Below, in pieces: positions 1 to 64,000 of a DNA stretch of 64,000 nt. The position numbers and the translations under genes were made by a program. The notes under the pieces were generated by a model. That model did not search any database. It was given only the letters and a program-made list of their open reading frames with translations, and was not told where the DNA came from. The DNA lies in contig NZ_LAZS01000006.1 in NCBI RefSeq assembly GCF_002007205.1, positions 868,001-932,000 of the forward strand, given 5' to 3'. This stretch comes from Ensifer adhaerens. Lineage in GTDB: Bacteria; Pseudomonadota; Alphaproteobacteria; Rhizobiales; Rhizobiaceae. Position 1 is the stretch's first letter. Each line of letters begins with the position of its first letter.

Positions 1-1
1 C

Positions 2-709
2 TTCGACACTATGATGACGGCGCTCCAGGGTGCCTCCACCGGCGACGCCGTGCTCCTGCATGCGAGCTGCCACAACCCGACCGGCGGCGTCATCACGCAA
101 GCGCAGTGGATGGAGCTTGCCGCCGTCATCGCCGAGCGCGGCCTGCTGCCGCTCGTCGATCTTGCCTATCAGGGCTTCGGCCGCGGCCTCGACGAGGATG
201 TCGCCGGGCTCCGCCACCTGATCGGCGTCGTGCCGGAAGCGCTGGTTGCCGTCTCCTGCTCCAAGTCCTTCGGTCTTTATCGCGAGCGCGCCGGCGCGAT
301 CTTCGCGGTGACGACCTCGTCCTCTTCGGCCGATACGGTCCGCTCCAACCTCGCCGGCCTTGCCCGCACCAGCTACTCGATGCCGCCGGATCATGGCGCG
401 GCGATCGTGCGGATGATCCTTTCCGACGCCGAGCTCAAGCGTGACTGGATGGAAGAGCTCGAAACCATGCGGCTGCGCATCACCAACATTCGCCGGGCAC
501 TCGCCGAGGGCCTGCGCGACCGCTGGCAGGCGCTGGGCGCCGTCGCCTCACAGGAAGGCATGTTCTCGCTGCTACCGCTCGCCGAGGCCGACGTCATGCG
601 GCTTCGAAACGAGCACGGCGTCTACATGCCCGGTTCCGGCCGCATCAACATTGCCGGCCTGAAGACGGCGGAAGTCGACGGCGTCATCGCCAACTTCAAG
701 AACCTCTGA
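2..709 (+). CDS. Aromatic amino acid aminotransferase, C-terminal part (5' end outside window)
   Basis: This is the C-terminal ~235 residues of a fold-type I PLP aminotransferase of the aspartate/aromatic (TyrB-like) class, which transfers amino groups between aromatic or acidic amino acids and 2-oxo acids in the cytoplasm. The segment SCSKSFGLYRERAGA carries the PLP lysine followed by the phosphate-binding arginine, and SCHNPTGG and LVDLAYQGFG are the cofactor-ring contacts of subgroup I-alpha. The reading frame is open to the window edge, so the start and about 150 residues are missing. The YitT gene begins 5 bases downstream, suggesting one transcript. TyrB rather than AspC is a family-level preference, not proven. 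Confidence 0.85.
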   Translation, partial: FDTMMTALQGASTGDAVLLHASCHNPTGGVITQAQWMELAAVIAERGLLPLVDLAYQGFGRGLDEDVAGLRHLIGVVPEALVAVSCSKSFGLYRERAGAIFAVTTSSSSADTVRSNLAGLARTSYSMPPDHGAAIVRMILSDAELKRDWMEELETMRLRITNIRRALAEGLRDRWQALGAVASQEGMFSLLPLAEADVMRLRNEHGVYMPGSGRINIAGLKTAEVDGVIANFKNL

Positions 710-714
710 GGACC

Positions 715-1350
715 ATGATGGCCGAGCGCAGCATCGACGCGACAGAAACCCCGACCGAACGCCATCGCCTCTATGAGGACGCGCTGGCGATTTTGACGGG
801 CACGCTGATCATGTCGCTCGGCATCATCATCTACAGCAAGGCGATGCTGCTCACGGGCAGCACGTCCGGCCTGGCGCTGCTTCTGCAGTATGCGACCGGC
901 GCAGAGTTCTGGCTGGTCTTCTCTCTCGTCAACCTGCCCTTCTACGTGCTGGCGGTCAGAAGGCTCGGCTGGATGTTTGCGCTGCGAACCTTCATCGCCG
1001 TCAGCCTGGTGTCGCTGTTCTCGCGGCTGACGGCCGGCTGGGTGGAGATCGCCCGGCTCGACCCGATCTATGCGGCTGTCGTCGGCGGTGGCCTGATGGG
1101 CATGGGCCTGTTGATCCTCTTTCGCCATCGCACCGGGCTTGGCGGCATCAACATCGTCGCGATCTATCTCCAGGAAAGGTTCGGCATCCGTGCCGGTTAC
1201 TTCCAGCTTGCGGTCGATCTCGCCATTCTCGCTGCCGCCTTCTTCGTACTGCCGCCATCGAACCTGGTGCTTTCGGTGATCGGGGCGGCGGTCGTCAACA
1301 TGACGCTGGCGATCAACCACAAGCCCGGCCGCTACGCCGGCGTGACCTGA
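715..1350 (+). CDS. YitT family (DUF161) inner-membrane protein
   Basis: A 211-residue polytopic membrane protein with about five to six hydrophobic segments. The glycine-rich stretch GLGGINIVAIYLQERFG before the last segments is typical of the YitT/DUF161 family. The molecular function of the family is not established; transport has been suggested. It starts 5 bases after the aminotransferase stop and is probably cotranscribed, though nothing in the protein ties it to amino acid metabolism. Two adjacent ATG codons open the frame at 715. Confidence 0.75.
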   Translation: MMAERSIDATETPTERHRLYEDALAILTGTLIMSLGIIIYSKAMLLTGSTSGLALLLQYATGAEFWLVFSLVNLPFYVLAVRRLGWMFALRTFIAVSLVSLFSRLTAGWVEIARLDPIYAAVVGGGLMGMGLLILFRHRTGLGGINIVAIYLQERFGIRAGYFQLAVDLAILAAAFFVLPPSNLVLSVIGAAVVNMTLAINHKPGRYAGVT

Positions 1351-1460
1351 CAAACGAGCGCTCTTCCCTCCCGCGCATCGGGCGGCTATCACTCCCGTCA
1401 CTCTTTGAAATCGTGTGATTCCGGTCGGCTTTCCGGACTGAGCGATGACGACGTTGGAGC

Positions 1461-1811
1461 ATGGCAATGACGGTTACGATTTACGGCATCAAGAACTGCG
1501 ACACGATGAAAAAGGCGCGAACCTGGCTCGACGGCCGCGGCATCGCCTATCGCTTCCACGACTACAAGGCCGAGGGCATCGACCGCCCGCATCTCGAGCG
1601 CTGGTGCAAGGAGGCCGGATGGGAAACGGTGCTGAACCGCGCCGGCACGACCTTCCGCAAGCTGGACGAGGCCGACAGGCAGGATCTCGACGAACAGAAG
1701 GCGATTGCGCTGATGCTCGCCCAGCCCTCGATGATCAAGCGCCCGGTGCTCGAATCCGGTGGCAACCTGCTGATCGGCTTCAAGCCGGATCTCTACGAGG
1801 CAGCGCTGTAG
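1461..1811 (+). CDS. ArsC/Spx-family reductase (YffB-like)
   Basis: A 116-residue thioredoxin-fold protein of the ArsC/Spx superfamily. The N-terminal YGIKNCDTMKKA has the single active-site cysteine (Cys13) in the context of YffB-type proteins rather than the CxxC of Spx. The C-terminal LMLAQPSMIKRPVLE and GFKPDLYE are the other family signatures, and the size is normal. YffB relatives are small cytoplasmic thiol reductases of poorly defined substrate; arsenate reduction should not be assumed because no ars genes are nearby. It ends 21 bases before the YbaK-like gene. Confidence 0.85.
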   Translation: MAMTVTIYGIKNCDTMKKARTWLDGRGIAYRFHDYKAEGIDRPHLERWCKEAGWETVLNRAGTTFRKLDEADRQDLDEQKAIALMLAQPSMIKRPVLESGGNLLIGFKPDLYEAAL

Positions 1812-1832
1812 CGCCGGATCCGGAGCCCAACG

Positions 1833-2306
1833 ATGTCGAAGACAACGCGCGCCACGCAGATGCTTTCGAAGGCCGGTGTCGTCTTCAGCGTGCACAGCTA
1901 TGACTACGATCCCAACGCCGAACGGGTCGGCCTCCAGGCGGCAGAAGCGCTTGGCGAGGATCCATGCCGGGTGCTGAAGACGCTGATGGCTGAGGTCGAC
2001 GGCAAGCCGGTCTGCTGCATCGTGCCCTCCGACCGCGAAGTGAGCATGAAGAAACTGGCCGCCGCCTTCGGCGGCAAGTCGGCCGCGATGATGAAGCCGG
2101 CCGATGCCGAGCGACTGACCGGCTACCATGTCGGCGGCATCAGCCCGTTCGGCCAGAAGAAGCTGGTTCCGACGGCGATCGAGGAGGCGGCGCTTGCGGA
2201 AGCGCAGGTCTATATCAACGGCGGACAGCGCGGGCTGCAGGTGCGGCTTGCACCGCGCGACGCTCAGGCAGCGCTGAAAGCAAACGCGGCACCGCTGATC
2301 GCCTGA
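1833..2306 (+). CDS. ybaK: Cys-tRNA(Pro)/Cys-tRNA(Cys) deacylase, YbaK/EbsC family
   Basis: A 157-residue YbaK-type aminoacyl-tRNA deacylase that hydrolyses misacylated Cys-tRNA(Pro), acting in trans to prolyl-tRNA synthetase. Visible signatures are MSKTTRATQMLSKAGV at the N-terminus, the lysine in DPCRVLKTLMAEVDG (position of the catalytic Lys in the family), and YHVGGISPFGQKK near residue 105. Length matches E. coli YbaK. It follows the ArsC-like gene by 21 bases and may share its transcript. Confidence 0.9.
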   Translation: MSKTTRATQMLSKAGVVFSVHSYDYDPNAERVGLQAAEALGEDPCRVLKTLMAEVDGKPVCCIVPSDREVSMKKLAAAFGGKSAAMMKPADAERLTGYHVGGISPFGQKKLVPTAIEEAALAEAQVYINGGQRGLQVRLAPRDAQAALKANAAPLIA

Positions 2307-2416
2307 AACAGCCGCCATCAAAACATCACAGATGCCTAATACGTGCCGAATAGCCGGGGCAAAAACTGTGCAGCAATCGCAGGCACACCCGCGCACGAAC
2401 GCGTCGGATCTGTCTC

Positions 2417-3004
2417 ATGGCATCTGCAGGATTTCTCACCGCGAAGCGTCTAATGAAACGCCTCGCCGCCGGCGGCGTCGCGCTCGTTTCGGCCCTGGTT
2501 CTCTATCTCGTGGGCCTGCAGTGGACCGGCAATTTCCACACGCTCGTGGCCGGTGAAGTCTACCGCTCCGCTCAACCGACGCCGGAAGCGATCGCCGGCT
2601 ATTCCAAGGCCTACGGCATCCGCACCATTCTCAACCTGCGCGGCGAGAAGCCGGGCGAGCGCTGGTATCGCGACGAGGTCGCCGCTGCCGAGCGCAACGG
2701 TATCCGGCTCATCAACTTCCCCATGTCCGCCTCGGCGGAGATCGACCGCAAGGAAACCGATGCGCTGATGGCGATCCTCAGGGACGCACCGAAGCCGCTT
2801 TTGATCCACTGCAAGGCCGGGGCCGACCGCACCGGGCTCGTCTCGACGATCTACCTGCAGCAGATCGCCGGCGTCGACGAGGAAACGGCGGAGTGGCAGC
2901 TTTCGCCGCTCTACGGCCATGTCGCCATTCCCTATCTCTCCGGTACCTTCGCCATGGACGAGACCTGGGAAGCCCTCGAGAAGTCGTTCGGGCTCAGCAG
3001 CTAG
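2417..3004 (+). CDS. Membrane-anchored tyrosine/dual-specificity phosphatase
   Basis: A 195-residue protein with one N-terminal hydrophobic helix (about residues 17-36) followed by a cysteine-phosphatase domain. HCKAGADRTG (Cys132, Arg138) is the CX5R P-loop, and GEVYRSAQP and IRTILNLRGE are typical of the tyrosine-phosphatase-like group found in proteobacteria. The catalytic domain probably faces the periplasm. Substrate unknown: phosphoprotein or phospho-sugar/lipid. An alternative start is ATG 2453, which leaves the membrane helix at the extreme N-terminus; neither start has a strong ribosome-binding site. A RIME-like repeat follows the gene. Confidence 0.8.
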   Translation: MASAGFLTAKRLMKRLAAGGVALVSALVLYLVGLQWTGNFHTLVAGEVYRSAQPTPEAIAGYSKAYGIRTILNLRGEKPGERWYRDEVAAAERNGIRLINFPMSASAEIDRKETDALMAILRDAPKPLLIHCKAGADRTGLVSTIYLQQIAGVDEETAEWQLSPLYGHVAIPYLSGTFAMDETWEALEKSFGLSS

Positions 3005-3038
3005 GCGCATCTTGCTGAGGTCGACACTCCGCTGAACT

Positions 3039-3089
3039 GCCCCTCATCCCGCTGCCGCGACCTTCTCCCCGCGAGCGGGGAGAAGGGAA
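3039..3089. repeat. RIME-like palindromic repeat, unit A (copy 1)
   Basis: An intergenic hairpin built on CTTCTCCCCGCGAGCGGGGA with a CCCCTCATCC lead. A diverged copy of the same unit lies at 48652-48703, again about 90 bases ahead of unit B, so the two intergenic regions share a composite element. The form matches the Rhizobium-specific intergenic mosaic elements (RIME), named from memory. Reading frames passing through it are not genes. Confidence 0.75.
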
Positions 3090-3185
3090 CTCGTGGCGAC
3101 TGATCGCCTCGACAACGGCCACCTCTGTTTACCGTGATGGCGGCTCGTTCTGTGACGGCGCCTGCGTTTCGACAACACTGCGAGG

Positions 3186-3233
3186 GGCACGTCCCCTCTC
3201 CCCGCCTGCGGGGAGAGGGTTAGGGTGAGGGGC
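3186..3233. repeat. RIME-like palindromic repeat, unit B (copy 1)
   Basis: A 48-base segment, identical base for base to 48776-48823, containing the hairpin CCTCTCCCCGCCTGCGGGGA and then GGGTTAGGGTGAGGGGC. It lies between the phosphatase gene and the convergent MarR gene, where it could act as an RNA hairpin or bidirectional terminator. Confidence 0.85.
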
Positions 3234-3294
3234 AAACGTGCGTGGAAGTCGCGACCCAACGTCCACGGCGACGCTGTTCGGCGACTGAAACGCT

Positions 3295-3747
3295 CTAAAG
3301 CTTCGCCAGCAGCGCCGTCAGTTGCCGCGCCTCCGCCTCGCTCAGTCGGGCGCCGACATGGGCTTCGATCGATGGGCCATAGGTCAGCCACATGCGCGCG
3401 CGCATCGCCCGGCCAGCCTCGGTGATCACCACCCATTGACCTCGGCCGTCGGCGTCGAAAGACTCTCGGCGAACCAGGCCCTCCTTCGCCAGGCGGTCGA
3501 TCAGCCGGGAGAGGTTGTACTGCGCCAGCAAGGTGCGCGCCCCGATCTCGAAAGGCCGCAGCCGGCCCCCTTCCGCCTGAACCAATTCCCACAACACGTC
3601 GTACCAGCCAAGCGGCGGCAGACTGGCTGCCTTGAAGTCCGTTTCGATCCGCGCAAGCACGCGTTCCCGCGCCCGCATCAGCCCGATCCAGGCTTCGGTC
3701 GTTTCCGGTCCGGGCCGCATTGCGTCGTTTTTCGTCCTGTCAGCCAT
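3295..3747 (-). CDS. MarR-family transcriptional regulator
   Basis: A ~150-residue winged-helix repressor, divergent from the glutathione S-transferase. The core PLGWYDVLWELVQAEGG, LLAQYNLSRLIDRLAKEGLV (recognition helix) and FDADGRGQWVVITEAG (wing) is typical of MarR. The start at 3747 (MADRTKNDAM) is preferred to ATG 3804 because the longer version would read through the operator region and lacks the usual MarR N-terminus. The intergenic region holds two related inverted sites (3747-3765 and 3789-3807), so it probably represses itself and the GST. Ligand unknown, presumably an electrophile or aromatic. Confidence 0.85.
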   Translation of the reverse strand: MADRTKNDAMRPGPETTEAWIGLMRARERVLARIETDFKAASLPPLGWYDVLWELVQAEGGRLRPFEIGARTLLAQYNLSRLIDRLAKEGLVRRESFDADGRGQWVVITEAGRAMRARMWLTYGPSIEAHVGARLSEAEARQLTALLAKL

Positions 3748-3807
3748 AGATGCAATTACATCCATCTTGAAAGTCGAAGCAAGCCCACATACATGCATAT
3801 GCATCTA
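3747..3807. promoter_or_regulatory. Putative MarR operator pair between the MarR gene and the GST gene
   Basis: The plus strand reads TAGATGCAATTACATCCAT at 3747-3765; the minus strand reads TAGATGCATATGCATGTAT across 3807-3789. The two 19-mers agree at 14 positions, each faces one gene, and the second contains the perfect palindrome ATGCATATGCAT (3793-3804). Paired inverted sites in a divergent promoter are what a dimeric MarR repressor would occupy. This is inferred from sequence only. Confidence 0.55.
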
Positions 3808-3831
3808 TCTTGCTTCAATCGGGAGATTGCC

Positions 3832-4503
3832 ATGCTTACCCTCGTCAGCCACCATCTCTGCCCCTATGTGCAGCGCGCCTCGATCGCGCTCGACGAAAAA
3901 GGCGTCCGTTTCGAGCGGACCTATATCGACCTCAAGGCCAAGCCCGACTGGTTCCTGAAGATCTCGCCGCTCGGCAAGGTGCCGCTGCTGCAGGTGCCGC
4001 AGCAAGGCGGCGAGACCGTGCTGTTCGAGAGTTCGGTTATCGCCGAGTATGTCGAGGAGAGCCAGGCCGGCCCGAAGCTTCATCCTGAGGACGCATTGGA
4101 GCGTGCCCGCCATCGCGGCTGGATGGAGTTCGGCTCGTCGACCCTTTCGGATCTCTGGGGTTTCGAGACCGCCCGGGACCAGGAAACCTATGAACAGAAA
4201 CGCACGACGCTCGCCGCGAAATTTGCGACCATCGAGGCGGCGCTCGGCGACGGTCCCTACTTCGCCGGCGCAAGGTTTTCGCTCGTGGATGCGGTCTTTG
4301 CGCCGATCTTCCGCTATTTCGACCTCTTCGATACGCTCGCCGATCACGGCATCTTCGTCGGGCTCGATCGTGTCGGTGCCTGGCGCACGGCGCTCGCCGC
4401 TCGGCCAAGCGTCAAAGCGGCCGTGACGCCGGACTATGGCGAGCGGCTGATGGTTTTCCTCAGGGAGCACGACGCCTATCTGCTGCGTGCCCGGCAGGCG
4501 TAA
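3832..4503 (+). CDS. Glutathione S-transferase family protein
   Basis: A 223-residue cytosolic GST. The N-terminal thioredoxin-like half begins MLTLVSHHLCPYVQRASIAL, with Cys10 in the CPYVQR motif of omega/beta-like GSTs, and contains SPLGKVPLLQVP (cis-proline) and FESSVIAEYVEE (glutathione gamma-glutamyl contact). The C-terminal helical half has FAGARFSLVDAVFAPIFRY, the N-capping box. The start at 3832 follows GGGAGATTGCC, a good ribosome-binding site. It is divergent from a MarR regulator that probably controls it; a detoxification or dehydroascorbate-reductase-type role is likely. Confidence 0.9.
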   Translation: MLTLVSHHLCPYVQRASIALDEKGVRFERTYIDLKAKPDWFLKISPLGKVPLLQVPQQGGETVLFESSVIAEYVEESQAGPKLHPEDALERARHRGWMEFGSSTLSDLWGFETARDQETYEQKRTTLAAKFATIEAALGDGPYFAGARFSLVDAVFAPIFRYFDLFDTLADHGIFVGLDRVGAWRTALAARPSVKAAVTPDYGERLMVFLREHDAYLLRARQA

Positions 4504-4589
4504 ACCGACGGGCGCGGGGTCATGCCGTCCTTCAGTTTGGCGCGCACCTGCTCTATGACAGGGCGCAATCCATGCCGGAGGAGCGCCCT

Positions 4590-5477
4590 GTGACGGACAT
4601 GACCTCGACCCTGACGATTCTTGAGCCCTACCCCGGCGTCTACGCCTATTATGACGGGCGTGTCGCCGGAGTGCGGCTGCATTCGGAGGCGCCGAACTGG
4701 CTCGATGACGGCGCCTACGAACTCGGCGTCGCCTCCTACGCCATCGTCGATGGCCACGAGGCGCTGGTCTACGATACACATATCTCGCTCGACCACGCCC
4801 GGGCGATCCGCACGCACCTCGAAGGCCTCGGCGTCACCGCGATCGGCGTCGTGCTCAGCCATTGGCACAAGGACCATGTGGCCGGAAACGCGGTCTTTGC
4901 CGATTGCGAGATCATCGCGCTGAAGCTGACGGCGGAGAGACTTGAAGAAAACCGCGAAAAGATCGAAGCGGCGTCCCCGCCGATCCAGCCTCTTGTCATG
5001 CCCAACCGAGTGTTCGAGGCGACGCTTGCACTGACCGTCGGAAAGCGCCGGGTAGAACTGCATCACTTCGCCATTCACAGTGCGGACGGCAACGTGATCT
5101 GGCTGCCCGAGGAGAAGGTGCTGCTTGCGGGCGACACGCTTGAAGACACCGTCACCTATATCAGCGAGGCCGATCAGACGGCAACGCACATCGCGGAACT
5201 GAAGCGCCTGCGGCAATGGCCGGTCGAAAGGATCCTGCCGAGCCATGGCGACCGCGACCGGATCGCCGCAGGCGGTTACGGACCGGAGCTGATCGATGCC
5301 AACAGGCGCTACATCGAGCGGCTGACGCATGCGATCGCGACCGGCGCCCCCATCGACACGCTCAAGGAATTCGCTGCCGATGAGATCGCCTCCGGCGCGA
5401 TCCTCTATTTCGCGCCCTATGAGGCCGTTCACCAAAGCAATGTCGAGCGGGTGCATTCTGCCCTTAGCGCGCGCTGA
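4590..5477 (+). CDS. MBL-fold metallo-hydrolase
   Basis: A 295-residue metallo-beta-lactamase-fold hydrolase. SHWHKDHVAGN (about residues 90-100) is the HxHxDH zinc motif, VLLAGDTLEDTV supplies the bridging aspartate and ILPSHGDRDRI the final histidine. Start chosen at GTG 4590 because GGAGGAG (4577-4583) sits 6 bases upstream; ATG 4572 lies ahead of that site and ATG 4599 is a third option. The substrate cannot be told from the sequence: the superfamily includes lactonases, glyoxalase II and nucleases. Confidence 0.8.
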   Translation: MTDMTSTLTILEPYPGVYAYYDGRVAGVRLHSEAPNWLDDGAYELGVASYAIVDGHEALVYDTHISLDHARAIRTHLEGLGVTAIGVVLSHWHKDHVAGNAVFADCEIIALKLTAERLEENREKIEAASPPIQPLVMPNRVFEATLALTVGKRRVELHHFAIHSADGNVIWLPEEKVLLAGDTLEDTVTYISEADQTATHIAELKRLRQWPVERILPSHGDRDRIAAGGYGPELIDANRRYIERLTHAIATGAPIDTLKEFAADEIASGAILYFAPYEAVHQSNVERVHSALSAR

Positions 5478-5564
5478 TTGAAACGAACCGCTGGCGCTCA
5501 GCCTTCATTTTCGCCGCAAAGCGCTCTAAGTCTTCTTCTTCCGATTAAAAAAGACAGGCAGATC

Positions 5565-6818
5565 ATGACCTATCCCGCCAATACGCCAGATCCGATCGAC
5601 CCGGTGAAACTCGACAAGCTCGCGGAAGTCGCGATCCAGGTCGGCCTGCAGCTTCAGCGCGGCCAGGACCTGGTGATGACGGCCCCGGTGGCGGCGATGC
5701 CGCTCGTTCGGCTCATCACCAAACACGCCTACAAGGCCGGCGCCGGCCTGGTGACTACGCTCTATTCGGACGAGGACACGACGCTTTCGCGTTATGCCTA
5801 CGCGCCGGATGAAAGCTTCGACCGGGCGAGCGACTGGCTGTTCAAGGGCATGGCCGACGCCTTTGCCGGCGGCGCTGCGCGACTTGCGGTCTCCGGCGAC
5901 AATCCGATGATGCTCTCGGCTCAGGACCCGGCCAAGGTCGCGCGCGCCAACAAGGCGAACTCGATCGCCTACAAGCCGGCGCTCGAAAAGATCTCGAACT
6001 TCGACATCAACTGGAACATTGTCTCCTACCCGAACCCCAGCTGGGCGAAGCTCGTTTTCCCGAATGATCCGGAAGCGGTTGCCGTCGAGAAGCTCGCCAA
6101 CGCCATCTTCGCCGCCTCGCGCGTCGATGTCGCCGACCCGGTCGCCGCCTGGAAAGAGCACAACACCAACCTCGCGCGGCGCTCGGCCTGGCTGAACGGC
6201 GAACGTTTCGCGGCGCTGCACTTTACCGGCCCCGGCACCGACCTGACCGTGGGGCTTGCCGACGGTCACCTGTGGTGCGGCGGCGCGTCGGAAGCCAAGA
6301 ACGGCGTCACCTGCAACCCGAACATCCCGACCGAGGAAGTCTTCACGACGCCGCACGCACTGCGCGTCGAAGGCCACGTCTCCTCGACCAAGCCGCTGTC
6401 GCACCAGGGCACGCTGATCGACAACATCCAGGTGCGCTTCGAAGGCGGCCGGATCGTCGAGGCGAAGGCTTCGCGCGGCGAGGAGGTATTGAACAAGGTG
6501 CTCGACACCGACGAAGGCGCACGCCGGCTCGGCGAAGTGGCGCTGGTGCCGCATTCCTCGCCGATCTCGGCAAGCGGCATCCTGTTCTACAACACGCTGT
6601 TCGACGAAAATGCCTCGTGCCATATCGCGCTCGGCCAGTGCTATTCCGGCTGCTTCGTCGACGACACCAAGCTGACGCCGGAACAGATCCGCGCCCAGGG
6701 CGGCAATTCGAGCCTGATCCACATCGACTGGATGATCGGCTCGGGTGAGGTCGACATCGACGGCGTGCGCGCCGACGGCAGCCGCGTTCCGGTCATGCGA
6801 AAGGGCGAGTGGGCCTGA
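5565..6818 (+). CDS. Aminopeptidase, M29 family (AmpS/aminopeptidase T type)
   Basis: A 417-residue metallo-aminopeptidase of family M29, normal in length, which removes N-terminal residues from peptides in the cytoplasm. Family features are PVKLDKLAEVAIQVGLQLQ at the N-terminus, the metal-site region NIPTEEVFTTPH, and the late GEVALVPHSSPIS, NASCHIALG and HIDWMIGSGEVDIDG blocks. Start chosen at ATG 5565; the open frame extends to ATG 5478, but those 29 residues are unlike the family. A strong hairpin terminator follows at 6859. Confidence 0.9.
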   Translation: MTYPANTPDPIDPVKLDKLAEVAIQVGLQLQRGQDLVMTAPVAAMPLVRLITKHAYKAGAGLVTTLYSDEDTTLSRYAYAPDESFDRASDWLFKGMADAFAGGAARLAVSGDNPMMLSAQDPAKVARANKANSIAYKPALEKISNFDINWNIVSYPNPSWAKLVFPNDPEAVAVEKLANAIFAASRVDVADPVAAWKEHNTNLARRSAWLNGERFAALHFTGPGTDLTVGLADGHLWCGGASEAKNGVTCNPNIPTEEVFTTPHALRVEGHVSSTKPLSHQGTLIDNIQVRFEGGRIVEAKASRGEEVLNKVLDTDEGARRLGEVALVPHSSPISASGILFYNTLFDENASCHIALGQCYSGCFVDDTKLTPEQIRAQGGNSSLIHIDWMIGSGEVDIDGVRADGSRVPVMRKGEWA

Positions 6819-6858
6819 TCACGGCGCTCCCCGGTCTCGTCCGACCTGAAAGACTTGT

Positions 6859-6891
6859 GGCCGCCGCAACAGATGCGGCGGCCTTTTCTTT
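6859..6891 (+). terminator. Rho-independent terminator after the M29 aminopeptidase
   Basis: GGCCGCCGC, a 7-base loop and GCGGCGGCC form a perfect 9-bp GC stem followed by TTTTCTTT. It lies 40 bases past the aminopeptidase stop. Confidence 0.85.
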
Positions 6892-6906
6892 GGAGGAGAT
6901 GGCCCG

Positions 6907-7305
6907 TCAGCCGTTGACGGCCCGCTTCAGGCGCGGCCTTTCCGCCGACTGGTAGAGCGACAGCACGTGGCCATCCGGATCAGCGAATTCCGCCGACCAG
7001 CCACCCGGCGCGTGGCTCACCGGCGTGACGATGGTGGTTCCCTTTTCAGCGAGGCCGGCGACCACATCGTCAATGCCGCCTTCGGGGAGATCGAACACGA
7101 TGATGGGTGAATTGCCGGGCTTGCTATCCACGACGAAGAAGATCAACTCGACTTCGTCTTCTATCTTCGCCATCAGCCAGGCCCCGGCGTCGTCGTCATC
7201 CATGCGCTGCACTTCAAGTCCCAGCACGTCGCGATAGAAGGCCTCCGTCCGGTCGAGATCCGATATGTAGTAGCAGATGGCCCCGATACGTGGTTTCGAC
7301 AGCAT
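6907..7305 (-). CDS. VOC (glyoxalase/bleomycin-resistance fold) protein
   Basis: A 132-residue single-domain VOC protein. The N-terminal GAICYYISDLDRTEAFYRDV and the C-terminal SAEFADPDGHVLSLYQS are the two beta-alpha-beta-beta-beta signatures; the glutamate in DEVELIFFVVD and the histidine of the last motif may bind metal. It lies 21 bases downstream of the sigma-factor gene on the same strand, so the two are probably cotranscribed and the sigma factor may respond to the same stress. Substrate unknown. Confidence 0.85.
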   Translation of the reverse strand: MLSKPRIGAICYYISDLDRTEAFYRDVLGLEVQRMDDDDAGAWLMAKIEDEVELIFFVVDSKPGNSPIIVFDLPEGGIDDVVAGLAEKGTTIVTPVSHAPGGWSAEFADPDGHVLSLYQSAERPRLKRAVNG

Positions 7306-7326
7306 TGGTTGCTCCCTTTCTGTTTG

Positions 7327-7959
7327 TTACCCCGGCTTGTTGCCGCCGGTTGATGTTTCGTGAGGCGCGCGCGCAGAAAAATTGATCGCGAAGAGATGAC
7401 CGTCCGGATCGTGGCTGGAGAACGCGGCGCGGCCCTTGCGCGTCACCGGCAGCAGAGACTGGCGGATACGTCCGCTATCCAAGGGGTAACGCAGCCCGGT
7501 CAGTTCGCGGATGGGCTCGGCGTGGCCGGCGTCACGCCAGGCACGGCGCAGCATCAGGATGCGCTGGCGCAGTGCCTCGTCGGAAATGCCGAGGAGATGA
7601 CGGATCTCGGGACGGTTGTGACCGGTGATCGCGAGCAGCATCACGATCCGGAGGCTGGGCGCCAGCGTCGCCGCAAAAGCCATCGGAGCATCGGAGCGCA
7701 CATCCTCCTCGGCTTCCGGCAAGTCTAGCTGCTGCTCGCGCCGGAAGCGTCGAGCCGCCGTTCGCGCATGCATGGCCGCGAGCTTGCGGACGACGCCGCA
7801 GAACCAGGCGCGATCGCCAACGGCCGGAAAACGCCCTGCCTTGAGCGCCACGATCAGCGCCTCATGCAGCAAATCCTCCGCTTCGGCGGCACGGCGGGTT
7901 TGCCGTCTGGCGAAACGGAGGAGATCGGAATAATGCGCCGGCGTCAGGTGCTCGGTCAT
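7327..7959 (-). CDS. ECF-type RNA polymerase sigma factor
   Basis: A 210-residue sigma-70-family protein. Region 2 spans about residues 8-65 (LLRFARRQTRRAAEAEDLLH, AWFCGVVRKLAAMHARTAAR) and region 4 about 95-145 (LRIVMLLAITGHNRPEIRHL, ISDEALRQRILMLRRAWRD). It has a ~65-residue C-terminal extension and no visible anti-sigma gene beside it. The extension ends with HDPDGHLFAINF, strikingly like the last strand of the VOC protein encoded next in the operon. Control of the VOC gene is an inference from position. Confidence 0.75.
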   Translation of the reverse strand: MTEHLTPAHYSDLLRFARRQTRRAAEAEDLLHEALIVALKAGRFPAVGDRAWFCGVVRKLAAMHARTAARRFRREQQLDLPEAEEDVRSDAPMAFAATLAPSLRIVMLLAITGHNRPEIRHLLGISDEALRQRILMLRRAWRDAGHAEPIRELTGLRYPLDSGRIRQSLLPVTRKGRAAFSSHDPDGHLFAINFSARAPHETSTGGNKPG

Positions 7960-8032
7960 TGCGGCACGCGCTTCTTGAGAGTTGAGGTCCCGGCAATGTG
8001 AAGCGCATGCCCAGTGGTTGCAAGCCCTGCTT

Positions 8033-8911
8033 TCAGGCGCGGGCCGGTCGCACCTTGGGGGTGAACTGCGCCCGCTGGCTGAGCCAGACGCTGGCGAAGA
8101 CCACGAGGATGCCGAGCGCCTGGACCGGCGTCAGCTGCTCGCCGAGCACGCCCCAGCCGAGCAGGATGGCGACCACAGGGCTCAGGAAACCGAGCGGCGA
8201 GACGGCCGACGGTTCGAGGCGCGAGAGGCCGCGGAACCAGAGCAGATAGGTGAAGGCGGCGCCGATCAGGCCGAGATAGGCAAGTCCGAGGATGTTGGCC
8301 GTGGTCAGCGGCGGCAGCGACGGCTCGAAGAACAGCGCCACCGGCACGAGCAGCAGGCCGCCGGCTGCCAATTGCCAGGCGGTGAAGGTGAGCGGCGGCA
8401 CCGGCGGCGCCCAGTGGCGGCTCAGCACCGTGCCGAAGGCCATGGAGACGGCGCCCGAGAGACCGGCGAACACCCCGAGCGGATCGAGCTTGGCGCCGGG
8501 CGTCAACACCAGCAGGGCGACACCGAAAATACCCGCGAGGCCGGCAACGACACTGAGCAGGCGGATCGGCGAACCGAGGAAGACACGCGACAACAGAATG
8601 ACGATCAGCGGCTGGACGGCGCCGACGGTTGCGGCAACGCCGCCCGGCAGCCTGTAAGCCGAGACGAACAGCATCGCCCAGAAGAAGGAGAAGTTGAGCG
8701 CGCCGAGCACGAAGGTCCGCGGCCACCAGATGCCTTCCGGCAGGCGCCGGACGATGAGCAGCAGGAGCAGCCCCGCCGGCAGCGCGCGCAACAGGGCGAC
8801 CGTCAAGGGATAACCGGCCGGCAGAAACTGCGTGGTGACGAGATAGGTGCTGCCCCAGATGGCCGGTGCTAGCGCGGTCAGGGCAAGGTCGATGCTGCGG
8901 TTCGAACTCAT
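8033..8911 (-). CDS. pecM: EamA/DMT-family exporter, PecM-like
   Basis: A 292-residue membrane protein with ten predicted helices in two EamA repeats (APAIWGSTYLVTTQFLP at the start; the second repeat begins around WAPPVPPLTFTAWQLAAGG). It is divergent from a close PecS homologue, the standard pecS-pecM arrangement, in which PecM exports a metabolite and PecS represses it until urate or a similar oxidative-stress signal appears. The gene symbol rests on this context plus fold. The first of three PecS-type sites starts on the first base of its start codon. Confidence 0.8.
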   Translation of the reverse strand: MSSNRSIDLALTALAPAIWGSTYLVTTQFLPAGYPLTVALLRALPAGLLLLLIVRRLPEGIWWPRTFVLGALNFSFFWAMLFVSAYRLPGGVAATVGAVQPLIVILLSRVFLGSPIRLLSVVAGLAGIFGVALLVLTPGAKLDPLGVFAGLSGAVSMAFGTVLSRHWAPPVPPLTFTAWQLAAGGLLLVPVALFFEPSLPPLTTANILGLAYLGLIGAAFTYLLWFRGLSRLEPSAVSPLGFLSPVVAILLGWGVLGEQLTPVQALGILVVFASVWLSQRAQFTPKVRPARA

Positions 8912-8980
8912 ATCTCCACCTCAAGAATCTCTACATCAAGATAAATCAAACTTACCATGGTTTATCTCTACGTCAAGATA
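8911..8980. promoter_or_regulatory. Three repeated operator-like sites in the pecM-pecS intergenic region
   Basis: TATCTCnACnTCAAGA recurs at 8911-8926 (TATCTCCACCTCAAGA), 8926-8941 (first base A instead of T, then ATCTCTACATCAAGA) and 8963-8978 (TATCTCTACGTCAAGA). Each is an imperfect palindrome resembling TATCTTGACGTCAAGATA, a MarR-type operator. Between the last two, GATAAA and TTTATC form another inverted repeat. The first two overlap by one base, so cooperative binding of PecS dimers over both promoters is likely. Confidence 0.7.
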
Positions 8981-9012
8981 CTCTATGCTGAGAAAAACAA
9001 TGGAGGGACCTG

Positions 9013-9495
9013 ATGGATCGCGTCGACAGGATATTGGCCCAGTGGAACCGGGAGCGGCCGGATCTCGACGTGTCGGCCATGGGTCTGCTCGGCCGTCTCT
9101 CGAGGCTCTCGGCACATATCGCCCGGGAGATCGACAAGAGCTTTTCCGAACGTGGCCTCAACGCCTCGAGTTTCGACGTGCTGGCAACGCTTCGCCGGTC
9201 GGGGCCACCCTATCGGCTGTCGCCCAGCGAATTGCTGGATACGACCATGGTCAGCTCCGGCACCATGACCAATCGCATCGATCAGCTGGAGAAGGCGGGG
9301 CTCGTCGAACGGATCGCCAATCCCGAGGACCGACGCAGCGTGATCATCGCGCTCACGGAAGAAGGCCTGCGCCGCGTCGACGAAGCGGCGACCGCGCATG
9401 TGGCGAACCAGCATCGGGTCGTTTCCGAGCTCTCGCCCGAGGAGCGCCTGGTGCTCAACGCACTGCTGCGCAAATATCTCGCCGCGTTCGAATAG
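9013..9495 (+). CDS. pecS: MarR-family regulator PecS (urate-responsive type)
   Basis: A 160-residue MarR repressor. It shares long blocks with PecS of Dickeya and Agrobacterium as I remember them: ILAQWNRERPDLDV, SFDVLATLRRSGPPYRL, SGTMTNRID and DRRSV. PecS proteins bind urate using a tryptophan near the N-terminus and charged residues in the dimer/DNA-binding lobe; Trp11, Asp90 and Arg107/Arg108 sit at comparable places. GGAGGGACCTG upstream is a good ribosome-binding site. It is divergent from pecM and surrounded by repeated operator-like sites, so it is probably autoregulated. Confidence 0.85.
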   Translation: MDRVDRILAQWNRERPDLDVSAMGLLGRLSRLSAHIAREIDKSFSERGLNASSFDVLATLRRSGPPYRLSPSELLDTTMVSSGTMTNRIDQLEKAGLVERIANPEDRRSVIIALTEEGLRRVDEAATAHVANQHRVVSELSPEERLVLNALLRKYLAAFE

Positions 9496-9501
9496 CCGCG
9501 A

Positions 9502-10092
9502 TCACAGACTGGAGGCAAGCCGGCGGACACGCTCCAAATGCGCCTTGCGCTTGGCGTCGGTCGCCCGGTCCATATCGTGCAGCGCGAGCATGCGGAAGTT
9601 CAGCCCCTTGGCGCAGAAGGCAGCGATGCCGCGCTTCAGCAGCCGCTTCACCGGATTGCCCATATAGAGATGCACCACCCACCAGGGCGAGCCGGTCGTC
9701 GTCAGCGCCCAGAAGAGCCTGATGTTGTGAAGCCGCGGGATGATGCGACCGCCGGCCGGGTCGTTGTCGAAGGCGACGCCCGGCGCAAAGACGCGGTCGA
9801 AGAAACCTTTCAGGATCGCCGGAAAATTGAACCACCATTGCGGGAAGACGAGCACGAGCCCTTCGGCCGCCTGCAGCCGGCCGATCCAATCTGCCGCGCC
9901 CGACCGATCATAGGCGTCGCTGAAGTAGCTGCCGCGCTCGGCGACGGTGAGACGCGGATCGAAGTCTTCGCGATAGAGATCGAGCAAGTCGACCGAATGG
10001 CCATTCGCCTCCAAAGCCGCGCGCGCTTCACGCGCCACACTGGCGGCAAAACTGTCTTCGAGCGGGTGAGCAAGCACGAGCAGGATACGCAT
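9502..10092 (-). CDS. NAD(P)H-dependent quinone reductase, flavodoxin-like fold
   Basis: A 196-residue flavoprotein of the NAD(P)H dehydrogenase (quinone)/MdaB/KefF group. MRILLVLAHPLEDSFAASVA is the FMN-phosphate loop, GLVLVFPQWWFNFPAILKGF the FMN isoalloxazine contact and FDRVFAPGVAF the usual following block. It catalyses two-electron reduction of quinones in the cytoplasm. It is convergent with pecS (stop codons 6 bases apart), so it is not part of that divergon, although a shared oxidative-stress role is plausible. Confidence 0.88.
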   Translation of the reverse strand: MRILLVLAHPLEDSFAASVAREARAALEANGHSVDLLDLYREDFDPRLTVAERGSYFSDAYDRSGAADWIGRLQAAEGLVLVFPQWWFNFPAILKGFFDRVFAPGVAFDNDPAGGRIIPRLHNIRLFWALTTTGSPWWVVHLYMGNPVKRLLKRGIAAFCAKGLNFRMLALHDMDRATDAKRKAHLERVRRLASSL

Positions 10093-10157
10093 GTTTCTCC
10101 CTATCGCCCAGGTGGGCCACTGAGACTCTTTACCGGATTCGGTTGTCGTGCGGCGGC

Positions 10158-11762
10158 CTAGAACAGGCTGCCCTGCTTCGGCGGGTTGCCCGAGGGCTCT
10201 GCGGGCTTCGTCTGTTTCTTGCGCGGCGCCGTCGACGAGGAAATAGGCTCGCTCTCGCCTTCCCCGGCAATGGCTGACACGCGACCGTCGGCAAATTCCA
10301 GGCTCAGCGCCATGCCCGGGGCAATCGCCGCAGCCTGGCGCACCGGGCCGCCCTCGCCATCCCGGACCAGCGCAAAACCGCGCTGCAGGACGTTGCGGTA
10401 GGAGAGCGACTGCAGGATGCGGTCCTGGGCGACGATGACACTGCGCAGGCGGCGAACGTCGGCGCGTACCGCGGCGTCGGACCGGGCGGCAAGCCCTGCG
10501 ACACGATCGGATGCGCGATGGATCTGGCCGAGGAGGCGCGACGGCAGCGCGCGCAGCGCGGCATCCGCCGCCGAGATCCGCGCCTCGCCGCGGTGCACCT
10601 GCCGTTCGACGATGCGCTCGGCCTTGTTCATGGCATCGGCCAGGCGCTGACGGCGCTCGGAAAGCTTGCCCTTCAGAAGATCGGCGCGCAGTTCGGCAGA
10701 GACCCGCTCGAACTGGCGGCGCTTGTTGGCGGTGTTCATCGTGAGGCCGCGCCCGAGACCGAGGGCTGCCTCGTCGAAACGACGTCGTGGCAAGGCGAGC
10801 AACTGATCGAGCGAGGGCAGCGCCCGCGCCAGCGAACGCACCGCCTGGCGGCGATTGTCCATCTGGCGCCCCATTGCCGACTTGAGGCGTGCGGAGAGAC
10901 CGGAAACTCCTGCCTCAAGATCGGACCGGACCGGCACCGCCATTTCGGCAGCCCCCGTCGGCGTTGGCGCCCGCTGGTCGGCGGCGTAATCGATCAATGT
11001 CCAGTCGGTCTCATGGCCGACGGCCGAAATCAGCGGGATATCCGAGGCGGCCGCGGCGCGAACGACGGCCTCGTCGTTGAAGCCCCAGAGGTCTTCGAGG
11101 CTGCCGCCGCCACGCGCGACGATCAGCACATCCGGCCGCGCAATCGGCCCACCCGGCTCGATCGCGTTGAAGCCGCGGATGGCCGCCGCCACCTCGTCGC
11201 CCGAGCCATCGCCCTGCACCCTGACCGGCCAGACGACGACATGAACGGGAAAGCGATCGGCGATGCGGTGCAGGATGTCGCGGATGACGGCGCCGGTCGG
11301 CGAGGTCACGACGCCGATCACCTTAGGCATATAGGGCAGCGGTCTCTTACGATTGGCGTCGAACAGCCCCTCGGCGGCGAGCTTGCGCTTGCGCTCTTCG
11401 AGCAGCGCCATCAGCGCACCGGCGCCGGCAGGCTCCATCGTTTCGATGACGATCTGGTACTTCGAAGAACCGGGAAAGGTCGTGACCTTGCCGGTTGCGA
11501 TGACCTCCATGCCCTCTTCCGGGCGGAAACGCAGGCGCGAGAAAGTGCCCTTCCAGATCACCGCGTCGATGCGCGCCCGGTCGTCCTTGAGCGCGAAATA
11601 GGCATGGCCCGACGAATGCGGTCCGCGATAGCCGGAGATCTCGCCGCGCACACGCACCTGGTCGAAGGCCTGCTCGACCGTTCGCTTGATCGAGCCCGAA
11701 AGCTCGGACACCGAGTATTCGGTGAGGTTGCTCGGAGAATCGCTGTCGAAGAAAGAGGCCAT
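10158..11762 (-). CDS. xseA: Exodeoxyribonuclease VII large subunit
   Basis: A 534-residue XseA. An N-terminal OB-fold ([51 protein letters not shown]) is followed by the catalytic domain ([60 protein letters not shown]) and a long coiled coil. With XseB it degrades single-stranded DNA to oligonucleotides. The start [11 protein letters not shown] at 11762 was preferred to ATG 11801. The ~50-residue C-terminal tail is Ser/Lys/Pro-rich, as in other rhizobia. xseB is not adjacent. Confidence 0.95.
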
Positions 11763-11835
11763 AGCCTCTTTTACCGCACCCTTCGCCGAAGGCCAGCACA
11801 TCGATCGTGCTTTCCACGCGCCAAAGGCATGGCGC

Positions 11836-13653
11836 TCAAGGTGTCAGCACATAGAGCCGGATGGGCGAGTCTGGCGAAACCGGTAGCGGCGAGAGGAACG
11901 CCGGCACGCGTCCGGCGGCCAGTTGAGCATAGAGGCCGTCGGGAGCGCGGGCGGCGATCACTTGGGTTTGAACCTCGCGCGCGCAGAAGGCAAGTACCGG
12001 TCGCCCGAGCTGGCGCAACATGACGCCGGCCGCTTCGGGCTCGGCGAGGCCGATCTTCAATTCCTGAAGCAGGCCGCCGGAATTGCGGTGATAGGGCGCA
12101 CTGAGCACACGGTGTCCGGTGCGGCGAAGGAGCGTCGCGCCGATATCCGACGGCCCGACGACCAGCGACGGCGCCAGCCCCTTGAGATCGGCAAGCGCCC
12201 CCTCCGTCAGGCACGCCCCGCCGTTCGTGGTTGCGGTTTCCGCGACCAATCCCCCGATCCCCTTTGCGGCGAGTGTGCCGGCAACGGCCCACGTCGCCGG
12301 AACCGAAATGAGCAGCGCGCCGACATAGAGGAGAGAGGCGCGCGTGCCGGCCGTGCCGCCGTTGGAGCGAGCGCGGAGGTCGGCAAGCAAAAGCGCGATC
12401 GGCACGATGGCCAGCAGGTTGGAGAATGCCATCCCGCGCACCTGGACGAGCGCGATCGCCAGGCTCGAAAGCACCAGAGCGAGGAGAACGAGATTGAGGC
12501 CGGCCCTGTCACGGCGCCAGATGCGCCAGAGGCAAATGGCCGAAGCAAAGGCGCCGGTGAAATAGTAGGCGCCGATATTGGCGGGCTCCTGCGCGGCGAT
12601 TGCCGCGAAGGAACGGGCTTCGGTGACATGATCGAGCCATAGCTCGACGAGCAGGGGATCAAGGCTAGCCAGCGGATTGCCGAGGCATTGCGGCGCCACA
12701 GCCAGCGCAACCGCGGCGACACCGACGCCGCAGAGAACGAGCGCCCCGAAGCGCATCGCCGGAGTGCTGCGACTTGCCGTGGCGGCAGCAAGCGCCAGCA
12801 GCACGCCTCCCGTCAGCGCCAGCGAATAGAAGGCAATCGAGAGATTGTCGCAGGTCGCGACGAAATAGAGGCGCGGCGGCACGGTCGCAAAGAAGATGGC
12901 GCTCAGGCCGGCTGCCAGCGACAGGCCAAAGGCGACGGTCGCGCGCGACGCCGGTTGACCCACCCAGAGCCATTGGCAGGCAACGATCGCGCAGACGACG
13001 GCCACGAGCGGCGTCGTTTCGGCACCGACAGCGATGGCGAGAGCGGCCGCCATTCCGGCAAGCGCGTAGCCTGCGGCACGATAATGCCGATCGACGAGCA
13101 TTGCCGCCATGACGGCGGCAAGCACCAACTGCAGATTGTGGTGATCGATCGCGCCCCCGAGGAAACGGTTCGACGTGGCGATGAAGATCACGGTCAGCCC
13201 GAGGCAGAAGTGCATGGCGGCGGTGCCGCCTGCGCGGCGCCCGGCCAGCCCCATGGCCGCCAACAGCAAAACCGCCAGCGAGATCGGCCAGATCGCCAGC
13301 GCCAGGACCTCCGCCTGTATTGCGCCGACAAGGGGCCGGAACATGGACATGAGCCCGGCGATCGGCAGGTCGACCAGGCGCGACCAGTGCATCAGCGTTC
13401 CGCCATCGAGCCCCAGGCGGACCTGCGTCAGGTCGAACCAGCTCTGGCCGGCGAGAAGGTCGCGCACCTCGACCAGGCGCATGGCATCGTCATTGTCGCG
13501 ACCAACGTAATCGGACGCCCTCAGGAACTGGACGACGAGGAAAAGCACGGTGGGCGCACCATAGGCGAGCAGCATCCAACGCAGGCTCGACCAGAGCTGC
13601 CTTTGCCTCCCTATCGCTGCCATTTCCGGTAGTGCCGCCGTGCCGCTCGACAT
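11836..13653 (-). CDS. Large polytopic membrane protein, possible GT-C-type glycosyltransferase
   Basis: About 605 residues with roughly 11-13 hydrophobic helices and a C-terminal soluble domain after ~residue 480. The first periplasmic loop contains [18 protein letters not shown] and [13 protein letters not shown], an acidic loop placed as in GT-C enzymes such as ArnT and PMTs. It is divergent from a polyprenyl-phosphate GT2 operon, which supports a role as the final sugar transferase, but the family could not be named with certainty. Start at ATG 13653 preferred; the frame extends to 13761 through unlikely sequence. Confidence 0.6.
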
Positions 13654-13784
13654 AGGTTCCCGCCCCTCTCGATCCCGCGGGCATGCTACGCCAGCGCGAT
13701 CAAGAAAGCGTAAAGCGCGAAGCGGCAAGGCCGGGCCTGTCGGCCGTCCCGTGCGGCGCACCTTGGCGTCTTGTTAACACCCTG

Positions 13785-14855
13785 ATGCCTAAGATGGCGC
13801 AATCCAACACGAACCGAGCCTTCAGGATGTTCGAACGCTTCAACGTCGCCGTTCTCTTGCCTTGCTACAACGAAGCCTCGACCATCGGGCAAGTGGTCCA
13901 GGGCTTCCAGGCGGCGCTGCCGGCGGCGCGCATCTACGTCTACGACAACAACTCGACCGACGGCACGGCACTGAAGGCGATGCTTGCGGGCGCGACGGTC
14001 GTGCGCGAGCGCCGGCAGGGCAAGGGACATGTGGTGCGCCGCATGCTCGCCGATATCGACGCCGACATCTATGTGATGGCGGACGGCGACAGCACCTATT
14101 GCCCGACCGATGCGGAAGACCTCGTGCGCACCCTGATCACCGAGCGCGCCGACATGGTCGTCGGAACGCGACGCGGCGTTCACGACGACGCCGGCAGGCA
14201 GGGGCATGCGCTCGGCAACAGGCTCTTCAACCTGCTCTACCGCTCGATGTTCGGTACCGACTTCAACGACATCTTCTCCGGCTACCGGGTGTTCTCGCGG
14301 CGCTTCGCCAAGAGCTTTCCGGCCGTTTCCAACGGCTTCGAGATCGAAACGGAAATGTCGGTGCACGCCTCCCGGCTGAAACTGCCGGTCGCCGAACTCG
14401 AGCTCGACTACGGCCGGCGCCCCGAAGGATCCCATTCCAAGCTCTCGACCTTCAGGGACGGCGCAAAGATCCTCTGGACCTTCGTGATGCTGATGAAGGA
14501 GACGCGCCCGTTCACCTTCTTCGGCCTCATCAGCCTGATGTTTATGGCGGCAGGCGCGATCTTCATGACGCCGGTCCTCATCGAATATTTCGCGACCGGG
14601 CTCGTGCCGCGCATGCCGACCTGGGTGTTTTCCCTGGCGCTGCTTTTGGTGTCGATCATGATGTTTACCGCCGGCCTGATCCTCGATTCGGTGTCGCGCG
14701 CCCGCACCGAGCAGCTCCGGCTGCACTATATCGCGACGCCGTTACGGGCTGCACCCCTTGAGCGTTCGAGTGGCGACATCGCCCCAGCCCGGATCGAAGA
14801 TCAGGAAACCGACTTGCAATCGGCACGGCGGATCGTGCGGGAGCGCCGCGGATGA
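13785..14855 (+). CDS. Family 2 glycosyltransferase, polyprenyl-phosphate sugar synthase type
   Basis: A GT-A glycosyltransferase resembling DPM1/GtrB/ArnC. VAVLLPCYNEASTIGQVV, IYVYDNNSTDGT and MADGDSTYCP (DxD metal motif) form the donor site, NGFEIETEMSVHASRLKLPV is the acceptor helix, and two C-terminal transmembrane helices (FFGLISLMFMAAGAIFM; WVFSLALLLVSIMMFTAGL) anchor it. It probably loads a sugar onto undecaprenyl phosphate at the inner leaflet. Start is uncertain: ATG 13785, 13794 or 13827 (MFERFNVAVLL), the last closest to the family N-terminus. It overlaps the methyltransferase by 4 bases. Confidence 0.85.
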   Translation: MPKMAQSNTNRAFRMFERFNVAVLLPCYNEASTIGQVVQGFQAALPAARIYVYDNNSTDGTALKAMLAGATVVRERRQGKGHVVRRMLADIDADIYVMADGDSTYCPTDAEDLVRTLITERADMVVGTRRGVHDDAGRQGHALGNRLFNLLYRSMFGTDFNDIFSGYRVFSRRFAKSFPAVSNGFEIETEMSVHASRLKLPVAELELDYGRRPEGSHSKLSTFRDGAKILWTFVMLMKETRPFTFFGLISLMFMAAGAIFMTPVLIEYFATGLVPRMPTWVFSLALLLVSIMMFTAGLILDSVSRARTEQLRLHYIATPLRAAPLERSSGDIAPARIEDQETDLQSARRIVRERRG

Positions 14856-15556
14856 ACCGGGAAACGACCAACCGCATACGCTTCCTCATCGAAGACGTCA
14901 TTCCGCCTGTTCTCAGGGATTCGCGCCTGTTCAAGGGCATGGCGAGCCTCGCCTGGGGCAAGCACATCGCGCATCTCGCGGAGTTTCGCGCTCGGGCGCC
15001 CTTCCTTTCGGCGGGCGAATATGAGGACCTCTACAGGAAGCATCCGCGGGTGCACGAGGGAACGGACAATTCCGAGGCCTGCGTGCGCAAGATCGCGGCG
15101 AGTATCGTCGGCAACAGTGTCTGTGATGTCGGTTGCGGAACCGGTGTCCTGTTGAAGCGGATCCGCGCGGCCAGCCCCGCCGTCAAGCGCCTCACCGGCG
15201 TCGACTTCGCCATCGACGATGCGGCCCGGATCGAAGGCATCGAATACCACGCGGCGATGATCGAGGACCTGCCCTTTGCGGACGGCGAATTCGACACGGT
15301 TGTGTGCACGCATGTGATCGAGCACATCCTCGACTACCGCAAGGCGATCGCCGAGCTCCGCCGGATCACCCGCCGGCGCCTGATCATCGTCGTGCCGCGC
15401 GAGCGCGAGTATCGCTACACCTTCAATCCGCACTTCAACTTCTTCCCCTACACCCACTCCTTCCTGCGGGCGATGCATCCCGTTCCGGCCGAGCACAGCT
15501 GCATCGATATCGGCCGCGACATCTTCTATTGCGAAGACAGAAATCAGGCGGTGTGA
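14852..15556 (+). CDS. Class I SAM-dependent methyltransferase
   Basis: A 234-residue Rossmann-fold methyltransferase. SVCDVGCGTGVLLKRIRAAS (motif I) binds SAM, then LTGVDFAID, EDLPFADGEFDTVVCTHVIE (motifs II and III of the Methyltransf_11 group) and HILDYRKAIAELRRI. ATGA overlap with the GT2 stop indicates translational coupling, so the substrate is probably a sugar or lipid intermediate of that pathway. The N-terminal ~70 residues precede the SAM fold and may recognise the substrate. Confidence 0.85.
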   Translation: MNRETTNRIRFLIEDVIPPVLRDSRLFKGMASLAWGKHIAHLAEFRARAPFLSAGEYEDLYRKHPRVHEGTDNSEACVRKIAASIVGNSVCDVGCGTGVLLKRIRAASPAVKRLTGVDFAIDDAARIEGIEYHAAMIEDLPFADGEFDTVVCTHVIEHILDYRKAIAELRRITRRRLIIVVPREREYRYTFNPHFNFFPYTHSFLRAMHPVPAEHSCIDIGRDIFYCEDRNQAV

Positions 15557-15559
15557 GCC

Positions 15560-15928
15560 ATGGCGATGAACCTCAATCTCGCGCCCACCGTATGGTTCGG
15601 ACTGTTCTTCACGCCGGTGCTGATTTCGGCCGGGCAGATCCTCTTCAAGCTAACGAGCGCGAAAACCGGGAGCGCCAGCACCCAGAACCTGCTGGCGCTT
15701 GCCCTCAGCCCGACCCTGCTGATCGCGCTCGCCGTCTACGGCATCGGCACGATCATCTGGATCTTCACGATCAAGTCGGTGCCGCTGACGATCGCCTATT
15801 CCTTCATGGCGCTCACCTTCTGCATCGTGCCGCTGCTTGCCGTCGTCTTTCTCGGCGAAGCGGTGACGCTGCGTTACGCCTTCGGTGCCGCGCTGATCAT
15901 CAGCGGCATGATCATCATCAACTCTTGA
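15560..15928 (+). CDS. Small EmrE/ArnE-like four-helix transporter (EamA half)
   Basis: A 122-residue protein with four hydrophobic helices, the size of an SMR protein or ArnE/ArnF-type flippase subunit. It has the features of the EamA/SMR fold: AGQILFKLTSA at the end of helix 1, SVPLTIAYSFMAL in helix 3, and FLGEAVTLRYAFGAALIISG across the last loop and helix. It begins 3 bases after the methyltransferase stop. With the upstream GT2 and the divergent GT-C-like protein, the simplest reading is a flippase for the lipid-linked sugar; a drug exporter is the alternative. Confidence 0.7.
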   Translation: MAMNLNLAPTVWFGLFFTPVLISAGQILFKLTSAKTGSASTQNLLALALSPTLLIALAVYGIGTIIWIFTIKSVPLTIAYSFMALTFCIVPLLAVVFLGEAVTLRYAFGAALIISGMIIINS

Positions 15929-15952
15929 ACGGATGGCCAGGATCAGCGCCCC

Positions 15953-16162
15953 ATGATCGTCACTGTTTCCTTCCTGCTCGGCATTGCCATATGCGGCCTC
16001 AGATCGGCACGCGCCTGCCTGTTCGCCGGCACGGCGCTGCTGGCGCTGTCTGGTGCCGCCGGCGACTGGATCCAGGCAGCCGCGGCGATCGGCGCCTACA
16101 ACATGGGCGTCGCGCTGATGCTCTGCGGCGCGATTGCCATCGGCCTTGAGCGCGACCGGTAG
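15953..16162 (+). CDS. Small membrane protein, function unknown
   Basis: A 69-residue protein that is almost entirely hydrophobic: two or three helices with a basic GLRSARACLF loop and a short charged tail (GLERDR). It lies 24 bases after the EmrE-like gene on the same strand and looks like the last gene of the glycan-modification operon. I do not recognise the family. It may be a partner subunit of the preceding four-helix protein, as ArnE/ArnF-type flippases are pairs of small membrane proteins. Confidence 0.5.
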   Translation: MIVTVSFLLGIAICGLRSARACLFAGTALLALSGAAGDWIQAAAAIGAYNMGVALMLCGAIAIGLERDR

Positions 16163-16166
16163 TCGC

Positions 16167-16946
16167 TCATCCCTTCCGCTCGAAGAACAACTTGGTTTCC
16201 TCGTCCGCGGGGAAGAAGGACTCGATCAGCACGCCCTCCACCAGCGCATCTTGGGTCGAGCCGAAGGTCTGCAGCGTGGTGATGAAGCTTAAGCGCAGAC
16301 CGCCGACATCGAGCTCGATCGGCAGCACCGGCAAGCGGTCGGTATCCGGATGGTTCTCGATAGCGCGCGCCACGGCGGGGTTGGACGCGGCCTTCTCCAG
16401 GCGCTTGCCGAGGCGGCTGCGCGGTCCCTGCAGCCAGGCTTCCGTGCGCACCCGCTGCACGAGATCGGCGGCCGCGGCCTCCCAATTGACGACCAGCTTG
16501 CGCACATTGTCGTTGCCGAGGAAGGTGTCGAGGAAGTTCTCTCCGGGCTGGAACGGAATGTCGGCGGCAACCGCCAGGCTCGCCAGCGCCGGATTGACGA
16601 CGAGCAGCGTGTACTCGTGGTCGAGCACCAGGCCGGGATAGGGATCGTGGCGCGCCAGGATCAGCCTGATGGCATTGGCAACAACAGGCGGCATGGCGTC
16701 CAGTCCCGCGGCGGGCCGTGTCGCCATGCGCGGTCGATAGCCGGCAGCCGAAAACAGCGTGCCCTGGTCACGCGCCGGGATTTCCAGCACCGAGGCCAGC
16801 CGCAGGATCATGCCTTCGGATGGTTTCGAGCGGCCCGTTTCAAGGAAGGACAGGTGACGCGCCGAAATGCCGGCGGCGCCCGCGAGGTCGAGCTGGCTCA
16901 TGCGGCGGTGTCCGCGCCACTCCTTCAGATGTTCGCCAAACTGCAT
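16167..16946 (-). CDS. XRE-family regulator with MmyB-like ligand-binding domain
   Basis: A 259-residue regulator. Residues 1-65 form an XRE helix-turn-helix (LKEWRGHRRMSQLDLAGAAG, ISARHLSFLETGRSKPS). The rest is an MmyB-like PAS-related domain (ARHDPYPGLVLDHEYTLLVV, NPALASLA; NWEAAAADLVQRVRTEAWLQ). Such proteins often control a divergent oxidoreductase or membrane gene; here the divergent neighbour is the small four-helix protein at 17076, with a 129-base promoter region between. Ligand unknown, possibly a fatty acid. Confidence 0.88.
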   Translation of the reverse strand: MQFGEHLKEWRGHRRMSQLDLAGAAGISARHLSFLETGRSKPSEGMILRLASVLEIPARDQGTLFSAAGYRPRMATRPAAGLDAMPPVVANAIRLILARHDPYPGLVLDHEYTLLVVNPALASLAVAADIPFQPGENFLDTFLGNDNVRKLVVNWEAAAADLVQRVRTEAWLQGPRSRLGKRLEKAASNPAVARAIENHPDTDRLPVLPIELDVGGLRLSFITTLQTFGSTQDALVEGVLIESFFPADEETKLFFERKG

Positions 16947-17075
16947 GTGTGGTGATTCTCCGTTTGCCCGGCAGAGTGGCCCGCGTGCTCGGTAAAATCC
17001 ATTACCTCAGAGGTAATTGGCTTGATGACGTCATCGGCGCAAATTCCGGCCATCGACAAACCGATGGAGCCGACG

Positions 17076-17492
17076 ATGAACCTCTCGAACCGCAGCCTGC
17101 TCAACAAGACCTTCCTCGCCGACGGCGTCTTCTCGCTCGTCGCCGGCGCCGTGCTGATCCTCGCAGCGGCGCCGCTTGCCGCGCTGGTCAACGCCGACGC
17201 GACGCCCTTCATCACGCCGGTCGTGCTGAAGGCGCTGGGTGCGGGTCTGCTGATCTGGGGTCTGTTCCACCTCTCGGCGGCGCGTAATGGCGGCCCGGTG
17301 GCGACAGCGGCGCGCGTAAGCATTGCCGGCGACATGCTCTGGCAGGTGGCAAGCCTGGCACTGCTGCTGTCGGCTTACGCCTCCCTTTCCGCCGAAGGCA
17401 TCGCCCTCGTCATGATCGGCATGGTCGGCGTTGCCGACTTCCTGTTCTTCAAGCTGCGAGGATTGGCGCGCGAGCGGACGGTGATTGCCTGA
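17076..17492 (+). CDS. Four-helix membrane protein, function unknown
   Basis: About 138 residues with four hydrophobic segments (FSLVAGAVLILAAAPLAALV; ALGAGLLIWGLFHLSA; MLWQVASLALLLSAYASL; IALVMIGMVGVADFLFF). ATG 17076 is preferred because GGAG sits 8 bases upstream; the frame also opens at 17022 and 17064. It is divergent from the XRE/MmyB regulator, its likely controller. No specific family was recognised; the layout recalls DoxX-like or SPW-type small membrane proteins. Confidence 0.6.
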   Translation: MNLSNRSLLNKTFLADGVFSLVAGAVLILAAAPLAALVNADATPFITPVVLKALGAGLLIWGLFHLSAARNGGPVATAARVSIAGDMLWQVASLALLLSAYASLSAEGIALVMIGMVGVADFLFFKLRGLARERTVIA

Positions 17493-17522
17493 CGGGGTCG
17501 CCTCAAGAATTCGGGAGAGAGG

Positions 17523-17549
17523 TCCGCCGGCGATGCCGGCGGGCCTTCT
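17523..17549. terminator. Hairpin between convergent genes
   Basis: CCGCCGGC, GAT, GCCGGCGG is a perfect 8-bp GC stem followed by GCCTTCTC. It sits between the four-helix gene and the convergent Gfo/Idh gene. The T-tract is weak, so it may be only partly effective. Confidence 0.55.
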
Positions 17550-17566
17550 CGCATTATTGGGGAGGC

Positions 17567-18553
17567 TCAGATCGCCTCCCAGCCATCCTTGGCGCTGGCG
17601 CGGTAGATCGCATCGATGAATTTCTGGTTGAGGCGCGAGTTCTCGAGCGTCACCACTTCCTCGTCCTCGCCCTTGGCGGCCCGGGCAAAGGCTTCCGCCT
17701 GCAGCTTGTACTGGCGCGCATCCTGGAAGCGGAAGAGCTGGGACTGGGCGTGGTTCTGGTTCGTCAGCTCCACCTCCTCGCGGCCGTAGCGGTCGGCGTT
17801 GAAGGGCGACTTCACCTCGATGAAGCCCTTGTCGCCATGGAAGACCATGACCTGGCGCGCGGCAAGCTGGGTGGAGATATAGAAACTCAGCTCGAAATCA
17901 CCGAAATCGGCCCTGACGCTCGAATAGATGTCCGTGCCGAACTCCGGATCGCGATCGGTATTCGCCTGCACCCGCACCGGCTCCTTGCCCGTGACGAAAC
18001 GCGTGGTGATTGTCGGGTAGACGCCGATATCGGGCAGTCCGCCGCCGCCGAGCGCGGGGATGTTGCGCATGTTGTTGGGGTCGCGATTGAAATAGGTGAA
18101 GGCGCCCTGGACGTGCCGCAGCCGGCCGATCGCGCCTTCGGCAATCAGCGAGCGCACCTTGCGCCAGACGGGGCTGTAGGTGACCATGAAGGCTTCGGCG
18201 ATCAGGACGCCGTTGCGGTCACGCGCGGCGATCAGCTGATCGATCTCCGAGGCGCGAAGCGCAATCGGCTTTTCGCACAGAACGTGCTTGCCGGCGTTGG
18301 CGGCCTTGACCGACCATTCCACGTGCTGCGCCGTCGGCAACGGAATATAGACCGCATCGATGACGTCGGATGCCAGCATCTCCTCGTAGGAGCCGAAAGC
18401 ATGCGGCGCGGAGAAGCGATCGGCCATCGCCCGGGCCCTGGCGAAATCGCGGCTGGCAACGGCTGAAACGACGGCGTTTTCCGCATCCTGAATGGCCGGC
18501 ACGACGAGATCGCGGCCGATCCGGGCCGTCGACAGAATTCCGAAACGTAACAT
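17567..18553 (-). CDS. Gfo/Idh/MocA-family NAD(P)-dependent oxidoreductase
   Basis: A 328-residue sugar/inositol-type dehydrogenase. The N-terminal Rossmann domain ([59 protein letters not shown]) and [12 protein letters not shown], with the substrate-site lysine of the EKP motif, are diagnostic. The C-terminal beta domain includes [11 protein letters not shown]. Substrate not predictable. It is transcribed alone, convergent with the four-helix gene and divergent from the aldo/keto reductase at 18754. Confidence 0.9.
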
Positions 18554-18753
18554 GGTGGAGCTCCCTGGTTTTTGTCGCCGAGACTAGCGCCGAGGTACGT
18601 ACCTAGCAAGCGGCAGACAGCAGTTTGGCCGAGAAGGGCGGCATGCAGAAAATTGCCGAAAGGCGGGTGACAATGTCAGCTTTTCTGCCCTATCTTTCCT
18701 TCGCAATCCTCCCGATCGCAACATGCCTTCATCCAGTCCAATGGAGCGAAACC

Positions 18754-19704
18754 ATGGAAAAACTGAGACTTGGCCGCACCGACCTGACAATCGCGCCCCT
18801 CGTCTTCGGCGGCAATGTCTTCGGCTGGACGGCCGACGAGAAGACCTCTTTCGCGCTGCTCGACGCCTTTTTCGATGCCGGGTTCAACGCCATCGACACC
18901 GCCGATGTCTATTCCTCCTGGGCGCCCGGCAACCAGGGCGGCGAGTCCGAAACGATTATCGGCAAGTGGCTGAAACAGTCGGGCCGGTCGCGCGACAAGG
19001 CCGTCATCGTCACCAAGGTCGGCTCCGAGCTCGGCCCCGATCGCAAGGGGCTCTCACGCCGCTGGATCCTGCAGGCGGTGGAGGATTCGCTGAAACGGCT
19101 CAAGACCGACCATATCGATCTCTACCTCTCCCATTGGCCTGATCCGGACACGCCCTATGAGGAGACGCTTGCGGCCTACGACCAATTGCTGACCGAGGGC
19201 AAGGTGCGGGCGATCGGCGCCTCCAACCTGAATTCTCTGCAACTGCGCGAGGCGCTCGACGTTTCCGCCAACCAGGGCCTGCCGCGCTATCAGGTGCTGC
19301 AGCCGGAATACAATCTCTACGACCGCGACGCCTTCGAAGGGCCGCTGCGCGATCTTTGCATATCCGAGGAGATCGGCGTCATCAGCTATTTCGGACTGGC
19401 CCGCGGCTTCCTTTCGGGGAAATACCGGACGCACAAGGACCTCGAAGGCTCAGTGCGCGGCAGCGGTGTCGAGAAATATCTCGACGGACGCGGCATGCGC
19501 ATCCTTGGCGTACTCGACGACATCTCGGCCGACACCGGCGCGACCCAGGCGGAAGTAGCCCTTGCCTGGATCCGGACACGCAAGGGCGTCACGGCACCGA
19601 TCGCCAGCGCCACCAGCCTTGCGCAATTGCAGAGCCTCATTCGCTCCGCTGAACTTGAGTTGTCGGACGAGGCGGTGCGAAAACTCAACGACGTCGGTGA
19701 ATGA
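18754..19704 (+). CDS. Aldo/keto reductase
   Basis: A 316-residue NADPH-dependent TIM-barrel reductase. FNAIDTADVYSSW supplies the catalytic Asp and Tyr, DKAVIVTKVGSELG the Lys, and HIDLYLSHWPDPDTPYEETL the His. Late blocks IGVISYFGLARGFLSGKY and VALAWIRTRKGVTAPIASAT form the cofactor pocket. The start MEKLRLGRTDLTIAP (18754) matches the family; the upstream open frame to 18625 is probably untranslated. The substrate is an unspecified aldehyde, ketone or sugar. A GNAT gene follows after 19 bases. Confidence 0.9.
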   Translation: MEKLRLGRTDLTIAPLVFGGNVFGWTADEKTSFALLDAFFDAGFNAIDTADVYSSWAPGNQGGESETIIGKWLKQSGRSRDKAVIVTKVGSELGPDRKGLSRRWILQAVEDSLKRLKTDHIDLYLSHWPDPDTPYEETLAAYDQLLTEGKVRAIGASNLNSLQLREALDVSANQGLPRYQVLQPEYNLYDRDAFEGPLRDLCISEEIGVISYFGLARGFLSGKYRTHKDLEGSVRGSGVEKYLDGRGMRILGVLDDISADTGATQAEVALAWIRTRKGVTAPIASATSLAQLQSLIRSAELELSDEAVRKLNDVGE

Positions 19705-19723
19705 CGGGAGCAAAAACAACCAA

Positions 19724-20197
19724 ATGGCATTGACGATACGCGCCGCGACAGGCGGCGACGAGGCGGACTGGCGCCGCCTCTGGGCGGGCTATGTCGCCTT
19801 TTCCGGCACCGATCTCGCCGGAGACATCATCGACCTTACCTGGAAGAGGCTGATCGATCCTTCGGCACCGCTCTTTGCGCGGCTGGCGATCCTCGACGCC
19901 CAGACGGTCGGATTCGCGATTTTCCAGGAACAGCTCGCGACCTTCTTCCGCCAGCCGATCTGCTACATCGAGGATCTCTATGTCGATCCCGCCGCGCGCG
20001 GAAAGGGCGTGGCGCGGACGATGATCGACGATCTCATTGCGCATTGCCAGGACAAGGGCTGGGACCGGCTCTACTGGTACACCGAGGCCGACAATACGAC
20101 GGCACGGCGGCTCTACGACCGCTACTCCGAAACCGACGAGCACGTGCGCTACAAGGTCAATTTCGGCACATTTCTCAAGTCCGGAAACCCGGCGTAA
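19724..20197 (+). CDS. GNAT-family N-acetyltransferase
   Basis: A 157-residue GNAT enzyme. CYIEDLYVDPAARGKGVART contains the acetyl-CoA pyrophosphate-binding loop (R/Q-x-x-G-x-G/A type) and WDRLYWYTEADNTTARRLYD the following strand and helix. Start MALTIRAATGGDE at 19724 has no strong ribosome-binding site, but the longer frame would overlap the aldo/keto reductase by over 140 bases. Substrate unknown. Its last ~49 bases overlap the end of the convergent M15-like gene if that gene runs to its stop at 20149. Confidence 0.88.
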   Translation: MALTIRAATGGDEADWRRLWAGYVAFSGTDLAGDIIDLTWKRLIDPSAPLFARLAILDAQTVGFAIFQEQLATFFRQPICYIEDLYVDPAARGKGVARTMIDDLIAHCQDKGWDRLYWYTEADNTTARRLYDRYSETDEHVRYKVNFGTFLKSGNPA

Positions 20198-20784
20198 GCG
20201 TCTTCATGACGGCCGGCCTGGTTCGCCATGCCGGCCTTGGTCAAAAGGCCGCGCGGCTGAATGAAACTTGAAATCCGCCGCGCCGGTCGCTCATGCCACT
20301 GGATGTTGAAGGCCCAGAGCTTGGGGAAGAAGCAGAGCGACGCGTAGGGCAGATGGTCGTGGATCCACCAGGCGATCGACTGCCAGCCGCCGATTTCGCC
20401 GCGCCGGTCCCAGACCCAGGGGATAACGATGCAGGCGGTGGCACCGATGCAGCCGTCGGCGTCGCGCATGTCCCAGATGTGGTCGGCGGCAGAGGCGGCA
20501 TTGGTCGAGCAGTTGAGACCGTTGGCATTGCCGAAGCCATTGACGGCACGGTTGCGATAACCGGAGCGGATGACGAGACGGCCGAACGTCGCCTCCAGCG
20601 GCTCCAACAACTCCTCGCAGAGGCGGCGTCCTGCCTCGATCGCCAGGTCCGGATCATCGGGAATGTTCGGGATGCGGTAGAAATCGGCGATCTCCGAATG
20701 CAGGAAATCGCGGAAGAAGAAGTTTCGGGAAAGCCGCACCCGGCCGAGATCTTCAAGGCCTTTCATCGAGCCGGGCTTCTTCAT
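20149..20784 (-). CDS. Peptidase M15-like (DD-carboxypeptidase fold) protein
   Basis: A 211-residue protein with LSRNFFFRDFLHSEIADFYR, LLEPLEATFGRLVIRSGYRN, then AADHIWDM and WWIHDHLPYASLCFFPKLWA. The substrate-core SGYRN and the later H/D and H-D-H motifs resemble M15/VanY-type zinc peptidases and phage tail-associated relatives, but the canonical SxHxxGxAxD motif is not obvious, so catalytic activity is uncertain. AAGGAAAG upstream of ATG 20784 fits the start. No signal peptide is visible. The C-terminal 16 codons overlap the convergent GNAT gene. Confidence 0.55.
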   Translation of the reverse strand: MKKPGSMKGLEDLGRVRLSRNFFFRDFLHSEIADFYRIPNIPDDPDLAIEAGRRLCEELLEPLEATFGRLVIRSGYRNRAVNGFGNANGLNCSTNAASAADHIWDMRDADGCIGATACIVIPWVWDRRGEIGGWQSIAWWIHDHLPYASLCFFPKLWAFNIQWHERPARRISSFIQPRGLLTKAGMANQAGRHEDAYAGFPDLRNVPKLTL

Positions 20785-20875
20785 CGTCTTTCCTTCTCGT
20801 CTCAATGGACGCGTGGACCAAACCGCAGGTATTCCAGTTCTTGCCCTGCCAGGACACCCGATTTCGCACCGGCGG

Positions 20876-21766
20876 CTAGCCGCTGTGGCGGAAGAAATCG
20901 ATGAAGGCGCGCAGCGCCGGCCGCATCTGCCGCCGGCTCGGATAATAGAGATAGGGACCGGCATAGGGTGCGCACCAGTCCTCCATGACGCGCTGCAGCT
21001 TGCCTTCGGCGATCGCGGTCTCGACACGGGACAGAAAGAGATAGGCGAGGCCGGCCCCGCCCATTGCCGCCTTGATGATCGGACGGTCCTCGCCGAGGAT
21101 CAGCGGCCCCTCGACCGATACCGTCAGTTCCTCGCCATCCTTCTCGAACTCCCAGCGATAGAGTGTGCCGTTGGAAAAACGCCGGCGGATGCAGCGATGT
21201 GCCGCGAGATCGCGCGGATGCTGCGGCCGCCCATGACGCTCGAAATAGCCGGGTGATGCGACAACGGCGCTTTCGAGCTCCGGCCCGACCTTTACCGCGA
21301 TCATGTCGGCCTCCAGGCTCTCGCCGAGCCTGATGCCGGCGTCATAGCCCTCCTCGACGATATCGGTGAAACCGTCCTCGTTGGCGATTTCGAGCACGAT
21401 CTCGGGATAGAGATCGAGGAAGGTCCCGAGCCGCGGCGCGAGAATGAGATCCGCGGCAAAACGCGGCGCGGTGATGCGGAGATTGCCGGCGGGACGCTCG
21501 CGGGCATCAGCGGCCGCTTCCAATGCATGGGCGATCTCTTCCAGTGCCGGCGCCAGCCTTTCCAACAAGCGGCGGCCCTCCTCCGTCGGCGCGACGCTGC
21601 GGGTGGTGCGTGCCAGCAGGCGAATGCCGAGGCTCGCCTCCAGGCTGCCGACGGCGTGACTGACGGCCGACGGCGCCACGCCGAGTTCCCGCGCAGCGCC
21701 GCGAAAGCTGCCATGGGCGGCAACGGCGGCCAATACCGCGAGTTGGGAGAGCTGCGTTCTGTTCAT
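20876..21766 (-). CDS. LysR-family transcriptional regulator
   Basis: A 296-residue LysR regulator. The winged HTH occupies residues 1-60 ([40 protein letters not shown]) and the rest is a periplasmic-binding-protein-like effector domain ([20 protein letters not shown]). It is divergent from the aldo/keto reductase at 22006 with 239 bases between, the usual layout for a LysR regulator and its target. Effector unknown. Confidence 0.92.
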
Positions 21767-22005
21767 TGATCGAAATAATAGAACAGCCCGTGAGAATTGA
21801 CAGTGATTTTCAGCCGACGCGTACGGGCCTATTCTCTCTGTGTCGCCAACGTCAGGACGCAGCGAGGATCTCGTCAGCGTTGGCAGAGGGAATCCATCGC
21901 TTGGCCACGAAGTGCCGCGACGGACCCAGCCACGAGTTCACGCATTGGACACCAGACGTGCCCTCCCAGCGCGTTTCCGACGCGTATCACCCGAAAGGAA
22001 ACGAC

Positions 22006-23001
<996 letters not shown>

Positions 23002-23100
23002 GCCAAAAATTCTCTCCGCTTCCTGGAGCGGAGAGAATGCCCATCGAAATTCCCGCTGAACGCACTACCTCTGAGCTACAAGCAACCGGGGAGGAGCGGG

Positions 23101-23463
23101 ATGTCCGACGAGCAAGCGATCAGTGCAGTGGTGCACCTCTATGTGGATGGCATGGCCTTTGCCAACGAGGGGGCGCTGCGCAAGGCTTTCCATCCCGATG
23201 CCGCGATCATCGGAAACTACAAGGGCGCGCTCGAATGGATGACGCGTGACGGCTTCATCAAGGCTATTCTCGACACCGGCGCTTCGCCGCCCGGCAGCCA
23301 GCCGGAAATGGACGTGCAGATGATCGACATCACCGGCGATGCGGCCACCGTGAAAGTCGTCGACAGCTTCGCCGGCGAGCGCTTTTCCGACTATCTGTCG
23401 TTGGTCAAGATCGACGGCCGCTGGCTGATCGTCAACAAGATCTACCACCTGCACGCCGGATGA
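23101..23463 (+). CDS. NTF2-like protein, lumazine-binding-type (SnoaL superfamily)
   Basis: A 120-residue cone-shaped alpha+beta-barrel protein. VVHLYVDGMAFANEGALRKA, FHPDAAIIGNYKGALEWMTR and the C-terminal SLVKIDGRWLIVNKIYHLHA are typical of the putative lumazine-binding/NTF2-like family. Function unknown; many are small-molecule isomerases or binding proteins. GGGGAGGAGCGGG upstream is a strong ribosome-binding site. Its stop overlaps the VOC start (ATGA), so the two are cotranslated. Confidence 0.8.
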   Translation: MSDEQAISAVVHLYVDGMAFANEGALRKAFHPDAAIIGNYKGALEWMTRDGFIKAILDTGASPPGSQPEMDVQMIDITGDAATVKVVDSFAGERFSDYLSLVKIDGRWLIVNKIYHLHAG

Positions 23464-23861
23464 CGGAACCGGCACCCGCTCCCCTAACCACGACCGGCCG
23501 TCTCATCGCCATCGAGCATGTGCAGCTCGCGATGCCTGAAGGCGGCGAAGACCGGGCGCGCGGCTTTTACGGCGCACTGCTGGGGCTGACGGAGGTTGCC
23601 AAGCCGGCCAATCTTCTTGCCCGTGGCGGCTGCTGGTTCGAGCAGGGCAGCATCCGCCTGCACCTCGGCATCGACCGGGAGTTCGTGCCGGCGCGCAAGG
23701 CCCATCCGGCCTTCCTGGTCGACGATCTCGAGCGGATGATCCTCAGGCTCGAAGCCGGCGGTGTGGCGATCACCGAGGATGAGCCGCTTGCCGGCTACCG
23801 CAGGTGCCATGCCAGCGATCCCTTCGGCAATCGCATCGAACTGATGCAGCGGGCGCAATAG
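23460..23861 (+). CDS. VOC-family protein (glyoxalase fold)
   Basis: A 133-residue VOC protein: IAIEHVQLAMPEGGEDRARG at the N-terminus (His as first possible metal ligand), then RLHLGIDREF and CHASDPFGNRIELMQ with the final Glu. It overlaps the preceding NTF2-like gene by 4 bases and is followed by a perfect bidirectional terminator. Substrate unknown. Confidence 0.85.
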   Translation: MTEPAPAPLTTTGRLIAIEHVQLAMPEGGEDRARGFYGALLGLTEVAKPANLLARGGCWFEQGSIRLHLGIDREFVPARKAHPAFLVDDLERMILRLEAGGVAITEDEPLAGYRRCHASDPFGNRIELMQRAQ

Positions 23862-23871
23862 GCCGCAACGA

Positions 23872-23900
23872 AAAGGGCCGCTGCAGTGCAGCGGCCCTTT
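23872..23900. terminator. Bidirectional terminator between the VOC gene and pheT
   Basis: AAAGGGCCGCTGCA, one unpaired G, then TGCAGCGGCCCTTT: a perfect 14-bp inverted repeat with A-rich and T-rich outer ends, so it can stop transcription from both sides. The loop in RNA would open to the central bases. Confidence 0.88.
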
Positions 23901-23923
23901 CGGTATCCGTTTTGTCGATCGGA

Positions 23924-26350
23924 TCAGGCGCGCAGAACGCCGCCGGTCGTCTTCGTCACATTGGCGACGATCTTGGCGGTGAGCGCCTCGAAATCCTCGT
24001 CGGTCAGCGTGCGCTCGACCGGCTGGATGGTCACCTCGATGGCGATCGACTTCTTGCCTTCGCCGAGCGACGCACCTTCGAAGACGTCGAAGACGCTGAC
24101 GCCGGTCACCAGCTTGCGGTCGGCACCGGAGGCGGCACGCAGGATGGCGCCGGCTTCCACCGCCTTGTCGACGACGAAGGCGAAGTCGCGCTTGACCGCC
24201 TGGAACGGCGAAAGGTCGAGCGCCGGCTTGGTGCGGGTCGCCTTCTTCTTCGGTTCGGGCATGGCGTCGACATAGATCTCGAAGCCTGAGAGCGCGCCCG
24301 AAACGTCGAGCGCTTCGAGCGTCTTCGGATGGAACTCGCCGAAGGTACCGAGAACGATCTTCGGGCCGAGCTTGATCGTGCCGGAGCGGCCCGGATGATA
24401 CCAGGCGGGACCACCCGGCTCGAACTGGACGTTGCCCATCGGCACACCGCAGGCTTCGAGCACGGCGATCGCGTCGGCCTTGGCATCGAAGACGTCGACC
24501 GGCTTGCCGCCGCCCTTGGCCGCGTTCGACCAAAGACGTCCGGCGCCGTTGAGCGAGGCCGTGCCGCGGCGGATGCCGCCGGCAACGCGGCGCTGGGCGT
24601 CCGGCGTGTCGCCTTCATAGGTGCCCGAGACTTCGAAGAGCGCAACGTCGCCGAAGCCCTTGTCGGCATTGCGCTGGGCAGCCGTCAAAAGGCCCGGCAG
24701 CAGCGACGGGCGCATGTCCGACATGTCGGAAGCGATCGGATTGGCCAGCTTCAGCGCCGGCGCACCACCGCCGAAGAGCTTCGCCTGCTCTTCCGAGATG
24801 AATGACCAGGTGACCGCTTCCAGCATGCCGCGGCCGGCAAGCGCGCGCTTGGCAAGGCGGGTGCGGATCTGCAGCGTCGTCAGGATCTTGCCGTTGACGG
24901 TGCCATGGCTCGGCAAGGGGGCAGCGACGATGTTGTCGACGCCGTGGATGCGCATGACCTCTTCGACGAGATCGGCCTTGCCGTCGACATCCGGACGCCA
25001 GGACGGAACCGACACCCTGAAGCGCGCTCCGGAACCTTCGACGCCGAAGCCGAGCTTCTGCAGGATCGAGACGCTCTCTTCGGAGGAGACTTCGAGGCCG
25101 GTCAGCCGCTTCACTTCGGAAACCGGGAAGTCGACGACCTTCGGCTGGTAGCCGGCATAGCCGACCACTTCGGCCTTGGCAGCCGTGCCACCGCAGAGTT
25201 CGAGCACCAGCGCGGTGGTGCGCTCGAGACCGGGCACCATGTATTCCGGATCGACGCCGCGCTCGAAGCGGTAGCGCGCATCGGTGATGATGCCGAGCGT
25301 GCGGCCGGTCTTGGCGATGTTCATCGGATCCCAGAGTGCGGACTCGATCAAGACGTCGGTAGTGTTCTCGTCGCAGCCGGAATGCTCACCCCCCATGACG
25401 CCGCCGATCGACTCGATCGCCTTTTCGTCAGCGATGACGACGTTGTTGGGGCCGAGCTTGTATTCGCGCTGGTCGAGCGCCATCACCGTCTCGCCGTCCC
25501 TGGCGCGGCGGACCGTCAGGTTGCCCTTGACCTTGGCGGCGTCGAAGACGTGCATCGGCCGGCCCTGGTCGAAGGTCATGTAATTGGTGATGTCGACCAG
25601 CGCGTTGATCGGGCGCAGGCCGATCGCCAGCAGCCGCTGCTGCATCCACTTCGGCGACGGGCCGTTCTTGACGCCGCGCACAAGTCGCAGCGAGAAGCCC
25701 GGGCAGAGATGGGCGTCTTCGTCGAGGTCGAGCGTCAGCTTCACCGGTGTTTCGCCGTCGACGGCAAAGGACGGTGCAGGCCGCGCCTTCAGCGTGCCGA
25801 GGCCGGAGGCGGCGAGGTCACGGGCGATGCCATAGACGCTGGTGCAGTCCGGGCGGTTCGGGGTGAGGTTGATCTCGATCATCGGATCGTCGAGGCCGGC
25901 GTAAGCAGCATAGCTCGTGCCGACAGGCGCATCATCAGGCAGGTCGATGATGCCGTTGTGATCCTCGGAGATCTGCAGCTCCTTTTCCGAGCACATCATG
26001 CCGCGGCTTTCGACGCCACGGATGGTGCCGACGGCGAGCGTCACGTCGATGCCGGGCACGTAGGTGCCGGGTGCGGCGAAGGCGCCGACGAGGCCGGCGC
26101 GCGCATTCGGTGCGCCGCAGACGACCTGGACCGGAGCGCCGGAGCCGGTATCGACCATCAGCACGCGCAGCTTGTCGGCGTTCGGATGCTGCTCGGCCGA
26201 AACGACCTTGGCGATGACGAAGGGCTTGAAGGCGGCCTTGTCGTCGACATCTTCCACTTCGAGCCCGATCATCGTCAGGCGCGCGCAGATCTCTTCCAGC
26301 GAAGCGTCGGTTTCAAGGTGGTCCTTGAGCCAGGAAAGCGTGAATTTCAT
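23924..26350 (-). CDS. pheT: Phenylalanyl-tRNA synthetase beta subunit
   Basis: An 808-residue PheT, full length. The N-terminus [20 protein letters not shown] is followed by the tRNA-binding OB domain ([15 protein letters not shown] region), B3/B4 editing domain ([20 protein letters not shown]), B5, and the catalytic-like core; the C-terminus carries the ferredoxin-like anticodon-binding domain ([20 protein letters not shown]). With PheS it forms the alpha2-beta2 enzyme charging tRNA-Phe. It lies 29 bases after pheS, in one transcript. Confidence 0.97.
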
Positions 26351-26379
26351 GATTTCACCTGTGTCCTAATTTTTCGCGA

Positions 26380-27462
26380 TCAGGCCGAAAGACCACCGAA
26401 CAGCGTCGGCATGTCGAGCGGGCGGAAGCCGTAATGGGTCATCCAGCGAACGTCGGCGTTGAAGAAGTCACGCAGGTCCGGCATGCCGTACTTCAGCATG
26501 GCGATGCGATCGAGGCCCATGCCCCAGGCAAAGCCCTGGTACTCGTCCGGGTCGAGGCCGCCTGCGCGCAGCACGTTCGGATGCACCATGCCGCAGCCCA
26601 GAATCTCCATCCAGTCGGTGCCTTCGCCGAACTTGACGATCGGACCGGAGCGGTCGCACTGGATGTCGACCTCGAAGGACGGCTCGGTGAAGGGGAAGAA
26701 CGACGGGCGGAAGCGCATCGTCACCTGGTCGACCTCGAAGAAAGCCTTGCAGAACTCTTCCAGCACCCAGCGCATGTTGGCGACATTCGCCGCCTTGTCG
26801 ATCACCAGGCCTTCGACCTGGTGGAACATCGGCGAGTGGGTCGCGTCGGAATCCTGGCGGTAGGTCTTGCCGGGGATGATGATGCGGATCGGCGGCTTCT
26901 GCGCTTCCATCGTGCGGATCTGCACCGGCGAGGTGTGCGTGCGCAGCACTTTGCGCTCACCCTTCTCGTCCGGATTGAAGAAGAAGGTGTCGTGCATCTC
27001 GCGAGCCGGATGGCCCTCGGGGAAGTTCAGCGCCGTGAAGTTGTAGTAGTCGGTCTCGATGTCAGGACCTTCGGCGATCGAGAAGCCCATGTCGCCAAAG
27101 ATCGCGGTGATCTCGTCGACGATCTGGCTGATCGGATGAATGCGGCCGCGCTCGGCCGGCGACGAGCGCACCGGCAGGCTGATATCGACGGTCTCGCGGG
27201 CCAGACGCTCGGCGATCGCCTGGTCCTTCAGCGCCGACTTGCGGGCGGCGATCGCGTCGGCGACCGTGCTCTTCAGCGCGTTGATCTGGGCGCCGCGGGT
27301 CTGGCGCTCCTCCGGCGTCATGGTGCCGAGCGTCTTCAGGAGCTCGGAGATCGAGCCCTTTTTGCCGAGCGCGTTGACGCGCACAGCCTCGATCGATCCT
27401 TCGTCGCCAGCGGCGTCGATGTCCGCCAGCAGTGTCCGTTCCAGTGTTTCCAGTTCGCTCAT
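26380..27462 (-). CDS. pheS: Phenylalanyl-tRNA synthetase alpha subunit
   Basis: A 360-residue PheS. The N-terminal coiled coil ([20 protein letters not shown]) binds tRNA; class II motif 2 ([35 protein letters not shown]) and motif 3 ([17 protein letters not shown]) are intact. Start chosen at ATG 27462; the upstream open frame to 27765 belongs to the preceding gene's other strand context. Only 52 bases separate it from the kinase-like gene and no leader-peptide attenuator is evident. Confidence 0.97.
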
Positions 27463-27514
27463 TCTGTCCTGCCTCGATGCGGGAATGGGTTCGGTTCTAT
27501 ATCGGTTCTTGTCT

Positions 27515-28288
27515 TCAGGAATGTGATTGGGTTGCACCCGCCAGATAGTCCGTCGCAGCGATAAAGCGGATGATGTCGTTGCCCTGCCGGATGCGCAGCA
27601 GGAAGCGCGCCAGCGGCAGGAAGCGGATGAAGAGCGGCATGATCTCAGCGAGTGCCCTGTTGGCTTCCGCCGGAGCTGCGCGTTTCCAGGCGGCAAAGGC
27701 CGCGGCCGGGGTTTCCGGTTGCAAGGCACGGCTCGCCACCTGCAGGAACAGGAGCCAGAGGTCACGCGCTTGGGCGGTCGCCAGAGGCATCACGCTCGCG
27801 GGCACTTCTTCGAAATCGAGGAAACCGAACTCGCCGCCCTCAAGGATGAAATCGCGCGGATGCGGACGTCCATGGCAGAGGCCCGCGCGGTGCAGGCGCC
27901 CGAGTTCCGCAGCACAACGCACCAGCAGCTGGTCATGTGCGTCGGCGTCGCTGTCGCGCAGCGGTCCCATATGTTTGCTGACGGGCAGGCCAAGGTGGGA
28001 GAGAACCAGCACCTTCGGCCCACGGTAAACGACGTCCGGCGTCAAGAAACCGGCCGCGGAGAAGGTCGCGATCTGGCGAACTTCGCGCTCGATCATGCCC
28101 TCGACGTCAAGAAGCGGCGATGGCGATAGCACCGGGACGCCGCCGAGCCGGGCGACGAACGCCTGCGCACGCAGAGCAAGACGGGGGCCGGGACGCCGAT
28201 AGCGCTTGATCCAAACCATCCGATCCTTGAGATCGCAGCGCTCGACGCGCCCCCGGCCGGCGGCAAGCGCTGCCAGCAGAGCCCTCAT
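27515..28288 (-). CDS. Kinase-fold protein with unusual catalytic loop (LPS-kinase/RIO-like)
   Basis: About 257 residues resembling small kinase-fold proteins of the KdkA/WaaP type: [20 protein letters not shown] (helix C region), [19 protein letters not shown] (hinge), [20 protein letters not shown] (catalytic loop) and [12 protein letters not shown] (metal loop). The usual HxD of the loop reads HGRPHPRD, so the catalytic base is changed or displaced. Start is uncertain: ATG 28288 is used, GTG 28342 is possible, and ATG 28399 would begin inside the rplT terminator. It sits between rplT and pheS. Confidence 0.6.
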
Positions 28289-28354
28289 ATCGTCGTCATC
28301 AAGCTCCGGGACCGCCGATGGTCCCCTTCGATCGTGGTACACTTTCGTCCCGTA

Positions 28355-28394
28355 CAACAAGAAAAACCCGCGCCAGCCCTGCCAGCGCGGGTTT
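28355..28394 (-). terminator. Terminator of the rpmI-rplT operon
   Basis: On the minus strand AAACCCGCGC and GCGCGGGTTT pair as a 10-bp stem around a short internal loop, followed by TTCTTGTT. It lies 40 bases after the rplT stop and separates rplT from the kinase-like gene. Confidence 0.85.
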
Positions 28395-28433
28395 CCCAAC
28401 TAATTTCAAAAACGATTTTGGGAAAACGCTGGC

Positions 28434-28838
28434 TTAACGAACAGCGCTTTCAAACTCGTTTGCCGTGCCGGCTTCCTTGAGGTAGGCGAGCGCCTTCTTG
28501 GAAGCTTCGACGAGAGCGCCGAATGCTGCCGGCTCATGGATAGCCATGTCGGACAGAACCTTGCGGTCGACTTCGATGCCAGCCTTGTTCAGGCCGTCGA
28601 TGAAGCGGCCGTAGGTCAGGCCGAATTCGCGGACGGCAGCGTTGATACGCTGGATCCAGAGAGCGCGGAAGTTGCGCTTGTTGACCTTGCGGTCGCGGTA
28701 AGCGTACTGCTTCGAACGGTCAACCGCTGCCTTGGCGGCGCGGATGGTGTTCTTGCGACGGCCGTAGAAGCCCTTGGCTGCCTTCAGCGTCTTCTTGTGC
28801 TTTGCGTGGGCGGTAACGCCGCGTTTTACACGTGCCAT
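28434..28838 (-). CDS. rplT: 50S ribosomal protein L20
   Basis: A 134-residue L20 beginning [20 protein letters not shown] and containing [20 protein letters not shown], both invariant family blocks. L20 binds 23S rRNA early in large-subunit assembly and, in other bacteria, represses its own operon. The C-terminus is ~15 residues longer than in E. coli, usual for alphaproteobacteria. It follows rpmI by 39 bases and ends at a strong terminator. Confidence 0.98.
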
Positions 28839-28877
28839 GTCATGATCTCCTTAACGTGTCCAATATGCCTGAAAGTC

Positions 28878-29081
28878 TTAGAGACCGTTGGGCAGATAGT
28901 TCTTGACGACCTTCTTGCCGTCGGGCTCGGCGAGAACCATGGTTCCACGCGCGTCGCGAATGAACTTATTGGTACGCTTGATCATGCCGTGGCGCTTGCC
29001 AGCAGCCGCTGCACGAACCTTGCCGGTTGCGGTGATCTTGAACCGCTTCTTGGCAGACGATTTCGTCTTCATCTTGGGCAT
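28878..29081 (-). CDS. rpmI: 50S ribosomal protein L35
   Basis: A 67-residue L35, starting [20 protein letters not shown] and ending with the usual LPNGL-like tail. It is the first gene of the rpmI-rplT pair. In most bacteria infC lies directly upstream; here infC is 3.7 kb away, and the 217 bases upstream of rpmI must hold a separate promoter or an RNA leader. Confidence 0.98.
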
Positions 29082-29298
29082 TTTGCTACTCCATTGTTCT
29101 TAAGAATGCGAAACGGACAGACGAGGTCCATTTCCAGCGTTAAGAACGGCCACGGCATGCCCTGCCGGACCGTTCGGACGGGGGCTTATAACCGCACATC
29201 CCGAAAAGCGCAACTGGGGAATCGAAAAGGCGCGCTGCAAGCGGCGATCGAGTACGTCCGCCTCCTGCGCATTCGGCCTTTGCGACGACGCATTGTGC

Positions 29299-30666
29299 CT
29301 AAACCGGATCACGCGGGCGACGGCCGCCGCCGCCGAGGTCGAAAATCAAAGCGACCTCGAGACCGCCGAGGACCGACTGCCCGAGCGACATGGTCGCGCC
29401 GTAGGCTTCCGCTATATCGGCACTGATCGCCAGCCCCAGGCCGTTGCCCGAAGCGCGGCCCGTCCCGGCATCGGCGCCATGGGCCCCGCGGCGCGGCGCC
29501 TGCTTGCGGTCGCGCTCGGCAATGCCCGGCCCGTCGTCGCCGACGGTGATCCGCACGCGCACGTCGACCACCACCGCCGAAAGGCGGATGCGCGTCCGCG
29601 CCCATTTGGCGGCATTGTCGAGCAGGTTGCCGAGACATTCGGCAAGGTCGGCCGGATCGACGTCGAGCGAGAGCGACGGATCGATGTCGACCTCCCAGGC
29701 GACGCCGCGCTCGGCGGTCACCGGACGCAGGACACTGACCAGCTTGTTGCCGAGATCGGCGATCAAGGTCGTCGCCATGCGCTCGACGCCCATGCGGGCC
29801 GCCTGGAGCTGGCGGTCGGCGCGCTGGCGTACGAGATCGACCTGTTCGAGCGCGATCTCGCGCTGTTCCCGCGGCAGGCCTTCGGCGAGTTGCGCAAGCA
29901 CCGTCAATGGCGTCTTCAGGCCGTGGGCGAGGTCGCTGGCGCGCGCCCGGGCCTGTGCCAGCGCGGTCGCGCGCTCGGCAAGCAGAAGATTGATTTCGCT
30001 GACGAGCGGCTGCACTTCGCTCGGCCCGGCCAGGCCGAAATCCTTCTCCTCGCCGGACCGGACGCGGGCGGCGCGTTCCCTCAATCGCACCAGAGGCAGA
30101 AGACCGAGCGCGCCCTGCAGGAACGCGGCGCCGGCAAGCACGGCGGCCGTAGCCAGCAGCATCAGCCGGATACGGCCGTGAAAGGCTGAAAGCGCATCAT
30201 CGAGTTCGCCGCGCGCAAAGCCGGCAGCAACCGCGAAGCGCTTGGCGTCCGCTCCTTCGCCGAGCGCCAGCGCTTGCCGGTAGACCAGGATCGGCGCGCC
30301 GTCCGGCCCCTCCGCTTCGAGGAAGCCCAGGTGATGCGGTGCCGACGGGCGATCGCCATCGATCACCGTATCCCACAGGGAGCGCGAACGCAGAGGAGCA
30401 CCGCCGTCGCGGTCGAGCTGCCAGTAGCGGCCGCCGGCCGGCAGGCTCAGGCGCGGGTCGGCGGGCTCGCGCGGCAGCACGAGTTCACCGTTGCGCACCC
30501 GCACCTGGGCGGCAACGGTATCGACGAGCGTCGCCATTTCGGCGCGGTAGCGCCCGGCAACATAGTCGGTGAAAAGCCTGCTCAAGGAAAGCCAGACCAC
30601 CAGCAGAACCAGGCCGATGGCTATCGACGCGCCGATCGCGAGCCTCAGCCGCAACGAGCGGATCAC
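29299..30666 (-). CDS. Sensor histidine kinase, PhoQ-like
   Basis: A 455-residue membrane kinase with two N-terminal transmembrane helices (residues ~9-29 and ~165-188) flanking a ~135-residue periplasmic domain, then HAMP, a dimerisation domain with DLAHGLKTPL (His248), and an ATPase domain (ECLGNLLDNAAKWA; VGDDGPGI; GNGLGLAI). The H-box of the form LAHxLKTPL is characteristic of the PhoQ subgroup, which senses divalent cations and antimicrobial peptides through an acidic patch. It overlaps the response regulator by 4 bases. Confidence 0.92.
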   Translation of the reverse strand: MIRSLRLRLAIGASIAIGLVLLVVWLSLSRLFTDYVAGRYRAEMATLVDTVAAQVRVRNGELVLPREPADPRLSLPAGGRYWQLDRDGGAPLRSRSLWDTVIDGDRPSAPHHLGFLEAEGPDGAPILVYRQALALGEGADAKRFAVAAGFARGELDDALSAFHGRIRLMLLATAAVLAGAAFLQGALGLLPLVRLRERAARVRSGEEKDFGLAGPSEVQPLVSEINLLLAERATALAQARARASDLAHGLKTPLTVLAQLAEGLPREQREIALEQVDLVRQRADRQLQAARMGVERMATTLIADLGNKLVSVLRPVTAERGVAWEVDIDPSLSLDVDPADLAECLGNLLDNAAKWARTRIRLSAVVVDVRVRITVGDDGPGIAERDRKQAPRRGAHGADAGTGRASGNGLGLAISADIAEAYGATMSLGQSVLGGLEVALIFDLGGGGRRPRDPV

Positions 30667-31328
30667 GCGCCACCATCCGGCAGGACGTAGCCAAATCCGC
30701 GCCGCGTTTCGATCGCACCGCTTTCCGTCTTCCTGCGCAGACGGGCGATCATCGCTTCCACCGCATTCTTGGCGGCATCGTCGTCGCGACCTTGAACATG
30801 GCTTGCCAGTTCGAGCGGCGTGACCACCTGGCCCTTGCGTTCGACGAGCAGCGCGAGCATGCGGTATTCCAGCGGGCTGAGATCAAGCGGCTGGCCGTCG
30901 AACGTCACCCGGCGCCCGGCCTCGTCGAGCGTGAAGCGCCCGGCTACGCGCACCGATTGCATACGAGGGCCGGCGCGTCGCAGAAGAGCGCGCAGCCGCG
31001 CCAGCAACTCCTCGGCCCGGAAGGGTTTCGGCAGATAGTCATCCGCCCCGGCATCGAAACCGTCGACCCGCTCCATCCAGGAGCCGCGCGCCGTCAGGAC
31101 CAGGACCGGCGTCTCCAGTCCCGCCTGCCGCCAGCGCTTCAGGATCGACAGCCCGTCCATGCCCGGCAGGCCGAGATCGAGGATGACCAAGGCGTAATTG
31201 CCGCTTTCCCCCTGCTCCCAGACATCAGGGCCATGGGCGAGCGTATCGACGCCATAACCTTCCGCCTCCAGCCGGCTTGCCACATGGGCCGCAATGTGGG
31301 GATCGTCCTCAGCCAGAAGAATCCGCAT
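30663..31328 (-). CDS. OmpR-family response regulator, PhoP-like
   Basis: A 221-residue response regulator. The receiver domain has the acidic pair in LLAEDDPHIA, phosphorylatable Asp51 (LVILDLGLPGMDG), Thr in VLVLTARG and Lys in DDYLPKPF. The C-terminal winged helix (LSPLEYRMLALLVERKGQVV; RLRRKTESGAIETRRGFGYV) binds DNA. It is coupled to the kinase by an overlap and starts 9 bases after the PepSY gene, so all belong to one operon whose exported products may be both targets and modulators of the system. Confidence 0.93.
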   Translation of the reverse strand: MRILLAEDDPHIAAHVASRLEAEGYGVDTLAHGPDVWEQGESGNYALVILDLGLPGMDGLSILKRWRQAGLETPVLVLTARGSWMERVDGFDAGADDYLPKPFRAEELLARLRALLRRAGPRMQSVRVAGRFTLDEAGRRVTFDGQPLDLSPLEYRMLALLVERKGQVVTPLELASHVQGRDDDAAKNAVEAMIARLRRKTESGAIETRRGFGYVLPDGGA

Positions 31329-31337
31329 GCCGCTCCT

Positions 31338-31796
31338 TTAGAAACCGAATAGGTTCACGAACTTGCCTGTCCGTGCATTGATGCGCAGATTGCGGATCGT
31401 GCCCTGGCTGTCGCGGGTGCGCAGCCGGTAAATCTCGCTGCCGCCTGATCGCTTGAGATCGACCGCGATGACCGCGCCGTATCTGTCTTCGTCGATCAGC
31501 CGGAGAACCTCCTTCAACGGCAGGATGTCGCCCTTTTCGACGCCGGCGCGGGCGCGCTCCTGGTCGCTCCGGAGGCTGGCACCTCCCTGACCGAGATCAT
31601 CCTCATCATCCGCGTCGTCGTCATCGTCGTCATCATCATCATCGTTTCCGTGGCCGCCGCCGCCACCATGCGAGCCGCCGTCATCATCGTCGTCGTCATC
31701 CTTGGCGAGAGCCGCCATGCCGCCGGGCTGCGGCGCGAGCGAAAGCAGGAGCGAGCAGCAAAAGAGCGCGATCAGATCTCGTCGTGTCATCGCCAT
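31338..31796 (-). CDS. Exported Asp-rich protein with C-terminal PepSY domain
   Basis: About 152 residues. A signal peptide (MAMTRRDLIALFCCSLLLSL) leads to a cleavage region near AALAK, then runs of Asp separated by Gly/His (DDDDDDDGGSHGGGGGHG and a run of ten Asp), then a PepSY domain (LPLKEVLRLIDEDRYGAVIA; IYRLRTRDSQGTIRNLRINA). PepSY domains often inhibit peptidases or bind ligands; the Asp runs look like a divalent-cation buffer. It is 9 bases upstream of the PhoP-like gene, which suggests a periplasmic input to the PhoQ-like kinase. Confidence 0.75.
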   Translation of the reverse strand: MAMTRRDLIALFCCSLLLSLAPQPGGMAALAKDDDDDDDGGSHGGGGGHGNDDDDDDDDDDADDEDDLGQGGASLRSDQERARAGVEKGDILPLKEVLRLIDEDRYGAVIAVDLKRSGGSEIYRLRTRDSQGTIRNLRINARTGKFVNLFGF

Positions 31797-31945
31797 GGCT
31801 TCATCCTGTCGCGGCGGCTCCTCAGGTCCGGCTGCGTCTTCCCAATGCGCTTGCGGACAGGCCGCGGGAGGGCTGTCCTGCGGCAGGGCCGCGAACATTC
31901 GCCGGGGCGAACCTATGCCAGGCTTCGCCGGAACGCCAGCGACGC

Positions 31946-31983
31946 GCATACCCCCAGCGCCGTATAGGGCACAGAGGGTATGC
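31946..31983. other. Hairpin in the gap between the two Asp-rich genes
   Basis: GCATACCC (31946-31953) and GGGTATGC (31976-31983) form a perfect 8-bp stem around a 22-base loop within the 282-base gap between the two Asp-rich genes. There is no T-tract, so it is more likely an RNA-stability or regulatory hairpin than a terminator. The open frame through this gap looks non-coding. Confidence 0.4.
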
Positions 31984-32078
31984 GCTTGCCGGGTCGGGCC
32001 GCCGGGCGGGCTGGTGACGGCCGACCTTTGCTCCGGCGCATGGTGTGGGGCGAATGCGCCGGGCAAATTGCAACCGGG

Positions 32079-32588
32079 TCAGAACGCCGGCCGGATGGAG
32101 ACGCTGCCGATCGGCCCGGGATTGCGGCGGATATCGCTGTCGTGCGGCTCGACCGTGACGACGCGAACGCCCCGTTCGTATTCCACCTCGACCTCAAGCA
32201 CCCGGCCGAGATTGTCGACGGCAACCAGCGAGCCATTGCGCAGGCCCCGCAGGCTCTCGTCTGTAACCCGCAGTTCGATCTCATGATCATCCCGGGCATC
32301 GTCGAAGTCGTCATCGATGTCGTCGAAGCCGTCATCGTCGTCGTCGCGGTGACCGGGGCCACGATGATCGTCATCGTCTCGGTCGTCGTCTCGATCGTCG
32401 TCGCGGTCGTCATTGCCACCACCACGGCCGCCGTTGTCGTCGTCATCGTCGTCATCGTCGGCGAAGGCCATGGTCGAGAAGGGATGCGCGGCACCGCCGG
32501 CAACGAGCGACGCGCCGATCGGCGCCGAAACGAGGCCGCAGACGGCGACCGTAGAAACGAGCAAGGCCTTGCGCAGTACTGAAGTCAT
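32079..32588 (-). CDS. Exported Asp/Arg-rich repeat protein
   Basis: About 169 residues. The signal peptide (MTSVLRKALLVSTVAVCGLV, cleavage near SMAFA) is followed by an Asp run, Gly-rich linker, then NDDRDDDRDDDRDDDDHRGP and further DD repeats, and a ~70-residue C-terminal domain (HEIELRVTDESLRGLRNGSL; VLEVEVEYERGVRVVTVEPH) of unknown family. Coding for the repeats creates trinucleotide-like tracts at 32290-32460 that could slip. It shares its strand and architecture with the PepSY gene downstream and is probably the first gene of the cassette. Confidence 0.7.
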   Translation of the reverse strand: MTSVLRKALLVSTVAVCGLVSAPIGASLVAGGAAHPFSTMAFADDDDDDDDNGGRGGGNDDRDDDRDDDRDDDDHRGPGHRDDDDDGFDDIDDDFDDARDDHEIELRVTDESLRGLRNGSLVAVDNLGRVLEVEVEYERGVRVVTVEPHDSDIRRNPGPIGSVSIRPAF

Positions 32589-32699
32589 GATCTCGGCTCC
32601 TTCTCCCGATGTGATGCGGAGAGAATGGCACTGGACGGCTGACAGCTCGCTGAGGGCAATTGTCAGCATTCTGTCAGGAAAGCGCGAAGGATCCCGCAA

Positions 32700-32726
32700 C
32701 GAAAAAAGCCGCCCGGAGGCGGCTTT
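32700..32726 (-). terminator. Terminator after infC
   Basis: On the minus strand AAAGCCGCC, TCCG, GGCGGCTTT forms a 9-bp stem followed by further Ts. It lies 30 bases past the infC stop, so infC is transcriptionally separated from the Asp-rich/two-component cassette and from rpmI. Confidence 0.85.
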
Positions 32727-32756
32727 CGTCGATTTCGACGGATGGGCGGCAAGCGC

Positions 32757-33293
32757 TTAGCGCGGCGCGAGAACCATCATCATCTGGCGGCCTTCGAGCT
32801 TCGGCTCGGCTTCCACCTTGGCGATCGCCTGGGTGTCGTCCTTGACCTGCAGCAGAAGCTTCATGCCCAGTTCCTGGTGCGCCATCTCACGACCGCGGAA
32901 CTTCAGCGTGACCTTGACCTTGTCGCCGTCCTCGAAGAACCGGTTCATCGCCCGCATCTTCACGTCATAGTCGTGCGTGTCGATGTTCGGGCGCATCTTG
33001 ATTTCTTTGATTTCGACGATCTTCTGCTTCTTGCGCGCTTCGGCCGCCTTCTTCTGGTTGGCGAACTTCAGCTTGCCCAGATCGAGGATCTTGCACACCG
33101 GTGGTTCGGAGTTCGGCGCGATTTCCACCAGATCAAGACCGGCCTCGTCCGCCATGCGGAGCGCCTGGTCGATCGGAACGACGCCGATGTTCTGGCCTTC
33201 GGCATCGATAAGCTGAACCCGGGGAACCCGGATTTCCTTGTTTGAGCGCGGCCCCTCCTTGACGGGGGCGTCCGCTTTGAACGGTCTGCGAAT
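32757..33293 (-). CDS. infC: Translation initiation factor IF-3, ATT start codon
   Basis: A 178-residue IF3. The N-domain ([40 protein letters not shown]) and C-domain ([40 protein letters not shown]) are complete only if translation starts at ATT 33293, preceded by GGAG 12 bases upstream; the first ATG (33155) falls inside the N-domain. An AUU/AUC-type start is the classic device by which IF3, which rejects non-canonical starts, represses its own synthesis. Confidence 0.95.
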
Positions 33294-33513
33294 GGTCGTA
33301 CTCTCCTCGAGCTATTTCCAAAAATGTTGTTTAATTCGTTCGCCGGCGCGATCCCAAACGAAGCGCCTGAATCTGTCACCGACGGCAATGTGTGAATTGC
33401 GGCGCCAGAGTCAATAGCACGGCTTGCAGGGAAAATCACCACCTGTCGATAGCAAGACGAATCTGTTTTAGAAAGAAAATCACCCGCGAAACCGGCCCCT
33501 GGAGAGAATTTGC

Positions 33514-34314
33514 ATGCAGAATACGCCAGCCGAGACGGAAATCAGCTTCATCGAGGTCGGCGCGGCGGAGGCCCGGCGCAGGATCGCGATGCGCGTGCGG
33601 CACGCCGACAAGCCATCCGGGCAGCCGACGCTCGTCTGGCTCGGCGGCTATCGCTCGGACATGACCGGCACCAAGGCGGTAGAGGTCGAACGCTACGCCA
33701 TGGAGCGGGGCGCTGCCTGCGTACGCTTCGACTATTCCGGCCACGGCGCTTCCGGTGGGGCCTTCACCGACGGCACGATCTCGCGCTGGCTGGAGGAAAG
33801 CCTTGCGGTCATCGATCAGGCGGCACCGGGGCGTGTCGTGTTGATCGGCTCATCGATGGGCGGCTGGGTGGCGCTACGGGCCATCCAGGAGCTCAGGCGC
33901 CGGGGCGACGCAAACCGCGTCGCCGGTCTCGTGCTGATCGCGCCGGCACCGGACTTTACCGCCGAACTGATCGAGCCCAACCTGACGGACGCCGAGAGAA
34001 CCTCGCTTGCCGAGCGCAGCTATTTCGAGGAGCCCTCCGAATACAGCCCCGAGCCGAACATCTTCACCCGCGCACTGATCGAGGACGGGCGGGCCAACCG
34101 GGTGCTCGACGGCACGATCACGACCGGCTGCCCGGTGCACATCCTGCAGGGCATGCGCGACCCCGACGTGCCCTATACCCACGCCTTGCGGCTGATGGAA
34201 CACCTGCCCGCCGACGACGTCGTCATGACGCTCATTCGCGACGGCGACCATCGCCTCTCGCGCGAAGAAGACATTGCTAAAATGAAACAGGCGATCGGCA
34301 CGATGCTCGCCTGA
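33514..34314 (+). CDS. Alpha/beta hydrolase
   Basis: A 266-residue serine hydrolase. VVLIGSSMGGWVALRAIQEL is the nucleophile elbow (GSSMGG), TLVWLGGYRSDMTGTKAVEV the oxyanion region, CPVHILQGMRDPDVPYTHAL the Asp and MTLIRDGDHRLSREEDI the His. The sequence resembles ABHD10-type mitochondrial palmitoyl/acyl-glucuronide hydrolases and their bacterial relatives. CTGGAGAGAATTTGC before ATG 33514 is a good ribosome-binding site. It is divergent from infC and alone on its transcript. Confidence 0.9.
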   Translation: MQNTPAETEISFIEVGAAEARRRIAMRVRHADKPSGQPTLVWLGGYRSDMTGTKAVEVERYAMERGAACVRFDYSGHGASGGAFTDGTISRWLEESLAVIDQAAPGRVVLIGSSMGGWVALRAIQELRRRGDANRVAGLVLIAPAPDFTAELIEPNLTDAERTSLAERSYFEEPSEYSPEPNIFTRALIEDGRANRVLDGTITTGCPVHILQGMRDPDVPYTHALRLMEHLPADDVVMTLIRDGDHRLSREEDIAKMKQAIGTMLA

Positions 34315-34318
34315 GCCC

Positions 34319-34341
34319 AGGGCGGGAAAACACCCGCCCTT
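34319..34341 (+). terminator. Probable terminator after the alpha/beta hydrolase
   Basis: AGGGCGGG, a loop of about 5 bases, then CCCGCCCT immediately after the stop codon. The T-tail is short (TT), so confidence is moderate. Confidence 0.55.
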
Positions 34342-34603
34342 CCACCTCCCCCTGTCCAAGAAACCGCCCTGTGCCGTGAACCGCCCAGGATGCAAGGCTT
34401 TTGCGCGCCTGCAGCCCCGCCTTTAACCATAAAACCCGATGTCCCGATTCCGGCGATTGACTCTCAAGCGCCGACGCTATTAACTCTTTATTAACGATTA
34501 GAGCAGCGCCGGGGACGAACCTAAACAAGCTGCCTTCAACTCAGGATTGCGCGAATACGTCCGGACAAATAGCGTCCGGCATACCGCGTCGCAGGGGACT
34601 TGT

Positions 34604-35224
34604 ATGGCGTCTTGGACTGGGGTTAAGGGAAGTATCGCGGCAGTCTGCGCACTTTTCATTTCAGCAAACACGGCAATTCCTGCACAGGCAGGGTCGTCTC
34701 CATGGATGCAGACCGGCTCCGCCACATCGCAGCCGATCGGCCACTACGAATTCTGCCAGACGTACAAGAGCGAGTGCAATGTGCGCTCCAAGGGCACGGT
34801 GGCGGCGCGTGTGACCGAACGCGGCTGGGCCGCCATCCGGCAGGTGAATGCCGCCGTCAACCGCGAGATCACGCCGATCACCGACCTGGAACTGCACGGC
34901 AGGGACGAAGTCTGGTCCTATCCTGACAATGCCGGCGACTGCGAGGACTTCGTGCTCGAAAAGCGCAAGCGCCTGATGAGCAAGGGCTTCTCGGCCAGCG
35001 ACCTCCTGATCACCGTGGTGCGCAAGCCCGATGGCGAAGGCCATGCGGTGCTGACCGTGCGCACCGCGCAGGGCGACTTCATTCTCGACAATCTCGAAAA
35101 CGGCGTAAAGCTCTGGACCAACACGCCCTATCGCTACCTGAAGCGCCAGGCCTCGAACCACAGCGGCCGCTGGGTTACCATCCAGAACGGCGCGGAGATC
35201 GTCGTCGGCTCGGTCGGCAACTGA
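34604..35224 (+). CDS. Exported transglutaminase-like cysteine peptidase (BTLCP family)
   Basis: About 206 residues with a signal peptide (GSIAAVCALFISANTAIPAQ, cleavage near AQA). AGDCEDFVLEKRKRLMSKGF has the catalytic Cys, GEGHAVLTVRTAQGDFILDN the His and Asp, the triad of the bacterial transglutaminase-like cysteine peptidase family (DUF920). Relatives occur beside adhesin-secretion systems (LapG is a distant member), but no such partner is here. ATG 34604 chosen; the open frame extends to 34547. Confidence 0.88.
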   Translation: MASWTGVKGSIAAVCALFISANTAIPAQAGSSPWMQTGSATSQPIGHYEFCQTYKSECNVRSKGTVAARVTERGWAAIRQVNAAVNREITPITDLELHGRDEVWSYPDNAGDCEDFVLEKRKRLMSKGFSASDLLITVVRKPDGEGHAVLTVRTAQGDFILDNLENGVKLWTNTPYRYLKRQASNHSGRWVTIQNGAEIVVGSVGN

Positions 35225-35248
35225 CCTCAAGGCAAAGCGATGAGTTTC

Positions 35249-35276
35249 AAAAAGGGCCGGTCGAACCGGCCCTTTT
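35249..35276. terminator. Bidirectional terminator between the BTLCP gene and mbfA
   Basis: AAAAAGGGCCGGT, CGA-type loop, ACCGGCCCTTTTT: a 12- to 13-bp stem with A-rich and T-rich ends serving the two convergent genes. Confidence 0.88.
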
Positions 35277-35294
35277 TCGTGGCTGCTATACGCG

Positions 35295-36278
35295 TCACGC
35301 GTTGCCGATCACGATACCGGCTGCCAGCACCAGACCACCGCCGAGCACCACCTGGAACGCGGCCCTGAGGAACGGCGTTTCCATGTAGCGGTTCTGGATG
35401 AAGGCGATCGCCCACAATTCGAAGAACACGATCACCGCTGCCGTTACTGTCGCCGTCCAGAAATGCGGGATCAGATAGGGCAGCGCATGGCCGAGACCGC
35501 CGAGCGCGGTCATGATACCTGAGGCAAGGCCACGCTTGATCGGCGAGCCGCGCCCTGAAAGCTTGCCGTCGTCGTGGGCGGCTTCGGTGAAACCCATGGA
35601 GATGCCGGCGCCGACGGAGGCCGAGAGACCGACGAGGAAGGTCTGCCAGGTGTCCTGGGTGGCAAAGGCGGCGGCGAAGATCGGCGCCAGCGTCGAGACC
35701 GAGCCGTCCATCAGGCCGGCGAGACCGGGCTGAACGTAAGTGAGGATGAACTGCCGGCGCGAGGTCTGATCCTCCTCGGCGCGCACGTCTTCGGGCGTGT
35801 GCTCTTCGCCAAGCCGCCGGGCGAGCGATTCATGCGATTTCTCGGCGATCGCGAGGTCGCCGAGCAGCTTGCGGGTCGCCGCATCCTGGGTTCTCGCGGC
35901 GGCCTGAACATAAAAGCGGTGCGCCGTCTCCTCCATCGCTTCGGCCTCCTCGCGCGCCTTCTCGATCGGCATTTCGGCGATCAGCCAATCGGGCTTGCGG
36001 TCGGGAAAGTCGCGCACATGTTCGCGGCGGATCAGCGGGATGCGATTGCCGAAGCGGGCCACGTGCAGGTCGATCAACCATTGCCTGTGGTGGCTTTCCT
36101 CCTCCGCCATCTCCTCGAACACCTTTGCCGAGTGGGGATATTGCGCCCGAAGCGCGTCGGCATAGGCAAGATAGATGCGTCCGTCATCCTCCTCGGAGGA
36201 GATGGCGAGCGCCAGGATTTCCTGCTCGCTCAGGGAAAGGAACGGGCGTTTCGGACGGGAGAAGAGGCGGGAAAACAT
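35295..36278 (-). CDS. mbfA: Membrane-bound ferritin-like/CCC1 iron exporter MbfA
   Basis: A 327-residue fusion: an N-terminal ferritin-like di-iron domain (residues ~15-165; AISSEEDDGRIYLAYADALR, VFEEMAEEESHHRQWLIDLH) joined to a C-terminal VIT1/CCC1 membrane domain with about five helices (QPGLAGLMDGSVSTLAPIFA; SAGVGAGISMGF-like segment). This is the architecture of MbfA of Agrobacterium and Bradyrhizobium, which exports iron and protects against iron and peroxide stress. An Irr-type iron box lies 16 bases upstream of the start, in agreement with known Irr repression under low iron. Confidence 0.92.
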   Translation of the reverse strand: MFSRLFSRPKRPFLSLSEQEILALAISSEEDDGRIYLAYADALRAQYPHSAKVFEEMAEEESHHRQWLIDLHVARFGNRIPLIRREHVRDFPDRKPDWLIAEMPIEKAREEAEAMEETAHRFYVQAAARTQDAATRKLLGDLAIAEKSHESLARRLGEEHTPEDVRAEEDQTSRRQFILTYVQPGLAGLMDGSVSTLAPIFAAAFATQDTWQTFLVGLSASVGAGISMGFTEAAHDDGKLSGRGSPIKRGLASGIMTALGGLGHALPYLIPHFWTATVTAAVIVFFELWAIAFIQNRYMETPFLRAAFQVVLGGGLVLAAGIVIGNA

Positions 36279-36293
36279 TGGGAGAAAACCTTC

Positions 36294-36310
36294 TTTAGAA
36301 TAATTCTAAA
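36294..36310. promoter_or_regulatory. Irr/ICE-type iron-control box upstream of mbfA
   Basis: TTTAGAATAATTCTAAA is palindromic except for the central base and matches the rhizobial iron-control element recognised by Irr (TTTAGAA-spacer-TTCTAAA, from memory). It lies 16 bases before the mbfA start codon, where Irr binding in iron-poor cells would block transcription. Confidence 0.85.
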
Positions 36311-36443
36311 ATAGAAATCTGGGAGGCCACCGTCAAGGCCAAAGCCATGCAATCATGTAACAATCGCTCGACAGAGTGTCGCGGCTCGGCCACCATGCCG
36401 GCCACTCGCGAATCTCATTCCCTCCCCCGGAGCGATCGCCTCG

Positions 36444-37274
36444 ATGAGGACCATCTATCCGCTTTCCGAAAGCAGGGACACGCTGCTGGATCGTCTCGGC
36501 GCCAGGCTCGCCGCGCGCCTGCAGGCGCAGACGTCCGGCTACGAACCCTATACGCCCTCCGACCAGGAAACGCTGGCGCGCACGCTGCGCCCGGGTGACG
36601 TTCTCCTGATCGAAGGCAACCAGAAGGTATCGGCGGCGATCAAGTATCTGACGCAATCGACCTGGTCGCATGCGGCCTTTTTTGCCGGCGACCAGATGCC
36701 GCTGACGCTCGATCAGGCGACCTTGCCCGTCATCGAACGGCCGCAGCTGATCGAAGTGAACATCGGAGAGGGCTGCGTCGCGGTGCCGCTGAAGAAATAC
36801 GCCTCGTTCAATACGCGCATCTGCCGCCCCATCGCGCTGACGCCCGACGACCGCACGGCGCTCGTCGGCTTCATGATCTCGAGACTTGGATTGAAATACG
36901 ACCTGAAGAACATCCTCGACATGTTGCGCTATTTCATGCCGACGCCGCCGGTGCCGGTGCGCTGGCGCAGGCGCCTGCTGGCCTTCGGTTCCGGCGACCC
37001 GACCCGGGCTATCTGCTCGACCTTGATCGCTGCCGCCTTCGAGCAGATCCGCTACCCGATCCTGCCGGAGGTCACCCGCGCGCCCGGGCGGGCGGCGGCA
37101 ACATCGACCTATTCACGCGAAGAGATCCTGCACATCCGGCATCATTCGCTCTATACGCCCAGGGATTTCGACCTCTCGCCCTTCTTCGCCATCGTCAAGC
37201 CGACGCTCGAGTTCGGCTTCGACTACAAGCGGCTGCGCTGGCACGGCGACGGCGATCACCCGTTCAAAGGGTGA
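36444..37274 (+). CDS. YiiX-like permuted papain-fold (NlpC/P60 superfamily) hydrolase
   Basis: A 276-residue protein. LRPGDVLLIEGNQKVSAAIK, then STWSHAAFFAGDQM with the catalytic His, and RAICSTLIAAAFEQIRYPIL with the Cys, in the permuted His-then-Cys order of YiiX/YaeF-type papain-fold enzymes. These act as amidases or lipid-modifying enzymes; the substrate here is unknown. No clear signal peptide. Its last 11 bases overlap the end of the convergent cyclopropane synthase gene. Confidence 0.8.
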   Translation: MRTIYPLSESRDTLLDRLGARLAARLQAQTSGYEPYTPSDQETLARTLRPGDVLLIEGNQKVSAAIKYLTQSTWSHAAFFAGDQMPLTLDQATLPVIERPQLIEVNIGEGCVAVPLKKYASFNTRICRPIALTPDDRTALVGFMISRLGLKYDLKNILDMLRYFMPTPPVPVRWRRRLLAFGSGDPTRAICSTLIAAAFEQIRYPILPEVTRAPGRAAATSTYSREEILHIRHHSLYTPRDFDLSPFFAIVKPTLEFGFDYKRLRWHGDGDHPFKG

Positions 37275-38505
37275 GCGCGAGCGCCTGTTCGCGGGCCATG
37301 AAATCGCGCTGACGATCGGTGATGTAGTCGCGCACGATCGGCGCCGCATCGCGCGAGCGCGACAGCTGCATGTGGAAGACGAGCTGGCTGCCGGTGCGGA
37401 ACATCATCTCGGCGCTGATCAGATAGAACTCCCACATGCGGGCAAAGCGCTCGTCGTAGAGGGCGATCACCTTGTCGCGGTTCGCCTCGAAGCGCGCACC
37501 CCAATGGGCAAGCGTCGTCGCGTAGTGCACCCGCAGGAATTCGAGATCGCTGACCCAGAGGCTGTTGCGCTCGACCACCTCGAAGACCTCCGAAAGTGCC
37601 GGCGAGTAGGCGCCCGGGAAGATGTACTTGCGAAGCCACGAGCTCGCCATGCCGGGCGGGCTCATGTGTCCGATCGAATGCAACACGGCCAGGCCATCGT
37701 CGGGCATCAGCGCGTTCAGTTTCTTGAAGAACTCGTCATAGTGGTGGACGCCGACATGTTCGAACATGCCGACCGAGACGATCCGGTCGAACGGCCCGTC
37801 AACGTCGCGATAATCCTTCAGCTCGAAGCGTACCCGGTCCGCCAGGCCCGCCTTGCGCGCCCGTTCGGTGGCAAGCGCCTGCTGCTCCTTGGAAAGGGTC
37901 ACGCCGAGCACCTGAACATCCGCCAGCTGCGCGAGATACATCGCGAGATCACCCCAGCCGCAGCCGATGTCGAGCACCTTCATGCCGGGCTCCAGGCAGA
38001 GCTTGGAGGCAAGCAGCCTCAGCTTGTTGCGCTGCGCCGTCTCGAGCGTCTCGTTCGGCTCGCGAAAATAGGCGCAGGAGTAGAGCATGTTTTCGTCGAG
38101 GAACAGCTTGTAGAACTCGTTGCCGAGATCGTAGTGATGCGCGACGTTCTGCTGCGCCTTGCCCTTGGGATTGGCCTGCTGGCGCTTGCGGAAGCGCATC
38201 TTTACCGCGCGCAGCACCTTCTGGATCGGGTAAGAGCCGAGCGACAGACGGTTGATCGAAAACAGCGTCAGGAAGTCCCGGAGGGTGGAGCCCTCCTCGA
38301 AGCGCATGGTGCCGTCCATATAGGCTTCGCCGGCGGCGAGTTCCGCATTGAAGACGAGACTGCGATAGAGCTTCTTGTCGGTGAGCCGCATCGTCACCTC
38401 GGGACCGGGAGTCCCGGAAAAAACGTGCCTCTTGCCATCGGCATCGATCACCGTCAGGCGACCCTTGCGAATGAACGACTTCATCATATGCGACAATGGG
38501 AACAT
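37264..38505 (-). CDS. cfa: Cyclopropane-fatty-acyl-phospholipid synthase
   Basis: A 413-residue CFA synthase that transfers a methylene group from SAM to unsaturated acyl chains in membrane phospholipids. MKVLDIGCGWGDLAMYLAQL is the SAM site; YSCAYFREPNETLETAQRNK and VSVGMFEHVGVHHYDEFFKK are family blocks, with the E-H-V active site. The N-terminal ~100 residues form the lipid-binding domain. ATG 38505 is preferred to 38550. It could be one of several paralogues, as rhizobia usually carry more than one cfa gene. Confidence 0.92.
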   Translation of the reverse strand: MFPLSHMMKSFIRKGRLTVIDADGKRHVFSGTPGPEVTMRLTDKKLYRSLVFNAELAAGEAYMDGTMRFEEGSTLRDFLTLFSINRLSLGSYPIQKVLRAVKMRFRKRQQANPKGKAQQNVAHHYDLGNEFYKLFLDENMLYSCAYFREPNETLETAQRNKLRLLASKLCLEPGMKVLDIGCGWGDLAMYLAQLADVQVLGVTLSKEQQALATERARKAGLADRVRFELKDYRDVDGPFDRIVSVGMFEHVGVHHYDEFFKKLNALMPDDGLAVLHSIGHMSPPGMASSWLRKYIFPGAYSPALSEVFEVVERNSLWVSDLEFLRVHYATTLAHWGARFEANRDKVIALYDERFARMWEFYLISAEMMFRTGSQLVFHMQLSRSRDAAPIVRDYITDRQRDFMAREQALALTL

Positions 38506-38604
38506 GCAGACCCTCTCGTGACACGCGTCGTAGCGCCGGCATCCTAGCACCCGTTTTTCGAAATGCGCCCCTTAAATTTCTGGTTGCTCATCCAGGTTTC
38601 CGGA

Positions 38605-38642
38605 AACGAAAACGGGGACGGCAGCTTCAGCCACCGTCCCCG
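38605..38642 (-). terminator. Terminator after efp
   Basis: On the minus strand CGGGGACGG and CCGTCCCCG pair as a 9-bp stem with a 12-base loop, followed by TTTTCGTTTCC. It lies 26 bases past the efp stop. Confidence 0.85.
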
Positions 38643-38667
38643 CTCCAATGCGATGTCGGCTTTCGCC

Positions 38668-39237
38668 TCAGTCCTTGGCGCGCTCGACGTAGGAACCGTC
38701 TTCCGTCGCGATGACGACGCGGGTGCCGGCCTGGATGTGCGGCGGAACGAGCGTGCGAACGCCGTTCGACAGAACCGCCGGCTTGTAGGACGACGATGCC
38801 GTCTGGCCCTTGACGACCGGCTCGGTCTCGGTGATTTCGAGGGTCACGTGGCGCGGCAGGTCGATGGCGATCGCCAGGCCTTCGTGGATCGAAAGGATGC
38901 AGGCCATGCCTTCCTGCAGATAGGCCTTCAGGTCGCCGATGTCGTCGGTGGTCATGACCAGCTGGTCGTAGCTTTCCGGGTTCATGAAGTGGAAGCCTTC
39001 GGCATCTTCATAAAGGAAGGTGTGCTCGCGGTCTTCGACGAAGGCGCGCTCGACCTGCTCGGTCGTGCGGTAGCGCTCGGAGACCTTCACGCCGTCGGAA
39101 ATGCGGCGCATGTCGACCTGGGTGACCGGCGTGCCCTTGCCCGGGTGGAAGTTCTGGGCGGTAAGCACGACATAGAGCTTGCCGTCGACGTCGAGAACGT
39201 TGCCCTTACGGACAGATGAAGCGATGACCTTGACCAT
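38668..39237 (-). CDS. efp: Elongation factor P
   Basis: A 189-residue EF-P that rescues ribosomes stalled on polyproline. The loop [10 protein letters not shown] places a lysine at position 34, the residue beta-lysylated in E. coli. KOW-like domain I ([20 protein letters not shown]) and two OB domains ([20 protein letters not shown]; the end [18 protein letters not shown]) are complete. ATG 39237 chosen; the longer frame to 39594 overlaps epmA and is not coding. It is divergent from epmA and epmB, its probable modification enzymes. Confidence 0.97.
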
Positions 39238-39397
39238 TAGTCTTCCTTGTAACAGAGGTATGCGCGACACCGCGGGCCGGAAACACTGGCCCTGAAGGAC
39301 GCGGAAAGAAGGATTTCGCGCCGCCACTACCCTAATTTCGCGCAAATAGCCAGCCTGAGCCGGTCTCTGCGCGAAGAAAGCCTGGACTGAACCGACC

Positions 39398-40450
39398 ATG
39401 TCGCATGCCTCACCCTGGTGGACGCCCGACGTCCATGCCGACCGGCGCCCGTTTCTTCTCGGCCGCAACCGGATCCAATCGGCGTTGCGCCGGTTCTTCG
39501 AGACGCGCGATTTCATCGAGGTCGACACGGCGACCCTGCAGATCTCGCCCGGCAACGAAGCGCATCTGCACGCCTTCGCAACGCAGGCCCTCAATCACGA
39601 CGGCTCCGGCCATCCGCTCTATCTGCACACCTCGCCGGAATTTGCCTGCAAGAAGCTGCTGGCCGCAGGCGAAGAGCGCATCGCCTGCTTTGCCCATGTC
39701 TACCGCAACCGCGAGCGCGGGCCGCTGCACCATCCCGAATTCACGATGCTCGAATGGTATCGCGCCGGCGAATGCTACGAGGCGCTGATGCGTGACTGCG
39801 CCGAGATCCTGGCGCTTTCGGCGGAAACGACGGGCACGAAGCAGTTCAGCTACCAGGGACAGGCCTGCGACCCCTTTGCCACGCCGGAACGATTGAGTGT
39901 CGCGGACGCCTTCGCGCGCTTTGCCGGCATCGATCTGCTCGCTTCGATCGCCGCCGATGGCGAAACCGACCGAGAAGCCCTCGCTGCGGCGATTGCCGCC
40001 GCCGGGCTCCGGGTCGCCCATGACGACACCTGGGCCGATCTTTTCAGCCGGGTGCTCGTCGAAAAGGTCGAGCCGCATCTCGGCTTCGGCCGCGCAACGA
40101 TCCTCGATGAATATCCGACAGCGGAGGCGGCGCTGGCGCGTCCCGCCGCGCGCGACCGGCGCGTCGCCGAACGGTTCGAGCTCTATGCCTGCGGCGTTGA
40201 GCTTGCCAATGCCTTTGGCGAGCTGACCGACGCGGCGGAACAACGGCGGCGCTTCGATATGGAAATGGCCGAGAAGGCCCGCGTCTATGGAGAGACCTAT
40301 CCGCTCGACGAGGATTTCCTGGCGGCGCTCGCGATCATGCCCGAAGCGAGCGGCATCGCGCTCGGCTTCGACCGGCTGGTGATGCTCGCAACCAGTGCGT
40401 CGCGCATCGATCAGGTGCTCTGGGCGCCAGTGGCGGAGACACGAGCGTGA
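39398..40450 (+). CDS. epmA: EF-P lysine ligase EpmA (GenX/PoxA/YjeA)
   Basis: A 350-residue class II lysyl-tRNA synthetase paralogue without the anticodon-binding domain. Motif 2 is [20 protein letters not shown] and motif 3 is [17 protein letters not shown]; the adjoining [20 protein letters not shown] is typical of EpmA. It attaches (R)-beta-lysine to Lys34 of EF-P. It is divergent from efp across a 160-base promoter region and overlaps epmB by 4 bases. Confidence 0.95.
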
Positions 40451-41499
40451 ACGTGCACCGCCCGATCAAGACCGCGCGCGAGCTGGTGGAAACAGGCCTC
40501 ATCGATGGGGCCAAGGAGGCGGCGGTCGCCGCGGTCGCCGAACGCTATGCGGTTGCGATCAGCCCGGCCATCGCCGGTCTCATCGATCCCAACGACCCCA
40601 ATGACCCGATTGCACGGCAGTTCGTGCCGGATGCCGCCGAGTTGACCCTGCTTCCCGAAGAGCGCGAGGACCCGATCGGCGACAAGCCGCACAGCCCGGT
40701 CACCGGTATCGTGCATCGCTATCCGGACCGGGTGCTCCTGAAGGCCGTGCATGTCTGCCCGGTCTATTGCCGCTTCTGCTTCCGCCGCGAGATGGTCGGG
40801 CCGCAGGGTCTGGGCACGCTGGCACCAGCCGAGCTCGATGCGGCGATCGCCTACATTGCAAGCCATGAGGAGATCTGGGAGGTGATCCTCACCGGCGGCG
40901 ATCCGCTGGTGCTGTCGCCCCGCCGGCTCGCCGAACTCATGGAACGGTTGAAGCCGATCCCGCATGTAAAGATCGTCCGCTTCCACTCCCGCGTGCCCGT
41001 GGTCGAGCCGGCACGCATCGACGCCGACCTGATCGCCGCACTCAAAGCCAGCGGCAAGGCGACCTATGTGGCGCTGCATGCCAACCACCCGCGCGAGCTG
41101 ACGGACGAGGCACGTGCCGCCTCCGCCCGGCTGATCGATGCCGGCATCGTCATGGTCAGCCAATCGGTTCTGTTGAAGGGCGTCAACGACGATGCCGAGG
41201 TCCTTGCCAGCCTGATGCGCGCCTTCGTCGAGACGCGGATCAAGCCCTATTACCTGCATCACCCGGACCTCGCCCCCGGCACCAGCCATTTCCGCCTGTC
41301 GATCGAGGAAGGCCAAGCACTCGTCGCCAACTTGCGCGGCCGGGTCTCGGGTCTCTGCCAGCCGACCTACATCCTCGACATTCCCGGCGGACACGGCAAG
41401 GCGGTGATCAGTGCTGCCACGATCGCGGCCGATGGTGGCGGCTGCTACACGGTCACCGATTTTCGCGGTGGCGAGCACAGCTATCCACCGAAAGCCTGA
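40447..41499 (+). CDS. epmB: EF-P-associated lysine 2,3-aminomutase EpmB, GTG start
   Basis: A 350-residue radical-SAM enzyme. CPVYCRFCF carries the CxxxCxxC cluster motif (Cys104, Cys108, Cys111); ILTGGDPLVLSPRRLAELME binds SAM, and LHHPDLAPGTSHFRLSIEEG holds substrate and PLP contacts of the KamA/YjeK family. It makes beta-lysine for EpmA. Translation starts at GTG 40447 within GTGA, overlapping the epmA stop, so the two are coupled. No EpmC hydroxylase gene is present here. Confidence 0.93.
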   Translation: MNVHRPIKTARELVETGLIDGAKEAAVAAVAERYAVAISPAIAGLIDPNDPNDPIARQFVPDAAELTLLPEEREDPIGDKPHSPVTGIVHRYPDRVLLKAVHVCPVYCRFCFRREMVGPQGLGTLAPAELDAAIAYIASHEEIWEVILTGGDPLVLSPRRLAELMERLKPIPHVKIVRFHSRVPVVEPARIDADLIAALKASGKATYVALHANHPRELTDEARAASARLIDAGIVMVSQSVLLKGVNDDAEVLASLMRAFVETRIKPYYLHHPDLAPGTSHFRLSIEEGQALVANLRGRVSGLCQPTYILDIPGGHGKAVISAATIAADGGGCYTVTDFRGGEHSYPPKA

Positions 41500-41602
41500 T
41501 ACACCCGCGAGAAATCGCGACCGTCCAAATTATTGAAACTTCTTCAAAATATTCCGGTCATGCATTTTTCTTGGCGTCCTGCGAGAAAAATCATGAGAGC
41601 CG

Positions 41603-41629
41603 CGTCACAGCTGTCCGGCGTCAATCGTC
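41603..41629 (+). promoter_or_regulatory. Putative ECF41-type promoter
   Basis: CGTCACA (41603-41609), a 16-base spacer, then CGTC (41626-41629). ECF41 promoters are remembered as TGTCACA-N16/17-CGTC, so only the first base differs. It ends 40 bases before the start of the carboxymuconolactone-decarboxylase-like gene that precedes the ECF41 gene. Confidence 0.65.
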
Positions 41630-41669
41630 AAATGGTCATAAGCAACACGACAACGATGGAGTTGAGACC

Positions 41670-42101
41670 ATGACCGATAGCAAAGCCGTCCGCTACGAAC
41701 AGGAAATCCCGGATGTGCTCGGCGCGCTCGCCGACGTGCACAAGACCATGGACCTGCACGGAATCGACCGGACGATCCACAATCTTGTTCAGCTGCGCGC
41801 CTCGCAGATCAACCGCTGCGGCTTCTGCGTGAAGATGCATACCAAGGAATCCCGCACCGAGGGCGAAAGCAACGAGCGGCTCGACCGCATCATCGTCTGG
41901 GACCAGGTCAACGATTTCACGCCGCGCGAGAAGGCAGCGCTTGCCTGGACCGAAGCGCTGACCGAGCTTGAGCCGCGCACCGATTTTGCGCCGCTGCGCG
42001 CCGAGCTGCGCCAGCACTTCAACGAAAAGGAGATCAGCGTCATCACCGCGACGGTGGCGATGATCAACCTTTGGAACCGCATCCAGATCTCGAGGCACTG
42101 A
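41670..42101 (+). CDS. Carboxymuconolactone decarboxylase/AhpD-family protein (ECF41 partner)
   Basis: A 143-residue all-helical protein. INRCGFCVKMHTKE has Cys50, Cys53 and His57, the CxxCxxxH site of AhpD-type disulfide reductases, so it is probably a peroxidase or redox relay and not a true decarboxylase. The start at 41670 was chosen over ATG 41571, which would run through the promoter. The ECF41 gene begins 1 base after its stop. This pairing is the standard genomic context of ECF41 sigma factors, which drive their own partner gene. Confidence 0.9.
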   Translation: MTDSKAVRYEQEIPDVLGALADVHKTMDLHGIDRTIHNLVQLRASQINRCGFCVKMHTKESRTEGESNERLDRIIVWDQVNDFTPREKAALAWTEALTELEPRTDFAPLRAELRQHFNEKEISVITATVAMINLWNRIQISRH

Positions 42102-42102
42102 C

Positions 42103-42996
42103 ATGAACGACCGGCAGCACATGCAGATCTTCGAGGAGGCGCGCCCGCGCCTTCTCGGCCTTGCCTACCGCATCCTCGGCTCGCGGGCCGATGCCGAAGA
42201 TGCGGTGCAGGACACGTTCCTGAAATGGCAGGAGGTCGACCGCGCGACGATCGACACGCCGGCGGCCTGGCTCACCACGGCCTGCACGCGCCGCTGCCTC
42301 GATCTTTTGAAGGCGGCGCATCGCAAGCGTGTCGACTATATCGGCGCATGGCTGCCCGAGCCGATCCACACGGCAAGCGACGACAACGCGGAAGAAAAGC
42401 TGGCGCTGACCTCGTCGCTGACCACGGCGTTCCTTTTGATGCTCGAGCGGTTGACGCCGAAGGAGCGCGCCGCCTACCTGCTGCACGAGATCTTCGGCCA
42501 GCCCTATGAGGAAGTGGCCGAAACGCTCGACATGCAGGAAACCGCCGCGCGCAAGCTGGTGTCGCGCGCCAAGACCAACATCGGGCTTGAGAAGGCGCGG
42601 CACCAGACGCCACGTGAACGACAGGACGAGCTTCTGTCCGCCTTCCATCAGGCGATCCAAGGCGGCAATGTCACCGGACTTTCGGCCCTGCTTTCGGCCG
42701 ACGTGAAGCTGACGGCCGACGGCGGCGGCAAGGTGGCGACCGTGCTCGGCGTGCTCTCGGGCAAGGAAACGGTGCTCGCCTTCATCATCGACCGGCTCAC
42801 CGAATACTGGGCGCATTACGTCTGGGAAATCGGCGACATCAATGGCGGCCGCGGCATCGTGCTTCGGGACAAGGCGAAAAACGAGATCGCCGCGACGGTC
42901 GCCTTCGGTTATGACGGCGACGGAAACGTCGATGACATCTTCATCATGCGCAACCCGGACAAGCTGACGCATTTCGGCGAGGCTGCGCTCCACTGA
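42103..42996 (+). CDS. ECF41-family sigma factor with C-terminal SnoaL-like regulatory domain
   Basis: A 297-residue sigma factor. Region 2 (residues ~10-75: AYRILGSRADAEDAVQDTFL) and region 4 (~110-165: LTPKERAAYLLHEIFGQPYE) are followed by an NTF2/SnoaL-like domain. WLPEP (83-87), DGGGK (206-210) and NPDKL (284-288) are the signature motifs of ECF41. The C-terminal domain takes the place of an anti-sigma factor, the tail controlling activity in the family. It lies directly behind the AhpD-like gene and behind the ECF41-type promoter. Confidence 0.95.
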   Translation: MNDRQHMQIFEEARPRLLGLAYRILGSRADAEDAVQDTFLKWQEVDRATIDTPAAWLTTACTRRCLDLLKAAHRKRVDYIGAWLPEPIHTASDDNAEEKLALTSSLTTAFLLMLERLTPKERAAYLLHEIFGQPYEEVAETLDMQETAARKLVSRAKTNIGLEKARHQTPRERQDELLSAFHQAIQGGNVTGLSALLSADVKLTADGGGKVATVLGVLSGKETVLAFIIDRLTEYWAHYVWEIGDINGGRGIVLRDKAKNEIAATVAFGYDGDGNVDDIFIMRNPDKLTHFGEAALH

Positions 42997-43086
42997 TACT
43001 CGCGGCATCGCCCCTGCAAACGTGATCTTCCCCACCGGCCAGACCGGTCGCACGTTCGCGGCGATACCGCTGCATGAGGTACTGAC

Positions 43087-44514
43087 ATGCTTGAAAAAAC
43101 ATCCGCTCCCCAGCAGGAAACCGGCTGGCGCGCGCTCTTGACTGGCGGCAACGCCGTGCATTCGCTGGTACTGAGCGGCGGCGTCGCGCTGCACGCGCTC
43201 AACATCTATGTCGTCACGACGATCATGCCGTCGATCGTGCGCGAGATCGGCGGGCTCGAATATTACGCCTGGAGCACGACCGTCTTCGTCGCAGCGTCGA
43301 TCCTCGGTGCAGCGCTCTCGGCCCGGCTACTCGGCGCCGTCGGCGCCGGCGGCGCCTACGCGATCGGGGCGCTCGTCTTCGGCCTGGGCACGCTCCTCTG
43401 CGCCGCGGCCCCCTCGATGACGATGCTGCTTGCCGGCCGAGCGATCCAGGGCTTTGGCGGCGGCCTGCTCTATGCGCTGGCTTATGGCGTGATCCGCCAG
43501 GTCTTCCGGCCGGAACTCTGGACCCGCGCGATCGGCCTGATTTCGGCCACCTGGGGCACGGCGACGCTGGTCGGCCCGGCGATCGGCGGCATGTTCGCCG
43601 AGTTTTCCACCTGGCGCGTCGCCTTCTGGTCGCTCTTGCCGCTGACGGCGCTGCTGGCGACCCTCGCCTTCTCGACCTTGCCGCGCAAGGCTGCAGGCGA
43701 AGGCGCACGCACGCCGCTTCCCTTGGCGCAACTGGCACTGCTCGTCGCCGTCGTGCTCGCACTTTCCATCGCTAGCACGCTGACCACGGCGGCGGAGCAG
43801 GTAGGGTGCGTCGGCGCGGCGATCCTCATGTTCCTGGCGCTGCTCGTCGTCGAGAAGCGGGCGACCGGCAAGCTGCTGCCCTCCGGCAGTTTCACCCCGG
43901 CCTCCCCGCTGGCAGCCCTTTATGCTACGATCACCCTGCTGATGATCGGCCTGCAGCCGGAAATCTATGTGCCGTACCTCCTGCAGGAGCTGCACGGATT
44001 GTCGCCGCTGGTAGCCGGCTACATTGCGGCGCTGATGTCGATCGGCTGGACCGCCGGGTCGATGACCAGCGCCCACTGGCATGGCGAAAGGGCGAAACGG
44101 ACGATCTTTGCCGGTCCGGCTTTCGGCTTCGTCGGCCTGGCGCTGATTGCGCTGTTCATGCCGATGGCAGGATCGGAATTCATGGTGATCGCCGCGCCGC
44201 TCAGCATCGGCATCATGGCGGTCGGCTTCGGCATGGGCTTTGCCTGGCCGCACATCGTGACGGCCGTTTATGAATTTGCGCCGGAGGGCGAAGCGGAGAA
44301 GGCGTCGAGCTCGATTACCACGGTCCAGCTCTTCGCCGCAGCGCTCGGTGCGGCACTGGCCGGACTGACCGCCAATCTTGCCGGCATCGAAACGCCTTCG
44401 ACGGAGGGCGTCGCGATGGCGACCCGCTGGCTCTTCTGGCTGTTCGCGCTGATGCCGGCGCTGGCGGTGCTGACAGCCGGCCGCGTCTGGCGGACGCGAC
44501 GGGCGGCCAAATAG
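43087..44514 (+). CDS. MFS drug/metabolite transporter (DHA2-like)
   Basis: A 475-residue major facilitator with 12-14 helices. IYVVTTIMPSIVREIGGLEY (motif D1), GRAIQGFGGGLLYALAYGVI (motif B region) and TWGTATLVGPAIGGMFAEFS (motif C, antiporter signature) show a drug:H+ antiporter type. It follows the ECF41 gene after 90 bases and could be part of the same regulon. A typical MFS N-terminal loop (motif A) is weak (GALVFGLGTLLC region). Confidence 0.88.
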   Translation: MLEKTSAPQQETGWRALLTGGNAVHSLVLSGGVALHALNIYVVTTIMPSIVREIGGLEYYAWSTTVFVAASILGAALSARLLGAVGAGGAYAIGALVFGLGTLLCAAAPSMTMLLAGRAIQGFGGGLLYALAYGVIRQVFRPELWTRAIGLISATWGTATLVGPAIGGMFAEFSTWRVAFWSLLPLTALLATLAFSTLPRKAAGEGARTPLPLAQLALLVAVVLALSIASTLTTAAEQVGCVGAAILMFLALLVVEKRATGKLLPSGSFTPASPLAALYATITLLMIGLQPEIYVPYLLQELHGLSPLVAGYIAALMSIGWTAGSMTSAHWHGERAKRTIFAGPAFGFVGLALIALFMPMAGSEFMVIAAPLSIGIMAVGFGMGFAWPHIVTAVYEFAPEGEAEKASSSITTVQLFAAALGAALAGLTANLAGIETPSTEGVAMATRWLFWLFALMPALAVLTAGRVWRTRRAAK

Positions 44515-44594
44515 GTGCCATTGCGGGCCGCCCCGGAATGGCGGCCCGCAATGCAAGGCGCGCGGCAGGATGCCGGCGCCCTTTGGAGGAGAGG

Positions 44595-45410
44595 ATGGAA
44601 GCCGAGGCGATCGGCCTTCACGGCGTACAGGAAACCCTGCTGGTCACGCTCCAGGCGAAGGCCGCTGAGAGCGCGTTCCCGGATTCCCTGCTCAACGATC
44701 ACTTTGCCGCCGATCTGATAAGGCGGCTCGCCGGCAGGCCGAAACCGCCTGATGCCGGCCACGACATGACCATCGGCATTGCCGTGCGCGCCCACATGCT
44801 CGACCGCTGGACGCGCGGCTTTATCGGGCGCCACGCGGACGCGATCGTGCTCAACCTCGGCTGCGGTCTCGACACCCGCGTGCTGCGGCTCGACCCACCC
44901 GCGTCCGTCGGCTGGTTCGACGTCGACTTTCCCGATGTGATCGCCCTGCGGCAGCAGCTTTTCCCGGAGCGACCCGGCACCGCCATGATCGCGTCCTCCA
45001 TCACCAAGAGGGACTGGATCGACCTCATCCCCGCCGACCGTCCGGCGATCGTCGTCGCGGAAGGCGTGTTTCCCTATCTTTTCGAACAGGATGTCCGCGA
45101 CCTCTTGCGGCGTTTGACCTCTTGCCTTGCGGGCGGGGAAATCATCTTCGACGCCTACAGCCATCTCGGCATCGAGCTCTTGCGGCTGAGCCCGTCCTTG
45201 CGGGCGACGGGGGCGGAGCTTCGTTGGGGGCTGGAAAACGCGCGAGCGCTCGAACGGGACGTGCCCGGCCTGACCCTGCTCGACGAGATCAGCGAGTATG
45301 ATTCAGGCCAGGTCGCGCGCCTGTCGCCAATGGCACGGATAGCGGCGCATGTCGTCAGCGCCCTGCCGATGCTTCGCCGGATGGGCCGCCTGTTGCGCTA
45401 CGGTTTCTAG
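44595..45410 (+). CDS. SAM-dependent methyltransferase, leucine carboxyl methyltransferase (LCM) family
   Basis: A 271-residue enzyme of the LCM/polyketide O-methyltransferase family. IVLNLGCGLDTRVLRLDPPA binds SAM, VGWFDVDFPDVIALRQQLFP has the acidic ribose ligand, and IVVAEGVFPYLFEQDVRDLL is a family block. GGAGGAGAGG 4 bases before ATG 44595 decides the start over ATG 44538. It ends close to a terminator shared with the convergent OmpA-family gene. Substrate unknown. Confidence 0.85.
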   Translation: MEAEAIGLHGVQETLLVTLQAKAAESAFPDSLLNDHFAADLIRRLAGRPKPPDAGHDMTIGIAVRAHMLDRWTRGFIGRHADAIVLNLGCGLDTRVLRLDPPASVGWFDVDFPDVIALRQQLFPERPGTAMIASSITKRDWIDLIPADRPAIVVAEGVFPYLFEQDVRDLLRRLTSCLAGGEIIFDAYSHLGIELLRLSPSLRATGAELRWGLENARALERDVPGLTLLDEISEYDSGQVARLSPMARIAAHVVSALPMLRRMGRLLRYGF

Positions 45411-45427
45411 ATCGAGGGCCAAGAAAA

Positions 45428-45456
45428 AGGGCCGCGCCTTACGGCGCAGCCCTCTT
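45428..45456. terminator. Bidirectional terminator between the LCM methyltransferase and the OmpA gene
   Basis: GGGCCGCGCC, TTAC, GGCGCAGCCC forms a 10-bp stem with one G-U pair, followed by TCTTATT on one side and AAAAAG on the other. Confidence 0.75.
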
Positions 45457-45481
45457 ATTGCAAACCGTCGATTTTGGCCGA

Positions 45482-46144
45482 TCAGGCCTTGATCGGTGCG
45501 ATCGAGATTTCGACGCGGCGGTTCTGCGCGCGGCCGGCTTCGCTTCCGTTGGATGCGATCGGACGTTCCTTGCCGTAGCCCATGGCCGACATGCGGCGCT
45601 GGTCGACGCCCTGGCCCGCCAGGTAGTTGGCGACCGAAGCGGCGCGGCGCTCGGAGAGGCCCTGGTTGTAGGAGGCGCTGCCGGTCGCATCGGTGTGACC
45701 GTCAACGTCGATCATCGTCTTGTTGAACTTGCGCAGCACGATCGCCACCGAGTTCAGCGTGTCGTAGAAGGCCGGGATCACCTGGTCACGGTCGGTCGCG
45801 AAGGTGATGTTCGACGGCATGTTGAGGATGATGCGGTCGCCGGCGCGGGTGACCGATACGCCGGTGCCCTGGAGCTGGGCGCGCAGTTCGGCTTCCTGGT
45901 TGTCCATGTAGTTGCCGATCAGGCCGCCGCCGAGACCGCCGATCGCGGCGCCGACGAGTGCGGAGTCACGCCGTCCTGCGGCACTGCCGCCAACCAGCAG
46001 ACCGGTTGCCGCGCCGAGGCCTGCGCCGATCAGCGCGCCACCGGCGGTGTTCGACATCTTCTGCTCGCCCGTATAGGGATCGGTGGTGGTGCATCCCGAA
46101 AGATAGATGGCCGCGACAGCCAGAATGGCGCATTTCTTGATCAT
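45482..46144 (-). CDS. OmpA-family lipoprotein (YiaD-like, glycine zipper)
   Basis: A 220-residue lipoprotein. The signal peptide ends in the lipobox LSGC (Cys18). Then comes a glycine-zipper region (GALIGAGLGAATGLLVGG; GAAIGGLGGGLIGN) and an OmpA peptidoglycan-binding domain (FATDRDQVIPAFYDTLNSVA; DGHTDATGSASYNQGLS; NRRVEISI). It probably links outer membrane and peptidoglycan. ATG 46144 chosen so that the lipobox is at its proper place. Confidence 0.92.
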   Translation of the reverse strand: MIKKCAILAVAAIYLSGCTTTDPYTGEQKMSNTAGGALIGAGLGAATGLLVGGSAAGRRDSALVGAAIGGLGGGLIGNYMDNQEAELRAQLQGTGVSVTRAGDRIILNMPSNITFATDRDQVIPAFYDTLNSVAIVLRKFNKTMIDVDGHTDATGSASYNQGLSERRAASVANYLAGQGVDQRRMSAMGYGKERPIASNGSEAGRAQNRRVEISIAPIKA

Positions 46145-46347
46145 GGAATCAGTTGTCCCCATTGGTGCTCGAATTTGCTTCATACTACGGATTGCGGCAG
46201 GAAGATGAAGAGGCGTCCTATTCAGGCCACGGTTTGCCGTCAAATGCCGCTTCGCCCGTGGCGGGCGTGGCGATCAGGGCACACAATAACCGATCCTTCA
46301 CACGCTCTTGATAGGACGGACACCAAAGAAAAGAGAGGCAAGCTCCA

Positions 46348-46986
46348 ATGGCAATCGAGTTCGGCGACACGCAACGCAGTCTCAGCGACACGCTCAATGG
46401 CATGATTGCCTCGATCCGCGGCGAGACGATCACGCTGCGCGAGCTGATGACGGAAATCGGCGAACAGGGCTTCCTGCTGCTGTGCGCGCTCCTGACGCTG
46501 CCGTTTCTGCTGCCCGTATCGATCCCGGGCGTCAGCACGGTCTTCGGCGCAGCGATTATCCTGATCTCCATATCGGTCACGCTCAACCGCCTGCCGTGGA
46601 TGCCGCAGCGCATTCTCGATCGCCGGATCGAGACCGAGAAGCTGGTGCCGACGCTGCAAAAAGGCGCGGATCTCGTTTCCAGGCTCGACCGCTATGTCCG
46701 GCCTCGTCTCGGTTTCCTGACGCAGGGCGCGCTGATGAACCGCTTCAACGGCCTGATGATCATGGCCGGCGGCATTCTCCTGATGTTCCCGCTCGGGCTG
46801 ATCCCGCTGTCGAACACACTTCCGGGGATCGCGATCCTGCTTCTCTCGCTCGGCATCATCCAACGCGACGGGCTCATGGTGGCTGGCGGCTATCTCTTCC
46901 TGGTCGCGACGACGGTTTACTTCACCGTGCTTGCCTATATGGCCTTTGCCGCCGGTCAGGGCCTGTCGACATTCTTCGTTTCCTGA
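46348..46986 (+). CDS. exoD: ExoD-family exopolysaccharide synthesis protein
   Basis: A 212-residue inner-membrane protein with about four helices near residues 55-75, 130-150, 155-175 and 180-205. TLRELMTEIGEQGFLLLCAL, LPFLLPVSIPGVSTVFGAAI and FNGLMIMAGGILLMFPLGLI are ExoD hallmarks. ExoD was found in Sinorhizobium as a gene needed for normal exopolysaccharide and alkali tolerance; the biochemical role is unclear. Transcribed alone, with a terminator after it. Paralogues are possible, so the symbol names the family. Confidence 0.85.
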   Translation: MAIEFGDTQRSLSDTLNGMIASIRGETITLRELMTEIGEQGFLLLCALLTLPFLLPVSIPGVSTVFGAAIILISISVTLNRLPWMPQRILDRRIETEKLVPTLQKGADLVSRLDRYVRPRLGFLTQGALMNRFNGLMIMAGGILLMFPLGLIPLSNTLPGIAILLLSLGIIQRDGLMVAGGYLFLVATTVYFTVLAYMAFAAGQGLSTFFVS

Positions 46987-47013
46987 CGAAACGCGTTCCG
47001 TGACATTGGGTGA

Positions 47014-47038
47014 GCCCGGCCAATCTGCCGGGCCTTTT
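47014..47038 (+). terminator. Terminator after the ExoD gene
   Basis: GCCCGGC, CAATCT, GCCGGGC then CTTTTC. The stem is 7 bp and lies 28 bases past the stop codon. Confidence 0.82.
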
Positions 47039-47055
47039 CATTCTTACTATCTGTT

Positions 47056-47104
47056 GCACGCAATTCCGGACGGAAAACCGCTGCACACTTTTCCTGGAAT
47101 TGCG
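47056..47104. repeat. Inverted-repeat intergenic element, probably a dispersed rhizobial repeat
   Basis: GCAATTCC (47060-47067) and GGAATTGC (47096-47103) form an 8-bp outer stem around GGACGGAAAACCGCTGCACA and TTTT. The wording is familiar from many rhizobial intergenic regions, but only one copy occurs in this window. It ends exactly against the stop codon of the small monooxygenase gene and may serve as its 3' hairpin. Confidence 0.55.
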
Positions 47105-47452
47105 CTAGGCAGCCAGACCACCGAAAGCCCGATAGCTGGCAAAGTCGGTGCGGATGCCGAGCGTCTTCATCAAGGCTTCGCGGTCGAGCCCGAGCTGACG
47201 GTCGAACTCGATGAGCGCGGCTGCGACTTTCGGCGCGACGTCGGCACTGGCGAATTCGATCATGGTGATGAAGTCGAACTGGCCGGGGCCGGCATGCTGC
47301 TCCAGGAACAGGTCCTTCACATAACCATCCTGCTGGCGGATGACGGCCAGCGTCTTGTCGACCAGTTCGACGAACTGCGGCCGCGCTTCCGCCGGCACGG
47401 TGTATTTGTTGATGCGGTAAAGCGGCGCCACGCTATTTGATTGACTGCTCAT
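47105..47452 (-). CDS. Small dimeric alpha/beta-barrel protein, probable antibiotic-biosynthesis-monooxygenase type
   Basis: A 115-residue single ferredoxin-like domain: YRINKYTVPAEARPQFVELV, LAVIRQQDGYVKDLFLEQHA and QFDFITMIEFASADVAPKVA are typical of the ABM superfamily, whose members dimerise into a beta-barrel. Function unknown; relatives include monooxygenases and heme-degrading enzymes, but the catalytic Asn/Trp/His of HmoB/IsdG are not evident. GAGGAAAAGAGCT precedes ATG 47452. Confidence 0.72.
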   Translation of the reverse strand: MSSQSNSVAPLYRINKYTVPAEARPQFVELVDKTLAVIRQQDGYVKDLFLEQHAGPGQFDFITMIEFASADVAPKVAAALIEFDRQLGLDREALMKTLGIRTDFASYRAFGGLAA

Positions 47453-47551
47453 AGCTCTTTTCCTCTCATCTCTTTTTGAACGAGAGCAGTCGTACGACCT
47501 CAAGTATAGTTGAGGTCAATAGTGGCAAAACGCTTTTCCGATGACGGAATC

Positions 47552-48577
47552 CTAGCCGGAAATACCTCTCAGCACGTTGGCGACGTTGAGGCCGATTTCC
47601 GGCACGCCGTAGCCGCCCTCCATGCAGACGACGACCGGCAGGCCGGTGCGCCGCAACGCCTCGCCCATGCGCAGATAATCTTCGGACTTCAGCCTGAAGA
47701 ACGAGATCGGGTCGCGCTCGAAGGTATCGACGCCGAGCGAAACGACGAGGGCTTCGGCACCGAAGGCCTCGATGCGCGCGAGCGCGTCGGCCATCGCTGT
47801 CGACCAGGCGTCAAACAGCGTACCGCGCGGCAGCGGATAGTTCTTCGTCGTTCCGAGCCCGGCACCGGCGCCCTCCTCGTCGGCAAAACCGAGGAAATGC
47901 GGGAAGGCCTCGACCGGATCGCCATGCAGCGAGGCGAAATAGACGTCGCCGCGCTCGTAAAAGATATCCTGGGTGCCGTTGCCGTGGTGGAAATCGACGT
48001 CGAGCACAGCAACCTTCCGCGCGCCGTGATCCCGCAAGCGCTGCGCGGCACAGGCGGCATTGTTGATGAAGGAATAACCGCCATAGAGATCGATCGCGGC
48101 GTGATGGCCGGGCGGGCGGCAGAGCGCGAAGGCGGCACGGCTCCCAGCATGGATGTGGTCGGCCGCCGAGATTGCGCAATCCATCGCCGCGCGGGCGGCG
48201 GCGTAGGTACCCTCAGTGATCGCCGTTTCCGCCGCGAAGGAATAGTAACCGAGAGCGCCGTCGATGTCCCTCGGCGGATGCTGCCGCATGCGTCGGGCCG
48301 GGAAGCAGGCCGGGATCGCCTCGCGGCGATAACCGTCGGCCACCCAGCGCGACCAGGCGGTTTCCAGGAAATCGAGATAATCGGGCGCGTGCAGCTTGAG
48401 GGCGACGTGGAGATCGTGGCGCTCGGGCGCTGAAATATCGAGGAAACCCGCTTCCTTCACCGCCGCCAGGATCCACTCGGCGCGAAACGGTGCCTCGAAA
48501 GGCGGCACAAGTTCGCCGCCAAAAAGTTCGGTCTTGGCGTCACGGAGCTTGTGGTCTTCGGAGAAAAAGATGCGCAT
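47552..48577 (-). CDS. Histone-deacetylase-family (acetylpolyamine amidohydrolase-like) enzyme
   Basis: A 341-residue arginase-fold zinc deacetylase. CRPPGHHAAIDLYGGYSFIN carries the paired His, VAVLDVDFHHGNGTQDIFYE the Asp/His zinc ligands and the second HH, and VVSLGVDTFERDPISFF the last Asp. The N-terminal MRIFFSEDHKLRDAKTELFG and overall size resemble acetylpolyamine amidohydrolases (AphA) more than HDAC proper, so the likely substrates are acetylated polyamines. Start ATG 48577 (MRIFFSED) chosen over 48598. Confidence 0.92.
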   Translation of the reverse strand: MRIFFSEDHKLRDAKTELFGGELVPPFEAPFRAEWILAAVKEAGFLDISAPERHDLHVALKLHAPDYLDFLETAWSRWVADGYRREAIPACFPARRMRQHPPRDIDGALGYYSFAAETAITEGTYAAARAAMDCAISAADHIHAGSRAAFALCRPPGHHAAIDLYGGYSFINNAACAAQRLRDHGARKVAVLDVDFHHGNGTQDIFYERGDVYFASLHGDPVEAFPHFLGFADEEGAGAGLGTTKNYPLPRGTLFDAWSTAMADALARIEAFGAEALVVSLGVDTFERDPISFFRLKSEDYLRMGEALRRTGLPVVVCMEGGYGVPEIGLNVANVLRGISG

Positions 48578-48651
48578 GCGGGTGTCCTGAAGAGGCAATC
48601 GGCGGGTGCCAGTACCCTACCGCAGGTTTCGGACTTGGCAACCTTGGTGGA

Positions 48652-48703
48652 TGCCCCTCATCCGGCCTGCCGGCCACCTTCTCCCCGCAAGCGGGGCGAA
48701 GGA
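48652..48703. repeat. RIME-like palindromic repeat, unit A (copy 2)
   Basis: CTTCTCCCCGCAAGCGGGGC with the lead GCCCCTCATCC, a diverged counterpart of 3039-3089 in the same orientation. It lies between the HDAC-family gene and the acetyltransferase gene. Confidence 0.75.
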
Positions 48704-48775
48704 GACACGCGGCACTCACTCGACTCGACACCAGCACCGTTGAAGGGCCATAGCCGCTCGGCAGCGTTGCGTACG

Positions 48776-48823
48776 GGCACGTCCCCTCTCCCCGCCTGCG
48801 GGGAGAGGGTTAGGGTGAGGGGC
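48776..48823. repeat. RIME-like palindromic repeat, unit B (copy 2)
   Basis: Identical over 48 bases to 3186-3233. The A-to-B spacing is 72 bases here against 96 in copy 1, and the spacer sequence differs, so A and B are conserved hairpins within a mosaic element. Confidence 0.85.
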
Positions 48824-48867
48824 AGTTTCGGCGACTGAGGCAGCCTGTCACCGAGCTGCGATCACCC

Positions 48868-49395
48868 CTAAGCCGCAATCCTCTTGTAGAAGAATGTCGT
48901 GGCGCAGAGGCCGCCTTCCGGCCACATGGCGTAATCCGGGATGACGCCGACGCGCTCCCAACCCATGCGCGGATAGATCGCCTCGGCATCGCTGCCGGTC
49001 GCGGTGTCGAGCACCAGCAACGTCTTGCCACGGGTGGCGGCTTCGCGTTCGACCGCGTCCATCAGCCGGCGCGCCAGCCCTTTGCCGCGGGCGTCGCGAT
49101 GCACCAGCAGTTTCTTCAGGTCGCCGCGATGCGGCTGGTTCGGCATCTGCGCGACGCCGACCTGCACCGTGCCGAGGATGCGCCCTGCTCCCTCCGCCAC
49201 CATCAGCAGCGTCTCTCCTGCAGCGACCGCTGACGCCACGCCGCGCCAATAGGCAAGTGCCGCTTCCGGCGGATAGGGCTGCATGAAGCCGACCGAGGCG
49301 CCGCCCTCGACGCAATCGGACAGCACCTCGGCAAGCGCTGGGATGGCGTCGCGGGCTTGAGTTTCATCGAGCAGACGGATCTGGATATCGGACAT
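48868..49395 (-). CDS. GNAT-family N-acetyltransferase
   Basis: A 175-residue GNAT: SDIQIRLLDETQARDAIPAL at the N-terminus, GRILGTVQVGVAQMPNQPHR in strand 4, KLLVHRDARGKGLARRLMDA (acetyl-CoA loop R-G-K-G-x-A) and GKTLLVLDTATGSDAEAIYP. Start ATG 49395 lies 2 bases after the stop of the XRE-cupin gene upstream, so the two are one operon and the regulator probably controls this enzyme. Substrate unknown. Confidence 0.9.
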   Translation of the reverse strand: MSDIQIRLLDETQARDAIPALAEVLSDCVEGGASVGFMQPYPPEAALAYWRGVASAVAAGETLLMVAEGAGRILGTVQVGVAQMPNQPHRGDLKKLLVHRDARGKGLARRLMDAVEREAATRGKTLLVLDTATGSDAEAIYPRMGWERVGVIPDYAMWPEGGLCATTFFYKRIAA

Positions 49396-49397
49396 GG

Positions 49398-49976
49398 TCA
49401 AACCTTGGTGCGGCAAAGGATGACGGCGTAGTGAGCCGGCTCATCGTGAGGGTTGTGGAAGATATGGCCCGCTCCGAGGCCCATCAAAAGGCAGTCGCCG
49501 GCTCCGAGCGAATGGGAACCGGATTCGGTCGTCAAATCCAGCCGGCCGGAGAACAGCCAGAGGTGCTGGGTGATGCCGCGATCGGTCGGCTGCCGCTCGA
49601 AGACGACGCGGGCGCCCGGCGGAAACTCGACCTCGACGATATCGACCGGCGAGCCTAGCCCATCGGGCGAAACCGAGCGGCGCAGATAGCCGGATTCCGG
49701 ATCGCGCCAGAGGCGCTGCTCGGCGCGCCTTGCAAGCGGCGAGGCCGCTTTCGTTTCGAAGGCGAAGAGTGCCGACAACGTGGTCGATAGCGCGCTGCAA
49801 AGCCTGGCAAGAAGCTGGGCGGTCGGGCTCGCCTCGCCGCGCTCGATGCGCGAGATCATCGCCCGGCTAACGCCGGAACTGGCGGCAAGTTCGTCGAGGG
49901 TCAGGTTTTGCTGCGCGCGCAGGGTTCGAATGCGTTCGCCGATGGCATGTTCGAGGGGGCTGTTGACGTTTTCCAT
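49398..49976 (-). CDS. XRE-family regulator with cupin domain
   Basis: About 192 residues: an XRE HTH (GERIRTLRAQQNLTLDELAA; SGVSRAMISRIERGEASPTA) followed by a cupin domain (VDIVEVEFPPGARVVFERQP; QHLWLFSGRLDLTTESGSHS; HDEPAHYAVILC). Such proteins sense small molecules with the cupin. ATG 49976 used; ATG 49991 adds five residues and starts inside a palindrome. The palindrome at 49979-50001 is a plausible autoregulatory operator. Confidence 0.9.
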   Translation of the reverse strand: MENVNSPLEHAIGERIRTLRAQQNLTLDELAASSGVSRAMISRIERGEASPTAQLLARLCSALSTTLSALFAFETKAASPLARRAEQRLWRDPESGYLRRSVSPDGLGSPVDIVEVEFPPGARVVFERQPTDRGITQHLWLFSGRLDLTTESGSHSLGAGDCLLMGLGAGHIFHNPHDEPAHYAVILCRTKV

Positions 49977-49978
49977 TA

Positions 49979-50001
49979 TTTGAGATTGCATTTCTCATAT
50001 A
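49979..50001. promoter_or_regulatory. Candidate operator of the XRE-cupin regulator
   Basis: TTTGAGA, a 7-base centre, then TCTCATA form an imperfect inverted repeat (6 of 7 positions pair) at the start of the regulator gene. XRE dimers bind palindromes of this size; autorepression is inferred. Confidence 0.4.
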
Positions 50002-50194
50002 ATGGAGTCAAGACTGCGAAAGACTGAAAATACAGGCATGCGATGCCGCTTTGGCGACAGCGGAGCGGCTGTCTTTCGGCTATGGTGGCAACTTCGTGCT
50101 GCAGATACGAGAAAAGCTTACGCTTCAATACTTTAGACAGTCCTCATCCACCGCATCCGCGTAACAGGGTGGGTCCTCCATCGACAGGTCGGAC

Positions 50195-51436
50195 ATGACA
50201 AAGCAGCCCTCCTCGCTGACCTCGATCGCCAGTATCGTCGCCTCGATGACCGCGGTGGCAATCGGCAACGGCATGATGCTCGCCTATGTGCCCTTCGCGC
50301 TGACGCGCTCGGATGCACCGGACTGGGTGCCCGGGGCTGCGGTGACGATGATCGCTTTCGGTGGGCTCATCGGCTGCGTCATCGCCGGGCCGATGATCCG
50401 CCGCGTCGGTCACGCCCGCGCCTTCTCCTGCTCGATGGCGCTCGTCATTCTCTCGGCGCTGACGATCGCGCTTGGCATGCATCCACTCTTGTGGGTGCTC
50501 GCTCGCGGCCTTTACGGCGCATCCGGCAACACCAACTTCATCATCGCCCAGAGCTGGCTCAACCACGCGAGCGCAAACCATTGGCGCGGCAAGGCGATGG
50601 CGCTGTTCTACATGGCCTATGTCATCGGGCTCGGCACCGGCGCCTGGCTGTTCGGGCAGATCCCGGCCGACGGCAACCTGCCGCCGCTCGTTACCATCTT
50701 CTTCACAGCGCTTGCGCTGCTGCCGATCGGGCTGACGCGGCTGCCGACGCCGCCGGCACCCGCCAAGGTCAGCATCGATATCCCCATGGTCTGGCGCAAT
50801 TCGCCGGTCGCCTTCATCGGCGTGCTCGCCGCCGGTGGCCTGTCGATGGTGGTCCAGGGCTTCACCCCGATCTATGCGGCCGCCAACGACGTCAGCCAGG
50901 GCGACGTCGCAAACCTGATGTTCGTCATGCAGTTCGGCCTCATCGCCATCCAGTACCCGATGGGAACGCTGTCCGACCGGATCGACCGCCGCCTCGTGCT
51001 GATCGGAACCTGCCTGCTGATCCTCGCCGCCGGTTTCTTCGCGCTGTCGGCCTCCTTCGATAACCTGATCCTTCTGATGCTGGTCTTTGCGCTCTTTGCC
51101 GGGGCGGTCGAGACCGTCTATTCGATCGCCAATGCGCATGCCAACGACCGCACGGATCCGGCCGATTTCGTGCCGCTTGCGAGCACCATGCTGGTCGCCT
51201 GGTCGGCTGCCGCCACGGTGGTTCCGCTCCTGGTGACGCTGCTGATGCCGACCTTCGGGCCACGAACCTTCATCTATGCGGCGATGGCCGTTGCGGCCCT
51301 CTATGCCCTCTTCGTGCTGGCGCGGCTCAGGAAACGGGACGAGGTGCCGGTGGCCGAACGCGAAGGCTTCGAACTGAGGAGCGCGCAGGTGCCGAACGCC
51401 GGGGCGCTTGTGGAGGCAGAGGCAAGCGCCGAATAG
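50195..51436 (+). CDS. MFS transporter (YcaD/UMF2-like)
   Basis: A 413-residue 12-helix major facilitator. GGLIGCVIAGPMIRRVGHAR (motif A), RGLYGASGNTNFIIAQSWLN and LFYMAYVIGLGTGAWLFGQI, plus the repeat of motif A in YPMGTLSDRIDRRLVLIG, mark the YcaD-type group. Substrate unknown. Upstream are 200 bases without a gene. The C-terminal ~35 residues are hydrophilic. Confidence 0.88.
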   Translation: MTKQPSSLTSIASIVASMTAVAIGNGMMLAYVPFALTRSDAPDWVPGAAVTMIAFGGLIGCVIAGPMIRRVGHARAFSCSMALVILSALTIALGMHPLLWVLARGLYGASGNTNFIIAQSWLNHASANHWRGKAMALFYMAYVIGLGTGAWLFGQIPADGNLPPLVTIFFTALALLPIGLTRLPTPPAPAKVSIDIPMVWRNSPVAFIGVLAAGGLSMVVQGFTPIYAAANDVSQGDVANLMFVMQFGLIAIQYPMGTLSDRIDRRLVLIGTCLLILAAGFFALSASFDNLILLMLVFALFAGAVETVYSIANAHANDRTDPADFVPLASTMLVAWSAAATVVPLLVTLLMPTFGPRTFIYAAMAVAALYALFVLARLRKRDEVPVAEREGFELRSAQVPNAGALVEAEASAE

Positions 51437-51497
51437 CCCGATTTATAGTGAACGAAGCCTTCATTTCCCGCTTTGCGGCGGTTGAAGGCACTGCTAT

Positions 51498-53333
51498 ATG
51501 CGGCCCATGAGCACAACATCTTCGAAGACGCCCCTTTCGCATATCCGCAACTTCTCGATCGTGGCCCACATCGACCACGGCAAGTCGACGCTTGCCGACC
51601 GGCTGATTCAGTCCACCGGCGGCCTCGCCGAACGCGAGATGTCCGAGCAGGTGCTCGACAGCATGGATATCGAGCGCGAGCGCGGCATCACCATCAAGGC
51701 CCAGACGGTGCGCCTGCACTACAAGGCCAATGATGGCGAGACCTATGTGCTGAACCTGATCGACACCCCCGGCCACGTCGACTTCGCCTACGAAGTCTCG
51801 CGCTCGCTGTCGGCCTGCGAAGGCTCGCTGCTCGTCGTCGACGCGTCGCAGGGCGTGGAAGCCCAGACGCTCGCCAACGTCTACCAGGCGATCGACAACA
51901 ACCACGAACTCGTCACCGTGCTCAACAAGATCGACCTGCCGGCGGCAGAACCCGACCGCATCAAGGAGCAGATCGAGGAAGTGATCGGCATCGACGCCTC
52001 GGACGCGGTGCTGATTTCGGCCAAGACCGGCCTCGGTATTCCCGACGTGCTCGAAGCCATCGTCACCAAGCTGCCGGCGCCGAAGAGCGACGGCGGCGAT
52101 GCGGCGCCCTTGAAGGCGCTGCTCGTCGACAGCTGGTACGACACCTATCTCGGCGTCATGGTTCTCGTGCGCATCATCGACGGCACGCTCAAGAAGGGCA
52201 TGACCATCCGCATGATGGGCACCGACGCCAAGTACACGATCGAACGCGTCGGCGTGCTGACCCCGAAGATGGTTGCGATGGATGCGCTCGGCCCCGGCGA
52301 GATCGGCTTCATCACCGCCTCGATCAAGGAAGTGGCCGACACCCGCGTCGGCGATACCATCACCGAGGACAAGCGCCCGACCGCAACCGCGCTGCCGGGC
52401 TTCAAGCCGGCACAGCCGGTGGTCTTCTGCGGCCTCTTCCCAGTCGACGCTGCCGACTTCGAGGACCTGCGCTCGGCGATGGGCAAGCTGCGCCTCAACG
52501 ATGCGTCGTTCTCGTTCGAAATGGAATCGTCCGCTGCGCTCGGCTTCGGCTTCCGCTGCGGCTTCCTCGGCCTCCTGCACCTCGAAATCATCCAGGAGCG
52601 CCTGGAGCGTGAGTTCGACCTCGATCTGATCGCGACCGCCCCTTCGGTCGTCTACAAGCTGTTCATGACCGATGGCTCGGAGCGCGAGCTGCACAACCCG
52701 GCCGACATGCCCGACGTCGTCAAGATCGCCGAAATCCACGAGCCGTGGATCCGCGCGACGATCCTTACGCCCGACGACTATCTCGGCGGCATCCTCAAGC
52801 TCTGCCAGGACCGCCGCGGCATCCAGATCGAGCTGACCTATGTCGGCACCCGCGCGATGCTGACCTACGACCTGCCGCTCAACGAAGTCGTCTTCGACTT
52901 CTATGACCGGCTGAAGTCGATCTCCAAGGGCTATGCCTCGTTCGACTACCAGATCACCGAGCACAAGGAAGGCAACCTTGTGAAGATGTCGATCCTCGTC
53001 AACGGCGAGCCGGTCGACGCGCTGTCGATGATGGTGCACCGCATGGCGGCTGAAAAGCGCGGCCGCGAAATGTGCGAGAAGCTCAAGGAGCTGATCCCGA
53101 AGCACATGTTCAAGATCCCGATCCAGGCGGCGATCGGCGGCAACGTCATTGCCCGCGAAACCATCTCGGCACTGCGCAAGGACGTGACCGCCAAGTGCTA
53201 CGGCGGCGACGCCACCCGCAAGCGCAAGCTGCTCGAAAAGCAGAAGGCCGGCAAGAAGCGCATGCGCCAGTTCGGCAAGGTGGAAATCCCGCAGGAAGCC
53301 TTCATCGCCGCGCTCAAGATGGGCGACGAGTAA
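51498..53333 (+). CDS. lepA: Elongation factor 4 (LepA)
   Basis: A 611-residue GTPase. G1 is HIDHGKST, G2 region [16 protein letters not shown]3 DTPGHVDF, G4 NKID; the C-terminal LepA-specific domain ends with [20 protein letters not shown]. It promotes back-translocation or late elongation recovery and ribosome biogenesis, on the ribosome. GAAGG 10 bases upstream supports ATG 51498; ATG 51507 is an alternative. Long reverse frames opposite this gene are shadows. Confidence 0.97.
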
Positions 53334-53361
53334 GCGGCAGCGCCGCATGTTTCAACGTTTG

Positions 53362-53388
53362 AAAGGGCGGCCTTCGGGTCGCCCTTTT
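53362..53388 (+). terminator. Terminator after lepA
   Basis: AAAGGGCGGCC, TTCG, GGTCGCCCTTTT: an 11-bp stem with one G-G mismatch near the TTCG loop, followed by TTG-rich sequence. It lies 28 bases after the stop. Confidence 0.85.
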
Positions 53389-53468
53389 TGTTTGGGCTCG
53401 AGGCCGAGTTGCGAGTGGCATTCAAGAGCGCCGTGCCGGGACCGGGGGTGTTGTTGACCGGTCCGCGA

Positions 53469-53498
53469 TTGGATCCTCGGGTCAAGCCCGAGGATGAC
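53469..53498 (+). repeat. Palindromic repeat R1
   Basis: GGATCCTCGGGTCAAGCCCGAGGATGAC: ATCCTCGGG and CCCGAGGAT make a perfect 9-bp stem with loop TCAAG. Identical to R2 at 53941-53968 over 28 bases (TT before it here, AT there). Confidence 0.88.
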
Positions 53499-53607
53499 GG
53501 AGGAGGACGTGTGGCGCGTGAAGAAGATTGCCATTCTTCAAGCCATTACAGCTATGTCTGTCGCAGCGCCCACGTCGAAACGCCCCCAGGGTAACATCCC
53601 TATGGTC

Positions 53608-53626
53608 GTCATCCCGAGGATCCAAG
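53608..53626 (-). repeat. Palindromic repeat R3, inverted, internal 12-base deletion
   Basis: On the minus strand TTGGATCCTCGGGATGAC: exactly repeat R1 with the 12 bases TCAAGCCCGAGG removed, so the stem is lost but both flanks survive. It lies 20 bases upstream of the GIY-YIG start codon. Confidence 0.75.
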
Positions 53627-53645
53627 AACGAGCAACCTCCCCGTA

Positions 53646-53930
53646 ATGGCCGGATTCGTTTACATCGTCACGAACCACAAGCAAGGAACACTGTACATTG
53701 GTGTCACCTCCGATCTCGAACGCCGCATCTTCGAACATCGAGGGGGGCTGACGCCGGGGTTTGCATCGAAATACGGTTGCTCACGGCTGGTTTGGTACAA
53801 AGAGCATCTGCAAATCGGCACCGCCATCCAGAGGGAAAAATCTCTCAAACGTTGGTACCGACAATGGAAGGTCGAATTGATCGAGAAGATGAATCCGGAG
53901 TGGCGCGACCTCTACTTCGAGCTTTGGTGA
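53646..53930 (+). CDS. Solitary GIY-YIG endonuclease
   Basis: A 94-residue GIY-YIG nuclease domain and nothing else. GFVYIVTNHKQGTLYIGVTS has the GIY and YIG strands, DLERRIFEHRG the conserved arginine, QREKSLKRWYRQWKVELIEK the catalytic-type glutamate, and NPEWRDLYFELW a C-terminal motif common in the small UvrC-like family. The gene is visibly richer in A/T (AAA, CAA, TTT codons) than neighbours, which suggests transfer. It is boxed in by palindromic repeats, R3 20 bases before and R2 10 bases after. Confidence 0.92.
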   Translation: MAGFVYIVTNHKQGTLYIGVTSDLERRIFEHRGGLTPGFASKYGCSRLVWYKEHLQIGTAIQREKSLKRWYRQWKVELIEKMNPEWRDLYFELW

Positions 53931-53938
53931 GCTTGTTA

Positions 53939-53968
53939 ATGGATCCTCGGGTCAAGCCCGAGGATGAC
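53939..53968 (+). repeat. Palindromic repeat R2
   Basis: Second full copy of the 28-base palindrome, beginning 10 bases after the GIY-YIG stop. Orientation is the same as R1. It may also act as the terminator hairpin of the nuclease gene, although there is no T-tract. Confidence 0.88.
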
Positions 53969-54020
53969 GCTGAGAGAGCGAGGCGATGCTAGAGCCGCGG
54001 AACTGGCCTCGCGCTTCCCC

Positions 54021-54524
54021 TCAAAGCAAATACCGCTTCCAGACCCGATCGACCGGCTGGCCGTCGGCCAGCGGCACCGCCTTGTCGACCCTGTAGTCGA
54101 CGAAGCCCATCTTGCCGTAATAGGTGAGACCGCCGGTGTTGTCGGCGCGGATGGTGGCGTTGAGGGCCGTAAGGCCGATCGAGCGGGCATGGTCGCACGT
54201 GGCCTTGAAAAGAGCCGTGCCGGCGCCGGGGACCTTGTTGCCCGGGCGCGAGAAGGTGCCGATATCGGCCCAATCCTCCGGTATGCCGTCCCAGCGATCC
54301 AGAGCCTGGAAGGCGCAGGGCGCGCCGTTTTCGTCCTCGGCCACGAAGCAGCTGACGAAGCCGGGCCCCGAGAGATAGTGCTCCACGAAGCGCTCCGGCG
54401 TGAATGGCGTCTGGTGGGCCGTGGTGCCGCCGATCGCGATGATCTCGTTCAGGAAGGCGCTGAGTGCTGGCCCATCGTCGGGCCGCGCCGGGCGCACATG
54501 GATCGTCCTCGTTTCGTTCGTCAT
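54021..54524 (-). CDS. GNAT-family N-acetyltransferase
   Basis: A 167-residue GNAT. IHVRPARPDDGPALSAFLNE opens the fold, SRPGNKVPGAGTALFKATCD has the acetyl-CoA loop (K-V-P-G-A-G-T), and ALNATIRADNTGGLTYYGKM is the strand-helix that follows. Substrate unknown. The gene lies 25 bases downstream of the sugar O-acetyltransferase on the same strand, and may be the last gene of a four-gene transcript. Confidence 0.9.
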   Translation of the reverse strand: MTNETRTIHVRPARPDDGPALSAFLNEIIAIGGTTAHQTPFTPERFVEHYLSGPGFVSCFVAEDENGAPCAFQALDRWDGIPEDWADIGTFSRPGNKVPGAGTALFKATCDHARSIGLTALNATIRADNTGGLTYYGKMGFVDYRVDKAVPLADGQPVDRVWKRYLL

Positions 54525-54549
54525 CGAAAATCCTCTCCCTGAAATCGCC

Positions 54550-55113
54550 TTAGGTGGCCGGTCGGCGGAGCGGGCGCGCCGGGTTGCCGGCGACGACGGC
54601 GCCAGCCGGCACGTCCTTCGTTACCACCGAACCCGCGCCGACGATTGCGCCGTCGCCGATCGAAATACCACCGAGAATGATCGCGCCGCCGCCGATCCAG
54701 ACATCGGTGCCGATCGTCACCGGGCGGGCAACTTCGAGCCCCTGGCCGCGCAGCACGGCGTCCTTGTGGTGTTCGGCGCAGTAGATCTGCACGTTCGGCC
54801 CGAGCATCGTGCCTGCGCCGATCGTGACGCGGCCGCTGTCGAGGATGGTGCAGCCGGCATTGAGATAGACGCGGGCGGCGAGGCTGATGTTGATGCCGTA
54901 GGAGCAATGGAATGGCGCCTCGATGAAGACGTCATCGCCAACCGCGCCGAAGAGCGCGCGCAAGGCGGGTGCCATGTTTCCGCGCTCGCCTGGCGGCAAT
55001 GTGTTGTGCTGGTGGACGGCTTCCCGCGCCGTCAGGCGAAGGGTGTCAAGCTCGGCGTCGAGGCACGAGTACCATTCGCCGGCCGCCATCTTGTCGCGTT
55101 CGCTGGCGCTCAC
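54550..55113 (-). CDS. Sugar O-acetyltransferase (LacA/NodL/Maa type), GTG start
   Basis: A 187-residue left-handed beta-helix acetyltransferase. [20 protein letters not shown] is the Maa N-terminal domain, [20 protein letters not shown] and [20 protein letters not shown] (His) the active site, and [20 protein letters not shown] the hexapeptide coils. The Maa domain is complete only from GTG 55113; ATG 55089 would truncate it. GTGA overlaps the stop of the GFA gene. Acceptor sugar unknown. Confidence 0.9.
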
Positions 55114-55592
55114 GTTGCCGCAGCTCTTGCTTCCGCCGCTTGGCGCCGTGCCAGGCTTTCCGGCGGCCATTGGGTCTTCATGTCGTAGTAGATTTCGAAG
55201 GCCGGGGCGCTGCCTTCGAGCGACAGCCACTTCACCTTGGAGCGCGTGAAGATATGGGCGTCCGGCGGGAAGTCCGACGGGCGATCGAGGCTGGCGATCC
55301 GCAGGAAGGAGAGCCAGCCGCGCCGGCCATAATCGCTCCAGAGCGCCGTCTGGCATTCGGCGCAGCGGAAAACGTCGTGCGGGCGACCGCTGTCGGTCGG
55401 CAGCGTCACGACGACGGGCTCGCCTTCGGTGATCTCGATGTTGTCGCGCTCGATAACGCCGTTGACGACGAAGGCGCTGCCGACCTGGCGCTGGCAATCG
55501 CTGCAATGGCAGCAGTTGACGAACATCGGCGCCGCCTTCAGCCGGTAGCGGATCTTGCCGCAGAAGCAGCCGCCGTCGATTGTCTCGCTCAT
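55110..55592 (-). CDS. GFA-family zinc protein (glutathione-dependent formaldehyde-activating-like)
   Basis: A 160-residue GFA/CENP-V-domain protein. [12 protein letters not shown] and [20 protein letters not shown] provide two groups of zinc-binding cysteines, and [17 protein letters not shown] a third pair. Family members are annotated as formaldehyde-activating enzymes, but most have unknown substrates. It overlaps the amidotransferase upstream by 4 bases (ATGA) and the acetyltransferase downstream by 4 bases. Confidence 0.92.
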
Positions 55593-56347
55593 CCGTCCAT
55601 CTCCTCCAGCGCCGGCTGCTCATCCGCCCCGGCGCGCTCCTGGCGAACGATCGTCGCGACCCAGGCGCGCGCCAGCGCGAGGCCTGCGGCATCCGCCTGC
55701 CGGCCGTGGCGCGCGGCGTGCTCGCGATAGCGCGCAAGCCACGTGGGATCGAGCCGCTTGATCGTATCAGGGAAAGCGCGGTTCCAGTCCTCGACCAGGT
55801 GCGTATCCGCCTCGAAGTGGAATTGGGTGCCGTAGGCGGCGCGGCCGACGCGGAAGGCCTGGTGATGGGTGACGGCGTTTTCGGCGAGATGGACCGCCCC
55901 CTCGGGCAGCGTGAACGTGTCGCCGTGCCACTGAAAGATCGGGAAGCTCCCGCCGACAGTGGAAAGGACCGGGTCCTCGGCGCCTTCACCGCGCACCTGC
56001 ACCTCGCACCAGCCGAACTCCTTGGCCTCACCCAGCAGGTTCCGGCCCCCATAGGCGCGGGCGAGAAGCTGGCTGCCGAGGCAGATGCCAAGTACGCAGC
56101 GGTCGCTGTCGCCGAAGCGGCGCATCAGCGCGGCAAGATCCGGCAGATAGGGATAGGCCGCGTCGTCGAGCGCACTCTGTTCGCCACCAAGCACCACCAG
56201 CGCGTCGTAGCCCTCAGGTGTTTCGGGAATGACTTCGCCGAGATAGGCGCGGCGAATTTCGATCTCTGCCTTTGCCTGGCGAAGCGCCGTGCCGACCTGG
56301 CCAAGCTCGGTCTTCGCCATGTTTTCAACCACCAGCACCCGCATCAT
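55589..56347 (-). CDS. Class I glutamine amidotransferase-like protein
   Basis: A 252-residue GATase-1 domain protein. [20 protein letters not shown] is the nucleophile elbow with Cys, [17 protein letters not shown] supplies the first region of the His loop and [17 protein letters not shown] the catalytic His and Glu. No synthetase domain is fused. Relatives hydrolyse gamma-glutamyl compounds or act as GMP-synthase-like amidotransferases. ATG 56347 is 8 bases after AAGGG; the second ATG 56344 is also possible. Confidence 0.88.
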
Positions 56348-56698
56348 CGCATACCCTTCGCATCTCCAGTCGAGATTGACCACGAGCGCGGCCACTGTTC
56401 AAGAGGTCACATAGCGATGCGATGATGCGGACGGGTTCATGCGGGCCTTGACTTCGCGAGCGAACTTTCCGACCCTTGGGGCATGATGATGCCGACGATG
56501 TCTTCTCATTGCTGCTTCCGGGTGTGCCCGATCGCAGGAACCTGACCCCAGCCCGGACGCTTGCGCTCTCCGGGTCAGGGGAGCCTTTCGCGTCGGCAGA
56601 AGAAATTTCCGAGCGCGGCTGAACGAGCGCCTAATCTCCAGAAAACCTATTCGATTGCGCCCGGTCGTGCGCTTCGATCGAACGTGTCAGGTCCCATC
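56348..56698. other. Intergenic region upstream of rnk, with an overlapping hairpin pair
   Basis: This 351-base gap holds no convincing gene. CCTGACCC (56541-56548) pairs with GGGTCAGG (56572-56579), and CCCGGA (56552-56557) pairs with TCCGGG (56569-56574); the two share GGG, so only one stem can form at a time. This could be a leader structure for rnk or a chance hairpin. Promoters of the divergent amidotransferase and rnk must lie here, but no clear -35/-10 is visible. Confidence 0.4.
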
Positions 56699-57103
56699 AT
56701 GGCGGCATCCCGCAAGAAACTTCCCCCGATCATCATCAATGCCGAAGACCACAAGCGGCTGACGGCACTCGCCTCATCCGCGCTCGAGCGCGTGCCCGAT
56801 GTGGCCGAGGCGCTGCTCTTTGAACTCGACCGCGCCAGGATCGGTGCGCCGGACGCGCTGCCCGCCGACAGCGTGCAGATGGGCTCCACCGTGGCTTTCG
56901 AGGCGGACAACGGTTTTGCCAAGCAGGTGACGCTCGTCTACCCCGGCGAGGCCGATATCGAGGCCGGACGCATCTCGGTGCTGACGCCTGTGGGCGCGGC
57001 GCTGATCGGGCTCTCCGTCGGCCAGTCGATCGACTGGCAGGACCGGTCGGGCAAGGTGCACCGAATGACCATTCGCAGCGTGACGGCGAAGGAAAGCGCC
57101 TGA
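56699..57103 (+). CDS. rnk: Regulator of nucleoside diphosphate kinase / GreA-GreB C-terminal family (Rnk)
   Basis: A 134-residue Rnk-like protein: N-terminal short coiled coil (DHKRLTALASSALERVPDVA) followed by the GreA/B C-terminal domain (VQMGSTVAFEADNGFAKQVT; GEADIEAGRISVLTPVGAAL; IGLSVGQSIDW). Rnk binds RNA polymerase at the secondary channel like GreA but lacks the long coiled coil and cleavage activity. ATG 56699 chosen. A terminator follows. Confidence 0.85.
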   Translation: MAASRKKLPPIIINAEDHKRLTALASSALERVPDVAEALLFELDRARIGAPDALPADSVQMGSTVAFEADNGFAKQVTLVYPGEADIEAGRISVLTPVGAALIGLSVGQSIDWQDRSGKVHRMTIRSVTAKESA

Positions 57104-57141
57104 GGGACTGCCGATGGCGAAAGCCACGTCAGCCAACAGAC

Positions 57142-57180
57142 GAAAACGGGGGGGCCGGTTGTCACCGCCTCCCCGTTTTC
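57142..57180. terminator. Bidirectional terminator between rnk and the DoxX gene
   Basis: GAAAACGGGG (57142-57151) and CCCCGTTTTC (57171-57180) are a perfect 10-bp inverted repeat with an inner GC-rich loop; the arms end in A-runs and T-runs. Confidence 0.8.
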
Positions 57181-57197
57181 TGGTTGCGTTCGATTGA

Positions 57198-57653
57198 TCA
57201 GAACTGCCTGCCGAGCTTGGCGTCGACCGACTGCCTGTTGCCGCCACGGATGGCGAAAAAGAACAGGATCGCCGCCCAGAGGATCGACTTCTCGGCGCCG
57301 AACAGGCCTTCGCCCTGCACGATGCCGTGGAAATAGACCGTAACGAGCAGAACGATCATGCCGGCAAAGGCGGCCGGGCGCGTCAAAAGGCCAATGGCGA
57401 TCAGGATGCCGCCGAAGAATTCGGTGGCGGCAAGAAGCGGCGACCAGAAGACGCCGGGATAGAAGCCGAGACCTTCAACCATGCCGACCGCGCCGAAGGG
57501 ATTGGTGATCTTGCCGAAACCATGAACCGCGAGCAGGGCACCGGCCAGGACACGCAGCAGCGTTTCGGCCAAGCTGTCGAGCGGCAGATAGATCTTTTCC
57601 AGCGCCGGCAGAATGGCGCGCGGGCGGGAAGTGGTGGCAGTAACGTCGGTCAT
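57198..57653 (-). CDS. DoxX-family membrane protein
   Basis: A 151-residue four-helix DoxX/DUF417-type protein: LAETLLRVLAGALLAVHGFG, GFYPGVFWSPLLAATEFFGG and TRPAAFAGMIVLLVTVYFHG match the family. Often associated with thiol or oxidative stress; function undefined. ATG 57653 chosen; GGAGAGGCCACCC upstream is a reasonable site. Confidence 0.85.
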   Translation of the reverse strand: MTDVTATTSRPRAILPALEKIYLPLDSLAETLLRVLAGALLAVHGFGKITNPFGAVGMVEGLGFYPGVFWSPLLAATEFFGGILIAIGLLTRPAAFAGMIVLLVTVYFHGIVQGEGLFGAEKSILWAAILFFFAIRGGNRQSVDAKLGRQF

Positions 57654-57868
57654 GGGTGGCCTCTCCGGCGGTTGGGGTGCGACAATTTGTGCAATGCCGC
57701 AATGTCTCGCCGCGACGCCCCGCCATTTCAAGCTATCAACCGATAAAAACATGACTAATTTTGTTGACAATTATGTGAGTGCGGCGTGAGCGCGCACGGC
57801 GCCATAGAGTTGTTTCCAACCCATACCGCGGTTATGGTCGCCGCCCGAGACACATCCGAGACCGCCCG

Positions 57869-58150
57869 ATGGACCAGAAGCCGCGCATCACCATCCTCTA
57901 TTGCACCCAGTGCAACTGGCTGTTGCGCGCCGGCTGGATGGCGCAGGAACTGCTGCAGACCTTCGGGCAATCGCTCGGCGAAGTAGCGCTCATTCCTGGC
58001 ACCGGCGGCAATTTCGAGATCCGTGTCGATGACGCGCTCATATGGGAGCGCAAGCGCGACGGCGGTTTCCCGGGACCGAAGGAACTGAAGCAGCGCATCC
58101 GCGACATCATCGAGCCGGAGCGCGATCTCGGCCATACGGACAGGAGCTGA
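57869..58150 (+). CDS. SelT/SelW/SelH-family redox protein (Cys form)
   Basis: A 93-residue thioredoxin-like protein. ITILYCTQCNWLLRAGWMAQ has a CxxC motif at the place of the CxxU of selenoproteins W/T/H; the protein ends with FPGPKELKQRIRDI. Bacterial members are cytoplasmic and bind glutathione or thiols; substrates unknown. ATG 57869 gives a standard length. The YqaA gene follows 2 bases after the stop, so the two share a transcript. Confidence 0.9.
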   Translation: MDQKPRITILYCTQCNWLLRAGWMAQELLQTFGQSLGEVALIPGTGGNFEIRVDDALIWERKRDGGFPGPKELKQRIRDIIEPERDLGHTDRS

Positions 58151-58152
58151 TC

Positions 58153-58578
58153 CTGGATTTCGGAATTCTCGCCGGGGTCTTTTCCGCGGCCTTTCTGTCG
58201 GCAACCCTGCTTTTCGGCATGTCGGAAGCTGCGGTCGTGGCAGCAGCCCTGCACGGCGAAGCAAGCCGCCCTGCCCTGTTCTTCGCGGCGACATCCGGCA
58301 ACGTGCTTGGCGCCCTCGTCAATTTCGCGCTCGGGCGCTTTCTGATCCGCTTCGAGGGGCGGCGCTGGTTTCCGGTTTCACCCGCCAACCGCCAGAAGGC
58401 CGAGGCGCTCTTTGCCCGCTACGGCCAGCCCGTGCTGCTTCTCTCGTGGCTGCCGGTCATCGGCGATCCGCTGACGCTGGTCGCCGGATTGCTGCGCATG
58501 AAGCTGCCGCTGTTCCTGCTGTTTGTTGCGATCGGCAAGGCGGCGCGCTATGCGGTCGTCCTTTCCCTGACGCCGTAA
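58153..58578 (+). CDS. yqaA: YqaA-like inner-membrane protein, probable CTG start
   Basis: About 141 residues matching YqaA of E. coli (142) in length and in SAAFLSATLLFGMSEAAVVA, NVLGALVNFALGRFL, LLSWLPVIGDPLTLVAGLLR and GKAARYAVV. It belongs to the DedA/SNARE-associated superfamily. No ATG, GTG or TTG lies near the family N-terminus; CTG 58153 has AGGAG 6 bases upstream. The open frame extends back inside the SelW-like gene to 58042. Confidence 0.8.
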   Translation: MDFGILAGVFSAAFLSATLLFGMSEAAVVAAALHGEASRPALFFAATSGNVLGALVNFALGRFLIRFEGRRWFPVSPANRQKAEALFARYGQPVLLLSWLPVIGDPLTLVAGLLRMKLPLFLLFVAIGKAARYAVVLSLTP

Positions 58579-58693
58579 TGCATGCTTCCATTAACCGTAG
58601 CCGGCTAAAGGAAAAAATATCCAGGAAATTCAAAGTTCTACAGCGGCCTTTGCGCGCCTGTTCAGACGCGCGGCGCAATAGGCGCGGGCCCGC

Positions 58694-59320
58694 TCAGCTA
58701 TGGGCGAATATGTCCGTTTCGTCCCAGCCGAGCAGGTCGAGCTTGGAGCGCGTCGGCAGGAAGGCGAAGCAGGCTTCGGCATGCTCGATGCGGCCGTCGC
58801 GGATGAGCCGCGCGGTCAGCTTTTCGCGCAGCGCGTGCAAATGCAGCACGTCGGAGGCGGCATATTCGAGCTGCGCCTGCGACAAGGTCTCCGCCGCCCA
58901 GTCGGATGACTGCTGCTGCTTGGAAATGTCGACGTCGAGCATCTCCTTGAGGTTGTCCTTGAGACCGTGGCGGTCGGTATAGGTGCGCGTCAGCCGCGAG
59001 GCGATCTTGGTGCAGAAGACCGGCGTCGTCGTCACCCCGAAAGTGTGGAACAGCACGGCGATATCGAAGCGGCCGAAATGGAAAATCTTCTGGCGGGCCG
59101 GGTCGGCGAGCATGGCCACGAGGTTCGGCGCTTGCTTCTGGCCGGCGGCGATGCGGATCACGTCGGCCGTGCCGTCGCCCGGCGAAAGCTGCACCACGCA
59201 CAGGCGGTCGCGGCGCGGAATGAGGCCCAGCGTTTCCGTGTCGATCGCGATTGCACCTCGATAGCGGTCTGCGTCGATCGAAGAGATGTCGCCTTCGTGG
59301 AACCGTATTGCATTCGCCAT
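58694..59320 (-). CDS. rnd: Ribonuclease D-type 3'-5' exonuclease (single domain)
   Basis: A 208-residue DEDDy exonuclease with no HRDC domain. IAIDTETLGLIPRRDRLCVV supplies D-x-E (Exo I), KIFHFGRFDIAVLFHTFGV the second Asp (Exo II), and LEYAASDVLHLHALREKL the Y-x-x-x-D (Exo III). It trims RNA or tRNA 3' ends; many rhizobia carry both a full-length RNase D and this short form. ATG 59320 chosen over 59338. Confidence 0.88.
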   Translation of the reverse strand: MANAIRFHEGDISSIDADRYRGAIAIDTETLGLIPRRDRLCVVQLSPGDGTADVIRIAAGQKQAPNLVAMLADPARQKIFHFGRFDIAVLFHTFGVTTTPVFCTKIASRLTRTYTDRHGLKDNLKEMLDVDISKQQQSSDWAAETLSQAQLEYAASDVLHLHALREKLTARLIRDGRIEHAEACFAFLPTRSKLDLLGWDETDIFAHS

Positions 59321-59428
59321 CGAAAATCCCCAGATCAAACGCAGTGGTGTGGCCTATAGCGCAAGTTTGGCGTCGGCGATACCGTTGTCATACTACGCCC
59401 GCCGGCTGCCGTTTCGAAAGTCCTGACA

Positions 59429-59740
59429 ATGACGTGGCTTCACTCCGCCTCGACCCTTTCCACACTGGCGCTGGCCGTGACACTCTCGGCGATGCCGGCT
59501 GCGGCGCAGACCTATCGGGACCTGCCTGGCGTGCGCCAGATGGATCCGCTGAACGGCGGCGGCGACCAGGTCGTCTGCGAGCAGACCTTCGTCGACCGCA
59601 ACTACCCGTTCGAATCGACCGCCCGCGGCCGTCCGATCTACGACACGATCTACAATTGCCGCCGCGGCGACGGGCCTGTGTTCCAGGGCAGCGACCTGCC
59701 GCCGTCCCTCTATCGGCAAAAACGTGGCCTTGGTTACTAG
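59429..59740 (+). CDS. Small secreted protein of unknown function
   Basis: 103 residues with a clear signal peptide (STLSTLALAVTLSAMPAAAQ, cleaved after AQ or AAA). The mature ~75 residues include two cysteines (VVCEQTFVDRN and YNCRRGDGP) that could form a disulfide and a Pro/Gly/Tyr-rich tail (SLYRQKRGLGY). I do not recognise the family. It stands alone between RNase D, divergent, and a hydroxyacid dehydrogenase on the same strand, 69 bases downstream. Confidence 0.7.
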   Translation: MTWLHSASTLSTLALAVTLSAMPAAAQTYRDLPGVRQMDPLNGGGDQVVCEQTFVDRNYPFESTARGRPIYDTIYNCRRGDGPVFQGSDLPPSLYRQKRGLGY

Positions 59741-59809
59741 GCAAGGCGCAGATTTCTTCCTAGCCTGAGGTCAGGGAAGCGGAGGCCACGGCTCCGCCGG
59801 GGAGAAACC

Positions 59810-60850
59810 ATGTCCGACACCAAGGCCGGCAACCGGCCACTCGCCATCAGCGCGCCGGCGCCACGCACTCTGGATCTGATCTTCACGCCCGACGCGCTGA
59901 ACGAGCTGCACCGGCGCTACCGTATTGTCGAAGCGAACCCGGAGGATATCGCCGGCCTTGGCGACGACGTGCTCGCCGACACCCGCTACATCATCGGCCA
60001 GCCGCCGCTCGATCACACCACCCTGCAGCACATGAGCAAGCTGAAGGCGATCCTCAACGTCGAAAGCAATCTGATCAACAACATGCCCTACGAGGTGCTG
60101 TTCGAGCGCGGCATCCATGTGGTGACGACCGGCCAGGTCTTTGCCGAACCGGTGGCGGAACTCGGCCTTGCCATGGCGCTCAATATCGCGCGCGGCATCG
60201 TCGATGCCGACCTTGCCTTCCGCGAGGGCCGCGAACTCTGGGGCGGCGACGGCAACCGGTCGGCACGTCTCCTTTCCGGCTCCGAGATCGGCATCATCGG
60301 CTTTGGCGATCTCGGCAAGGCGCTCAACCGCGTGCTCGCCGGTTTTCGTGCGAAGATCCGCGTCTTCGATCCCTGGATGCCAGCCTCGATCCTGAAGGAT
60401 AACGGTGTCGAACCGGCATCGCTCGACACCGTGCTCGGCGAAAGCGACTTTGTCTTCGTCGTTGCTTCCGTCACCAGCGAGAACGAGGGCTTTCTCGGCG
60501 AGAAGGCGTTTGCCCGCATGCGTCCTGGCGCTGCCTTCATCCTCCTCAGCCGCGCCGGAGTCGTCGATTTCGACGCGCTGATGGCCGCGGTTGAGCGCGG
60601 CCATATCGTTGCGGCAAGCGACGTCTTTCCGGAGGAGCCGCTGCCGCTCGACCATCCCGTCCGCAAACTGCCGGGCTTTCTGCGCTCGGCCCATCGCGCC
60701 GGCGCGCTCGACAGCGCGTTCAGGAAGATGGGCGACATGGTGCTCGAAGACATGGACCTGATGGACCGCGGCCTGCCGCCGATGCGCTGCAAGCGTGCCG
60801 AACGCGAAACCGTCGCGCGGATGCGCTCGAAACCGGTAACGGTGAACTGA
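59810..60850 (+). CDS. D-2-hydroxyacid dehydrogenase family protein
   Basis: A 346-residue two-domain NAD-dependent dehydrogenase. The Rossmann motif GSEIGIIGFGDLGKALNRVL binds NAD(H); FVVASVTSENEGFLGEKAFA and AAFILLSRAGVVDFDALMAA surround the catalytic Arg, SDVFPEEPLPLDHPVRKLPG has the Glu, and SAHRAGAL the His. Glycerate, phosphoglycerate, glyoxylate and other D-2-hydroxyacids are all possible substrates; no serine-biosynthesis context is present. Confidence 0.9.
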   Translation: MSDTKAGNRPLAISAPAPRTLDLIFTPDALNELHRRYRIVEANPEDIAGLGDDVLADTRYIIGQPPLDHTTLQHMSKLKAILNVESNLINNMPYEVLFERGIHVVTTGQVFAEPVAELGLAMALNIARGIVDADLAFREGRELWGGDGNRSARLLSGSEIGIIGFGDLGKALNRVLAGFRAKIRVFDPWMPASILKDNGVEPASLDTVLGESDFVFVVASVTSENEGFLGEKAFARMRPGAAFILLSRAGVVDFDALMAAVERGHIVAASDVFPEEPLPLDHPVRKLPGFLRSAHRAGALDSAFRKMGDMVLEDMDLMDRGLPPMRCKRAERETVARMRSKPVTVN

Positions 60851-60975
60851 AACATCGCGCCGCTGGCAGCGCGGAACCGGCACCGTGTTCGATTAACGTG
60901 TTTTATGGGAATCGCATATAGGGTTTCAACGCAGACGGCGACCTTGGCCACCGGCACACGCAAGGGTCGCTGCCA

Positions 60976-63009
60976 TTGAACCACAGCAAGATAGAGATCC
61001 CGATGGCAGACAACGCGCCCGGCGCTCGACAAGGCAAACCACGCGATGGCTGGAACAGTTCGCTGCGATCGCTGTTCAGCCTGGTCATGGTTGCGATGCT
61101 GATTGTCGTTTCCGCCACGCTTGTCGGGCTCGACTACCATCGTTCGCGCAACGCCGCGATCGATGACGCCGAGGCCAATATGCGCGGCTTCATGAGCCGG
61201 CTGGTCGATCGGCTGGGCGTGCTGTCGGGCGATACTTCCGCGCTCGTCAGCCTCGTCTCCTCGGTCGCCAACTCCTTCCTCGTGCCGCCACCCGAACGCA
61301 TGGCCGACAAGGTGGCGGTCCTTCGTGAAGGGATCGCCCGGTCACCGCATATCGACGGGGTCTATGTCGGCTATCCCAACGGCGCCTTCTTCCACATGGT
61401 GGACCTCAAGCAGGCTGCATGGCGGATGGCGCTCGATGCGCCGCGGGGTGCCGCCATTGCCGTGCGCTCGATGGAAATAGATGAAGGCGGCAAGCCACTC
61501 CAGCGCGTGCTGTTCCTCGACAAGGACGGCACGCAATTCTCCGACCGGATCGTGCCTGCGTCGGGCTTCGATCCGCGCACCCGGCCCTGGTATCGCGCGG
61601 CCGTCAACGGCAAGGCCGCCGTCTCGACCGGCCCTTATGAAAGTGCCACGACCGAAACGCTCGGAATGACGATCTCCCAGGCCCATCGCGGCAATCCTGA
61701 GATCGTCATCGGTGCGGACGTGGTTCTCGACACGATTACCGACTTCCTCGCCCGCGAACGGCTGACAGCGGGTTCCGTTTCTTTCATCCTCGATGCCGTC
61801 GGTCGACCGATCATCCATTCCGATCGGGTGATGATGCGACGCATCATGGCAGCTAAGGACAAGGATAGTCCGATCGTGCAGGCCGACAGCGATCCCCTGA
61901 TCCAGAGCATCCGCCTGCACCCGCCGTCGCCCGGCAAGGCGGACTTCGTGCAAGTCGGAGACCGCACCTATCTCGTGATGGTCACGCCGCTCGAATCCGC
62001 GCAGCTTCTGTCCGGCAACCGCGCCGTGGTCGCCGCACCGCTCGACGAACTGATGGCGGAGGCCAACCAGACGCTCGTTCAGGGCCTGGCGATTTCCGGG
62101 GCCGTCGTGGCGCTCGCAGTGCTTGCCTCGCTCGTCCTGGCCCATCTGATCACTAAGGGGCTGAACCAACTCACCGCCAGCGCCAACCGGCTGCAGGACC
62201 TCGACTTCACCACGCCGATCGACGTTTCCTCGCATGTCAGCGAGATTTCGACGCTCGGCGGCGCCATGAACCGCGCGCGCGACGCGATCTTCACCTTCGC
62301 GCTCTACGTGCCGAAGGAACTGGTGCGCAAGGGCATCGAATCCGGCCATTTCAGCGGCCGCTCCGCCTGGCGCCAGGAGGTGACCGCGCTCTTCACCGAC
62401 ATCTACGATTTCACCACCCTCAGCGAACGGCACGCGCCGGAGGAGGTGGTGGCGATGCTGTCGGAATATTTCGACATCTTCAGCGAGACGGTCGGCGAAC
62501 ACGACGGCACGATCATCCAGTTCCTCGGCGATTCGGTGTTTGCCATGTGGAACGCCCCGGCAGCGGACGACAGGCACGCCGAGAATGCCTGTCGCTGCGC
62601 GCTCGCAGTCCAGCAGCGGCTCAGCATCTTCAACGAAGCGCAGCGCAAGAAGGGGCTGCCGGAGTTCCGCACGCGCTTCGGCATCCACACCGGCACCGCC
62701 GTCGTCGGCAATGTCGGCGCCAAGGAGCGGCTGCAATACACCGCCATGGGCGACACGGTGAACGTCGCCTCCCGCCTCGAAGGCATGAACAAGAACTACG
62801 GCACCATGATCATGGCCAGCGGCGCGGTCGTCGCCCAGGCCGGTGGCGCGATTCACTTCCGGCCGCTCGGCACGGCGCAGGCCAAGGGCCGCGCCTCGGC
62901 GCTGGAGATTTATGAGGTGCTGGGCGCCGACCCGACGGAGCCGGCGGCTGTCAATGACGGGCAGGAACGCCGCGACGGTTCTTCGGACAGCTCCGAGAGC
63001 GGCGGCTAG
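60976..63009 (+). CDS. Membrane adenylate/guanylate cyclase with dCache sensor and HAMP
   Basis: 677 residues: N-terminal helix (residues ~35-55), a periplasmic dCache-like sensor (~60-370, SGFDPRTRPWYRAAVNGKAA), a second helix (~372-392), HAMP (LNQLTASANRLQDLDFTTPI) and a class III cyclase domain (EVTALFTDIYDFTTLSERHA; QFLGDSVFAMWNAPAADDRH; RLQYTAMGDTVNVASRLEG). Metal-binding Asp are present in FTDI and GDSVF. The purine-selecting Lys of typical adenylyl cyclases is Gln in IIQFLGD, so substrate choice is uncertain. ATG 61003 is an alternative start. Confidence 0.9.
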   Translation: MNHSKIEIPMADNAPGARQGKPRDGWNSSLRSLFSLVMVAMLIVVSATLVGLDYHRSRNAAIDDAEANMRGFMSRLVDRLGVLSGDTSALVSLVSSVANSFLVPPPERMADKVAVLREGIARSPHIDGVYVGYPNGAFFHMVDLKQAAWRMALDAPRGAAIAVRSMEIDEGGKPLQRVLFLDKDGTQFSDRIVPASGFDPRTRPWYRAAVNGKAAVSTGPYESATTETLGMTISQAHRGNPEIVIGADVVLDTITDFLARERLTAGSVSFILDAVGRPIIHSDRVMMRRIMAAKDKDSPIVQADSDPLIQSIRLHPPSPGKADFVQVGDRTYLVMVTPLESAQLLSGNRAVVAAPLDELMAEANQTLVQGLAISGAVVALAVLASLVLAHLITKGLNQLTASANRLQDLDFTTPIDVSSHVSEISTLGGAMNRARDAIFTFALYVPKELVRKGIESGHFSGRSAWRQEVTALFTDIYDFTTLSERHAPEEVVAMLSEYFDIFSETVGEHDGTIIQFLGDSVFAMWNAPAADDRHAENACRCALAVQQRLSIFNEAQRKKGLPEFRTRFGIHTGTAVVGNVGAKERLQYTAMGDTVNVASRLEGMNKNYGTMIMASGAVVAQAGGAIHFRPLGTAQAKGRASALEIYEVLGADPTEPAAVNDGQERRDGSSDSSESGG

Positions 63010-63012
63010 AGG

Positions 63013-63966
63013 TCAGGAGCCGAGGCTGCGTCTCTGCCGCGTGACCCAGCGGATGCCCCCGACCACGGCAAAGGCGAGCAGCGGCCAGATGGCCCAGAAC
63101 ACGCCGCGCCAGGTCACGAGATTGATGGTGAGAAGCACCAATCCGGACAGCACCAGCATGCCGATGCCGCGATCCACCCACGGGTTGGTCCTGAGCCAGG
63201 CGAGGCCGGCAAGGATCGCCAGGCCGAGCAGCGGCCAAACGGCCCAGAAGGTTCCGTTCCAGGCGAGCAGGTTGAGGGCGACCAGTCCTGCGGCGACGAC
63301 GCTGAGAACCGGGAGCGACCCGCTCCTGATCGCCGCAATCACGCCGATCTGTTCTGGCTCCGGGCGCGGCTGCCCCGCATCCGAAGCGGCCCCGTCGGCA
63401 CGACGGCCGAAGGTCTCGCTCGCAAACGCCGGACGGGCATCGGCAGCACCGATGCGCACGGCATAACTCGGCACTCCGCCATCGATGTTCTTGACCTCGA
63501 GCGCCCCGAGAAAATCGAAACCGACGGCGACCTTGTTGCGCACTTGGTCGTAGACGGTGTTGGAGATGACGATGCCGCCGGCCGGTGCGGACGCCTGCAG
63601 GCGCGCGGCAACATTGACGCCGTCGCCATAGAGATCGTCACCCTCGGCGATCACGTCGCCGAGATTGATGCCGATGCGAAACAGCATCTGCTCGTCGGGC
63701 AGGCATTTGGCGTTGCAGCCGGCGAGCTCGTTCTGCACATCGATCGCTGTGCGCAAGGCCTCGACGACGCTCGGAAACTCGGCGATCAGGCCGTCGCCCC
63801 AGGTGTTGACGACACGGCCCCCGTGCGCCTCGATAAGCCGCCCCATGGCATCGCGGTGGCGCTTCAACGTGGCGAGCGTGCCCTCCTCGTCGGCGCGCAT
63901 CAGTCGCGTGTAGTCCTGGACATCTGCGGAAAAGATCGTCGTCAGCTTGCGACGTGTCTCAGACAT
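63013..63966 (-). CDS. Class III adenylate/guanylate cyclase with C-terminal membrane helices
   Basis: 317 residues with the cyclase domain at the N-terminus (RKLTTIFSADVQDYTRLMRA; GGRVVNTWGDGLIAEFPSVV; DDLYGDGVNVAARLQASAPA) and four hydrophobic segments at the C-terminus (LPVLSVVAAGLVALNLLAWN; VWPLLGLAILAGLAWLRTNP and two more). This is the rhizobial inverted topology. The metal Asp are present; the purine-selecting Lys is Asn (VVNTWGDG). It is convergent with the dCache cyclase, the stop codons being 3 bases apart. Confidence 0.9.
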   Translation of the reverse strand: MSETRRKLTTIFSADVQDYTRLMRADEEGTLATLKRHRDAMGRLIEAHGGRVVNTWGDGLIAEFPSVVEALRTAIDVQNELAGCNAKCLPDEQMLFRIGINLGDVIAEGDDLYGDGVNVAARLQASAPAGGIVISNTVYDQVRNKVAVGFDFLGALEVKNIDGGVPSYAVRIGAADARPAFASETFGRRADGAASDAGQPRPEPEQIGVIAAIRSGSLPVLSVVAAGLVALNLLAWNGTFWAVWPLLGLAILAGLAWLRTNPWVDRGIGMLVLSGLVLLTINLVTWRGVFWAIWPLLAFAVVGGIRWVTRQRRSLGS

Positions 63967-64000
63967 CGCTTCGTCCTCCTCAAAGCCGCAGCCGCGGCAG

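Follow-up and report, generated by a model that had tools for sequence, protein, structure and literature searches.

A small GIY-YIG nuclease gene of Ensifer adhaerens and the palindromes beside it form a unit that recurs in many genomes: its architecture is shared, its repeats are matched and co-vary with the protein, gene presence correlates with repeat copy number, one unit has been duplicated exactly, and others have decayed. The window, i.e., the whole stretch of DNA analyzed here, is 64,000 nucleotides long. We put at about two in three the probability that the gene encodes an Ssn-type nuclease that recognizes the flanking CGTC-REPs, and that the gene and its two REPs make up a unit of about 375 bp that is copied and subsequently decays. 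Recognition of the repeat is well supported by the matching of gene and repeat sequences; judged from sequence, the enzyme probably recognizes its own matched repeat and may spread the CGTC-REP family. Cutting of the hairpin and mobilization of REPs by the enzyme are steps that we infer.

Ssn, reportedly described in Nat Commun in 2025, is said to be a family of site-specific single-strand GIY-YIG nucleases of Neisseria meningitidis that bind and cut single-stranded DNA (ssDNA) at a genomic repeat, with thousands of homologues that have their own sites; in Neisseria, it reportedly limits or shapes ssDNA uptake and recombination. CGTC-REPs are a superfamily defined by a CGTC or TGTC tag, an 8- to 9-bp stem mostly starting with AT, a 4- to 5-nt loop, and a CCA tail; they occur mainly in Alphaproteobacteria and include the Neisseria dRS3 repeat (Di Nocera et al. 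2013, PMC3733652). In that survey, CGTC-REPs are reported without a dedicated enzyme or transposase; no tyrosine transposase gene is described as flanked by them, and ties to other transposases are few and fortuitous (PMC3733652). The window repeat fits this superfamily in tag, stem, loop, CCA tail, and genomic repetition. Whereas no enzyme is reported there for the superfamily, the repeat here frequently has a GIY-YIG gene as its sequence-matched partner.

Organization of the unit in the window

The unit occupies positions 53607 to 53969 (plus strand). It is preceded by an open reading frame that we take to be lepA (elongation factor 4; 51498 to 53333, plus strand), on the 3' side of which is a polymorphic site for the unit, and followed by one that we likewise take to be a GNAT-like acetyltransferase gene (54021 to 54524, minus strand). 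The unit consists of a left-end CGTC-REP without its 12 inner bases (CGTCATCCCGAGGATCCA; 53607 to 53624, plus strand), the GIY-YIG gene (53646 to 53930, plus strand), and an intact, hairpin-forming right-end CGTC-REP (53940 to 53969, minus strand). An additional intact CGTC-REP, identified by repeat match and folding, lies upstream (53470 to 53499, minus strand).

The first-pass annotation, made from the window alone, had described two identical 28-base palindromes in the same orientation, the second lying 10 bases after the stop codon. The repeat is indeed exact and direct, and the second copy is adjacent to the gene; the repeat, TGGATCCTCGGGTCAAGCCCGAGGATGACG, is 30 bp long, and 9 bases separate the full 30-mer from the stop codon. 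It has two matches at up to three mismatches in the 64-kb window, compared with none in 100 shuffles. Read on the minus strand, it comprises CGTC, a 9-bp stem (ATCCTCGGG), the loop CTTGA, the complementary arm, and CCA, and both intact copies fold into a 9-bp stem with a 5-nt loop (−10.2 kcal/mol; z of −4.0 in DNA folding against shuffles). The third copy is inverted and lacks 12 inner bases, as described before, and lies 21 rather than 20 bases ahead of the ATG; in DNA folding it performed no better than shuffles. Two CC dinucleotides border the deletion, and the truncated copy may be a repair scar, as first proposed, or the product of ordinary slippage between these dinucleotides, with which it is equally compatible.

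An intact 30-bp REP is found about 21 bp ahead of the ATG in loci L014, L015, L018, L317, and L359. Of the genus's five other close homologues, three (L014, L015, and L018) have it in the place of the truncated copy, which we therefore regard as the left end of the unit. The tight layout, with a REP 21 bp before the start codon and another right after the stop codon, is shared by the window (L013, with the left REP truncated), by these three genus loci, and by L359, L361, and L363 on named plasmids. With its left REP truncated, the window unit may have lost the ability to move. The gene was correctly described as richer in A/T than its neighbors: its GC content is 0.526, compared with 0.633 for lepA and 0.643 for the window.

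The upstream REP at 53470 may be the leftover of a neighboring unit, as in another genome of the genus (G002), where the corresponding REP closes the first of two units in tandem on its right side; the sequence likeness is weak. Alignment of the window's upstream spacer with the G002 interunit spacer scored 19.5 (shuffled mean, 9.5), within the best of 500 shuffles (22.5), and an impression of homology between the two spacers, gained by eye, was therefore set aside.

Between lepA and the first REP lies a stretch of 54 bp (53408 to 53461) that is 76% identical to positions 54192 to 54245 inside the GNAT gene, and by eye a similar GNAT-like stretch lies next to a decayed REP in G014. The sequence likeness suggests that 53408 to 53461 is a piece of a second GNAT copy at this site.

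The GIY-YIG protein

The window protein has 94 residues and, as annotated at first, a single GIY-YIG domain (PF01541, E of 3.5e-15); at E 0.001, only PF01541 and T5orf172 matched in Pfam. Residues Y6, Y17, G19, R27, H31, E64, and N83, which we take to be the catalytic residues of the GIY-YIG superfamily, are invariant or conserved in an alignment of 37 sequences. The structure predicted by AF2 has a mean pLDDT of 91.8. Its top Foldseek matches were UPF0213 (E of 8.6e-5, the sole match below 0.001) and Slx1, and the closest solved folds are the solitary UPF0213 GIY-YIG proteins PDB 1zg2 and 1ywl (29% and 19% identity, respectively). An HUH tyrosine transposase domain is absent by Pfam at E 0.001, the fold being that of GIY-YIG.

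It is extremely improbable that the protein is a phage- or intron-type GIY-YIG homing endonuclease that happens to use the palindrome. Weak similarity to the intron endonuclease model TIGR01453 (25 bits) and to a PADLOC homing-endonuclease model (E of 0.0028) points that way, but the TIGR01453 score is below the cutoff of 56.05 and the window protein has no match among phage records at E 1e-5.

REPs beside GIY-YIG genes in Alphaproteobacteria

A profile search at E 1e-10, which scored up to 13 candidates in each genome, found the family in at least 126 of 385 genomes of the class. The sample taken from these, skewed toward matches near the query, comprised 120 regions with 121 genes in total; all 119 regions placed on a listed match held a gene, and one region off any listed match (L197) lacked it. 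The center of a strict CGTC-REP lay within 100 bp of 76 of the 121 GIY-YIG genes, compared with 16 of 762 control open reading frames (ORFs) of the same loci, and strict REPs were present on both sides of 44 and 1 of them, respectively. Thus, GIY-YIG genes are flanked by the repeat above chance, a comparison that the first-pass annotation had suggested. Strict REPs were found upstream of 57 and downstream of 63 of the 121 genes and, with only the first locus per genome counted, within 100 bp in 59 of 91 cases. Where present, they lay at a median of 23 bp from the start codon and 14 bp from the stop codon. Hairpins of any sequence with stems of at least 9 bp numbered 2.9 per kb upstream and 5.0 per kb downstream within 50 bp of 119 genes; with a background of 0.13 to 0.18 per kb beyond 500 bp, the enrichment is about 19-fold and 34-fold, respectively.

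These counts bear on the proposal that the REPs act as ordinary terminator or mRNA-stability hairpins, or that a common repeat came to lie beside the gene by chance, which we regard as very improbable. One window copy does follow the stop codon closely, and the 2013 survey places REPs mostly downstream of coding regions (PMC3733652). Yet the enrichment is similar upstream and downstream of the genes, the stems are matched on the two sides of a locus, and no T-run follows the window hairpin. As a general explanation, chance or termination is refuted by the comparison with control ORFs, and the window shuffles and hairpin density agree with this.

Among 200 REPs near the genes, the tag was CGTC in 121, TGTC in 68, AGTC in 6, CCTC in 4, and GGTC in 1; the tail was CCA in 193, with the finder itself demanding CC. 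Tags pointed outward in 35 of the 54 two-sided loci, the commonest arrangement. Counting against a mobile unit, 41 of the 121 genes lacked a strict REP within 300 bp; inspection by eye shows hairpins with a variant tail or stem at many of these and none at others.

Beside the genes in L127, L136, L170, and L178, a recurring REP variant has the tail CTC in place of CCA (GTCAT...ATCTC). In L138, L177, and L196, longer, untagged hairpins (e.g., GCGGCGCACCAC/GTGCTGCGCCGC) lie beside solitary GIY-YIG genes instead of CGTC-REPs and are possibly another repeat class for the same enzyme family. One alphaproteobacterial genome (G138) has at least 11 GIY-YIG matches (among them L082, L097, L098, L116, L151, L195, and L196).

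Gene presence also tracks REP number, as had been anticipated: among the matches listed and with kinship ignored, at least two matches to a generic 9+5 REP pattern were found in 62 of 126 gene-positive genomes and in 22 of 259 gene-negative ones. The pattern misses 8+4 REPs and accepts unpaired stems, so that single matches, present in 53 of the 259 gene-negative genomes (at least one each), are often due to chance. The first-pass annotation had held that a repeat equally common near unrelated genes in genomes without the nuclease would speak against its hypothesis. This is in part what is seen: of the 22 gene-negative genomes with at least two matches, 10 have at least 10. Either REPs persist without the enzyme, for which a gene-negative genome of the same genus with 28 REPs (G012) also argues, or the search missed the gene in REP-rich genomes. 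A rule that REPs exist only where the gene is present is ruled out by these genomes.

Matching of repeat and enzyme

The REP sequence differs between lineages and in each is matched to the enzyme of that lineage. Stem sequences vary from locus to locus, while the nearest REPs of one locus share their architecture in 49 of 54 cases and have identical stems on the two sides in 29 of 54 (shuffled mean, 1.1; maximum of 2,000 shuffles, 7). Among the matches listed, five of eight scorable genomes contain an exact further copy of the flank stem at another place, compared with 1.74 in shuffles (15/5,000); 13 genomes had been typed by hand for this purpose, 12 of them with a fetched locus. Protein identity correlates with stem identity in two Mantel tests (r of 0.389, n = 86, 0/1,000; r of 0.214, n = 46, 3/1,000). 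On a protein tree built from few columns and with many unresolved forks, the hairpin type (8+4 versus 9+5) changes 15 times, compared with 38.4 times when shuffled; within the class, it changes 14 times, compared with a shuffled mean of 21.0 and a minimum of 15 in 300 shuffles. All of these tests include contributions of phylogeny and recent copying.

Distribution in the genus, movement, and decay

Among 16 genomes of the genus, 5 have a GIY-YIG homologue, whereas the window-type REP is present in all 16 (1 to 47 copies at up to three mismatches); the Ensifer genome of the window has eight exact REP cores and six with one mismatch. REPs are more numerous in the four genomes with the window's gene lineage than in the other 12 (permutation P of 0.0099), and a window-type REP lies within about 230 bp of all six genes of this lineage. 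Two of these six close homologues (L016 and L021) fit a mobile unit poorly, their upstream REPs being 143 to 175 bp or more away and a downstream REP being absent. A second gene lineage, about 52 to 55% identical over the matched part, is found at another site in the genus; its flanks carry another palindrome, which by eye has a like design (CCTC tag, ATTCCTGTG stem, CTTGT loop, and CCA).

The site downstream of lepA holds the gene in 3 of the 16 genomes and REPs without the gene in 3 others (three in G006, one in G008, and a decayed one in G014), while 10 have no REP-like site. At a second site, next to fadB, G006 and G002 have the gene; G007 and G012 each have one degraded REP found by script and a second, interrupted partner seen by eye; and the other 12 have no REP, with the scan of G011 covering just 164 bp. 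Neither site offered a clean single-insertion empty site from which a target duplication could be read. This presence and absence of gene and REPs at the two sites favors a mobile unit, as does a degraded second unit in the same genome as the window. The latter is a REP-bounded remnant (C18, about 304879 to 305097; L003, 1500 to 1732) that keeps the 5' end of the gene and a C-terminal piece, with colinear DNA matches and 14 of 20 residues identical (E of 3e-6 in a single comparison). An additional partial REP stands in tandem at one end of the remnant.

One trace of copying is a pair of units in G002, of 375 and 374 bp, which start 485 bp apart and are 96.5% identical. Their alignment stops at the outer edges of the REPs, the inverted REP ends are exact, and homology does not run outward on the same side. 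This is the only exact-unit duplication seen: a screen of the 121 class units for duplicates within a genome found a single pair, at 75% identity. In addition, the 159-bp segment that follows one G002 unit resembles, at 75%, the segment that precedes the other, which weakens the case for mobility; the array thus has a duplication history of its own, in which recombination or gene conversion may have taken part.

The repeated surroundings in G002 would also suit a unit that is a passenger, moved in trans by a RAYT or insertion sequence (IS) transposase or by REP-REP recombination, with the nuclease as cargo. REP-REP recombination can yield tandem units, and a nuclease of 94 aa is not known as a transposase. 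Against such a passenger, REP stem and GIY-YIG protein vary together, and the 2013 survey has no tyrosine transposase gene flanked by CGTC-REPs (PMC3733652); we consider it distinctly improbable.

Most REP dimers lack a conserved interior: the 17 dimers examined in the genus have interiors of 0 to 149 bp that by eye are mostly unrelated, with L002 and L041 as the one pair with like interiors. This argues against dispersal as conserved dimers and, together with the REPs common in some gene-negative genomes, tells against a mobile unit.

The unlike dimer interiors also suit a different explanation, in which the enzyme is a resident nuclease that serves the host, for instance by limiting or shaping ssDNA uptake and recombination as reported for Neisseria Ssn, the REPs are its addresses, clustered at the gene for autoregulation, and nothing is mobilized. 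We think this rather unlikely. The closeness of REPs to start and stop codons is a plausible position for control, and REPs persist without the gene. On the other hand, the gene is patchily present (5 of 16 genus genomes), and paralogues in G138 have different REPs within one genome (of eight genes examined, six have strict REPs of differing sequence and two have none). An exact unit was duplicated in G002, a degraded copy exists in the Ensifer genome, and in Azospirillum lipoferum the gene and its REPs sit between sufB and sufC, all of which speaks against this explanation.

Proposed mechanism and relation to REP systems

In the copied-unit reading, the protein, a small and site-specific Ssn-type GIY-YIG nuclease, would bind its flanking CGTC-REP, probably as ssDNA in the hairpin state, on the lagging strand or in incoming DNA. 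Cuts at the ends would allow the REP-bounded unit, with its tags outward, to be copied to new places, where it would then decay to REPs or to nothing.

The first-pass annotation had likened the arrangement to REP palindromes with RAYT transposases and had proposed that gene and repeat form a unit. The likeness is apt in that gene and palindrome recur as a matched unit, and enrichment, co-variation, and the one exact REP-to-REP duplication bear out the proposal. As in REPtrons (REP plus RAYT), a nuclease gene is flanked by a matched REP, and scattered REP pairs occur elsewhere in the genome. However, RAYTs are HUH tyrosine transposases with GTAG-REPs, whereas here a GIY-YIG protein is combined with CGTC-tagged REPs; unlike in REPINs, the interiors of the dimers are mostly not conserved. 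Among the matches listed, in a search that covers subscription and NC-licensed literature thinly, no title or abstract opening linked GIY-YIG proteins with REPs.

A bolder proposal, which we offer tentatively and consider somewhat doubtful, is that the GIY-YIG enzyme is the missing mobilizer of the whole CGTC-REP superfamily. This would be a second case, unrelated to RAYT/HUH, of a nuclease partnered with REPs: an ssDNA nuclease of 94 aa would cut the hairpin and copy the unit of about 375 bp. If so, the unit would be among the smallest protein-coding mobile elements, and the scattered REP pairs would derive from it by deletion. CGTC-REPs are widespread, including Neisseria dRS3, rickettsial RPE, and rhizobial and sphingomonad repeats, and with a sequence-matched nuclease as frequent partner, their origin and spread become directly testable. 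As such enzymes are often found next to the site that they recognize, the recognition sequences of many homologues may be read from the genome.

Homologues outside Alphaproteobacteria, on plasmids, and in phages

A phylum-wide search, with Alphaproteobacteria counted in, found the family in 117 of 398 genomes. In other classes, tagged hairpins were present within 200 bp in 12 of the 14 returned loci, as counted from those listed. In named genomes, a REP lay within 100 bp of the gene in 69 of the best 80 of at least 580 relatives, on both sides in 39; these relatives include Pseudomonas, Lysobacter, Nitrospira, Anaerolineae, and Neisseria gonorrhoeae.

The gonococcal homologue is 53% identical to the window protein over 89 aa, and its gene is flanked by dRS3-like repeats, CGTCATTCCC[GA]C....G[CT]GGGAATCC (ATTCCC[GA]C hairpins); this homology is in favor of a mobile unit. 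We take the gonococcal homologue to be the published Ssn. The window system resembles Ssn in its single-domain GIY-YIG protein of about 94 aa, in the homologous Neisseria protein, and in a cognate genomic repeat near the gene. It differs in the repeat, which is a 9+5 hairpin with the ATCCTCGGG stem in the window and an 8+4 hairpin (ATTCCCGC) in Neisseria.

Of 45 plasmid records found, 8 regions were examined. The Sinorhizobium, two Shinella, and Neorhizobium homologues on plasmids (79 to 88% identical) have the same stem as the window, and that of Rhizobium sp. CIAT894 (80%) has ATCCCAGGG on both flanks. The homologues of Planktothrix and Spirosoma have no such hairpins within 400 bp. On Planktothrix plasmid p1 (L365), the REP-less homologue has MmeI, a type IIL restriction enzyme, on one side and the DISARM gene drmA on the other.

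With the gonococcal homologue as the query, phage records gave 11 matches below 60% identity, 10 of them named Rhizobium and 1 uncultured. Large Rhizobium phages (H31 to H35) encode a distant GIY-YIG protein, which in its matching part shares 37.7% identity with the gonococcal homologue.
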